Assembly (NCBI GenBank): GCA_017441825.1
Contig: JAFRVD010000060.1
Coordinates: 1-37,120 of the forward strand
Length of the DNA: 37,120 nucleotides
Direction: 5' to 3'
Origin: Lachnospiraceae bacterium
GTDB taxonomy: Bacteria > Bacillota > Clostridia > Lachnospirales > Lachnospiraceae
Of this stretch, positions 1 to 37,120 are shown one piece after another. The position numbers and the translations under genes were made by a program. The notes under the pieces were generated by a model, which saw only the letters and a program-made list of their open reading frames with translations, was not told the DNA's origin and made no database searches. The number at the start of each line of letters is the position of its first letter. Positions within the stretch are counted from its first letter, which is position 1.

Positions 1-380
1 CCCGAAGAGCCTCTTTGCTCTCTGCCTGAAGCCTGGCCTCCATAATTGACCTGAAATGACCTTCATAGTGGCCTACGTACCAAATGACTTCTTTGAGATG
101 CTCCCATACCATTTGTTCCAGAACGACCGCCCGGATGAAATGAGCCGAGCACGAACCAGTGTTGCTCCTGTAGTTGGCACAGACGAAATGATCTTGGCGT
201 GCTTCAAAGTAACTGGTGGTGCAGTATCGCATCTTCGCTTTACAGTCTGCACAGTAGACCAGTCCAGAGAACATATGGGATTTACCTGTCTTAGTTCGGC
301 GATGTCGTTGTAACCGAATCTCCTGAACCTTTTCGAACACCTCTGGATTGATAATAGCAAACAGGGCATACTCGTAAGAG
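1..380 (-). pseudogene. Large serine recombinase, internal fragment (recombinase/zinc-ribbon region)
   Basis: The minus-strand frame, read from about 380 leftward, stays open to the window edge. It contains INPEVFEKVQE, the hallmark stretch that joins the recombinase domain to the zinc-ribbon domain in large serine integrases of the Tn4451/TnpX type. It continues with FSGLVYCADCKAKMRY (first C-x2-C pair) and HFVCANYRSNTGSCSAHFIR (second cysteine group), then a helical segment rich in E and R. The catalytic N-terminal resolvase domain would have to lie to the right of position 380. That side holds repeat-rich DNA instead, followed by an unrelated permease gene, so the 5' part has been lost. 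The 3' end lies outside the window. These enzymes excise and integrate conjugative or mobilizable elements. I read this copy as a dead remnant. The family assignment is secure; the exact breakpoint is uncertain. Confidence 0.82.
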
Positions 381-394
381 TATGCAGATTTTCG

Positions 395-540
395 TCTGGA
401 ACCGTTATCACCTCGGCAACTGGCAAGCAGTGTACCGATGGACGGTTCCAGAACTTGGCGAGCAGTGTTCCGATCCGGATCGGAACCACTTTCGCCAAAT
501 CCGGCTCGTTGGGATAATCCCAAACCCGTATGATCGCACA
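395..540. repeat. Cluster of direct and inverted repeats, insertion-sequence end-like (possibly IS21 family)
   Basis: Two direct repeats match at 16 of 18 positions: GGCAAGCAGTGTACCGAT at 422-439 and GGCGAGCAGTGTTCCGAT at 457-474, 35 bp apart. TCTGGAACCGT at 395-405 is exactly inverted as ACGGTTCCAGA at 442-452. A perfect 20-bp palindrome occupies 467-486, and TTGGGATAATCCCAA at 509-523 is another dyad. Read on the minus strand, the cluster would begin with TGTGCGATCATAC at 540. Several repeats near a TG-starting terminus are typical of IS21-family ends, where the transposase binds. No istA/istB gene is present, so this would be a lone end. The family is an inference; the repeats are directly visible. 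Confidence 0.45.
455..498. repeat. 44-bp near-perfect dyad around a 20-bp palindrome
   Basis: TTGGCGA (455-461) pairs with TCGCCAA (492-498). AGT (464-466) pairs with ACT (488-490). The core palindrome GTTCCGATCCGGATCGGAAC fills 467-486. Twenty base pairs are interrupted only by small bulges. It could fold as a cruciform or RNA hairpin, or serve as a protein-binding site in the neighbouring repeat cluster. There is no T-run on either side, so it does not look like an intrinsic terminator. Confidence 0.7.
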
Positions 541-675
541 AGTGCGAGCTGCGCGTTTTTTACAAAACGCTTACAACAATAACGACATATTCTGTAAAAA
601 TGCTTGGAACCAGACCTCTCGCAAAAACCGATTCCCTGGCTTCAGGCATTTTTCTGTTTTTCGATATTGGATTCT
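541..675. other. Non-coding stretch downstream of the permease gene
   Basis: I see no credible gene here. GCGTTTT (553-559) and AAAACGC (564-570) form a short hairpin with a 4-base loop. Around 640 there is only a weak 4-bp stem near the permease stop codon, so no convincing terminator for the accessory operon is visible. The stretch is more A+T-rich than the genes on its right and fits the debris between a mobile-element scar and the operon end. Confidence 0.5.
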
Positions 676-1593
676 TTACCCGGCGCAGATCATATTCACA
701 ATGATGCCGGACAAGAATGAGAAAATCATCACGAAGACGATATAGAGCAGGAAGCGTTTCAGCCCCAGGACGATCTTGAGCGCTCCGAGATTTGTGATCT
801 TCGTTGCAGGCCCGGTGATCATAAATGCCGCCGCAGAGCCCATGCTCATCCCACTTGACAGCCATTCCTGCAAAAGAGGAATCGTCCCTCCTCCGCAGGC
901 ATAGAGAGGCACGCCGATCGTTGCCGCCATCAGCACGCCCCAGGCCTTGTTGCCGCCAAAGACATTTACCATCACGTCCTGAGGAACGTATCGCTGAAAC
1001 ATGGCGGACAGCAGGATGCCGATCAGGAAATACAGTCCTGTCGCTTTCACATTTCTCCAGAGATTCAGCAGATACCGGATCAGCAGATTCGGATGCGTAT
1101 CGTGGCTCTCCCGTTCTTCGAAACCTGTAAAGTTGAAAAAGTCTCTGTCCCGGTAAAACAGAAAGACGAGAAGACCGGCAGCGCAGCCGCACAGGAAACA
1201 GGTAATGATGCGAACAGCCAGTGCCGTCGTTCCCAGCGCTGCGCTGTAGATAATGAGCTGCGGATTTAAAAGGATCGACGCCATCATGAAGGCGGCCAGC
1301 CAGTCCTCCCGCATGCCCTGCTTCCGGAAGGATGCCGCAATCGGGATCGTCCCGTACATGCAAAGAGGCGAAGCAATGCCAAGGAGACACGCCGGGATAA
1401 TGCCAAGTAAGCCCCAGCGTGTCTTCTGCATTTTTACGAAAAGCCCGTGGATCCTATCCTTGGCAAAGACGGAAATCAGAGATCCGACCGCCATGCCGAT
1501 GACCCAGTACCAAAAGATCTGCCGAAGCTGAAGATCAAAATAGTAAAAGATGTAAACGAGCTCTCTTTGAAGGATCTGAAGTATGTTACTCAT
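676..1593 (-). CDS. Permease of the UPF0718/DUF318 (YraQ/ArsP-like) family
   Basis: This 305-residue, strongly hydrophobic protein has about eight membrane segments in two homologous halves. The first half carries SPLCMYGTIPIAAS (cysteine at 78). The second carries CGGGTIPLLQEW (cysteine at 233) followed by ITGPATKITNLGAL. The paired C-x-x-GTIP loops and the TGPATK stretch are typical of the DUF318 permease family, whose best known member, ArsP, exports organoarsenicals. The substrate here is unknown. The C-S-C arrangement of many family members is reduced to single cysteines. The start codon overlaps the end of the DUF362 gene by 8 bp, so the two are translationally linked. It is the last gene of the nine-gene redox operon. 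Membrane permease: high certainty. Arsenic transport: not supported by anything else here. Confidence 0.85.
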   Translation of the reverse strand: MSNILQILQRELVYIFYYFDLQLRQIFWYWVIGMAVGSLISVFAKDRIHGLFVKMQKTRWGLLGIIPACLLGIASPLCMYGTIPIAASFRKQGMREDWLAAFMMASILLNPQLIIYSAALGTTALAVRIITCFLCGCAAGLLVFLFYRDRDFFNFTGFEERESHDTHPNLLIRYLLNLWRNVKATGLYFLIGILLSAMFQRYVPQDVMVNVFGGNKAWGVLMAATIGVPLYACGGGTIPLLQEWLSSGMSMGSAAAFMITGPATKITNLGALKIVLGLKRFLLYIVFVMIFSFLSGIIVNMICAG

Positions 1594-2617
1594 CGATATC
1601 TATAAGCTGATAGGTACGGCTGCCGAGGCCGATCTCTTCCGCATGATCCAGCGTATGCAGACCATGCTGCCGTTCTATGCGGTTCATTAGTGCCGTGTTT
1701 CCTTCCGCCTGCGCCACAAGATCATAGCAGGCCTGGTCAAGAGCCACGGGATCCATCGAGGCCAGGATGCCGATATCGTGAATATCCGGCTCAGCTGGAT
1801 GGCCGTTACAGTCGCAGTCGATTGAAAGGCGGTTCATCACATTGATGTAAATGATATGCTCCACTCCTACATGATCCACGAATCCGTCCACCATCTCCGC
1901 CAGGGCTTCCAGCCAGGCATCCTGATCGGAATAAAAGATATTGCCACCGGTCTTGGTCCCGGCCGTATGCACAAGCGCCTTGCCTCTGGCAGATGATGCG
2001 CCGATGCCGACGTTTTTGATCGCTCCGCCGTAGCCGGCCATCTGGTGGCCTTTGTAATGGGACAGGATCACCCAATCGGTATAATTCTCCGAATGGCTTC
2101 CTACGATAATGTAAGTGAGCCTGTCGCCTCCGGTCACCGGCCATTCGACTTCGCCTTCTTCATCGAGAAGGTCAAAATCGGCAATGGCCGTAAACCCGTG
2201 ATCTTCGGCTACCTGTTTATGCATGGCAGAGCTGGAGCGGGATCCGCCATAAGCGGTATTACATTCCACGATCGTTCCGTCCAGGAGTTGCACGAGATCG
2301 CCGATCAGCTCCGGGCGGAGGTAATTGCTTGCAGGCGGTTCGCCTGTGGAGATTTTCACAGCAACAGGGCCGGTGGGCTCCCAGCCAAGCGCCTGATAGA
2401 TCGCAACCAGACCTTCTGCCGAGATGTCGGAAGTGAAATAAACGACCGGAGCATCAAGTCGCGGTTGTTCAGCCTGACTATTTTCCGGTTCCCCGATTTG
2501 CGAAGAGGTATTTTGTTCCGGCTGATGCACAGCTGTATTTGTATCGCCGGTACCGCAGGCCGAAAGAGTGAATATCAATACGGCTGCAAGCAAGACGACA
2601 AGTACTCTTTGTTTCAT
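1586..2617 (-). CDS. DUF362-domain lipoprotein
   Basis: The 343-residue protein starts with a lipoprotein signal peptide; the lipobox LSAC places the lipidated cysteine at residue 21. A Gln/Glu/Ser-rich linker follows, then a DUF362 domain marked by GYGGAIKNVGIGASSARGK and DIHDIGILASMDPVALDQA near the C-terminus. I chose the ATG at 2617 because it begins the signal peptide and follows a GGAAAGGA-like site. An in-frame ATG 66 bp upstream would bury the signal peptide. DUF362 is often found with ferredoxin domains, but this protein has no iron-sulfur cysteine motif. The start overlaps the DUF4405 stop (ATGA), and the end overlaps the permease start. A role in redox or metal handling outside the membrane is inferred from neighbours only. 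Confidence 0.82.
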   Translation of the reverse strand: MKQRVLVVLLAAVLIFTLSACGTGDTNTAVHQPEQNTSSQIGEPENSQAEQPRLDAPVVYFTSDISAEGLVAIYQALGWEPTGPVAVKISTGEPPASNYLRPELIGDLVQLLDGTIVECNTAYGGSRSSSAMHKQVAEDHGFTAIADFDLLDEEGEVEWPVTGGDRLTYIIVGSHSENYTDWVILSHYKGHQMAGYGGAIKNVGIGASSARGKALVHTAGTKTGGNIFYSDQDAWLEALAEMVDGFVDHVGVEHIIYINVMNRLSIDCDCNGHPAEPDIHDIGILASMDPVALDQACYDLVAQAEGNTALMNRIERQHGLHTLDHAEEIGLGSRTYQLIDIDE

Positions 2618-3279
2618 GATTTTCCCCGTCCTTTCCGAGCGCTCATTCTGATAAAAAATGCCTGGAGCAGCATCCCGATACATGCAAACAGCACGATGAT
2701 CGCCGCATAGTCCAGGAAGAACCTTGCCAGCGGCTCATCATAGTCGAAGAAGGCAAAAAGGATCCTATGCAGCATATAACCCGGAAGCTGCCTTGTAAAA
2801 AAGGCGATCGCCCCGTATACCGAGACAGCTGCGGCGATCAGAATCGCTGCAGCCCGTCCCCGTTTACTTTTGATCCTCTTCACCATCGGGAGCAGATGTG
2901 CCCCGGCATGGATGCTCATGAGCACCAGGCCCCAGTAGGCAAACATCAGATGGATCTCCCTTGCCGCCGCCGAGACACCGCCGACCGGAAGGAAGGTATA
3001 CAAATGCTTCGACATCAGGATCCCGCTCACCGGCTGGGCGATCATGATCAGAAGAAGCAAGACGTCCAGTATCGTCTGAAAGATGCGCAGCGCGGAATAC
3101 CGTCCTTTCGGAAGAGCCTTGTACCAACCCCTGTTCAGGATGTGATGACCTATAAACTGCACGAAGATCGCCGTTCCAATCACCTCATGAAAGGTCTCCC
3201 CAATTAGGGAATAGGCCATCAGGAGCAGCAGGAGTACGGTCATGACAATATCCGTTGTTTTGCGAAAGAACCTCTTCAT
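2614..3279 (-). CDS. DUF4405 histidine-rich integral membrane protein (cytochrome b-like)
   Basis: This is a 221-residue protein with about five membrane segments. Histidines cluster in FHEVIGT (31), GHHILN (45-46), REIHLMF (110) and SIHAGAHL (124 and 128), an arrangement expected for heme ligands in four-helix cytochrome b-like proteins such as DUF4405 members. I infer heme binding and transmembrane electron transfer. The start is ATG at 3279, inside a TGATG junction with the flavodoxin lipoprotein gene; GTG at 3282 is the alternative. The end overlaps the DUF362 lipoprotein start by 4 bp. Direct coupling to a secreted flavodoxin on one side and a DUF362 lipoprotein on the other suggests the three proteins work together at the membrane. 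Family: fairly sure. Electron-transfer role: inference. Confidence 0.78.
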   Translation of the reverse strand: MKRFFRKTTDIVMTVLLLLLMAYSLIGETFHEVIGTAIFVQFIGHHILNRGWYKALPKGRYSALRIFQTILDVLLLLIMIAQPVSGILMSKHLYTFLPVGGVSAAAREIHLMFAYWGLVLMSIHAGAHLLPMVKRIKSKRGRAAAILIAAAVSVYGAIAFFTRQLPGYMLHRILFAFFDYDEPLARFFLDYAAIIVLFACIGMLLQAFFIRMSARKGRGKS

Positions 3280-4022
3280 CACTTAAAACCGAGACCCGAA
3301 AGCCACTTGTCTGCCGTATCCGATACGCTGTCTTTCTTGTTCTGGCAGTCATTTCCACGGAACGCCTGACCGGTCAGCACCGTTGCATCCGGTACGGCGG
3401 AGGTGAGCTTTTTGTCGAACCCGGATAAGCCGCTTCCTTCGTGCGTGGAAAACGGCACCAGGCTCTTGCCCGCAAGATCGGCGTTCTCAAAGAACGTATA
3501 CATGATCATCGGCCAGTCGCCCCACCACACTGGAGCCCCGATGAAGATGGTATCGTACTGCGAAAGATCAGGCAGCTCGTCCTTGATCGCGGGACGGGCT
3601 TTTTCGTTCTGCTCCCTCTTTGCCACGTCGGTCAGTTCTGCGTAGGTATAGGGATAATCCGTCTCCGGCAGGATCTCAAACAGGTCCGCCCCGGTCTTTT
3701 CCGCGATCATCTTAGCAACGATGGCCGTGTTGCCCTCGTCGATGACACCGACCGTATACTGCTCCCCGGTGCGGGAGAAATAAACGACGAGGATCTTCGT
3801 ATCCGACGTCATCTGCCCCGCTGTCTCAGCCGGTTCGGATGTGTTCCCGGAGGAAGTACCCGGGGTCACCGGCTCGGAAGGTTCTGTCTCTGTGCCGGCA
3901 GGCGTTACCGTATTCTGCGTTTCTGCAGAGGATGTATTCGAGTTCATATTTGTGCCTGCCCCACAGCCACATAGGCTGATCACCATCAGCACGACAAGAA
4001 ACAGTGAAAAATATCTCCTCAT
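3279..4022 (-). CDS. Flavodoxin-domain lipoprotein
   Basis: A signal peptide ends in the lipobox SLCGC, with the lipidated cysteine at residue 20. A low-complexity Ser/Thr/Pro/Glu linker of about 50 residues follows. The flavodoxin domain starts near residue 75 with ILVVYFSRTGEQYTVG and continues with GNTAIVAKMIAEKTGADLFEI. GAPVWWGDWP near the middle is the second flavin-contacting loop, and STHEGSGLSG the third. This is the flavodoxin_4 type, which carries an insertion after the phosphate loop. Flavodoxins are normally cytoplasmic FMN electron carriers. Here the protein should be anchored on the outer face of the membrane. AGAGGA lies 5 nt before the ATG. The coding region touches the DUF4405 gene by one base. 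Confidence 0.88.
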   Translation of the reverse strand: MRRYFSLFLVVLMVISLCGCGAGTNMNSNTSSAETQNTVTPAGTETEPSEPVTPGTSSGNTSEPAETAGQMTSDTKILVVYFSRTGEQYTVGVIDEGNTAIVAKMIAEKTGADLFEILPETDYPYTYAELTDVAKREQNEKARPAIKDELPDLSQYDTIFIGAPVWWGDWPMIMYTFFENADLAGKSLVPFSTHEGSGLSGFDKKLTSAVPDATVLTGQAFRGNDCQNKKDSVSDTADKWLSGLGFK

Positions 4023-4031
4023 ATTGATCCT

Positions 4032-4874
4032 CTACTTTCTCTCGAAGCTCGGCCTCCATGCTGCAAATCCTGCGAGCTGGGCGTCGGTGCGGTGATAGTA
4101 TCTCTCGCCTCTGTCGAGCTTTGCGATCTCCGCCATCTCATCGTCTGTCAGCGTGAAGTCAAGAATGTCCAGATTGTCCTTGATATGTGCCACATTCTTG
4201 CTGCCGGGGATCACGACAAAGCCCATCTGGGTATGCCAGCGAAGAATGATCTGGGCAGGCGTCTTGCCGTACTTTTCTCCGAGCGCCGCAAAGACCGGCT
4301 CCTGAAGCAGACTCTTGTCGCCATGCCCCAGCGGATACCAGGCCATCAGACGGATCCCATACTTATCCAGCGTTTCACGAAGCTCCTTCTGAGTGAAATA
4401 AGGGTGTGCTTCCACCTGGATGAACTGTGGGATGATCTCCCAGGCAGCTTCCAACTTTGTCATGTATTTCCCTTCAAAGTTAGAGATGCCGATCGCTTTT
4501 GCTTTGCCTTCACGGTATGCCTTCTCGAGCTGCCGGTACCCGGCCAGCCAGTTGCCTGCTGGCTGGTGGATGTAAAGGAGATCCACATAGTCCACACCCA
4601 GGCGTTCCAGCGTCTCATCAACTGCGTTCTCGTTTTCATACTCGCTGGGCCAGAGTTTGGTGGAGAGGAAGATCTCCTCACGCGGGACACCGCTGTCACG
4701 CATTCCGCGTCCGACAGCCCGCTCATTGACGTAAGCGTTAGCAGTATCGACCAGACGATAACCCATTTTCAGCGCTTCTCTGACGCTGTTTTCAGCCTCC
4801 TTCGGGGAAAGCATGAAGGTGCCGATGCCCACGACCGGGCAGGTTTCGTTGTTGTTTAAAATAATGTTTTCCAT
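4032..4874 (-). CDS. Aldo/keto reductase, 2,5-diketo-D-gluconate reductase-like
   Basis: The 280-residue length matches the single-domain AKR family. The catalytic tetrad is complete: D43 and Y48 in LVDTANAY, K73 in STKLW, and H103 in YIHQP. The NADPH-binding end is present as VVIPGSKNVAHIKDNL. Such enzymes reduce small aldehydes and ketones with NADPH in the cytoplasm. AAGGAG stands 7 nt ahead of the ATG. The gene begins 14 nt after the second aldo/keto reductase gene and ends 9 nt before the flavodoxin lipoprotein gene, so it belongs to the same transcript. The true substrate cannot be read from sequence. Confidence 0.93.
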   Translation of the reverse strand: MENIILNNNETCPVVGIGTFMLSPKEAENSVREALKMGYRLVDTANAYVNERAVGRGMRDSGVPREEIFLSTKLWPSEYENENAVDETLERLGVDYVDLLYIHQPAGNWLAGYRQLEKAYREGKAKAIGISNFEGKYMTKLEAAWEIIPQFIQVEAHPYFTQKELRETLDKYGIRLMAWYPLGHGDKSLLQEPVFAALGEKYGKTPAQIILRWHTQMGFVVIPGSKNVAHIKDNLDILDFTLTDDEMAEIAKLDRGERYYHRTDAQLAGFAAWRPSFERK

Positions 4875-4888
4875 CTCAGTGCTCCTTC

Positions 4889-5956
4889 CTATGCTTCATA
4901 AACCTCAGCCGCTTTCAAAAGCGCTTCTTTTTCTTCTTCCGAAGCTGTTTTCATCAGTTCCTTCGGGCTGCCGAACCGCGCTTTTACGGACCCGTAAATG
5001 ATATCCTGCCAGCCGTCCCGGACCTTCATGCCGACACGGTTGTTATACAGTCCGATATAGTGGCGAATCCCCGGATTGGACGAGATGAGCCGGATTGGCC
5101 GTTTCGCATATATTTCCTCTGCAATGCCTTCGATGACAGCAGTTTCTTCTTCTGTCAGCGGCCGGAAATCCTCCATATAGGACACATTGTCTTTCATCTG
5201 CTGCATAGTGCTCATACCTGAGAGAACCACGAACACCTCGGGCTGACTGGCCGCGTAGCGGATCGCCCAGGAGGCAATGGATTTCTCGGTATCCAGCCCC
5301 TTCAAACGTTCTGTGTATTCCTCATCGAGATTAGCGAGCACACCGCCCTTGACAGGCTCCATGACGATCACTTTTCTTCCGTGCCGTACGATGGTCTCGT
5401 AGCAGGCGCGGATATCGATCCCTTCGTTCTGCATGTCCGCATAGTTCAGGATCACCTGGACATATTCGATGTCCGGCTGCTCGGAAAGGATCTGCTCAAG
5501 CACATCCGCCGTATCATGGAAGGAGATGCAGATATGCCGGATCCGGCCTTCCGCCTTCAGCTCTTTGAACTTTTCAAAAGCGCCGATTGCTTTCATCTTC
5601 TCATAATACTGGGCGGTCATGGCGTGCATCAGATAGTAGTCAAAATAGGATACGCCGGTCTTGTTCAGCTGTTCTGTCAGCAGTTTTTCGATATCAGATA
5701 TGGAATTCACCATCCAGGTGGGCAGCTTGTCAGTCAGTGTATAAGAGCTGCGCTCATGGCGCTTCACCAACGCTTCACGGATCGCTGTCTCGCTGTTTCC
5801 CATGTGATAAACATAAGAAGTGTCGAAATAAGTAAAGCCATGCGCGAGGAAATAGTCGACCATCTCTTTCAGCTCTTCCATATTGACCTTGCTGTAGTCA
5901 TTCGGGTCAGACTGAGGCAGTCGCATCAGTCCGAAGCCCAGCTTTTTCTGTGCCAT
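4889..5956 (-). CDS. Aldo/keto reductase lacking the C-terminal ferredoxin-like cysteines
   Basis: This 355-residue AKR begins MAQKKLGFGLMRLP, the usual start of the large clostridial AKR group. The tetrad is D45 and Y50 (YFDTSYVY), K77 (LTDK) and H111 (YLMH). I preferred the ATG at 5956 over the one at 5962 because GAAAGG then sits 9 nt away instead of 3. Members of this group usually end in a CxxCxxC...C iron-sulfur region. Here the corresponding region reads RPIRLISSNPGIRHYIG and holds no cysteines; the only cysteines in the protein are internal ones near 143 and 184. It therefore probably works without a cluster. It shares little with the AKR downstream, so the two are not a recent duplication. 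Confidence 0.9.
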   Translation of the reverse strand: MAQKKLGFGLMRLPQSDPNDYSKVNMEELKEMVDYFLAHGFTYFDTSYVYHMGNSETAIREALVKRHERSSYTLTDKLPTWMVNSISDIEKLLTEQLNKTGVSYFDYYLMHAMTAQYYEKMKAIGAFEKFKELKAEGRIRHICISFHDTADVLEQILSEQPDIEYVQVILNYADMQNEGIDIRACYETIVRHGRKVIVMEPVKGGVLANLDEEYTERLKGLDTEKSIASWAIRYAASQPEVFVVLSGMSTMQQMKDNVSYMEDFRPLTEEETAVIEGIAEEIYAKRPIRLISSNPGIRHYIGLYNNRVGMKVRDGWQDIIYGSVKARFGSPKELMKTASEEEKEALLKAAEVYEA

Positions 5957-5995
5957 ATTCATTTTCCTTTCTTCCTGAAACGCAGTATTCAGGTT

Positions 5996-6844
5996 TTATG
6001 CTCCAAGGGTATATGCCCCTGTCCGGATCGCGGCGATGGTCCCGCCATCGATCAGAAGGTCTGTGCCGTTGATGAACCCGGCATGTTCGCCCAGAAGGAA
6101 CGCACCTGCCTCCGCGATTTCATCAGAGGATCCAGTACGCATGGCGGCGGAAGCATCGATCATCTTCTGGTAGTTGTCGCCGGCAGCTGCGAATTCATCA
6201 TAGGCCAGCGGCGTCACGATGACGCCGGGAGACAGGGTATTGATCCTGGCGCGGCGTTCCTTCCAGGTCGTTGCGGCTGCCTTCTGCGCCTGCAGATGAT
6301 TGATCCGCTTGGCGATGATATACGCATATCCTGAATTCTGAAGAGCAGTTTCTTTGATATAGGGGATGTCCATCAGCTCATCAGTTGCTGCTTTCAGGAT
6401 CTGAAGCTCGACCTCATCCGGAAGACGCATCATGTAACCGGTCTGGCTGGAGATCACAAGTCCGGCTCCGCCTGCAGCCATCACCTTGCCGAAGGCGTCC
6501 AGGGCATATCCTGTCCCTACGCCGTCCAGCCTCATGATGTGCTCGGGGCGCGACTGATTGGGGGAAGCGCCAGCGGTATCGATGAAGTACTTCACAGGAC
6601 CAAGAGAGGCCGCCTTTTTCGCAAAGGCTTCCACGGATTCCTTTTCCATCGCATTGACCACGAAGGTCTCCACCGTATAGCCGCTGTAGCGGAGCTCATT
6701 CGCCGTGCGTTCCAGATTCTTTTCGCTGATGTCGCCCAACAGGACGATGCGACCTGCCGCAAAGCGGCGGGCAATGGCGGTCCCCATGCTTCCCGCGCCT
6801 AAGAGCGCGATCACTTCCTTGTTTTCATTGCGGTCAAAAATCAT
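5996..6844 (-). CDS. Short-chain dehydrogenase/reductase (SDR)
   Basis: The protein has 282 residues. An N-terminal nucleotide-binding loop GAGSMG (16-21) follows the first strand VIALL. The catalytic residues appear as Ser132/133 in VISSQTG and the YxxxK pair Tyr175/Lys179 in SGYAYIIAKR. The sequence then shows RINTLSPGVIVTPLA and a C-terminal GFINGTDLLIDGG, both normal in SDRs. The enzyme should carry out NAD(P)-dependent alcohol/carbonyl conversion in the cytoplasm. AAAGGAG lies 8 nt before the ATG. It sits 39 nt upstream of the second AKR in the same transcript, giving the locus three carbonyl-type oxidoreductases in a row. Confidence 0.92.
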   Translation of the reverse strand: MIFDRNENKEVIALLGAGSMGTAIARRFAAGRIVLLGDISEKNLERTANELRYSGYTVETFVVNAMEKESVEAFAKKAASLGPVKYFIDTAGASPNQSRPEHIMRLDGVGTGYALDAFGKVMAAGGAGLVISSQTGYMMRLPDEVELQILKAATDELMDIPYIKETALQNSGYAYIIAKRINHLQAQKAAATTWKERRARINTLSPGVIVTPLAYDEFAAAGDNYQKMIDASAAMRTGSSDEIAEAGAFLLGEHAGFINGTDLLIDGGTIAAIRTGAYTLGA

Positions 6845-6872
6845 GATGATTTCTCCTTTCGATTGTTTTGGA

Positions 6873-7376
6873 TCAGTTGGTCATGTACCATTCGCCGTCG
6901 ATCCGGACAAGATGCGCTGTAACGTTGAAGGGCCAGGAGCCCTGCGCACCATAAGCATTTGCGGTCAGGACCACGCGGCAGGTCAATGTGGCGTCGTCGC
7001 CGTCGATCACTACCTTTGCATCCTTCATGGTGTAGCTCTGATAGTCCAGTCTGCCATCCCGGATATCCGCAAAATACTCGTCTTTGGTCTGTGTCTTTCC
7101 GGACATATGGGTGAAAGTCATCCCATCCAGAATGATCTCATCCAGGACATCGATATCCTTGTCGATCATCGCCTGCTGCACTGCCTGGTATCGAGCGATC
7201 ACACGCTGTTCATCCATTTCTTCTTCCTCCGTTTCCTGCTGCTGCGATGCGGTCTTCATATCAAATCCGCTCTGATTCGCTGCTTGTGAGCATCCGCTCA
7301 GGATCACAACGATACACAAGATCAGCAGGATCATTCCCGTCATAGAACCGGCCGGTTCTCTTTGTTTTCTGCACAT
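6873..7376 (-). CDS. Lipoprotein with NTF2/SnoaL-like domain
   Basis: The 167-residue protein begins with positive residues and a hydrophobic stretch ending at the lipobox VILSGC, with the cysteine at 29. A charged linker follows. The domain from about residue 57 (VIARYQAVQQAMIDKDIDVLDEIILDGMTFTHMSGKTQTKDEYF) has the helix-strand pattern of the NTF2/SnoaL/DUF4440 fold and ends VRIDGEWYMTN. Such small cone-shaped domains bind ligands or act as isomerase-like enzymes. No particular function can be assigned. AAGGAA precedes the ATG by 8 nt. It is the third lipoprotein of the operon and starts 12 nt after the flavodoxin gene. Confidence 0.8.
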   Translation of the reverse strand: MCRKQREPAGSMTGMILLILCIVVILSGCSQAANQSGFDMKTASQQQETEEEEMDEQRVIARYQAVQQAMIDKDIDVLDEIILDGMTFTHMSGKTQTKDEYFADIRDGRLDYQSYTMKDAKVVIDGDDATLTCRVVLTANAYGAQGSWPFNVTAHLVRIDGEWYMTN

Positions 7377-7388
7377 AACGGTTGTTCC

Positions 7389-7910
7389 TTACAGCAGCCC
7401 GTTTGCCTTCAGCCAGCGCCTGACGCTCTCGCCGGAATTTGCCGCATTGCTGCCGGTGATGGGAAGTCCTTTTCTGACCTCAGCGCTGGGAGCAAGCTTT
7501 TTGATGCCCTTTTCGCTTCCACCCATGCCGCTTCCTTCATTTGTGCAGAGGGGAAGAATCGTCTTGCCCGTGAAGTCGTAACGCTCCAGGAAGGTTGCGA
7601 CGGCCATTGGGAAGGTGCCCCAGTAATTCGGATAGGCCAGGACGATCGTGTCGTACTCGTCAATACTGTCAAGGTAATTTGTAAGCTCCGGCCTGACCTG
7701 CTCACGGAGATCTTTCTTCGCCTCTTCGATACAGGTCATGTAGACCGGGGAATAGGGATTCTTCATCTCGATCTTGAAGCTGTCTGCTTCGATCATATCT
7801 TTCATGATACCCGCAACGATCTCGGTGTTTCCCACCTTGACGTAACGCATCGCACCGGCGAAGTAGTTCTCATCTGCCCGGGAGAAGAAAGCGATCAATG
7901 TCTTAGCCAT
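7389..7910 (-). CDS. Cytoplasmic flavodoxin
   Basis: This 173-residue flavodoxin is of the flavodoxin_4 type and has no signal peptide. It starts MAKTLIAFFSRADENYFAG, contains GNTEIVAGIMKDM after the insertion, YPNYWGTFPMAV as the second flavin loop and TNEGSGMGGSEKG as the third. The phosphate loop is unusual (SRADENY), as in the lipoprotein paralogue at 3279-4022, and the two share the same layout throughout. It is the first gene of the operon. GGAGG lies 8 nt upstream of the ATG, just below the LysR-controlled promoter. It likely transfers electrons to or from the reductases that follow. Confidence 0.9.
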   Translation of the reverse strand: MAKTLIAFFSRADENYFAGAMRYVKVGNTEIVAGIMKDMIEADSFKIEMKNPYSPVYMTCIEEAKKDLREQVRPELTNYLDSIDEYDTIVLAYPNYWGTFPMAVATFLERYDFTGKTILPLCTNEGSGMGGSEKGIKKLAPSAEVRKGLPITGSNAANSGESVRRWLKANGLL

Positions 7911-7954
7911 GTTTATGTCCTCCGTTTTGTGTTCTGGTTTTGTTTTCTGGCCTT

Positions 7955-7984
7955 ATTATATGATCTTCCTATTGCAAAGTCCAA
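7955..7984 (-). promoter_or_regulatory. Promoter of the redox operon
   Basis: On the minus strand, TTGGAC (7979-7984) and TATAAT (7955-7960) are separated by 18 bp. The predicted start is about 35-40 nt above the flavodoxin ATG. The -35 element overlaps the LysR-type dyad, so a bound regulator would contact RNA polymerase directly. Confidence 0.75.
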
Positions 7985-7985
7985 T
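7971..7985. promoter_or_regulatory. LysR-type box (ATTG-N7-CAAT)
   Basis: ATTGCAAAGTCCAAT is a 15-bp dyad with perfect 4-bp arms and the T-N11-A form typical of LysR-family recognition sites. It lies between two divergent promoters and touches both -35 hexamers. I infer that it is the main binding site of the adjacent LysR protein, giving autoregulation plus control of the operon. Confidence 0.65.
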
Positions 7986-8001
7986 CGAAAAGGTATATAA
8001 T
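7972..8001 (+). promoter_or_regulatory. Promoter of the lysR gene
   Basis: TTGCAA (7972-7977) and TATAAT (7996-8001) are spaced by 18 bp. The predicted start lies about 30 nt before the lysR ATG, and AGAGG is 10 nt ahead of it. The -35 lies inside the LysR-type dyad. Confidence 0.7.
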
Positions 8002-8038
8002 TGATTTAAGAATTAAATAGCAAAGAGGCGATGTTTCC

Positions 8039-8926
8039 ATGACGACAAAGCAGATCGATTACTGTATAGAACTGGCACATACGCTGAACTTCAGCCGTGC
8101 CGCTGAGAACCAGTTTGTGAGCCAGCCGACCCTGACCTACCAGATCAGGCTTCTGGAGGAAGAGGTGGGCTTTGCGATATTTGAACGAAGCGGAAAAGGT
8201 GCTTCCCTGACACCGGCCGGTGCGCAGTTCGTAGGATTCCTTACCAATATGCGCGAGGATCTGAAACGTGCCATCGAACAGGGGCAGAATTTCAGTGCCA
8301 AATACAAGGACAGCATTTCCATCAGCATGCCGGTCCGGCAGGCCGTGTACTTCCTTCCGGAAGCCATGCGCCTGTTTGGACAGTCACATCCGGATGTACA
8401 GATCATTCCCAAGTTTCAATATGAAAACGGAATGGACGATTTCCTGAAAGAAGAGACCGATATTCTCTTTACGCTGAAGGAACTGACAAAGCAGATCCCC
8501 AGCATCCATGTTCAAGATCTGTTTGAGAGTCATATCTATCTGATCGCGCAAAGGGCTGATTCGCTGGCCGAAAAAAATCTGGTCACAGATGCAGATCTGT
8601 ACGGACGGACGCTCATGGTGGGCGGCGGTTCTCCGCCGGCCCTGCGTGCCGTTCAGCACCGGCTGATCGCCAGCGGGAAGATCAATTACTTCAACAGTGC
8701 CGATCACGACACGACTCTTACCAATGTGGCGGCAGGACGCGGCGTCTGCCTTGCCCCCGGTTTCTTAAATGACCACAGCGGCCAGTTTGCCTGGATCCCC
8801 TTCGACTGCAGCGAGAGTTTCTCCTGTGTACTCTGTACCCATAAGGATGACCACCGGGACTCCCTGCGTACATTCATCGATCTTCTGAAAAAGCTGTACA
8901 AGGATGCAGTAGCATTTCCCCTATAA
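8039..8926 (+). CDS. LysR-family transcriptional regulator
   Basis: The 295-residue length is normal for the family. The N-terminal winged helix-turn-helix spans about residues 1-60 and shows TLNFSRAAENQFVSQPTLTYQIRLLEEEVGFAIFERSGKGASLTPAG, the standard LysR pattern. The rest is a periplasmic-binding-protein-like effector domain with strand-rich segments, for example SISISMPVRQAVYFLPEAMRLF. It is transcribed away from the nine-gene operon across a 127-bp region with overlapping promoters. It is therefore the likely regulator of that operon, responding to a small molecule or redox cue that cannot be identified here. It ends against the convergent walJ gene with a shared hairpin terminator. Confidence 0.95.
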   Translation: MTTKQIDYCIELAHTLNFSRAAENQFVSQPTLTYQIRLLEEEVGFAIFERSGKGASLTPAGAQFVGFLTNMREDLKRAIEQGQNFSAKYKDSISISMPVRQAVYFLPEAMRLFGQSHPDVQIIPKFQYENGMDDFLKEETDILFTLKELTKQIPSIHVQDLFESHIYLIAQRADSLAEKNLVTDADLYGRTLMVGGGSPPALRAVQHRLIASGKINYFNSADHDTTLTNVAAGRGVCLAPGFLNDHSGQFAWIPFDCSESFSCVLCTHKDDHRDSLRTFIDLLKKLYKDAVAFPL

Positions 8927-8938
8927 AGCTCATAATAA

Positions 8939-8984
8939 AACAACAGACTGCTCTACACATTAAAGTGTATCGCAGTCCGTTGTT
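8939..8984. terminator. Bidirectional terminator between lysR and walJ
   Basis: AACAACAGACTGC (8939-8951) pairs with GCAGTCCGTTGTT (8972-8984), 13 bp with one G-T pair. An inner ACAC/GTGT stem closes a small loop. Read on the minus strand the stem is followed by TTTTATTAT, a good U-tract for the walJ transcript. On the plus strand the tail is weaker. Confidence 0.8.
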
Positions 8985-9069
8985 CGTTTACCAATCCGGC
9001 CAGACAGATGCCCAATATAGAATTATCAAAACTTTCTTATGAGCATCTGCCTAAGGCCCGGGGTTTATT

Positions 9070-9867
9070 TTATATGGAGACAAGCTCTGACGCATGGTGC
9101 CTGGACGCGATGCGGATGTTGAAGTCCGAGGAATGATATTCGTTTTCCGCCATGTCCACGCTCTGCGTTACGGTAAGGAGTGCGATGTCCGGGTAGTTGT
9201 TCTCTTCACTCAGGTGCCCGAGGAAGACGAATTCAAGGCCCGGATCCAGGATCCGGTTCAAAAGCGTTCCGCAGGCCATGTTTGACAAGTGGCCGAAATC
9301 GCCGAGGATCCGGCGCTTCAGCACGTACGGGTACGGGCCGGTCTCCAGCATCCTGACGTCGTGGTTTGACTCGAGGAGAAGTCCGTTCACTCCGGAGAGA
9401 AAGCGGACGGTGTCTTCGGTAAAGGTACCGAGGTCCGTCATGACGGCCATGGACTTCCGGCCGTCATCGATCCTGTAAGCGACCGGGTCACGCGCGTCGT
9501 GGCTCGTCCCGATCGTATTGACGGTAAGGTCGCCAATCGAAAACGGCACACCCTTTTCGATCACGCGGTACTGTTCTTCCCTGATGCAGCCTGCCTTGTC
9601 GATCTCTCTTACCGCGGCAAGCGTCCCCTCCGAGCCGTACACCGGTATCCCGTATTTCTTCGCGAGGACAAACAGCCCGGAAACGTGGTCGGAATGCTCG
9701 TGAGTGATTAAGATGCCGTTTAAGTCCTGCGGTACGAGCCCCGTACCGTGAAGCGCCTCCGTGATCCTTTTGCAGGAAATGCCGGCGTCCAGTAAAAGAT
9801 GTGTGCTCTCCGAGCCAATATAGACTGCGTTACCGTTGCTTCCGCTTTGAAAGCTTTGTAATCTCAT
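9070..9867 (-). CDS. walJ: MBL-fold metallohydrolase, WalJ/YycJ-like
   Basis: This 265-residue metallo-beta-lactamase-fold protein carries the metal motif THEHSDHV (His56, His58, Asp60, His61). Further ligands are in GTSHDARDP, the aspartate of MTDLG, and LGHLSEENN near the C-terminus. The N-terminal FQSGSNGNAVYI is a signature of the YycJ/WalJ group, which is linked to DNA-end processing and to the WalK/WalR cell-wall signalling loci in Bacillota. No walK or walR is present here. Instead the gene is the last of a polA-coaE-walJ unit and overlaps coaE by 38 bp, which suggests a nuclease-like DNA role. The family is certain; the in vivo substrate is not. Confidence 0.88.
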   Translation of the reverse strand: MRLQSFQSGSNGNAVYIGSESTHLLLDAGISCKRITEALHGTGLVPQDLNGILITHEHSDHVSGLFVLAKKYGIPVYGSEGTLAAVREIDKAGCIREEQYRVIEKGVPFSIGDLTVNTIGTSHDARDPVAYRIDDGRKSMAVMTDLGTFTEDTVRFLSGVNGLLLESNHDVRMLETGPYPYVLKRRILGDFGHLSNMACGTLLNRILDPGLEFVFLGHLSEENNYPDIALLTVTQSVDMAENEYHSSDFNIRIASRHHASELVSI

Positions 9868-10468
9868 GCTTCTTTGCTCCGATCCTCTTCATTTCCCTGT
9901 CCACATGAGGCCAGACTTCTGACAGCTCCCCGTCGTTTACGATAAGGACGTCCGCGATCTCTGAAAACTCCTCTTCCGTAAGCTGCCGTGAAAGCACCGT
10001 CCTGCTGTATTCCTCCGTGTAGCCGCGGTCCTTCATGAGCCGCGCGATGCGGGTCTCTTCGGACGCCGTCACGACCCAGACTTCATCGCAGACCGGCACC
10101 AGGCTTCCCTCCTTTAAGAGCGCCGCTTCCAGAAAGACCACTGACTTCTTTGATCCTTTGATCATACGGAGGATCTCGTCCCGGATGAGCGGGTGCTCGA
10201 TCTGATTCAGGACGGCCTGGCTTTCCGCGTCCTTAAGGCCGATCGCTGCAAGCGACGGCCGGTCGATCCGCCCGTCTTCCGTAAGGATCACCGTCCCGTA
10301 ATATGCACACAGAGCATCATAGACGGACCCGCCGGGCTCCATCAGCGCTCTGCCGACTTCATCGGCGGAGATCACCTCCGCGTCGTATTTTTCAAGGATA
10401 TAGGCGAGGATCGTGGATTTTCCGGCGCCTGCGCCTCCCGTGATCCCGATGACCTTACTTTGCGTCAT
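9830..10468 (-). CDS. coaE: Dephospho-CoA kinase
   Basis: The enzyme adds the final phosphate in coenzyme A synthesis, transferring it from ATP to the 3' hydroxyl of dephospho-CoA. The 212-residue protein opens VIGITGGAGAGKST, a P-loop at residues 11-19. It continues with the CoaE marks ISADEVGRAL (substrate aspartate), IEHPLIRDEI, and FLEAALLKEG followed by VWVVTASEETRIARLMKDRGYT (lid). It overlaps the polA stop by 14 bp and the walJ start by 38 bp. A polA-coaE pairing is common in Gram-positive bacteria. The C-terminus is a basic tail rich in K and R. Confidence 0.95.
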   Translation of the reverse strand: MTQSKVIGITGGAGAGKSTILAYILEKYDAEVISADEVGRALMEPGGSVYDALCAYYGTVILTEDGRIDRPSLAAIGLKDAESQAVLNQIEHPLIRDEILRMIKGSKKSVVFLEAALLKEGSLVPVCDEVWVVTASEETRIARLMKDRGYTEEYSRTVLSRQLTEEEFSEIADVLIVNDGELSEVWPHVDREMKRIGAKKHEITKLSKRKQR

Positions 10469-13247
10469 ACCAGCTGGCCCCTCTCTTCGCTTCGACCTCG
10501 AGCTTCACTCTGAGGCTTGCGGCGTGCTCCATTTCTTCCACAAGGATCTTTTCCGCAAGATCCGCCTCGTCAAAAGGCGCTTCCACTAAAAGCTCGTCGT
10601 GCACCTGGAGGACGATCCTTGTCTTAAGCCCTTCCGCCCGGAGCCTTTCCTCGACCCGGATCATCGCGATCTTCATGATGTCCGCGGCAGACCCCTGGAT
10701 GGGTGAATTCATGGCCACGCGCTCTCCGAAGGAACGGAGGTTGAAATTAGGCGACGAAAGCTCGGGGATGGGACGGACGCGGCCGTACATCGTACGGACG
10801 CAGCCGTTTTCCTGAGCGTCACTCACGCACTTTTTGAGGTATGCTTCGATGCCCGGATAGGCTTCAAAATAGCGTTTCATGTACTCCTTCGCTTCGTCAC
10901 GGGTAATGCTCAGGTCCTCGCTTAAGGAGAATGCCGAGATCCCGTACACGATGCCGAAGTTTACAGCCTTCGCGTTTCTCCGCATGAGCGGGGTGACTTC
11001 TTCGAGCGGGACGTGGAACACCTGGGACGCCGTAATTGCGTGGATATCCCGGGATTCGCCGTACGAACGGATCAGGTTCTCATCGCCGGAAAGGTGCGCA
11101 AGGACACGGAGCTCGATCTGGGAGTAGTCCGCGTCGATGAACACACAGCCCTCCATCGGAACGAACAGCTTCCGGATCCGGCTGCCGAGCTCTAAGCGTA
11201 CCGGGATATTCTGCAGGTTCGGATTTGCGGAAGACAGCCTGCCTGTTGCGGTAACCGTCTGGTTGAAGGTGCCGTGGATGCGGCCGTCTTCTGAAATGAA
11301 CGGCTGAAGCCCTTCTGCATAGGTCGAACGGAGCTTCGTAAGCGTCCGGTATTCGAGGATCTTTGAAACGACAGGGTATTCCGGCGCAAGCTTGTCAAGA
11401 ATGTCCGCATTGGTGGAATAGCCGCTCTTTGTCTTCTTTGCATAAGGCAGCTTCATCTTCTCAAAGAGGATCGTGCCGAGCTGCTTCGGGGAGTTGATGT
11501 TGAATTCTTCTCCTGCAAACTCATAGATCTCCTGCTCAAGGCGGTCAATTCCGGTCATTAAAGCGTCTCCGTACGCCCTGAGCTCTTCGCTTTTCACGAG
11601 AATGCCTGCCTCCTCCATGCGGGCGAGAACCCCCATGACAGGAAGCTCGATCGTATCATAAAGCGAAAGCATGCCGGCATCCTCAAGCTTTGAATCAAGG
11701 ACAGACCCTGCTGCATATGCCGTTACGGCCATGAGGCAGAGGAGCGTCGTAAGGGCTTCCGGATCCTCCGTAAGCGCTTCCTGGTACGTAAGCTTTCCGA
11801 TGAGTGCAGCTCTGTCCGGAAGGCTCTTTTTGAGATACTCCTGCGCAATATAGTCGTACGGATAGGAGGAACGCAAAGGATCCAGGAGATATGCGGAGAT
11901 CTCCGTGTCTCTCGCGCATTTATCCGCGAGTTTTACAAGGTTTTTACCTTCATGCGTATAAACAGCAGGCTCAAAGGAAAACAGCGTATTTACAGCGTTT
12001 TTGAGCGTTTCACGGGTAATGAACATCTGCTCCGGGATGAATACGGCGTGCGTTTCCGAATCGGCAAGCGCAAGGCCTGCTTCCGGATAATACACAACGC
12101 CTGCAGCCTTTTTCCCTTTGAAGCTTTTTATAAAGCTTTCCAGTTCATCCGGAGAATCGATCCTTGAAAAAGCGTTCGTTTCTTCCCGGGACGCGCCGGC
12201 GTCCTGAAGCTCAGCCTTCAGGGAGTCGAATTCCAGATCCAGAAGGACCGCACGGGTGCCTTCGGGGTCAGGAGAAGTCCGGAGGTCTTCGAGTGTCAGG
12301 CCTGACAGGTCGATGTCCTTCTTGATGGTAGCCAGAAGCTCGGAGATCCGCGCCGCCTGCTCTCCCACAAGGTCGTCCGGAGAAGTGTTCGTCAGATATC
12401 TGATGGGGGACCGTGTGATCCCGAGACGGACCTTCCAGTCCTGCTTCAGCGCTTCCTCTTTTTCCGGGGAAAGGTCAGAAAGCGCTTTATAGAGAGCGTC
12501 CACCGTGCCGTACTCCGCGATGAGCTTCACCGCGGTCTTTTCGCCTATTCCCGGCACGCCCTTGATATTGTCGGAAGAATCGCCCATGAGGCCCTTTAAC
12601 GAATTGATGTGCTCCGGGGCGACGCCGAACTCCGAAAGGACAAGCTCCGGAGTGAGCTCGAACGCGCGGTCCGGGACGTTCACGGTCTTTTTGTCTATGC
12701 GGTATTTCTTATACAGCTCGTCCGTTTTCTCCTGAGTGGAATGCATGAGCCAGAGATGTGTATTCTCCGTCACGAGCTGGAGGTAGTCGTTGTCCTTGGT
12801 CAGGATCTTCACGGGGACCTCGTGCTCGAATTGTCTCGCGGCGGAGCCGGCAAAATCGTCGGCTTCATATCTGGTATCCATGAACTGGTAGACGTGCATC
12901 CTTTTAAGGACGTCCTGGCAGAGGTCGAACTGCTCTGTGAGCGGCTCGGGAAGCGAGCTTCTGTTTCCCTTGTATTCAGGCCAGATCTCGCGGCGGAACG
13001 TGTCGCGTGTCAGGTCCCACGCGACGCCTAGGTAAGCCGGCTGCTGCTCCCGGAGGATCTTAAAAAGCGTACGAAGGAACCCGAAGACGGCGTTTGTGTA
13101 AACGCCCTTCGAGGTCTTCATGATCTTGTGATAATACTGCTGCTTTTCTTCGGGAGTTTTCGCGTACAGGATCTCCCGGGGGAGGTTCCCGTAATACTGA
13201 GTGGTGAGAAGGCTCGAGCCGTCGATGAGAAGAAGAAAATCATTCAT
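10455..13247 (-). CDS. polA: DNA polymerase I (5' nuclease, inactive proofreading domain, polymerase)
   Basis: The protein has 930 residues and three domains. Residues 1 to about 310 form the 5'-3' FEN-type nuclease, with DADF-like acidic residues in RYEADDFAGSAA, KDNDYLQL, and the helix-hairpin-helix GDSSDNIKGVPGIGEKTA. Residues around 340-520 match the 3'-5' exonuclease fold but lack its acidic residues: the DxE strand is replaced by AAGVVYYPEAGLAL. Proofreading is therefore lost, as in Bacillus PolA. The polymerase domain shows motif A DYSQIELR (near 705), motif B RRNAKAVNFGIVYG (near 755) and motif C VHDELLVE (near 885). It acts in Okazaki fragment maturation and repair. The gene starts 12 nt after the zf-HC2 gene and has an AGGA site. 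Confidence 0.97.
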   Translation of the reverse strand: MNDFLLLIDGSSLLTTQYYGNLPREILYAKTPEEKQQYYHKIMKTSKGVYTNAVFGFLRTLFKILREQQPAYLGVAWDLTRDTFRREIWPEYKGNRSSLPEPLTEQFDLCQDVLKRMHVYQFMDTRYEADDFAGSAARQFEHEVPVKILTKDNDYLQLVTENTHLWLMHSTQEKTDELYKKYRIDKKTVNVPDRAFELTPELVLSEFGVAPEHINSLKGLMGDSSDNIKGVPGIGEKTAVKLIAEYGTVDALYKALSDLSPEKEEALKQDWKVRLGITRSPIRYLTNTSPDDLVGEQAARISELLATIKKDIDLSGLTLEDLRTSPDPEGTRAVLLDLEFDSLKAELQDAGASREETNAFSRIDSPDELESFIKSFKGKKAAGVVYYPEAGLALADSETHAVFIPEQMFITRETLKNAVNTLFSFEPAVYTHEGKNLVKLADKCARDTEISAYLLDPLRSSYPYDYIAQEYLKKSLPDRAALIGKLTYQEALTEDPEALTTLLCLMAVTAYAAGSVLDSKLEDAGMLSLYDTIELPVMGVLARMEEAGILVKSEELRAYGDALMTGIDRLEQEIYEFAGEEFNINSPKQLGTILFEKMKLPYAKKTKSGYSTNADILDKLAPEYPVVSKILEYRTLTKLRSTYAEGLQPFISEDGRIHGTFNQTVTATGRLSSANPNLQNIPVRLELGSRIRKLFVPMEGCVFIDADYSQIELRVLAHLSGDENLIRSYGESRDIHAITASQVFHVPLEEVTPLMRRNAKAVNFGIVYGISAFSLSEDLSITRDEAKEYMKRYFEAYPGIEAYLKKCVSDAQENGCVRTMYGRVRPIPELSSPNFNLRSFGERVAMNSPIQGSAADIMKIAMIRVEERLRAEGLKTRIVLQVHDELLVEAPFDEADLAEKILVEEMEHAASLRVKLEVEAKRGASWYDAK

Positions 13248-13259
13248 GTGGTAATCCTG

Positions 13260-13574
13260 TTATAAAAAAATGCCGGCAGCGATGGTACCGATGATGAGTA
13301 TTGAAAGTATCAGGTCCAGAAGAGTGGTAAAGCCGTACGCGCGGATCCTGGTCTCACGCTCTTCTATGAGATCCGAAAGGCTGTGGCTGAAGTCATAGCC
13401 GCACTCCGCGGTCCTTGTTTCATCCGCGGCTGACCTTATTATGTTTTCAAGCTCGAGCTCGGACCTGCAGGCATCGCACTCCCTGATATGACGAAGATAC
13501 TGCCTCATATCCATGATACTGAGCTCGTTCCTCAAGAAGGCCTCCATTTTCCGGCCGGCTTCACTGCAATCCAT
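13260..13574 (-). CDS. Small membrane protein with zf-HC2 (anti-sigma-like) zinc finger
   Basis: This 104-residue protein has an N-terminal zinc-finger pattern with Cys3, His29, Cys33 and Cys36 (RHIRECDACRSEL), as in the ZAS/zf-HC2 domain of anti-sigma factors. A central charged region is followed by one C-terminal membrane helix at about 83-103. Its build matches membrane-bound anti-sigma factors. No sigma factor gene is adjacent in this window. It sits between the rpmF terminator and polA, 12 nt from polA, and is probably transcribed with it. It could be an orphan anti-sigma protein or a zinc-binding membrane adaptor. GAGG is 6 nt before the ATG. Confidence 0.75.
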   Translation of the reverse strand: MDCSEAGRKMEAFLRNELSIMDMRQYLRHIRECDACRSELELENIIRSAADETRTAECGYDFSHSLSDLIEERETRIRAYGFTTLLDLILSILIIGTIAAGIFL

Positions 13575-13606
13575 TTTCGACCTCGCATATTATCCCCTGA
13601 CAACGA

Positions 13607-13634
13607 GAAAGAGCCGCAAAAATGCGGCTCTTTC
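13607..13634 (-). terminator. Hairpin after rpmF
   Basis: GAAAGAGCCGCA (13607-13618) and TGCGGCTCTTTC (13623-13634) form a perfect 12-bp stem with a 4-base loop, 13 bp past the rpmF stop codon. The tail on the minus strand (TCGTTGTC) is only partly U-rich, so some read-through into the zf-HC2/polA unit is likely. Confidence 0.75.
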
Positions 13635-13647
13635 CCTTCAAGGATTC

Positions 13648-13830
13648 TCAGGCTTCAACTTTAACGATCTCTTTTTTGTTGTAGTAGCCACATTCCTTGC
13701 AGACACGGTGCGGAAGCATCAGCGCGCCGCAATGGCTGCATTTCACCAGATTGACGGAATTCATCTTCCAGTTCGCTCTGCGGCTGTCTCTTCTTGCACG
13801 TGAACTTTTATTCTTAGGACAAATGGACAT
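13648..13830 (-). CDS. rpmF: 50S ribosomal protein L32
   Basis: The 60-residue basic protein starts MSICPKNKSSRARRDSRRANWKM, typical of L32. It has the zinc-ribbon pairs CSHC (31-34) and CKEC (44-47), so it is the four-cysteine, zinc-binding form. A strong AGGGGGTG site lies just above the ATG. It follows the DUF177 gene by 41 bp, the classic yceD-rpmF pairing, and ends in a hairpin. Confidence 0.97.
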   Translation of the reverse strand: MSICPKNKSSRARRDSRRANWKMNSVNLVKCSHCGALMLPHRVCKECGYYNKKEIVKVEA

Positions 13831-13871
13831 CGGTACACCCCCTATCTTTTTTTCGGACTAAAGCCAAACGT

Positions 13872-14378
13872 TTATAATTCTCCGGCATCAGTGATCTTTT
13901 TAAGAAGCTCTGCCATTCTGGTAGGCATTTCCTTCTGATCACAGCTGCAGGCGCCTTCATTCAGATTGGCTCCGCATGTAGGACAGATCCCTTTGCAGTC
14001 ATCCCTGCAGAGAACCTTCATCGGAAGCCCGGTCATCGCTTCGTCCGTTATGAGAAGATCAACGTCTATGGATTCCTCTCCGGCGAACGGCGCGTTTTCC
14101 AGTTCTTCGTCCAGAAGTGTTCCTGCATCAAAGCGCCTCCGGATCTTCAGAGGGATCCGAACGTCGACAGGGGTCAGACATCGGTCGCAGGGAAACTCCA
14201 GAACGAGCTCTCCCTCTCCCGAGACTTCCATATCCCGCGCTTCGTGATGTGTTACCGTCAGCCGGAAAGGATCGCTTTTTCTTACGGGATGCCCGTTCAG
14301 AAGGGCCGATTCATAAGAAACAGCGAACGTTTCCGATTTTTCACTGAGCGGCAGCAAACTGCTGAACGAAATGATCAT
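13872..14378 (-). CDS. DUF177 (YceD) protein, cotranscribed with L32
   Basis: This 168-residue protein of the YceD/DUF177 family is associated with 23S rRNA accumulation in bacteria and plants. It begins MIISFSSLLPLSEKSETF. The core LEFPCDRCLTPVDVRI is followed by a C-terminal cysteine set, CRDDCKGICPTCGANLN and ACSC, probably binding zinc. I chose the ATG at 14378. Longer in-frame starts at 14402 and 14459 are less likely because the 14459 start lies inside the promoter, and AAGG is 8 nt from the 14378 ATG. It is the first gene of the rpmF transcript. Confidence 0.88.
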   Translation of the reverse strand: MIISFSSLLPLSEKSETFAVSYESALLNGHPVRKSDPFRLTVTHHEARDMEVSGEGELVLEFPCDRCLTPVDVRIPLKIRRRFDAGTLLDEELENAPFAGEESIDVDLLITDEAMTGLPMKVLCRDDCKGICPTCGANLNEGACSCDQKEMPTRMAELLKKITDAGEL

Positions 14379-14430
14379 AGTGCCTGCCTTGTACGTACGC
14401 ATAAAAGATCTTTCGCGCACGCACCAAAGT

Positions 14431-14459
14431 ATTATACTTGCAAAAGAAATCCTTGTCAA
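14431..14459 (-). promoter_or_regulatory. Consensus sigma-A promoter for DUF177-rpmF
   Basis: On the minus strand, TTGACA (14454-14459) and TATAAT (14431-14436) both match consensus perfectly, with an ideal 17-bp spacer. Transcription should start near 14424, giving a leader of roughly 45 nt. This is the strongest promoter sequence in the window, in keeping with ribosomal protein expression. Confidence 0.92.
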
Positions 14460-14481
14460 GCAGATTTCTTAAGCATATTTT

Positions 14482-15828
14482 TTATTCGTAATACGGAGCA
14501 GCTTCCTTCAGGAACCAGCCTTCCTTCGCGAAGTCCTTGCTGACGTAGCCTTCCACTTCGTTTTCAAACATGATGTGGTAGAAGCCTTCTTCTTCGCCCA
14601 GGTACTCCCACAGAGTGTTGTTCCCGGCCTGTCCGAGTACGTCCGCTTCCGTGCTTGCAGATGCTCTCACGTTCACGCCGTTCTCAGCATTGATCCGTAC
14701 CTGGCGTGAAGCGTTTTCAGCAAGCAGGCTTTCCGCATCCGCCTGGCCGGCAATGAACTCGCCCTTGACGTAGCCTGTAAGGCCGCCGGACGTCACGCGG
14801 AACCATTCACCGCTCTGTTCAAGAAGATCGCCGCCAGCATAACGCTCAAGCGTGCCGATGATCTTTGCGCTTCCGTCAGGCTGTTCGCGCAGGTTCAGCG
14901 TATCCGCGTTGGTTACCATGAACAGGTTGTTGTAATTTGCAAGGACGTCCTCATTCGTCACTTCAGCTTCAGTCTCACTGGACGGCTCCTCCGTCTCAGA
15001 GCTGGAGGGCTCGGTGGACGGTTCGGTGGAGGGTTCGGTGGACGGCTCGGTTTCGGACGGTTCAGTCTTGTCCGTAGAGGGCTCTGTTTCAGACGGCTCC
15101 TGTGAGGACGGTACCTGGTCGCGTCCGCCGAAGATGATGCCCCTGTTCCAGAGAATGAACAGGACGGCTGCGGCAACTATAAGCGCGACGATAGCCGTAA
15201 AGATCCAGAACTTTGCGGATTCCTTCTTCTTGTCCTGAGAGGCTTCCTTTGTGTTCTTTGCCTTTGTGCCGCGGGAGGGCTCGCGCCGGCGGACGTTTCC
15301 GCCGATCTCATCCTGGTCCTCTTCATCGTCGTCATCGAATTCTTCATCCGCTTCCCGGGTATTCTTCTTGTCCGGAATGTCCTCGGGAACAAGCGCTTCT
15401 TCATCGTCATCGTCGCCGATTACGGATTCAAAGCTGTCAAAATCGATGCCCTTATACTCTTCTTTTTTGATCCGGGTGTCATCAGCTGCAGCTTTCACGG
15501 ATTCCGCGATCCTGTCCGCGCCTTCTTCTGCTTCTTTTTCCACGAAAGCTGCGGCGTCTGATGCGGCATCCTCCACGTTCTCCCGAACGTTCTTCACTTC
15601 GGAAACTGCGCTGTCGATCTCGTCAAGCGCGTTCCCGGCGTCTTCGCGGGCTTCCTGCTTTGCGGCTATAAAGGCGTCGTCCACTACTTCCTTGAAGAGA
15701 GGCGCGTCTTCATTTGCCTTTTCTGCGGCGGCTTCTGCGGATTCAGCTGCCTTTTTCGCGGTATCGTCGATATCGTCGAACAGGATGCTCAGCTGCTCCT
15801 CCAGATCCATATTACGATCATCACTCAT
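14482..15828 (-). CDS. Single-pass membrane protein with acidic cytoplasmic region and two extracellular SH3b domains
   Basis: This 448-residue protein has four parts. Residues 1-206 are hydrophilic, first Ala/Glu-rich and helical, then very acidic (runs of D and E around 139-172), with a basic patch just before the membrane. One membrane helix lies at about 208-227. Residues 240-285 are a Glu-Pro-Ser-Thr repeat linker. Two SH3b domains follow, at about 302-357 (TLNLREQPDGSAKIIGTL) and 374-440 (GVNVRASASTEADVLGQA), as in cell-wall-binding proteins. I infer that the N-terminus is inside and the SH3b part outside, contacting peptidoglycan. GGAGG precedes the ATG. It is the last gene after parE-parC. 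No enzyme domain is visible. Confidence 0.85.
   Translation of the reverse strand: MSDDRNMDLEEQLSILFDDIDDTAKKAAESAEAAAEKANEDAPLFKEVVDDAFIAAKQEAREDAGNALDEIDSAVSEVKNVRENVEDAASDAAAFVEKEAEEGADRIAESVKAAADDTRIKKEEYKGIDFDSFESVIGDDDDEEALVPEDIPDKKNTREADEEFDDDDEEDQDEIGGNVRRREPSRGTKAKNTKEASQDKKKESAKFWIFTAIVALIVAAAVLFILWNRGIIFGGRDQVPSSQEPSETEPSTDKTEPSETEPSTEPSTEPSTEPSSSETEEPSSETEAEVTNEDVLANYNNLFMVTNADTLNLREQPDGSAKIIGTLERYAGGDLLEQSGEWFRVTSGGLTGYVKGEFIAGQADAESLLAENASRQVRINAENGVNVRASASTEADVLGQAGNNTLWEYLGEEEGFYHIMFENEVEGYVSKDFAKEGWFLKEAAPYYE
15008..15055 (-). repeat. 12-bp tandem repeat coding for Glu-Pro-Ser-Thr linker
   Basis: Four copies of a 12-bp unit (GGTTCGGTGGAC on the plus strand, the last copy degenerate) encode TEPS repeats in the extracellular linker of the SH3b protein. 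The copy number may vary between strains by slippage. Confidence 0.8.
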
Positions 15829-15844
15829 GTCCAGTCCTCCTGAA

Positions 15845-18082
15845 TCACTTCAGTAAATCCGGCTTCCCGTCCCTCTTTTTGAGCTTCAGGTCCGCCAGGT
15901 TGATACGTTTTCCGCCGATCTTTACTACAAACCGGACGGAAGGGTCGAAATCATAGACTGCTGAAAGCAGGTCTCCGTCTGCGAGCTTCATGCCGCGTAC
16001 GCCTACCGACGACTTTTTGAAAACCGATATATCCGAGTTCCTGAAGCGCAGCACGGTTTTTCCTTCGCTGACCAGCACGGTCTCCGTTCCATTGAGTTCG
16101 CCGACGAAGATCAGTTTGTCTCCGTCATTAAGCTTTGTTGCGGAAATCGTCTTTTTAACAGAGTCAAATTCCGAAGCATTCACTTTTTTTATCATAGCAT
16201 GAGAAGTTACAAATAGCAACATTTTATCCTTCAAATTATCAAAAGCGTCCATCAGAAGGATATTCTCAGTGCTGCTGTCATAATTCGAAATATTGTCTAT
16301 GGGGATGCCTTTGTCCTTTATTTTGGAGAGCGGAACGTCCTTCATTTTGAACTGGTGGCAGAGGCCGCTGTCCGTAAAGAGGCAGATCCGGGACGTGTTC
16401 ATGCAGAAGATCATGCTCCTGCTTTCTTCCGTAATGGCTTCCCTGTTCTTTTCATAGACCTGGAGGTCGTACATCTTGAGATAGCCGAAGCGGTTCATGG
16501 AAAGAAGCACCGGGAGCTCCTCTTCAGGCGCCTCCTCATAGACGGCCTCCTCCGCGTCCATGATCTCCGTCCGCCGGGGAAGCGCGAATTCCTTCCGGAT
16601 ATTCTCAAGGTCCTCCCGGATCGCATTCTGCATCGCCTTCCTGTCGGAAAGGAGCTTTTCGTAAAGCGCGATCTTTTCGAGTGTTTCCTTGTGCTCCTCC
16701 TGAAGCGCAAGAATTTCAAGCCCCACCAGGCGTGCGAGCCGAAGATCGAGGATCGCCTGTGCCTGGTTCTCGGTGAAATTCAGCTTTTCCGCCTGCTTTT
16801 TAGAGGCCTCGGACCGGAATTTAATGCCGGCGGTCGCACCCGTCATCAGGCATTCCTTAGCTGTCTGGAGCTTTTTGCTGCCGCGGATGATCTCTATGAT
16901 GAGGTCGATGATATCGACGGCCTTGATGAGGCCTTCCTGGATCTCCTTCCGGGCCTTCTCCTTTTCGAGAAGATACGTGTATTTCCGGCTGTTCAGCTCG
17001 TGCTGGAACCTGAGATTTTCCTCGAGGATCCGTTTCAGGCTGAGGACTTCGGGCCGTCCGTCCACAATGCAGAGCATGTTGACGCCGAAGGTATCCTCGA
17101 GCTTGGTCTTTTTGTAAAGCCCGTTCAGGATCCGCTCCGCATCGGCGCCGCTTCTGAGTTCGATCACGATCCGCACGCCGTCTTTGCCGGTCTGGTTCGA
17201 TATATCGTAAATATCCGGAAATACCTTCTTTTCCGCGAGCTCCGCAACGTCGTTCAGGAATTTCCCGATATTGATGCCGATCATGGTGTACGGGATCTCC
17301 GTGATGATGATCCTGTCGCGCTCTCCTCTCTTTTTCGCGGGCACGATCTCCGCTCTTCCCCGAAGGCGGATCTTTCCCTTTCCGGTCTCATAGATCTCCG
17401 GAAGATCTGACGCGTTGATCACGATCCCGCCCGTCGGGAAATCCGGGCCGTGCAGCTTTTTAAGAAGCTCAGCAGTCGTGACGCCCGGGTCGTCCATAAG
17501 AAGCTCCATCGCGTCGATGATCTCGGATAGGTTATGGGTCGGGCAGGAAGTCGTCATGCCGACTGCGATGCCTTCAGAGCCGTTTAAAAGGAAGTTCGGG
17601 ATCCGGACCGGAAGGACCTCCGGCTCTTTTTCGTTTTCGTCGAAGTTCGGGACGAAATCCACCACGTTTTTGTCGAGGTCCTTTAAGTAGACCTCCTGAG
17701 TGAACTTCTTTAAGCGGGCTTCCGTATATCGCATGGCGGCGGCGCCGTCGCCTTCAATGGAGCCGAAATTCCCGTGGCCGTCCACAAGCGCCATGCCCTT
17801 CTTAAAGTCCTGGGAAAGGACCACCAGCGCTTCATAGATGGACGAATCTCCGTGCGGATGGTATTTGCCCATTGCGTCGCCCACGATACGGGCGGATTTC
17901 CTGTGGGGCTTATCCGAGTTCAGTCCGAGCTCATCCATGGCGTAAAGCACGCGGCGCTGCACCGGCTTCAGTCCGTCGCGGACGTCCGGCACCGCGCGGG
18001 CGGTGATGACCGACATGGAATAGTTCAGGAAGGACTGCTGCATTTCATCGGAAAATTCCGTTAAAAGGATCTTTTCAGCCAT
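15845..18082 (-). CDS. parC: DNA topoisomerase IV subunit A (ParC/GyrA-type)
   Basis: The 745-residue breakage-reunion subunit has its catalytic tyrosine at 119 ([10 protein letters not shown]). The quinolone-determining region [15 protein letters not shown] (73-87) has serine and glutamate at the two positions most often mutated, so it looks drug-sensitive. The C-terminal beta-propeller is present, but I do not see a clear QRRGGKG GyrA box, which favours topoisomerase IV or a second clostridial type II enzyme over gyrase. The gene is 10 nt downstream of parE and has AAGGAGG before its ATG. Together they decatenate daughter chromosomes. Confidence 0.88.
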
Positions 18083-18092
18083 TCAGTCCTCC

Positions 18093-20018
18093 TTACACAT
18101 CGAGCATCGCTTCATTCGCGTGCGCCTGGATGAATTCACGCCTGGGCTCCACGTCGCTGCCCATGAGGAGCCCGGTCATGCGGTCCGCCATCATGGCGTC
18201 CTCGACCGAGACCCGCTTCATGACGCGGCGCTCCGGGTCAAGCGTAGTCTCCCACAGCTGCTGCGCGTCCATCTCTCCGAGGCCCTTGTAGCGCTGCAGG
18301 GTAAAGTTTTTATGTGTTTTCCTGTATTTTTCGAGAGCGTCATCGTCGTACAGGTACTGCTCCTCTCCCTTCCCCTTCGGGATGGCCTTATAGAGAGGCG
18401 GCATGGCGATGTACACGTGGCCTTCAGATACAAGCTCCGGCATGAAGCGGTAGAAGAACGTCAGGAGCAGTGTGCTGATATGCGCGCCGTCCACGTCCGC
18501 ATCCGCCATGATGATGATCTTGTCGTAGCGGAGCTTCGTAATGTCGAAATCATTGCCGTAGCCTTCTGAGAAGCCGCAGCCGAAGGCCAGCACCATCGTC
18601 TTGATCTCCGCGTTCGCAAGGACCTTGTCTATGGACGCCTTCTCTACGTTCAGGATCTTGCCGCGGATGGGCATGATGGCCTGATAGGTACGGTTCCTAG
18701 CCATTTTCGCGGATCCGCCTGCGGAATCGCCCTCTACAATAAAGATCTCGCATTTTTCCGCGTCCCGGGATTCGCAGTTCGCAAGCTTTCCGTTGGAGTC
18801 AAAGGAAAACTTCGGCTTTGTCAGCATGTTGCTGCGCGCCTTTTCCTCAGCCTTCCGGATCTTTGCGGATTTTTCAGCGCAGCTGATGACGGTCTTCAGC
18901 GTCTCAAGATGCTTGTCAAAGTAAAGCTCAAGCTGCTCCCCTGTTACGTTTACTACAGCCTTCGCGGCGTCCTGAGAGCCAAGCTTTGTCTTGGTCTGCC
19001 CTTCAAAGATGGGATCCGGATGCTTGATCGCAAGGACTGCGGTCATCCCGCAGCGGGTGTCGGGACCCGAGAATTTGTTCGGGTCCTTCAGGATCCCTAA
19101 GTCTCTCGCATAATTGTTGATGAGCTGGGTGAAACGCGTCTTGAAGCCGGTCACGTGAGTGCCGCCCTCGGAGTTGTAGATGTTGTTGCAGTAGCCCAGG
19201 ATCTTTTCTTCAAAGGTATCTACGAACTGGAAGGCGAGCTCCACCTCGATCCCATCCGAGCTTCCTTTTACAAGGATCGGGTCGTGCATCGGAGTCTTCC
19301 CTTCGTTCAGTTCGCGGATATAGGCGTTGAGGCCGTCCGGCTCCGTGTAAGTCACTGTCTCTTCTTCCCCGTGACGGTTATTCCGGAAAATGATGGTAAG
19401 CCCCGGGTTCAGGTAGGCAGTCTCATGGAGACGTGCCTTGATCCAGTCCGCCTTGAAGCGCGTATGCTCAAAGATCTCAGGATCCGGCTTGAAGGTGATG
19501 GTGGTGCCGGTATCCTTGCTTCTCCCGATGACCGGAAGAAGGCCCTTTTCGAGGTCTACAACGGGTACGCCGCGCTCATAGGAATCGTAGTAGATCTTTC
19601 CGTTTCGCCGGATTTTGATCTCCAGGTATTCGGAAAGCGCGTTGACTGCGGAAGACCCCACTCCGTGGAGTCCGCCGCTGGTTTTGTAGACCTTATTGTC
19701 GAATTTGCCGCCTGCATGGAGTGTTGTGAGGATCACGCGCTCCGCGGAGACGCCCTTCGGGTGCATGTCCACGGGAATGCCGCGTCCGTCGTCGGAAACG
19801 ATGCAGGAATCATCGTCCTCCAGGGTCACCTCGATCTTTGTGCACGATCCGGCCAGATATTCATCGACGGAGTTGTCTACGATCTCATAGACCAGATGGT
19901 TTAGTCCGGTCCTTCCGGTAGACCCGATGTACATGCCGGGACGGCGCCTGACCGCCTCCAGGCCTTCCAGGACCGTAATATCCTTCGCGGTATAATTATC
20001 CTGATTTTTACCTGCCAT
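18093..20018 (-). CDS. parE: DNA topoisomerase IV subunit B (ParE/GyrB-type)
   Basis: The protein has 641 residues. The GHKL ATPase site is seen in [10 protein letters not shown] (residue ~48), DDGRGIPVD and [17 protein letters not shown]. The TOPRIM metal site is seen as [10 protein letters not shown] and [29 protein letters not shown] is the conserved C-terminal stretch. Length and motifs fit ParE or GyrB; pairing with a GyrA-box-less subunit favours ParE. TAGGAG is 7 nt before the ATG. It has its own extended -10 promoter immediately after the hairpin downstream of smpB. Confidence 0.9.
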
Positions 20019-20057
20019 TCATATGCTCCTACTATATATTGGTATTCAAACTAAAAA

Positions 20058-20086
20058 ATTATACCATATTTTCTTCCTGAATGCAA
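20058..20086 (-). promoter_or_regulatory. Promoter of parE-parC
   Basis: On the minus strand TATAAT (20058-20063) is preceded by TGG, an extended -10. TTGCAT at 20081-20086 is a weak -35 at 17-bp spacing. The -35 directly abuts the hairpin at 20087-20120. Confidence 0.7.
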
Positions 20087-20120
20087 CCAAGGGGAAGAGG
20101 TTTTTGCCTCTTCCCCTTGG
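20087..20120. terminator. Strong hairpin downstream of smpB
   Basis: CCAAGGGGAAGAGG (20087-20100) and CCTCTTCCCCTTGG (20107-20120) form a perfect 14-bp stem with a 6-base loop. It lies about 56 bp past the smpB stop. Neither strand has a clear U-tract after it, so it may be a terminator of low efficiency or an mRNA 3'-end stabiliser. Confidence 0.65.
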
Positions 20121-20176
20121 TGTTCTCATTGATTTGAAGCCGTTTTCCTACGTTTTAGCATGCTGCTTAAGGCTTT

Positions 20177-20641
20177 TTACTCCTTCTGCATCTGCCTGAA
20201 CGCGCGTTCTGTTTCTCTCTGCGCGTCCTTTTTCGCGATGGCTTCCCGCTTGTCATATAATTTCTTGCCGCGGGCCAGCGCGATCTCCACCTTCACGAGC
20301 TTCCCAGAGAAATAGACCTGAAGCGGGACGATGGTATATCCTTTCTCCGTGATCTTCCCGGTGAGCTTCAAGATCTCTTTCTTGTGAAGAAGCAGCGTCC
20401 GTACACGGAGCGGGTCCTTGTTGAAGATATTGCCCTTTTCATACGGGCTGATGTGCATGCCGTAGATCTGCACCTGTCCGTCCTTTATTCGGACGTAGCT
20501 CTCCTTTAATGAGCATGCTCCCTGCCGGAGACTCTTCACCTCCGTACCCGCGAGAGCGATGCCGCAATCATATTTGTCCTCTATAAAATAATCGTGATAC
20601 GCTTTTTTGTTGTTCGCGATCAGCTTGGTGTTCTTCTGCAT
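20177..20641 (-). CDS. smpB: SsrA-binding protein SmpB
   Basis: SmpB brings tmRNA to stalled ribosomes. The 154-residue protein has the usual N-terminus ([32 protein letters not shown]), the conserved HISPYEKGN, and a basic C-terminal tail with [15 protein letters not shown] that enters the mRNA channel. Length is normal. AGAGG precedes the ATG. It is preceded by the secG hairpin and has no obvious promoter of its own. In many Bacillota rnr (RNase R) lies between secG and smpB; it is absent here. Confidence 0.97.
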
Positions 20642-20669
20642 GATTAACCTCTTACAAAAACCTGCACGT

Positions 20670-20705
20670 CTCTAAAAGAAGCGCCCCGCGGGTGCGGAGC
20701 GCTTC
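20670..20705 (-). terminator. Intrinsic terminator after secG
   Basis: GAAGCGC and GCGCTTC (20678-20684 and 20699-20705), with inner CCGC/GCGG pairing, form a G+C-rich hairpin 6 bp after the secG stop. On the minus strand it is followed by TTTTAGA. SmpB expression probably depends on read-through or a weak promoter in this gap. Confidence 0.78.
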
Positions 20706-20711
20706 ATGTGA

Positions 20712-20948
20712 TCAGAAGTTGACAGTCAGGATAAATGCCAGAACAAAGAAGCCGATCGCTACGATCTTCGTGATCTTTTCGATCTTGCCTTCCGTTGAAC
20801 GGGCTCTGTTCTTTTCCCAGTAGCTGTCTGCCATGCCGCCGATGGTCCCGAGGCCGGCGCTCTTGCCTTCCTGCAGGATGACGGTGAAGATCAATACGAG
20901 ACCGCACAGTGCGAAAATGGACGTCAGGATATATCTTAATACTGTCAT
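20712..20948 (-). CDS. secG: Preprotein translocase subunit SecG
   Basis: The 78-residue membrane protein has two hydrophobic helices (about 5-25 and 60-77). The conserved cytoplasmic loop QEGKSAGLGTIGG identifies SecG, which assists SecYE during protein export. GAGGAG precedes the ATG. The gene starts 45 nt after the 3' end of tRNA-Leu with no room for an independent -35, so it is probably read from the tRNA promoter. Confidence 0.93.
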   Translation of the reverse strand: MTVLRYILTSIFALCGLVLIFTVILQEGKSAGLGTIGGMADSYWEKNRARSTEGKIEKITKIVAIGFFVLAFILTVNF

Positions 20949-20993
20949 TTCTATATTCTCCTCTTACTTTATAATTTCAAAATCTGATCTGAA

Positions 20994-21076
20994 TGCCGGT
21001 GATGGGACTTGAACCCATACGTGGTTGCCCACAACAGATTTTGAGTCTGCCTCGTCTGCCATTCCGACACACCGGC
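20994..21076 (-). tRNA. tRNA-Leu (anticodon CAA)
   Basis: The minus strand gives GCCGGTG...CACCGGC as the 7-bp acceptor stem with A as discriminator. The anticodon loop CTCAAAA lies between GCAGA and TCTGT, so the anticodon is CAA, reading UUG. The long variable arm TGTGGGCAACCACG is typical of class II leucine tRNA. The T arm is ATGGG-TTCAAGT-CCCAT. The 3' CCA is not encoded. The length is 83 nt. Confidence 0.95.
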
Positions 21077-21092
21077 GAAGCCGAACATGAGA

Positions 21093-21121
21093 ATGATAAC
21101 ACAACCCGGAAAAGAATGCAA
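21093..21121 (-). promoter_or_regulatory. Promoter of tRNA-Leu (and probably secG)
   Basis: On the minus strand TTGCAT (21116-21121) and TATCAT (21093-21098) are spaced by 17 bp, with TGT before the -10 as an extended element. The predicted start is a few bases from the mature tRNA 5' end. The site lies just downstream of the recU stop codon. Confidence 0.65.
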
Positions 21122-21128
21122 GCAGATT

Positions 21129-21683
21129 TTATGCATCTTCTGAAGGACCTGCATCACGGCTTACGAGGTCCAACTGAAGTGCTTCCAGATACTGCACATA
21201 TACGCCGTTTTTGATCTGAACGCGGTAGTTATGATCGATCTCTTCAAATGTGAAGCTCTTCCTTCCGCCCTGTTTTTCCCGGTTCCAGAAGACCATGAGG
21301 TCCCTTAAGGGAACGTAGTAGACTTCGTCGCGCACCGTATAGTAGATCAGAAGGAACGCAACGCCGTCCTGCTTCTCCATGTCCTCCATGAATCTGACCT
21401 GGTGCTCATGGACGTTCGCGAGCGGGAACGTGTCCGTCTGGCACTCCTTTGCGTCAAAGCACACCGGGATGCCCTGGACGGCGCCGATGTAGTCGACGGT
21501 CGACTGGCGGTCAAAGTATGCCAGCGTGATGTGCCGGCTTTCCGGATCGATCGTGATGGGCGTGATGGGCGTGGGCACCTTCTGGATGAGGGCCAGGTTC
21601 CTGTTCCTGTAATCCTCGTTCGTAAAGTTGATCAGCTCCTCAAAGGAAGAGCCGCGCAGACCGCGCGATGACCATGTCGCCAT
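21129..21683 (-). CDS. recU: Holliday junction resolvase RecU
   Basis: RecU cuts four-way junctions during homologous recombination in Bacillota. The 184-residue protein starts SSRGLRGSSFEELINFTNEDYRNRN and continues with the PD-(D/E)xK nuclease residues: Asp64 in STVDYIG and Asp77/Lys79 in FDAKE. FPLANVHEHQVRFME and GGRKSFTFEEID are further RecU marks. It is somewhat shorter than the roughly 200-residue Bacillus protein because the N-terminal arm is reduced. The aspartate at 77 replaces the more usual glutamate. The gene begins 9 nt after the rluA-type gene. ruvA and ruvB are present farther right. Confidence 0.92.
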   Translation of the reverse strand: MATWSSRGLRGSSFEELINFTNEDYRNRNLALIQKVPTPITPITIDPESRHITLAYFDRQSTVDYIGAVQGIPVCFDAKECQTDTFPLANVHEHQVRFMEDMEKQDGVAFLLIYYTVRDEVYYVPLRDLMVFWNREKQGGRKSFTFEEIDHNYRVQIKNGVYVQYLEALQLDLVSRDAGPSEDA

Positions 21684-21692
21684 GAATGCTCC

Positions 21693-22634
21693 TTATGAAA
21701 GCGGCCAGTCGGCAGGGACGTCAAGTTCGAACGTCTTCCCGCTCACTCCCCTTAAGCCGCACACCGGGAATTTCAGCCTGCAGGCTAAAAGGCACTGTGA
21801 ATAGATACCGTATTTCATGTTGAATTTATTGCTGCCGTACTTCGTGTCCCCAAGGACAGGATGTCCGAGGTATGCGAGTACGGAACGGATCTGGTGGGTC
21901 CTTCCGGTATAGAGCCGGACTAAAACGAGTGTACGGTCTGAAAAGATTTTGACGGGCGTAAACGCCGTGTGGATCTCCTTCGCGCCGGGCACTTCAGTGA
22001 GCAGGATCGAGACCTTGTTGATATACTGGTCCTTTTTAAGATAGCACCTGAAATCCACAGGCTCCTTCATCTCGCCCTTCACAAGCGTATAGTAATACTT
22101 TTCCACAAGATGGTCGTGGAACAGATTGGACAGGGTCTGAAGTCCCCGCAAGCTGAGGCCTGCCGTCATGATGCCCGCCGTATTCCTGTCCAGGCGGTTG
22201 CAGACCGAGGGCCGGAAGCTCTCGAATTCCGATGAAGACACAAGCCCCTGCTCCACTGCGTGATAGCAGACCCATTCGTTTACGGAGTAGTCGTCCTTAT
22301 CCGCCTTCTGGGACAGAAGTCCCTGAGGCTTTACGAAGACTATGACGTCATTGTCCTCGTAAAGGATCGGGAGGTCGGGAAAATCCGGCGCGCCATCCGG
22401 CACAGGCTCCTTTTCGCCCCGCATGCCGAGATACGTCGCTTCCGAAAGGAAGAACTGGACGGTGTCTCCCGCAACGGTCTTCTCTGAGCCCAGGGCCTTC
22501 GCACCGTTCAGCGTGATATTCTTTTTTCGCAGCATCCTGTAGATGAAGCTGTCCGGCGCGTTTTTCAGATATTTCTTTAAGAATTTATCCAGGCGCTGAT
22601 TGGACTGGTTCGCATTCAGTGTGATCTCAAACAT
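21693..22634 (-). CDS. RluA-family pseudouridine synthase
   Basis: This 313-residue enzyme has an N-terminal S4 RNA-binding domain (SNQRLDKFLKKYLKNAPDSFIYRMLRKKNITLNG) and a RluA catalytic domain. The catalytic loop reads CNRLDRNTAG with Asp149, where most relatives have HRLDxxTSG. GRTHQIRSVLAYLGHPVLGDTKYG is the conserved C-terminal signature. It should convert uridines in ribosomal RNA to pseudouridine, as RluC and RluD do, but the exact position is unknown. The ATG overlaps the preceding stop by one base (TAATG), so it is translationally coupled to the small membrane protein gene. Confidence 0.92.
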   Translation of the reverse strand: MFEITLNANQSNQRLDKFLKKYLKNAPDSFIYRMLRKKNITLNGAKALGSEKTVAGDTVQFFLSEATYLGMRGEKEPVPDGAPDFPDLPILYEDNDVIVFVKPQGLLSQKADKDDYSVNEWVCYHAVEQGLVSSSEFESFRPSVCNRLDRNTAGIMTAGLSLRGLQTLSNLFHDHLVEKYYYTLVKGEMKEPVDFRCYLKKDQYINKVSILLTEVPGAKEIHTAFTPVKIFSDRTLVLVRLYTGRTHQIRSVLAYLGHPVLGDTKYGSNKFNMKYGIYSQCLLACRLKFPVCGLRGVSGKTFELDVPADWPLS

Positions 22635-23206
22635 TACATGGAAATCGCGCGAAGCACGCCCTCCTGCTGGAGAAGATCATCCGGAACTTCAGCACGGTCT
22701 TCAGGCGAAAGAGACTGAAGCCTTTTTTTAAAGACACGGAGGTCCGTGAGTATGGTCACTTCCGCATCGCAGCTGTTGAGCCTCAGGAAATTCCGGACGT
22801 ACTCTTCTGTTTTGGCTGTATCAACCTTCTCGTTCGCACAGTACATGTATATGCCCGTGGAATGAACGTACGCGTAGCCGATGTCGTACGAAGGGCCGTC
22901 CTTGTTCGCGATCACGAGGCCGGTGTTGAGAAGTCCGTTCCCGGCAAGCTCCCTGACCTCCTCGTATTCATCGGCGGGCCTTGAATGGAACTTCGCGAGC
23001 GCGAAAAGCTGGACGAACTGCATGACCATCGGGATGGCCGTCATCACGGCAACAAGAGTGAACAGGTTCTTGTTGGAGCCCGTGATGACGATCCCAAGCA
23101 CCATGAACCCGGCGATCCCCGCCATGAGCAGGATCCCCTGGATCAGGAGCCTCTTTTTCCGTTGTTCTATATAGCCGTAGTGGCCTTTTCCGACTTTCTT
23201 TTTCAC
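22634..23206 (-). CDS. Conserved two-helix membrane protein of unknown function
   Basis: I do not recognise this 190-residue protein. A basic N-terminus is followed by two membrane helices at about 19-42 and 47-70, forming a hairpin. The cytoplasmic C-terminal domain of about 115 residues is mixed alpha/beta: DIGYAYVHSTGIYMYCANEKVDTAKTEEYVRNFLRLN, then EVTILTDLRVFKKRLQSL. It overlaps alaS by 4 bp (ATGA) and the rluA-type gene by 1 bp, so it is translated in strict coupling with translation-related genes. No catalytic motif is visible. Confidence 0.75.
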   Translation of the reverse strand: MKKKVGKGHYGYIEQRKKRLLIQGILLMAGIAGFMVLGIVITGSNKNLFTLVAVMTAIPMVMQFVQLFALAKFHSRPADEYEEVRELAGNGLLNTGLVIANKDGPSYDIGYAYVHSTGIYMYCANEKVDTAKTEEYVRNFLRLNSCDAEVTILTDLRVFKKRLQSLSPEDRAEVPDDLLQQEGVLRAISM

Positions 23207-25869
23207 TTGATGTCTGCTTTCAGGACTTCTTCAGCCTTGGCGAGCGCACTCGGGATACCCGAAGGATCCTTGCCGCCGGCCTGTGCCATATTGGGGCGTC
23301 CGCCGCCGCCTCCTCCGACAAGGCCCGCCACGGCCTTGATGAGGTTGCCTGCATGCGCGCCGCGCTTCACTGCACTGTCAGTTGCAGCAGCGACCAGGGA
23401 GACCTTTCCGTCTTTTGTGGAGATCAGAAGGATCACGCACTCGCCGAGCTTGTCGCGGAAGCCGTCGCTTAAGTTCCGAAGCTCGTTCGCGTCCACGTTT
23501 TCAAGCGCTGCGCCAAGGAACGGGATACCGTTGATATCCTTGACGTTCGAAAGCACGTCTCCCGCCGCGTTCTTGGCAGCGTCGGCCTTCAGCTTTTCGT
23601 TTTCCGACTGTAGCGCCTTGAGCTCGTTCTGAAGCGCGCGGAGCCTCTCGGGAAGCGCCGCGGGCGAGGTCTTTAAGACGGACGCTGCTTCCTCGAAGCG
23701 CTCTTCCATCTCGCGGTAATATGTAAGGACGTTGTCCGCTGTGATCGCTTCGATTCTCCGTACGCCGGCCGCGATGCCGGATTCACTGAGGATCTTGAAG
23801 ACGCGGATATCCGACGTATTCTTCACGTGAGTACCGCCGCAGAGCTCGATCGAGAAATCACCTACGGACACGACGCGTACACGGTCGCCGTATTTTTCGC
23901 CGAAGAGTGCCATCGCGCCTTTCTTCCTTGCGGATTCGATGTCCATCTCTTCAGTGACTACCGGAACCGCCTCGCTGATCTTCTCATTCACGATGGCTTC
24001 CACTTTGCGGATCTCCTCGGGCGTCATCGCCTGGAAATGCGTAAAGTCAAAGCGGAGCCTGCTGGCGTTATTTAAGGAACCTGCCTGCTCTACGTGCGTG
24101 CCCAGGACGTCGCGGAGCGCCTTCTGGAGAAGGTGCGTTGCGGTGTGGTTCGCGCAGGTCTTCCGGCGGTTTTCGGGGTCCGGTACAAGGCGCACCAAAT
24201 CGCCAACCGTAAGGCTTCCGGATTCCATGACGCCGATATGCGCGACCTTGCCGCCCTGAAGCTTTACGGCTTCCTTCACGCGGAACAGGCCGTGCGCGTT
24301 TTCAATGACGCCGAAGTCGCCTTCCTGGCCGCCCATCGTCGCGTAGAACGCAGTCTCCGGGACGATCACGGCGCCGGTCTCGTTCTCTTCGAGCGTATCC
24401 ACAAGCGCACCGTAGTCCTTTTCATCCTCAAGGCTCTTCTGCACGAGTACGGAGATCTCCGAAGTGTTCTCCGCATCCGTGTAGCCCACGAACTCCGTCG
24501 TAATGGCCGCGTCGATCTCATCGTACGCCGTAGCGTCCTTGCCCATGTAGTTGGACTTCCTGCGGGAAGTCCTTGCAGCCGTACGCTGCGCTTCCATCGC
24601 TTCGTCAAAGCCCTGCTCGTCTAAGGAAAGGCCCTGCTCCGCAAGGATCTCTTCCGTGAGATCCCGCGGGAAGCCGTAGGTATCGTAGAGCCGGAAAGCG
24701 TCCTGTCCGGACAGCACGCTGCCGCCGTTCTTCTTAAGTTCTTCGATCTCATCGTGAAGAAGCGAAAGGCCGGTATCGATGGTCTTGTTGAACTTGTTCT
24801 CTTCCTCCGTGATCACGGCAAGGATCATTGCCCGCTTCTCAAGAAGCTCGGGATATCCGCCGCAGGAGGTGTCGATGACCGTATCCGCAAGGCCTGCAAG
24901 GAACGTCCCCTGGACGCCTAAAAGCCTTCCGTGCCGCGCCGCACGGCGGAGAAGCCGCCGTAAAACGTAGCCGCGTCCGTTGTTCGACGGCATGATGCCG
25001 TCCGAGATCATGAAGGTCACGGAACGGATGTGGTCCGTGATGATGCGGATCGAGATATCCGCCTTCGGGTCGGTCTTGTATTTCACGCCGCTGATCTCGC
25101 CGACGTGCGCTGTAAGCGCCGCCAGCGTATCGACGTCGAAGATCGAATCCACGTCCTGCACGACCACGGCCAGACGCTCGAGACCCATTCCGGTGTCGAT
25201 GTTCTTCTGGTCCAGTACCGTGTAATTGCCCTTGCCGTCGTTGTTGAACTGGGTGAACACGTTGTTCCAGATCTCAATGTAGCGGTCGCAGTCGCAGCCC
25301 ACGGTGCAGGTCGGCTTGCCGCAGCCGTACTTTTCTCCGCGGTCATAGTAGATCTCGGAGCAGGGGCCGCAGGGGCCTGAGCCGTGCTCCCAGAAATTGT
25401 CTTCCTTGCCGAAACGGTAAATACGGTCCGCCGGGATGCCTTCCTGTTTGTTCCAGATGTCGAACGCTTCATCGTCCTCCACAGATACGGACGGATACAG
25501 GCGGTCGGGGTCGAGCCCGACCACGTCGGTCAGGAACTCCCACGACCAGTGGATGGCTTCCTTCTTGAAATAATCTCCGAAGGAGAAATTGCCCAGCATC
25601 TCAAAGAACGTGCCGTGGCGCGCGGTCTTGCCCACGTTTTCGATATCGCCGGTGCGGATGCACTTCTGGCAGGTGCAGACCCTGCGGCGCGGCGGGATCT
25701 CCTGGCCCGTAAAATAAGGCTTCAGGGGCGTCATTCCTGCGTTGATGATGAGCACGCTGTTGTCGTTCTGCGGCACCAGCGAAAAGCTCTTCATCCTGAG
25801 ATGGCCGTTCTTCTTTTCGAAGTAGTCCAGGAACATGTTTCTTAATTCATTGACTCCGTACTTTTCCAT
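23203..25869 (-). CDS. alaS: Alanyl-tRNA synthetase
   Basis: The full-length enzyme has 888 residues. The N-terminal class II aminoacylation domain begins MEKYGVNELRNMFLDYFEKKNGH and shows TCQKCIRTGDIENVGKTARHGTFFEMLGNFSFGDYFK. The editing domain has HTATHLL (near 573) and CGGTHV (near 676), whose residues hold the zinc that clears Ser- and Gly-tRNA-Ala. The C-terminal oligomerisation domain ends with a glycine-rich AGLVGGGGGGRPNMAQAGG. AGAGG lies before the ATG. No T-box leader is present, since only 48 bp separate it from the upstream gene. Confidence 0.97.
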   Translation of the reverse strand: MEKYGVNELRNMFLDYFEKKNGHLRMKSFSLVPQNDNSVLIINAGMTPLKPYFTGQEIPPRRRVCTCQKCIRTGDIENVGKTARHGTFFEMLGNFSFGDYFKKEAIHWSWEFLTDVVGLDPDRLYPSVSVEDDEAFDIWNKQEGIPADRIYRFGKEDNFWEHGSGPCGPCSEIYYDRGEKYGCGKPTCTVGCDCDRYIEIWNNVFTQFNNDGKGNYTVLDQKNIDTGMGLERLAVVVQDVDSIFDVDTLAALTAHVGEISGVKYKTDPKADISIRIITDHIRSVTFMISDGIMPSNNGRGYVLRRLLRRAARHGRLLGVQGTFLAGLADTVIDTSCGGYPELLEKRAMILAVITEEENKFNKTIDTGLSLLHDEIEELKKNGGSVLSGQDAFRLYDTYGFPRDLTEEILAEQGLSLDEQGFDEAMEAQRTAARTSRRKSNYMGKDATAYDEIDAAITTEFVGYTDAENTSEISVLVQKSLEDEKDYGALVDTLEENETGAVIVPETAFYATMGGQEGDFGVIENAHGLFRVKEAVKLQGGKVAHIGVMESGSLTVGDLVRLVPDPENRRKTCANHTATHLLQKALRDVLGTHVEQAGSLNNASRLRFDFTHFQAMTPEEIRKVEAIVNEKISEAVPVVTEEMDIESARKKGAMALFGEKYGDRVRVVSVGDFSIELCGGTHVKNTSDIRVFKILSESGIAAGVRRIEAITADNVLTYYREMEERFEEAASVLKTSPAALPERLRALQNELKALQSENEKLKADAAKNAAGDVLSNVKDINGIPFLGAALENVDANELRNLSDGFRDKLGECVILLISTKDGKVSLVAAATDSAVKRGAHAGNLIKAVAGLVGGGGGGRPNMAQAGGKDPSGIPSALAKAEEVLKADIK

Positions 25870-25917
25870 TCCGTTTTTCCTCTGAAATTGTATAATGTTT
25901 TTTTATGGTATCCAAAA

Positions 25918-27384
25918 CTATCTGTCGTACCAGATCACGGCTTCCGCCTTCGTAAGGAACGTTCTGCCGGATCCGCTGTGGATGAGCGCGATCATGTTTT
26001 CAGTGACCTTTTCCGTAGTCACAAGGTGCGACGGATCGCCGTCCCCTTCGCTGTAATACGACGTGTTGCAGTGGACGATCCCGGCCCGCGTTCCGCTTGT
26101 GGAGTTCGTCTTTCCCGTGGAGATCATGACGTGTCCCGGGAAATACACGATTGCGCCCGGATGCTCCATAATAAGCGCTTCCTTGTCTGTGTCAGACATG
26201 TTCGTGACGTTTTCTATATGGAGGCCCTTCGCACGGCAGATACCGGAGCAGTTCCTCGGCATGAAAATGCCGAACACGCGGTAAGTGAGGCTTACAAAGG
26301 ATGAACAGTCGTAATTACTGTGAAGGTCGCCGTACCCGTACGGAACGTCAATAAGCGACCGGGCGAGTGAAACGACGTTCTCTTCACTGTAGTCCATGAA
26401 GCCGTCATGGTAGCGGTCCGAAAGGTCTTCGCCGCTCACGATCCGCTCTTCTATGACGAGCGAACCGTCTTCCGTCCTTGCGGGAAGGAGGACGCTGTAG
26501 GACGTCCCGTTTTCATCCTTCTTTGTGTACGGGATGATGACGCCCAGACGGTTAAGAGGCGCGATATCGTTCGGGATAACCGCCGTCCGTACGAGGAATT
26601 TGTCCTGTGTAAGGTATTCAAGGTATGTATTCCGGCTGCAGAAGCCGATGTCCTGCGTCTTGATCCACCCATAGTAGTTGATTCCCTGGACGAAAGACCA
26701 GTAGCCGTCCGCCGTCTCGTGAAGTACGAGTACGCCGTCTCCGTAGAGGAGCATGGACTCCTGGAACATGTCCCAGGCCTGGGATTCATTGTCGTTATAC
26801 GCACGGAGCTCCGTCGGAAACGACCGCACCGAGCTGTTGTTCACAAGGATGCCGTAGCGGACCTCGCACGGCTCGTCCGCCTGCTGCGTCACCTTTTCCC
26901 GAAGGACGTCCGTATTCATGTAGGCGCGGATCTCCGCCCGCACGGCGTCGATGTCCGTCCGCTCCCCGTAGTGCTGCCGGTCCGGAAAGCTGTACGAATC
27001 CATCATCGTAAGGACTTCTGTCACCGTAAATGCAGGCTCCGCAAGGATGTCCGCCATCATGCAGTCCGGCTCCTTAAGGTTCTTTTCATTCACGCGGACC
27101 AGGGACTTCTTCATCCGCTTCCCGAAGAAGGAGCCGTATGCTTCTTCCCCCTCTTCGTCTTCATCGTCCTCTTCGCCCATGACCTCGTCGTACCAGGCAG
27201 GCTTCGTCCGTTCCGGTACGGTTTCGGTTTCCCGCGGCTCCGCAGGCTCGGTCTCCGGGATGAACGAGTTCATCTTGGGATCTTCCTTCGCTCCGCAGGC
27301 AGTAAAGGAAAAGAGCACGGCAACGATCACGAGGGCCGCAACAAGCCTAATATGCGCGTACTTTCTTTTCACCTTCATCCTCAT
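25918..27384 (-). CDS. NlpC/P60-family lipoprotein with SH3-like domains (cell-wall hydrolase)
   Basis: The 488-residue protein starts with a lipoprotein signal peptide; the lipobox is FTAC with the cysteine at about residue 30. An acidic Glu/Pro linker follows. The middle carries SH3-like segments (VRYGILVNNSSVRSFPTE and YYGWIKTQDIGFCSRNTYL), a layout shared with bacterial SH3b1/SH3b2-NlpC/P60 hydrolases. The catalytic domain has its cysteine in YDCSSFVSL (near 359) and histidine in GHVMISTG. It should cut peptide stems of peptidoglycan outside the cell. GGAGG is 6 nt upstream of the ATG. The start lies 38 bp inside the P-type ATPase gene. Confidence 0.9.
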   Translation of the reverse strand: MRMKVKRKYAHIRLVAALVIVAVLFSFTACGAKEDPKMNSFIPETEPAEPRETETVPERTKPAWYDEVMGEEDDEDEEGEEAYGSFFGKRMKKSLVRVNEKNLKEPDCMMADILAEPAFTVTEVLTMMDSYSFPDRQHYGERTDIDAVRAEIRAYMNTDVLREKVTQQADEPCEVRYGILVNNSSVRSFPTELRAYNDNESQAWDMFQESMLLYGDGVLVLHETADGYWSFVQGINYYGWIKTQDIGFCSRNTYLEYLTQDKFLVRTAVIPNDIAPLNRLGVIIPYTKKDENGTSYSVLLPARTEDGSLVIEERIVSGEDLSDRYHDGFMDYSEENVVSLARSLIDVPYGYGDLHSNYDCSSFVSLTYRVFGIFMPRNCSGICRAKGLHIENVTNMSDTDKEALIMEHPGAIVYFPGHVMISTGKTNSTSGTRAGIVHCNTSYYSEGDGDPSHLVTTEKVTENMIALIHSGSGRTFLTKAEAVIWYDR

Positions 27385-29728
27385 CTTCTTCCTCCCGCGG
27401 CTCGGAAAGGACCTTCACGATGCGGGCTATATATTTTGAATAGAACGACTCCAGAAGATCGATCAGGATGGGCGCGAGCGTAATGATGCCGACCAGGATC
27501 AGCACCCCGGTCACCGTTACGTCCGTGAATTCCAGGATCTTCTGGCCGATGATCATGACGACCAGATAGGAGATCTCCATCGTATAGATCACGATCCTCC
27601 GGTACGGGCTTAAGGGACTGTAGATCCGCTTCAGCATGAAGAAATAGATAAAGCCGATCATGATGACGCAGATGGTCGAAAGCATCCCCGCAAGCTCTGT
27701 GTTAAAAGACAGGCCGATATTCGTGATCAGGAATGTACACAGAGCGATCGTGATGCCGGCCGGCAGTGCGTTTTTAAATACCCTTGACATGAAATCCTTC
27801 GGGATCCTGTCGAAAGACGGCTCCAGCTGCAGGAAGAATGTCGGGATGCCGACCGCGCAGCCTGAAATGATGGAAAGCTGTACGGCCTGGAACGGATATG
27901 TGTGGCCCACAATGAGCGTACCGAGCGTCAGGAGCACGGAAAACGTCGTCTTGATGAGGTACATGGCCGACGCCCTGCAGATGTTGTTGATGACCCGCCG
28001 TCCTTCGTTAACGACGGACGGCATGGACGTGAAGTCCGAATCCAGGAGGACGATGTTGGCCGTGTGCTTTGCTGCTTCCGAGCCGGACGCCATTGCGATC
28101 GAGCAGTCCGCTTTCTTTAATGCAAGCACGTCGTTTACGCCGTCTCCGGTCATTGCGACCGTGTGGCCCATTTCCTGCAGGATCTCCACCATCCGCTCTT
28201 TCTGGTCGGGGCGGACGCGCCCGAAGACGTAGAAGTCCTGCATGGCCTGCCGGAGCTCGTCGTCCGTTAACGTGGAGACGTCGATGTATTTGTCGGCATT
28301 GTCAATGCCGCATTTTTCAGCGATCTTGGAGACCGTCACGGCATCGTCGCCGGAGATCACGCGGAGGGACACGCCCTGCTCGCGGAAGTACTGGACGGCT
28401 TCATTGCAGTTCGTACGGATCACGTCGGACATCGCAACAAAGCCGAGACACCGAAGATCCGCGGGAAGCGTGTTGTCCGTCATGTTGATATCGCTGTGAG
28501 CGAGGATCAGGACACGCATTCCGCGCTCAAGATACGGCTCCAGCATACGCGGAAGCTCGTGGTCCTCCGGCATCAGGAACTGGGCGGCGCCCATGTAATA
28601 CGTTCCGTGGCCCCGGAAGGAAGCGCCGGAATATTTCCGGTCCGAAGAGAACGGGATCTCATAGAGGACTTCCCAGCGTGTTTCAGGCGTCTTGAAGAAT
28701 TCCACCAGGCCTTCCTGAGTGGCGTTTTTCGTCTTCTGCCCCGCAAGAAGGTTTCGGAAGCCTTCATAGAAGCCTTCCTTTTCGTCTTCAAACGGAATGA
28801 CCTCTTCCACCACGATCCTGCCTTCCGTAAGCGTCCCGGTTTTGTCAAGGCACAGAACGTCCACGCGGGCGAGCGTTTCAATACAGAACAGCTCCTGGAC
28901 GATGGTCCGCTTCTTGGCGAGGCGGAGAACACCCATGGTGAGCGCCGTACTGGTCAAAAGCACAAGGCCTTCCGGGATCATCCCGATGCCGGAAGTGACC
29001 ATCTGCTCGACCGCGGAGCGGAACGACGCGTGGTGCAGGAAATACTGCTTCGCGAAAAGGCCCGCGCAAAGAGGCACGATCATGAAGCTGACTGCCTTCA
29101 GAATATTGTTTAAGCTCTTTCTGAGCTGCGAATTGACCCTTTTGAACTTCTTCGCTTCACCCGAGATGGTCTCGATGTAATTATCCTTGCCGACGTGCAC
29201 TACGCGCGCGATACACTGCCCGGAGGTCACAAACGCGCCGGAGAAGATCGAATCTCCGGGGACCTTCATGACGTTGTCCGATTCGCCGGTCAGCATGGAT
29301 TCGTTGACCTCGATCTCTCCTTCTATGAGCTCCGCGTCAGCGGGGATCTCGTCGCCCGTGGACAGCACCATGATGTCGTCTGTTACCAGGCCCTCGACCG
29401 GGATCTTCACTTCCTGGCTCTCCCGGATGACCCGGACCGTACTTGCCGTCAGGATGGCGAGGGAATCCAGCGTTTTCTTGGTGCGGATCTCCTGGATGAT
29501 GCCGATCACGGTATTCACGATGATGACCCACATGAACAGGCAGTTCTTGTAGGACCCCACGGAAAGGATCATCACGAAGAAGATAATATTCAGAATGTTG
29601 AAGAAAGTGATGGTATTGGACAGCAGGATCTGCTTGTAGCTCTTGCTGTGCGCATTCTGGTCGGTGACGTTTACCTTGCCTTCAGCCACTTTCTTTTCAA
29701 CCTGGGAATGTGTTAAACCGGTTACCAT
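27347..29728 (-). CDS. P-type cation-translocating ATPase, CtpE-like
   Basis: This 793-residue pump has the phosphorylation site CLDKTGTL (Asp305), the actuator loop MLTGES (155-160) and the hinge MTGDGVND. About ten membrane segments are present. The ion-site motif in the fourth helix is GMIPEGLVLLTS (259-270), followed by KKRTIVQELFCIETLARVD. This matches the P-type group that includes mycobacterial CtpE, a calcium uptake pump, rather than the heavy-metal group. No N-terminal CxxC metal domain exists. The C-terminus is acidic (EPREEEDEDEGEKK). It has a dedicated promoter and overlaps the NlpC/P60 gene, which hints at linked control of cation supply and cell-wall work. Ion specificity is inferred. 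Confidence 0.9.
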   Translation of the reverse strand: MVTGLTHSQVEKKVAEGKVNVTDQNAHSKSYKQILLSNTITFFNILNIIFFVMILSVGSYKNCLFMWVIIVNTVIGIIQEIRTKKTLDSLAILTASTVRVIRESQEVKIPVEGLVTDDIMVLSTGDEIPADAELIEGEIEVNESMLTGESDNVMKVPGDSIFSGAFVTSGQCIARVVHVGKDNYIETISGEAKKFKRVNSQLRKSLNNILKAVSFMIVPLCAGLFAKQYFLHHASFRSAVEQMVTSGIGMIPEGLVLLTSTALTMGVLRLAKKRTIVQELFCIETLARVDVLCLDKTGTLTEGRIVVEEVIPFEDEKEGFYEGFRNLLAGQKTKNATQEGLVEFFKTPETRWEVLYEIPFSSDRKYSGASFRGHGTYYMGAAQFLMPEDHELPRMLEPYLERGMRVLILAHSDINMTDNTLPADLRCLGFVAMSDVIRTNCNEAVQYFREQGVSLRVISGDDAVTVSKIAEKCGIDNADKYIDVSTLTDDELRQAMQDFYVFGRVRPDQKERMVEILQEMGHTVAMTGDGVNDVLALKKADCSIAMASGSEAAKHTANIVLLDSDFTSMPSVVNEGRRVINNICRASAMYLIKTTFSVLLTLGTLIVGHTYPFQAVQLSIISGCAVGIPTFFLQLEPSFDRIPKDFMSRVFKNALPAGITIALCTFLITNIGLSFNTELAGMLSTICVIMIGFIYFFMLKRIYSPLSPYRRIVIYTMEISYLVVMIIGQKILEFTDVTVTGVLILVGIITLAPILIDLLESFYSKYIARIVKVLSEPREEEDEDEGEKKVRAY

Positions 29729-29772
29729 ACAAACCTCTCTCAGTGTTGCTCTGTCATTTACATCAGAATTCA

Positions 29773-29791
29773 GGGCAAAGCCGATTTGCCC
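29773..29791 (-). promoter_or_regulatory. Hairpin at the 5' end of the ATPase transcript
   Basis: GGGCAAA (29773-29779) and TTTGCCC (29785-29791) form a perfect 7-bp stem with a 5-base loop. It begins within about 5 nt of the predicted transcription start and lies some 45 nt before the ATG. It may protect the mRNA 5' end. I do not recognise a riboswitch. Confidence 0.5.
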
Positions 29792-29802
29792 CTAATTTAA
29801 AT

Positions 29803-29831
29803 ATTATATAGCAAAGATCATCCCGCGTCAA
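29803..29831 (-). promoter_or_regulatory. Promoter of the ATPase/NlpC/alaS gene group
   Basis: On the minus strand TTGACG (29826-29831) and TATAAT (29803-29808) are spaced by 17 bp, five of six and six of six matches to consensus. The leader is about 68 nt. Confidence 0.85.
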
Positions 29832-29881
29832 TCTTCACGGACTGTGGTTTTTTGACAGCCGGTCAGTTTATCTCACGTCTC

Positions 29882-31318
29882 TCATCTCGTCAGATAATAT
29901 GTGATGACGTCCCGGGCAAGCGGGGCGGCGTCTGTGCTGCCGTAGCCGCCCTTTTCAAGCATCACGGTGACGGAGATCACAGGGTCGTCGGAAGGTGCGA
30001 ATGCCGTGAACCAGGCGTGCATGTTTTCAAAAGACGACGCGTACTGTGCCGTACCGGATTTGCCGGCCACCTGGCACACGGGACTTGCCGCCTGCGGCGT
30101 AGTCCCGTAATTCACGACGGCTTCCATGCTGCGTTTGAGATACGCCGCCTGCTCTTCCGTAATGACCCTGGTCCCGGGAGATGGCCCGAACCGTTCAGAC
30201 ACTTTTCCGTCCGTATTCTCAACATACTCCACGAGGTATGGTGGGACCAGCACGCCTCCGTTAGCGATCATGCTTGTGATCACAAGGTTCTCGAGCGGCG
30301 TCTCCATGGTCCTTCCCTGCCCGAAGCTGGTCTGCATGACCTCGAAAAGGCCGGATCCTTCCGTAAGTGAAAACGTGCTGGCGGCGCCGGGGAGCTCACG
30401 CAGGAGCTTGTCCCCGAAGCCGAGCTCCTTTGTGAGCGCGCCCCATTTTCCGATATCGAGCGAAAGCCCCATGTCGATGAAGGCCGCGTTGCACGAGTAG
30501 GCGACCGCATGCTCGAGATCCACGTTGCCGTGGCCTGAGCCGTCACCGCAGAGGACGGTCTCACCGTTCAGCGTATAGCTGCCGGTGCAGTTGTAATGAT
30601 AAGATTCATAGTCAGGATGCTCCCGCATGTATTCGATGGCCGTGACGAGCTTAAATGTAGATCCCGGCGCGTAAAGCCCCTGGGTGCACCGGTTCATGAG
30701 GATGCCCGTGTCGTTGTCCGGCGACGTAAGCGCCTCCCAGTTCTCCTTCACCGTATTCGGGTCAAAGGTCGGGCTCGTGACCATCACGAGGACTTTCCCT
30801 GTCCGGGGCTCCATCACCGTAATGGAACCCTTCCTGTCCCCGAGGAGCTCATAGCAATAGTGCTGGAGGTCCGAATCGATGGTAGTGACTACAGTGTCTC
30901 CCTGTGATTTCCGATCCATGAGATCGTTTGTGATCAGGTCCCCGAAGGACACGGAGGACGTCAGGAGATAGCGGTTCATGGAAGCTTCAAGCCCGGTCCG
31001 GCCGACTGCGGAATACCCGGTCACACTTGAGAACAGCGGCCCGAACGGATACACGCGCGTCTCCGCTCCGTTATCCGTATCCGTCCGTGCGATCACGACC
31101 CGGTCCCGGGTCTCAATATTACCCCGGATCACACTGTCCCCGTTCGCCTCGTACCGGTTGTTTTCCGGCCGTGCGAGCGTCTCCTCGCGCCTGGCAAGTT
31201 CGAACCACAGCAGGCCGAAAATGAGCGACACAAGCAAAAGCCCCAGAATCGCTCCTGCGGTATAGATCTCTTTATTATTCTGAAAGCGTGAGCCGCGAGG
31301 CTCCTCACGTCTCTTCAA
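29882..31318 (-). CDS. Class B penicillin-binding protein (peptidoglycan transpeptidase)
   Basis: The 478-residue protein has one N-terminal membrane helix (about 19-40), a short dimerisation-like region, and a transpeptidase domain. The active-site serine is in APGSTFKLV (Ser220, Lys223), the second motif is SCN (275-277), and the third is KSGT (420-423) rather than the usual KTGT. It crosslinks peptidoglycan outside the membrane, working with the SEDS polymerase encoded just upstream. The start appears to be TTG, 14 bp inside the SEDS gene, because no in-frame ATG precedes the membrane helix. It is shorter than most FtsI/PBP2 proteins and resembles the PbpA type. It is the last gene of the ruvA unit. 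Confidence 0.9.
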   Translation of the reverse strand: MKRREEPRGSRFQNNKEIYTAGAILGLLLVSLIFGLLWFELARREETLARPENNRYEANGDSVIRGNIETRDRVVIARTDTDNGAETRVYPFGPLFSSVTGYSAVGRTGLEASMNRYLLTSSVSFGDLITNDLMDRKSQGDTVVTTIDSDLQHYCYELLGDRKGSITVMEPRTGKVLVMVTSPTFDPNTVKENWEALTSPDNDTGILMNRCTQGLYAPGSTFKLVTAIEYMREHPDYESYHYNCTGSYTLNGETVLCGDGSGHGNVDLEHAVAYSCNAAFIDMGLSLDIGKWGALTKELGFGDKLLRELPGAASTFSLTEGSGLFEVMQTSFGQGRTMETPLENLVITSMIANGGVLVPPYLVEYVENTDGKVSERFGPSPGTRVITEEQAAYLKRSMEAVVNYGTTPQAASPVCQVAGKSGTAQYASSFENMHAWFTAFAPSDDPVISVTVMLEKGGYGSTDAAPLARDVITYYLTR

Positions 31319-32633
31319 TTTCCGTCTGCCTCTCTTCTTTCCTGCACTTTACAAAAAGCTCCTGCATGATGCTGAACAGGATGAATGTGGAAAACACCGA
31401 GCTTCCCCCGTAGCTTACGAACGGCAGCGTCACTCCGGTGGCGGGGATCAGCTTGATATTTCCGCCGATGGTCAGGAATACCTGTACCGCGTAGATCGCA
31501 CTGAGGCCGATCCCGAGAAGCCTGTAATACGGCACCCGGGATTCGGAAGTCACCTGGATAAACTTCAGGAGGCAGCTCAGGGAGATCAGTATGATGCAGA
31601 TGCCGATGACCGCCCCCATCTCCTCCGTGACCGCGGAAAAGATGTAATCCTTTTCTACCACATAGATGAGGTTCGGGCTGCCCTGGTAGAGCCCGGTGCC
31701 CATAAAGCCGCCGTTCGCGAGCCCGAGGAGGGAATTCGCGGCCTGGCTGCCCTTCCCGTAGAACAGAGGCCACGGGTCCTTCCAGATATCGATGCGCGTC
31801 TGTACGTGCGAAAACAGCTTCACTGCGGCATAGGACGCCCCTGCGCCGGCTGCTGCGCAAAGAGCCAGGTATCTCGCCTTCCCGGTGGCCGCGTACAGCA
31901 TGATGATATAGGCGCACGCGTAAATGAGCGCGCCGCCGAGGTCCGTGGATGCGACCAGCACCATCACATGTACGACCGCGCAGGCACCGGAAAGCAGTAC
32001 CGTTTTAAAATCGTGCTTCTCCCGGAAAAACCAGGCCGTAAGAAGCACGAAGCTGATCTTGACAAACTCCGAGGGCTGGAACGAAAAAGGCCCGAGCTCG
32101 AGCGTCAGGTTCGCACCGTACGTCCGTCCCGAGATCAGGAGGACAACGGCAAGGAGCAGGATGCCGGCGATCCCCGCGAATACGGAAAACGCCCGCGCAA
32201 ACCTCACACGTTCGAAAAGCTTCGGCACGACGATGCTGAGGACGGACCCTATGGCGATCATCATGAACTGGCGGACGGCCTTGTCAAAATTAAGCCGTGC
32301 CAGAATGATGAACCCGATCGCAAGGAACATGGCGACGTGCGACAGGATCACGCGGGAGCTGTCCCGGTAGACCAGCCGGAACGCGGCCACATAGGCGATG
32401 AGATATATGAGCTCTGATGCATAGAGAAGCACCATGCTGACCGTCCGCTCATGAAGGATCAGCACGGTAAAGCCGACCGCATGAAACAGGATCACCAGGA
32501 TGATCTGCCTCCGGAATTCCCAGATGAGTCTTCTCGGGTCGTCCGCGGAAAGGATCGTAAAGCTCCCGATCATGTAGATCAGCATCAGTGCCGCAAGGAT
32601 ATATTTACAGATGACCGGCAGTACCGTGTTCAC
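31305..32633 (-). CDS. SEDS-family peptidoglycan polymerase (FtsW/RodA/SpoVE)
   Basis: This 442-residue protein has about ten membrane segments and polymerises lipid II glycan chains. Family marks are FSFQPSEFVKIS (mid-protein), the large outer loop with QAANSLLGLANGGFMGTGLYQGSP and VVEKDYIFSAVTEEMG containing the essential aspartate, and the C-terminal PATGVTLPFVSYGGSSV. The start is GTG, with GAGGAG about 10 nt before it. It begins 2 nt after the U32 gene stop and overlaps the class B PBP gene by 14 bp, giving a dedicated polymerase-transpeptidase pair. Whether it serves elongation or division cannot be told from sequence. Confidence 0.92.
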   Translation of the reverse strand: MNTVLPVICKYILAALMLIYMIGSFTILSADDPRRLIWEFRRQIILVILFHAVGFTVLILHERTVSMVLLYASELIYLIAYVAAFRLVYRDSSRVILSHVAMFLAIGFIILARLNFDKAVRQFMMIAIGSVLSIVVPKLFERVRFARAFSVFAGIAGILLLAVVLLISGRTYGANLTLELGPFSFQPSEFVKISFVLLTAWFFREKHDFKTVLLSGACAVVHVMVLVASTDLGGALIYACAYIIMLYAATGKARYLALCAAAGAGASYAAVKLFSHVQTRIDIWKDPWPLFYGKGSQAANSLLGLANGGFMGTGLYQGSPNLIYVVEKDYIFSAVTEEMGAVIGICIILISLSCLLKFIQVTSESRVPYYRLLGIGLSAIYAVQVFLTIGGNIKLIPATGVTLPFVSYGGSSVFSTFILFSIMQELFVKCRKEERQTEIEET

Positions 32634-32635
32634 TC

Positions 32636-34876
32636 TTATTCGACTCCTCTTCTGAAATGCCCCTTCGTATAAAGCGGCTCAGGCTCCTCCGTTTTCGTGT
32701 TCTTCAGGAAGCCTGAAATAAACGCGTCAAGAATTTTCCCGGTCTCTTCCGCGTTTTCCACAGTAAGATCGATCCTCACATGGGCAGGTGCAAGCTTCAG
32801 CACCGCTTCACGCTCTGAAAGGAGCGAAACGGGCCGACTGTTCAGGATCGTGTTCATGCAGTACCTGCATTCGTTCATTACGGGCATGAGATTTCCCATG
32901 CGGTCACGAAGCATAAGCCTTCGCGCACGTTTTTCGCAGCCGTACGCCGTCCGGACGATGCAGTTGGCACTGACCATCATCGGGACGCGCCCATACACGA
33001 GAAGCGTATTATTGTTCTGATCCAGATGAAGAAGCTCACGGTAATTGAGCTCCAGAGGATACGTGAGGCGTTTAAGCCCTGCGGAAAACAGGAACGCCCT
33101 CGACGCATTGTTCGTCCCGTACAACGTGTGGTCGCCGATGTAAATTCCGGGAAGCGCGTGCTGCTTCAGGAAATCGAGCCCGTCCAGCGAACGGACGAGG
33201 AAACCCGTGAATCCTGCGTCGCGGATCTCGGTGAGGTGCGCTTCAAAGTAACGCCGGGCGCGGTCCCTGAAAACCTGCGGAAGCGCAAGGTATACGTCCA
33301 TACCCTGCTCCCGGATCCGGGAAGCGAGCTCTGAATACCTGTCTGCCTCCGAAACAGTACTCTCGAGGATCACCTCTCTGACCTCTTTCCTCTTAAGGAC
33401 CGCATTGAACTGCGAAAGGTCACTAAAAAGGACGGTAAACTTCGGAACAGCTGAGTCTTCAGTATTCCGGGCTTCCGGTTTGCGGGCTGCAGTTTCCTTT
33501 TCAGGCTGTTCCGCTGACGAAGCTTCTCTGTTCCTCTCCGGAAGAATTCTCCTGTAGGACCTGTCTATCGCTTCATTGATCTTTGAAACCAGCTGCCGCC
33601 GGAGGTCGTTAAGCTGTGACACCGGAATGAAGACGCTGTCCTGTATTTCGCCAAGGATCTCCTCCGCGTAATAATCCGTTCCCCCGAGCTTCCCGAGCTG
33701 CTTCTCAAAGTCAGCCGAAGTCATCGGACGCCCCTCCGCTTTCGTGAGAGGCTCGCCAGACGTTAAGGTCACCGAAAGCACTTCGCCCCTTGCGGTAAAC
33801 GACGCGGAGAGACCAAGCGGATCTCCCGCTTTTGCATGATAGGAGATCCGGACAGGCGCCTTGAGTTCCTTACGGATATATTTCTCACGGATGTCCAGAA
33901 GAAGCGCTTCATTCTCTGCACGGAAGTCCTGCTCCTTTAAAGTCAGCATGTCTCTTCCGTTCTGCTTCCTGTAATAGCCCTCCGTAAAGCCCTGGCGGTT
34001 AAAGAGATCATAAAGCGCCCGAAGATCCGCCTTTGAAACGCGATATTCGGCACTTTTCCCTGATTTCATAAGGTCTAAGTATTTCCGGTAGATCGATGTC
34101 ACGCCGGCCGCGTATTCGGCCTTTTTGAGCCTTCCTTCTATTTTCAGGGAGTCCACTCCGGCTTCAGCGATCTCCGGAAGAAGCTCGAGCGCACAGAGGT
34201 CCTTCAAAGAAAGGACGTGACCGTCATAAAGCCCCTGAGCTTCTTTTCCGTGCTCGTTTAAGACCGTGTATGCCATCCGACAGGGCTGTGCACATCGGCC
34301 GCGGTTTCCGGACCGGCCGCCGGCCATCGAAGAAAAGAGGCACTGCCCCGAATAGGAATAGCACAGCGCTCCGTGTACAAAGCTTTCGATCTCGATCCCG
34401 GTCTCCTCCTTCATTTTGGAGAGTTCCGAAAGTGAGAGCTCGCGCGCCGGGATCACCCGCTTTACTCCGAGCTCCTGAAGCACGCGGACGGAACCCGGGC
34501 CGGAAACAGTCATCTGGGTGGACGCATGCACCGGAAGATCCGGAAAAAGCCTTCGGATCTCACGGATCACACCGGTATCCTGTACGATCACTGCGTCCAG
34601 GCCCACTTCATAAAGAGGGGCCAGAAGGCCGTAAAGGTCCTTCGTAAGCTCCTCTTCCTTAAACAGCGTATTCACAGTACAGTAGAGCTTTTTTCCGCGT
34701 CTGTGGGCGTAGCGGATGGCGTCCTCATAAGATTCTCCGGAAGCGTTTTCCGCGTACGCACGCGCACTGTAGCGCGAAAGCCCCATATAAACAGCATCTG
34801 CGCCTGCAGCGTAGCACGCCTTCATGACGTCTACGGACCCTGCAGGCGAAAGAAGCTCAGGTATTTTCCTTATCAT
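32636..34876 (-). CDS. U32 family protein with DUF3656 (RlhA/YdcP-like)
   Basis: The 746-residue protein starts with a TIM-barrel-like domain, [28 protein letters not shown]. The U32 signature is present at 164-179 ([16 protein letters not shown]), followed by [15 protein letters not shown], whose cysteines probably hold an iron-sulfur cluster. Residues from about 390 to 470 match the DUF3656 region, and the C-terminal part adds a second barrel with CEKRARRL and NECRYCMNT. Long U32 proteins with DUF3656 include RlhA, which hydroxylates cytidine 2501 of 23S rRNA, so RNA modification is more likely than peptidase activity. The ATG overlaps the ruvB stop (ATGA). Confidence 0.88.
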
Positions 34877-35877
34877 GTCTCTCTTAAGTCCGGGATTCCC
34901 AGATGATTGTATGCGAGGCCGGTCGCGACCCGCCCCTTCGGTGTACGTATCAGGAGGCCGTTCTGCATGAGGTAAGGCTCATAGACGTCCTCGAGCGTCC
35001 CTGCATCCTCGCTGATGGAGGCCGCAAGCGTATCGAGACCCACAGGCCCGCCGCCGAAAGTCTGGATGATGGTCATGAGGATCTTCCTGTCACCTGTGTC
35101 CAGGCCGAGCTTGTCCACCTCCAGCATGTCGAGCGCACGGTCCGCGATCTCCTTCGTGATCACGCCGTCCGCGCGGATCTGCGCATAATCGCGTACGCGC
35201 TTTAAAAGCCTGTTCGCAAGCCTCGGCGTGCCGCGGCTCCTTCTCGCGAGCTCAAATGCGGCATCCTCGCTGATATCAACGGAAAGAACTTCTGCGGAAC
35301 GGCCCACTATCACGCGAAGCTCGGGCACCGTGTAGTAGTCCATCCTGTGGATGATCCCGAAACGGTCCCGAAGAGGCGCCGTGAGAAGCCCCGCGCGCGT
35401 GGTCGCTCCCACCAATGTGAATTTCGGCAGGTCCAGCCGTATGCTCCGGGAAGTGGGTCCTTTTCCGATCACGATATCGATCACATAATCCTCCATGGCC
35501 GGGTACAGGACCTCCTCAACCTGACGGTTCAGCCTGTGGATCTCATCGATAAACAGGACGTCGTTCTCCTGGAGATTGTTCAGGATGGCGGCCAGTTCGC
35601 CTGGCTTTTCAATGGCAGGGCCGCTTGTGACCTTCATGTTCGAGCCCATCTCGTTCGCGATGATTCCGGCAAGAGTGGTCTTACCTAGGCCCGGAGGCCC
35701 GTAAAGGAGCACGTGGTCCAGTGACTCCTTTCTTTCCTTTGCGGCGTCGATGTAGATCTTGAGAGTCTCCTTGAGCTTCTCCTGGCCGATGTAGTCCGAA
35801 AACCGCTTCGGCCGGAGGCTCGACTCCAGATTCACGTCCTCATAGGTTTCTTCTGTGGTGATGATCCTTCTGTTCAC
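34873..35877 (-). CDS. ruvB: Holliday junction branch migration ATPase RuvB
   Basis: This AAA+ motor drives branch migration with RuvA. The protein has 334 residues. It shows [18 protein letters not shown], Walker [10 protein letters not shown] (60-68), Walker [10 protein letters not shown] (DEIH at 111-114), and the sensor/arginine-finger stretch [18 protein letters not shown]. The C-terminal winged helix ends [18 protein letters not shown]. The start is GTG with GGAG upstream, 12 nt after ruvA. No ruvC gene is present in the window; RecU at 21129-21683 is the expected resolvase partner. Confidence 0.97.
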
Positions 35878-35889
35878 GTTTCTTCTCCG

Positions 35890-36495
35890 TTATCTGCCCA
35901 GCTTTTTCAGGGCTTCGCGGAGGATCTCCTCCGTACTCTTTCCTTCTGTATTCACAGACGATACCGCGCGGAGCGCGTCTGTCCCGGAATAGCCGAGGAC
36001 AGTGAGCGCCGCTACGGCGTCGCTTCTCTCTGTTGACGATGCCTGAGCCCTGCCCGTGGTTTCCGATTCCGCGAGGTGCGAGAAGCCTTCGTCGAGGTCC
36101 ACCTTGTCCTTAAGCTCCATGACGAGTCTCTGCGCGGTCTTCAGGCCAACTCCCGGCGCCTTTGCGATGGCGCGCACGTCCTGTGAAAGGATCGCGAAGC
36201 GGAGGTCGTCCGCGGAAAGCGCGGAGAGAATGGACTGCGCACCCTTAGGCCCGATGCCGGAGACCGTGATCAGCAGCTTGAACATGGCAAGGTCGTCCCT
36301 GTCCGGGAAACCGTAAAGGCTCATTTCGTCTTCCTTGACGTTCAGATGGGTATACAGAGTGACTTCGTTCCCTGCGGACGGAAGCCTCTCCAGTACTGAC
36401 AGCGGCACGAACACCTCAAAGCCTAAGCCTCCGGTGTCGATGACCGCGGAATTTTCCGTTTTTCTCGCGAGAACGCCTCTCACAAATGCGATCAT
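35890..36495 (-). CDS. ruvA: Holliday junction DNA-binding subunit RuvA
   Basis: The 201-residue protein has the three RuvA domains: an N-terminal OB fold (MIAFVRGVLARKTENSAVIDTGGLGFEVFVPLSVL), tandem helix-hairpin-helix motifs (LLITVSGIGPKGAQSILSALS and IAKAPGVGLKTAQRLVMELKDK), and a C-terminal UBA-like domain (SDAVAALTVLGYSGTDALRAV) that contacts RuvB. GGAGG lies before the ATG. It is the first gene of the ruvA-ruvB-U32-SEDS-PBP unit and has an extended -10 promoter. Confidence 0.97.
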   Translation of the reverse strand: MIAFVRGVLARKTENSAVIDTGGLGFEVFVPLSVLERLPSAGNEVTLYTHLNVKEDEMSLYGFPDRDDLAMFKLLITVSGIGPKGAQSILSALSADDLRFAILSQDVRAIAKAPGVGLKTAQRLVMELKDKVDLDEGFSHLAESETTGRAQASSTERSDAVAALTVLGYSGTDALRAVSSVNTEGKSTEEILREALKKLGR

Positions 36496-36529
36496 AAATC
36501 CCTCCCTGCGCCGAACAGGCGTTTTATGT

Positions 36530-36558
36530 ATTCTAGCATAGATGCGTTAAAACAACAA
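36530..36558 (-). promoter_or_regulatory. Promoter of ruvA operon
   Basis: On the minus strand TAGAAT (36530-36535) is preceded by TGC, an extended -10. TTGTTG (36553-36558) is a weak -35 at 17-bp spacing. The leader is about 27 nt. Confidence 0.65.
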
Positions 36559-36601
36559 GAGGGACCCTTAAGCCCGCGCGTCCTCAGGATTCAATGCATG
36601 C

Positions 36602-36630
36602 TTGCGAGGTTTTGGATTCACTGCTATAAT
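36602..36630 (+). promoter_or_regulatory. Promoter of the YprB-like gene
   Basis: TTGCGA (36602-36607) and TATAAT (36625-36630) have a 17-bp spacer and a TGC extended -10. The ATG begins 7 nt after the -10, so the predicted start point falls on or next to the A of the start codon. Confidence 0.7.
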
Positions 36631-36636
36631 AGCCCC

Positions 36637-37120
36637 ATGACTGTGATCGAAAAGGATATGGAGACAGCGTTCCCTGTCTTGCCCAAAGAACTCGAAGGTG
36701 CCCGCCGGCTCGTCTTCTATGACATTGAAACGACGGGCCTTTCCGCGTATTCTTCTTCGCTCTATCTTATCGGCGCACTGACTTACGAAGAAGGCAGGGC
36801 GCGCTTTTACCAGTGGTTCGCACCTTCGCTTTCCTGTGAGCTTGAGATCCTCCGTGCGTTTTTCAGGTTTCTTCGTCCGGGGGATCTTCTTGTGAGCTTC
36901 AACGGAGAGACCTTTGACCGGAATTATCTTACGGCCTGCGCTAACCAGTATACGGAGGGCTGTCCGCTCTCAGGTATTCCGAGCGTGGATCTTCTCCGGA
37001 AGATCCGGAAGCACAAGGACGTTTTCGGGCTTCCCGGGCTTCGCCAGAAGGCTGTGGAGCGGTTTTTGGGGATCGAACGCGAGGATATGTATACGGGCGG
37101 CGAACTCATCGCCGTATACG
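36637..37120 (+). CDS. YprB-type RNase H-like exonuclease domain protein (5' part)
   Basis: The reading frame from the ATG at 36637 stays open to the window edge; 161 codons are visible. It contains LVFYDIETTGLS, the DxE motif of DEDD exonucleases, then SSLYLIGALTYEE, LLVSFNGETFDRNYL, and VDLLRKIRKHKDVFGLPGLRQKAVERFLG, the usual order in YprB-like ribonuclease H-fold proteins. In Bacillus a similar gene lies next to a DEAD/DEAH helicase gene. No ribosome binding site fits the ATG: the bases before it are AGCCCC. A second ATG at codon 8 has AAAGGA only 1 nt away. The gene diverges from ruvA. Family fairly sure; C-terminus outside the window. Confidence 0.85.
   Translation, partial: MTVIEKDMETAFPVLPKELEGARRLVFYDIETTGLSAYSSSLYLIGALTYEEGRARFYQWFAPSLSCELEILRAFFRFLRPGDLLVSFNGETFDRNYLTACANQYTEGCPLSGIPSVDLLRKIRKHKDVFGLPGLRQKAVERFLGIEREDMYTGGELIAVY

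Follow-up and report, generated by a model that had tools for sequence, protein, structure and literature searches.

Among the closest described systems are the DUF4405/Flavodoxin_4/ApbE clusters for extracytosolic electron transfer (Huang et al. 2024, PMC11334425). According to the accessible part of that work, heme b binding was demonstrated for another DUF4405 member, the family co-occurs with Flavodoxin_4, and flavinylation of Flavodoxin_4 takes place; DUF362 does not occur in that part of the text. The accessible part of PMC11770544 places DUF362 with LarA in Pfam clan CL0471 and uses it as LarA outgroup, and a work on Pfam clans, as far as accessible, terms CL0471 the DUF362-like superfamily (PMC7955657). 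An independent survey describes, in its accessible part, DUF362-CBM9-dockerin proteins as extracellular in gut cellulose degraders (PMC5742341).

The locus analysed here lies in a stretch of 37,120 nucleotides (the window) from a gut/rumen-type bacterium. ORF calling recovered the nine co-directional genes and the divergent LysR gene of the preliminary description, the nine minus-strand ORFs spanning 676-7910 (Table 1). Along the block the spacings are 12, 28, 33, 14, 9, −4, −70 and −8 nt, so that the claimed compactness and overlaps held, with a widest gap of 33 nt instead of 39. The overlap of 70 nt between the genes for DUF362 and DUF4405 arises because the first ATG was taken as DUF362 start; the lipoprotein signal begins at codon 23 (nt 2617), which shortens the overlap at the DUF4405 stop to 4 nt. 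Domain searches with Pfam and NCBIfam agreed with the families named earlier (permease, flavodoxins, carbonyl-type oxidoreductases, DUF4405 and DUF362), with matches to ArsP_1, DUF362, DUF4405, Flavodoxin_4 (two), Aldo_ket_red (two), DUF4440/SnoaL and the LysR HTH and substrate domains. Lipoboxes were visible by eye in the DUF4440, FldL and DUF362 products, the three lipoproteins that had been claimed.

Table 1 Features of the locus and its flank, with positions in the window
Feature	Position	Strand	Evidence
ArsP_1-family permease, DUF362-associated subfamily	676..1593	-	PF03773 E 9.9e-41
DUF362 lipoprotein, predicted LarA-type fold	1586..2617 (likely start; mechanical ORF to 2683)	-	PF04015
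DUF4405 membrane protein, putative cytochrome b, GTG start	2614..3282	-	PF14358 over cut-off
FldL, exported Flavodoxin_4 lipoprotein	3279..4022	-	PF12682 E 1.5e-29; lipobox by eye
Aldo-keto reductase a, DkgA-like	4032..4874	-	PF00248
Aldo-keto reductase b	4889..5962	-	PF00248
SDR oxidoreductase, PRK06940 subfamily	5996..6844	-	NF005395; YxxxK motif
DUF4440/SnoaL (NTF2-like) lipoprotein	6873..7376	-	PF14534 E 2.4e-22; lipobox by eye
Cytosolic Flavodoxin_4 (Fld)	7389..7910	-	PF12682 E 3.2e-21; no signal peptide by eye
Overlapping divergent promoter-like sites, Fld/LysR gap	7955..8001		consensus match only
LysR-type regulator, divergent	8039..8926	+	PF00126, PF03466
Serine recombinase C-terminal piece, contig start, outside operon	3..541	-	PF13408 E 1.7e-14

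With a confidence slightly better than even, we read the locus as an accessory LysR-linked redox operon, the membrane half of which supplies the cell surface with electrons. DUF4405 would pick up electrons at the membrane and pass them to FldL, a surface lipoprotein flavodoxin, which in turn would reduce the surface DUF362 protein. The nine genes would be co-transcribed and presumably share an inducer. The two promoter-like matches that score highest in the region lie in the Fld-LysR gap of 128 nt, where they face in divergent directions and overlap (7983-7955 on the minus and 7972-8001 on the plus strand, 10/12 consensus positions each); the whole region holds six such matches compared to 6.3 in shuffles, which is chance level. 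At gathering scores, an Rfam scan found a single tRNA and no riboswitch. The accessory nature of the locus is seen from the nine-gene block being missing from this site in the ten genus mates examined, and a serine recombinase piece adjoins it at the contig start. This insertion context is an addition to the preliminary description, as are the LarA fold of DUF362 and the DUF362-ArsP pairing.

Gene neighbourhoods were compared at 116 DUF362 loci (36 + 80), chosen by DUF362 similarity and including at least four duplicated places (L151/L100, L155/L105, L175/L109, L197/L123). The DUF362 model behind the fusion, neighbour and ArsP counts was free of fused flavodoxin domains. Flavodoxin_4 was present in 21/36 and 52/80 of these loci, DUF4405 in 13/36 and 31/80 and an aldo-keto reductase (AKR) in 25/36 and 45/80, whereas each was found in 0/20 control stretches, hand-picked from the family that also supplied the set of 36. 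The association of these neighbours thus exceeds chance. The search for the same gene order in other genomes found parts of the block recurring together and the full order nowhere (0/116 DUF362 loci, 0/34 DUF4405 loci), which speaks against a fixed nine-gene pathway. The nearest approaches to this order are L037, where a LysR gene whose product is 57% identical to that of the window is divergent from a similar set, DUF4440-AKR-Fld-CMD-SDR-FldL-DUF4405 (CMD and SDR identified by eye), and L138 with Fld-AKR-FldL-DUF4405-DUF362-ArsP. The order Flavodoxin_4, DUF4405, DUF362, ArsP of the window is found in L126, L138, L139 and L200. On a closed Selenomonas plasmid, genes for an AKR, an SDR, a CMD, a flavodoxin lipoprotein, DUF362, a DUF4405-like protein (104 bits with a custom model) and a flavodoxin are consecutive.

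Fusions in relatives connect the same parts. Clean domain models revealed 25 fusion frames: 12 of DUF4405 with Flavodoxin_4 in ten distinct places (the DUF4405 scores of L057 and L062 being weak), ten of Flavodoxin_4 with DUF362 in eight loci, and one of DUF4405 with DUF362 (L178). A Pfam check of ten of the 25 found both domains in 10/10, DUF4405 of L057 lying just under the cut-off. An apparent frameshift joins DUF362 and ArsP in L119, and this frame was not counted. Among the four Flavodoxin_4-DUF362 frames checked, L190 and L194 carry SLH domains and L205 choline-binding repeats, which argues that the pair acts outside the cell. The proposed electron path across the membrane, via flavodoxin and on to DUF362, is therefore backed by natural fusions at both of its steps. 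The same fusions, together with the overlapping genes and the enrichment over 0/20 controls, make it very improbable that the block merely gathers genes by transfer without a joint role, as its accessory status, the adjacent recombinase piece and a full gene order seen in no other locus examined might suggest.

In DUF4405, His32, His46, His125 and His129 are conserved in 52/52, 54/54, 56/56 and 56/56 of the aligned sequences having a residue there, and its gene adjoins that of Flavodoxin_4 in relatives. DUF4405 is a putative cytochrome b, and the earlier suggestion of a heme b protein is strengthened by the published heme-b member and its family's association with Flavodoxin_4 (PMC11334425, accessible part). 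The flavinylation motif is absent from the window FldL, and no apbE gene lies in the nine-gene block; the one found in the genome is on another contig, and apbE was found in 3/150 loci. FldL would presumably bind FMN; with the motif lacking in FldL and apbE lacking in the block, keeping FMN bound outside the cell is a difficulty for our reading.

On the cytosolic side, the SDR scored 303.5 bits with NCBIfam PRK06940 (NF005395), above the cut-off of 280, and aldo-keto reductase a 229 bits with DkgA, under its cut-off of 425. AKR and SDR enzymes catalyse NAD(P)H-dependent carbonyl reduction. That NAD(P)H enzymes inside feed the membrane path, as had been proposed, found no support: a link of AKR or SDR to the membrane was seen only in L192, a dockerin-Flavodoxin_4-AKR frame cut by the contig end. 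The cytosolic flavodoxin, the two AKRs and the SDR would rather be co-expressed cytosolic reductases, most likely with reactive carbonyls or quinones from the same stress as targets. A rather unlikely alternative takes the whole locus as an electrophile/quinone stress operon, in which the reductases and flavodoxins protect the cytosol by detoxifying carbonyls and quinones, quinones or other electrophiles at the surface are reduced by the exported parts, and DUF362-ArsP is a separate hitchhiking cassette. Genes for AKR, SDR, FMN_red, flavin reductase and cupin proteins do recur nearby, and DUF362 and ArsP occur without a Flavodoxin_4, DUF4405 or AKR match in 23/116 loci, some of them short stretches, so that the pair does not require the other parts nearby, a point that also counts against our reading. 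The Flavodoxin_4-DUF362 and DUF4405-DUF362 fusions, however, tie the cassette to the electron path. The open-licence PMC literature held no work joining flavodoxin, aldo keto reductase, carboxymuconolactone decarboxylase and LysR.

We then return to surface electron delivery and its presumed end point. The AlphaFold model of the DUF362 lipoprotein (pLDDT 82.7) points to a LarA-type, that is, nickel-pincer racemase, fold: all 15 of its Foldseek matches in the PDB at E ≤ 0.001 are LarA-type, at low TM-scores of 0.32-0.42, and the 16th (4nar, E 1.1e-3) is a Thermotoga protein without name. A sequence-profile search of the PDB gave no real match, and the window protein stayed under the cut-off of the Lar_N profile, which some relatives pass (e.g. 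G035, 23.9 vs 23.3 bits). By hhalign (E 9.5e-5), H213/K223/H239 of DUF362 align with LarA H174/K184/H200, there the catalytic His, the nickel-tethering Lys and the nickel-ligating His of the cofactor site. Across 30 aligned DUF362 sequences K223 and H239 are invariant and H213 is conserved to at least 90%; L220 (14% identity, probably wrong frame) was left out of the alignment with LarA. LarA R75 and H108 lie beyond the hhalign block, and equivalents were not seen by eye. A nickel-pincer cofactor in DUF362 is possible; the nickel-pincer nucleotide (NPN) has a mass of 449 Da (PMC12611868). LarC occurs in 32/41 genomes whose DUF362 match reaches roughly 50% identity or higher and in 27/39 without a strong match, in author-defined groups with at most five candidates scored per genome, where some DUF362 were perhaps overlooked; being about equally common in both, it gives no proof of NPN dependence. 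In six genomes (97-99% complete) having exported DUF362, neither a LarC match nor LarE over cut-off was found; G079, with DUF362 cytosolic in the place examined, was excluded from this set. DUF362 beside larC, in an Fe-S form, was seen in four genomes and at 0/20 further larC loci, and is only a lead. In the open-licence PMC literature nothing joined nickel-pincer with lipoprotein; the match for DUF362 with flavodoxin was a DUF3623 paper (PMC10892978), and in the accessible parts of this and PMC12423673 the DUF362-type terms concern DUF3623 only. In our reading, DUF362 would be a terminal redox enzyme or carrier, not an ordinary racemase.

The permease is 61-82% identical to 31 relatives and, judged by sequence, forms a tight subfamily of its own. 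It directly follows DUF362 in 31/36 and 50/77 loci, and loci titled Acidaminococcus, Spirochaetaceae and Synergistales also have an exported DUF362 with adjacent ArsP. An ArsP gene adjoins 74/112 exported DUF362 genes and is no more than 5 kb away from a further 21; for 17/112 it is missing at that distance, which counts against our reading. It adjoins 2/16 cytosolic ones, both doubtful, and 0/12 at loci taken for cytosolic. A separate later search found ArsP within about 1.5 kb at 3/3 exported and 0/3 cytosolic DUF362 genes. ArsP may thus accompany exported DUF362 as transporter of a cofactor, a metal, or a substrate or product. The family function of ArsP is methylarsenite export, and detoxification of metals or metalloids is a second alternative, which we think unlikely: ArsP would expel a thiophilic metal or organo-metalloid, which surface DUF362 (CDC motif, His/Lys/His) would bind or reduce with electrons from DUF4405/FldL. 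It could draw on the ArsP_1 membership, the CDC motif, the conservation of ArsP C78 and C233 (93/94 and 95/96 sequences), weak similarity by NCBIfam scores to SO_0444, a Cu/Zn exporter, and SaoE, and a Roseburia plasmid where a cytosolic DUF362 has a ZIP transporter and a heavy-metal P-type ATPase less than 5 kb away. The scores, however, stay under the equivalog cut-offs (105 vs 300 and 68 vs 325 bits), and among the neighbours at the DUF362/DUF4405 loci, most of which lacked annotation, none stood out as an arsenic gene. When the PDB was searched with the ArsP fold, nothing reached E ≤ 0.001 (the top hits were CNT nucleoside transporters, E 0.06), and among the matches listed for ArsP terms in the open-licence PMC literature only off-topic work appeared.

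In Selenomonas and Parabacteroides (n = 2) DUF362 is apparently Tat-exported, with no ArsP near either. No further Tat-type DUF362 was found in a phylum search (5/299 genomes at E ≤ 1e-80, own included) or in one class (1/22). As an improbable joint proposal within surface electron delivery, DUF362 would form a second branch of the LarA fold, one devoted to redox chemistry, with ferredoxin-domain-fed (cytosolic) or flavodoxin-fed (exported) reductases that hold a nickel-pincer-type metal-nucleotide cofactor or a relative at the Lys/His site; with Sec export of unfolded DUF362, ArsP would export cofactor or metal, and Tat forms would do without it.

DUF362, a widespread uncharacterised domain, would in this way be assigned a cofactor-like site, along with electron donors and a transporter as partner, and surface flavin/heme electron delivery in gut/rumen Clostridia would extend to a defined terminal protein. 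The locus shares with the clusters of Huang et al. (PMC11334425, accessible part) a DUF4405 with conserved histidines beside an exported Flavodoxin_4; it differs in having neither apbE nor the flavinylation motif in FldL and in adding DUF362, ArsP, two AKRs, SDR and DUF4440. With the LarA superfamily of nickel-pincer nucleotide racemases, as far as described in the accessible parts of PMC11770544 and PMC12611868, DUF362 shares the predicted fold and the equivalents of H174/K184/H200. Unlike LarA, it is exported, carries the CDC motif, is uncorrelated with larC and is linked to electron carriers, a kind of partner that a racemase can do without. The permease shares with the ArsP methylarsenite exporter, SO_0444 and SaoE the ArsP_1 Pfam family, but falls under both equivalog cut-offs and into a separate subfamily. 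The DUF362-CBM9-dockerin proteins (PMC5742341) likewise place DUF362 outside the cell, where they are linked to carbohydrate binding, and the accessible part of that survey mentions no flavodoxin, cytochrome or permease, the partners that accompany DUF362 here.

The nine co-directional genes of the preliminary description were confirmed by ORF calls, with a largest gap of 33 nt and three overlaps, and Pfam and NCBIfam searches bore out their families. The DUF362 lipoprotein signal starts at codon 23 (nt 2617), the mechanical frame running from nt 2683. The window begins at a contig end, where a recombinase fragment lies (see table). For comparison within the genus, ten of the 14 other genomes were taken in. 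The far-side neighbours coaE and an MBL gene occurred together in all ten stretches, in nine of them with polA; on the MBL side, six have a gene whose start is of the EYNPFHNGH type, and a seventh has its body. Neither the nine operon genes nor the LysR gene gave a tblastn match on any of the ten stretches, the absence being weak for L271 and L274, which stop 0.6 and 1.3 kb beyond the MBL gene. DUF4405 was strongly matched in none of the other genomes among the 15 of the genus, and weakly in two. Since the neighbours are kept in stretches without the locus and no strong DUF4405 match was found in the other genus genomes searched, the locus is accessory and was probably acquired.

Features located in the window and in loci (L handles) from other genomes
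Sequence	Position	Strand	Feature
Window	3-541	(-), operon's strand	Serine recombinase, C-terminal zinc-ribbon piece, at contig start
Window	676-7910	(-)	Nine-gene operon
Window	8039-8926	divergent from operon	LysR
L259	4683-5789		Cytosolic DUF362, two ferredoxin-type Cys motifs, adjoining larC and larE
L263	3092-4216		As L259
L277	7110-8345		As L259
L278	6702-7826		As L259
L304	2877-4118		AKR with ferredoxin-type Cys motifs, <1 kb from larC
L294	3819-5003		As L304
L292	6323-7483		As L304
L044	7925-10153		DUF4405, FGE-sulfatase domain and Flavodoxin_4 in one frame
L111	10315-12543		As L044
L192	13688-15097		Lipoprotein frame dockerin-Flavodoxin_4-AKR, cut by contig end
L157	4611-5180		ECF transporter S component (PF12822), adjoining DUF362

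Across genomes, DUF4405 was matched in 30 of 145 and DUF362 in 266 of 397 of the family (own genome included in both), many of the latter being other DUF362 types. Two sets of DUF362 loci were compared, a family set (36 of the 37 best places after the window's own) and a named set (the best 80 of at least 572 loci). The complete nine-gene order, which the preliminary description had proposed searching for in other genomes, was seen in none of these 116 loci, at least four places being shared between the sets. Parts of it recurred. ArsP directly followed DUF362 in 31/36 family and 50/77 named loci by clean domain models (three named loci end too early) and was found anywhere on the stretch in 34/36 and 64/80; the corresponding numbers were 21/36 and 52/80 for Flavodoxin_4, 13/36 and 31/80 for DUF4405, and 25/36 and 45/80 for AKR. 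All four were absent (0/20 each) from control stretches of the same family's genomes, which were hand-picked, mostly near LarE-search matches, rather than drawn at random, and which match the family set rather than the named set. DUF362 and ArsP without Flavodoxin_4, DUF4405 or AKR on the stretch made up 23 of the 116 loci. The order Flavodoxin_4, DUF4405, DUF362, ArsP was found in L126, L138, L139 and L200, and in L037 a LysR gene 57% identical to the window's is divergent from DUF4440-AKR-Fld-CMD-SDR-FldL-DUF4405 (CMD and SDR assigned by visual inspection). On a closed plasmid of Selenomonas ruminantium lie AKR, SDR, CMD, a flavodoxin lipoprotein, DUF362, a DUF4405-like protein (104 bits with a purpose-built DUF4405 model, unnamed by Pfam) and a flavodoxin, interspersed with two further small genes.

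ArsP goes with the exported form of DUF362. Among 112 exported proteins, ArsP was adjacent to 74, within 5 kb of 21 more and missing for 17, against 2 adjacent, 2 near and 12 without among 16 classed as cytosolic by the same simple hydrophobicity rule, after exclusion of identical domains and of eight that lie at contig edges. The two cytosolic cases with adjacent ArsP are frameshifted (L119) or cut by a contig end (L199); with all rows kept, Fisher's p for adjacency was 5.8e-5, the cytosolic loci being mostly hand-picked rather than randomly drawn. Twelve loci taken as cytosolic, one of which (L286) is exported by the hydrophobicity rule, showed no ArsP, DUF4405 or AKR and one Flavodoxin_4. 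In a separate search ArsP adjoined 3/3 exported DUF362 (L316, L321 and L322, the last with ArsP in two frames) and lay within ~1.5 kb of none of 3 cytosolic ones (L317, L318, L320). Exported DUF362 is likewise paired with ArsP in loci whose titles name Acidaminococcus, Spirochaetaceae and Synergistales. For two DUF362 proteins whose signals were judged by eye to be of the Tat type, from Selenomonas and Parabacteroides, ArsP gave no match on stretches of 10.9 and 14.9 kb. The ECF S component of L157 recurs in several other loci, sometimes between DUF362 and ArsP, and no NCBIfam model over cut-off named its vitamin. Two viral contigs, L314 and L315 (167 and 223 kb), have a DUF362 domain inside a 1251-residue frame.

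Natural fusions were counted in 25 frames by clean domain models. DUF4405-Flavodoxin_4 fusions accounted for 12 frames at ten distinct places (L046, L123 and L197 being one place), with weak DUF4405 scores in L057 and L062, and Flavodoxin_4-DUF362 fusions for ten frames at eight loci; DUF4405-DUF362 and Flavodoxin_4-AKR were each found in one frame. A DUF362-ArsP frame (L119) was rejected as a likely frameshift. Pfam recovered both domains in all ten frames checked, DUF4405 of L057 lying just below cut-off at 25.2 bits, and placed an FGE-sulfatase domain between DUF4405 and Flavodoxin_4 in two. Among four Pfam-checked Flavodoxin_4-DUF362 frames, SLH domains were present in two (three in each) and choline-binding repeats in one. 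These architectures place flavodoxin and DUF362 in a single chain outside the cell. DUF362 with CBM9 and dockerin has been reported by others (PMC5742341).

A structure model built from an alignment of 30 DUF362 proteins (mean pLDDT 82.7) matched 15 PDB chains in Foldseek at E <= 0.001 (3.2e-5 to 9.3e-4, TM 0.32-0.42), every one titled lactate/malate racemase or LarA-like; an unnamed Thermotoga protein (4nar) followed at 1.1e-3, and the next match at 0.12. By hhalign against eleven LarA proteins (E 9.5e-5, probability 59, 75 columns), H213, K223 and H239 of DUF362 align with LarA H174, K184 and H200, whose roles are taken from PMC11770544, which already gives the DUF362-DUF2088 clan link. By model comparison, DUF362 has a LarA-type fold. 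The H-x9-K-x15-H spacing is shared by the examined DUF362 proteins that are cytosolic or of the Fe-S form. That DUF362 is also a nickel-pincer enzyme, as the aligned site residues and weak matches of relatives to LarA-type models might indicate, appears improbable: LarC was uncorrelated with DUF362 (32/41 genomes with a strong match versus 27/39 without). In six genomes of 97-99% completeness (G424, G182, G174, G438, G288, G249), all with an exported DUF362, LarC was unmatched and LarE never rose above its cut-off. An Fe-S DUF362 does adjoin larC/larE in four genomes, which suggests a nickel-pincer link for that family, but none of 20 other larC loci had DUF362 within ~5 kb. AKRs with ferredoxin-type Cys motifs were seen at three of these 20.

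The best supported reading is a surface electron path in which DUF4405 would pass electrons to FldL and FldL to DUF362, with ArsP serving the exported DUF362 and the cytosolic reductases as regulatory partners. A flavinylation motif was looked for in the window's FldL and none was found; by a rough pattern, a similar motif occurred in 26 of 82 lipoprotein-type Flavodoxin_4 regions, a count whose lipobox pattern misses some, including this FldL. Since the motif is absent from it and from most lipoprotein forms counted, FldL would at best be a non-covalent variant of the extracytosolic flavodoxins of Huang et al. (PMC11334425), which, unlike most forms counted here, show signs of flavinylation.
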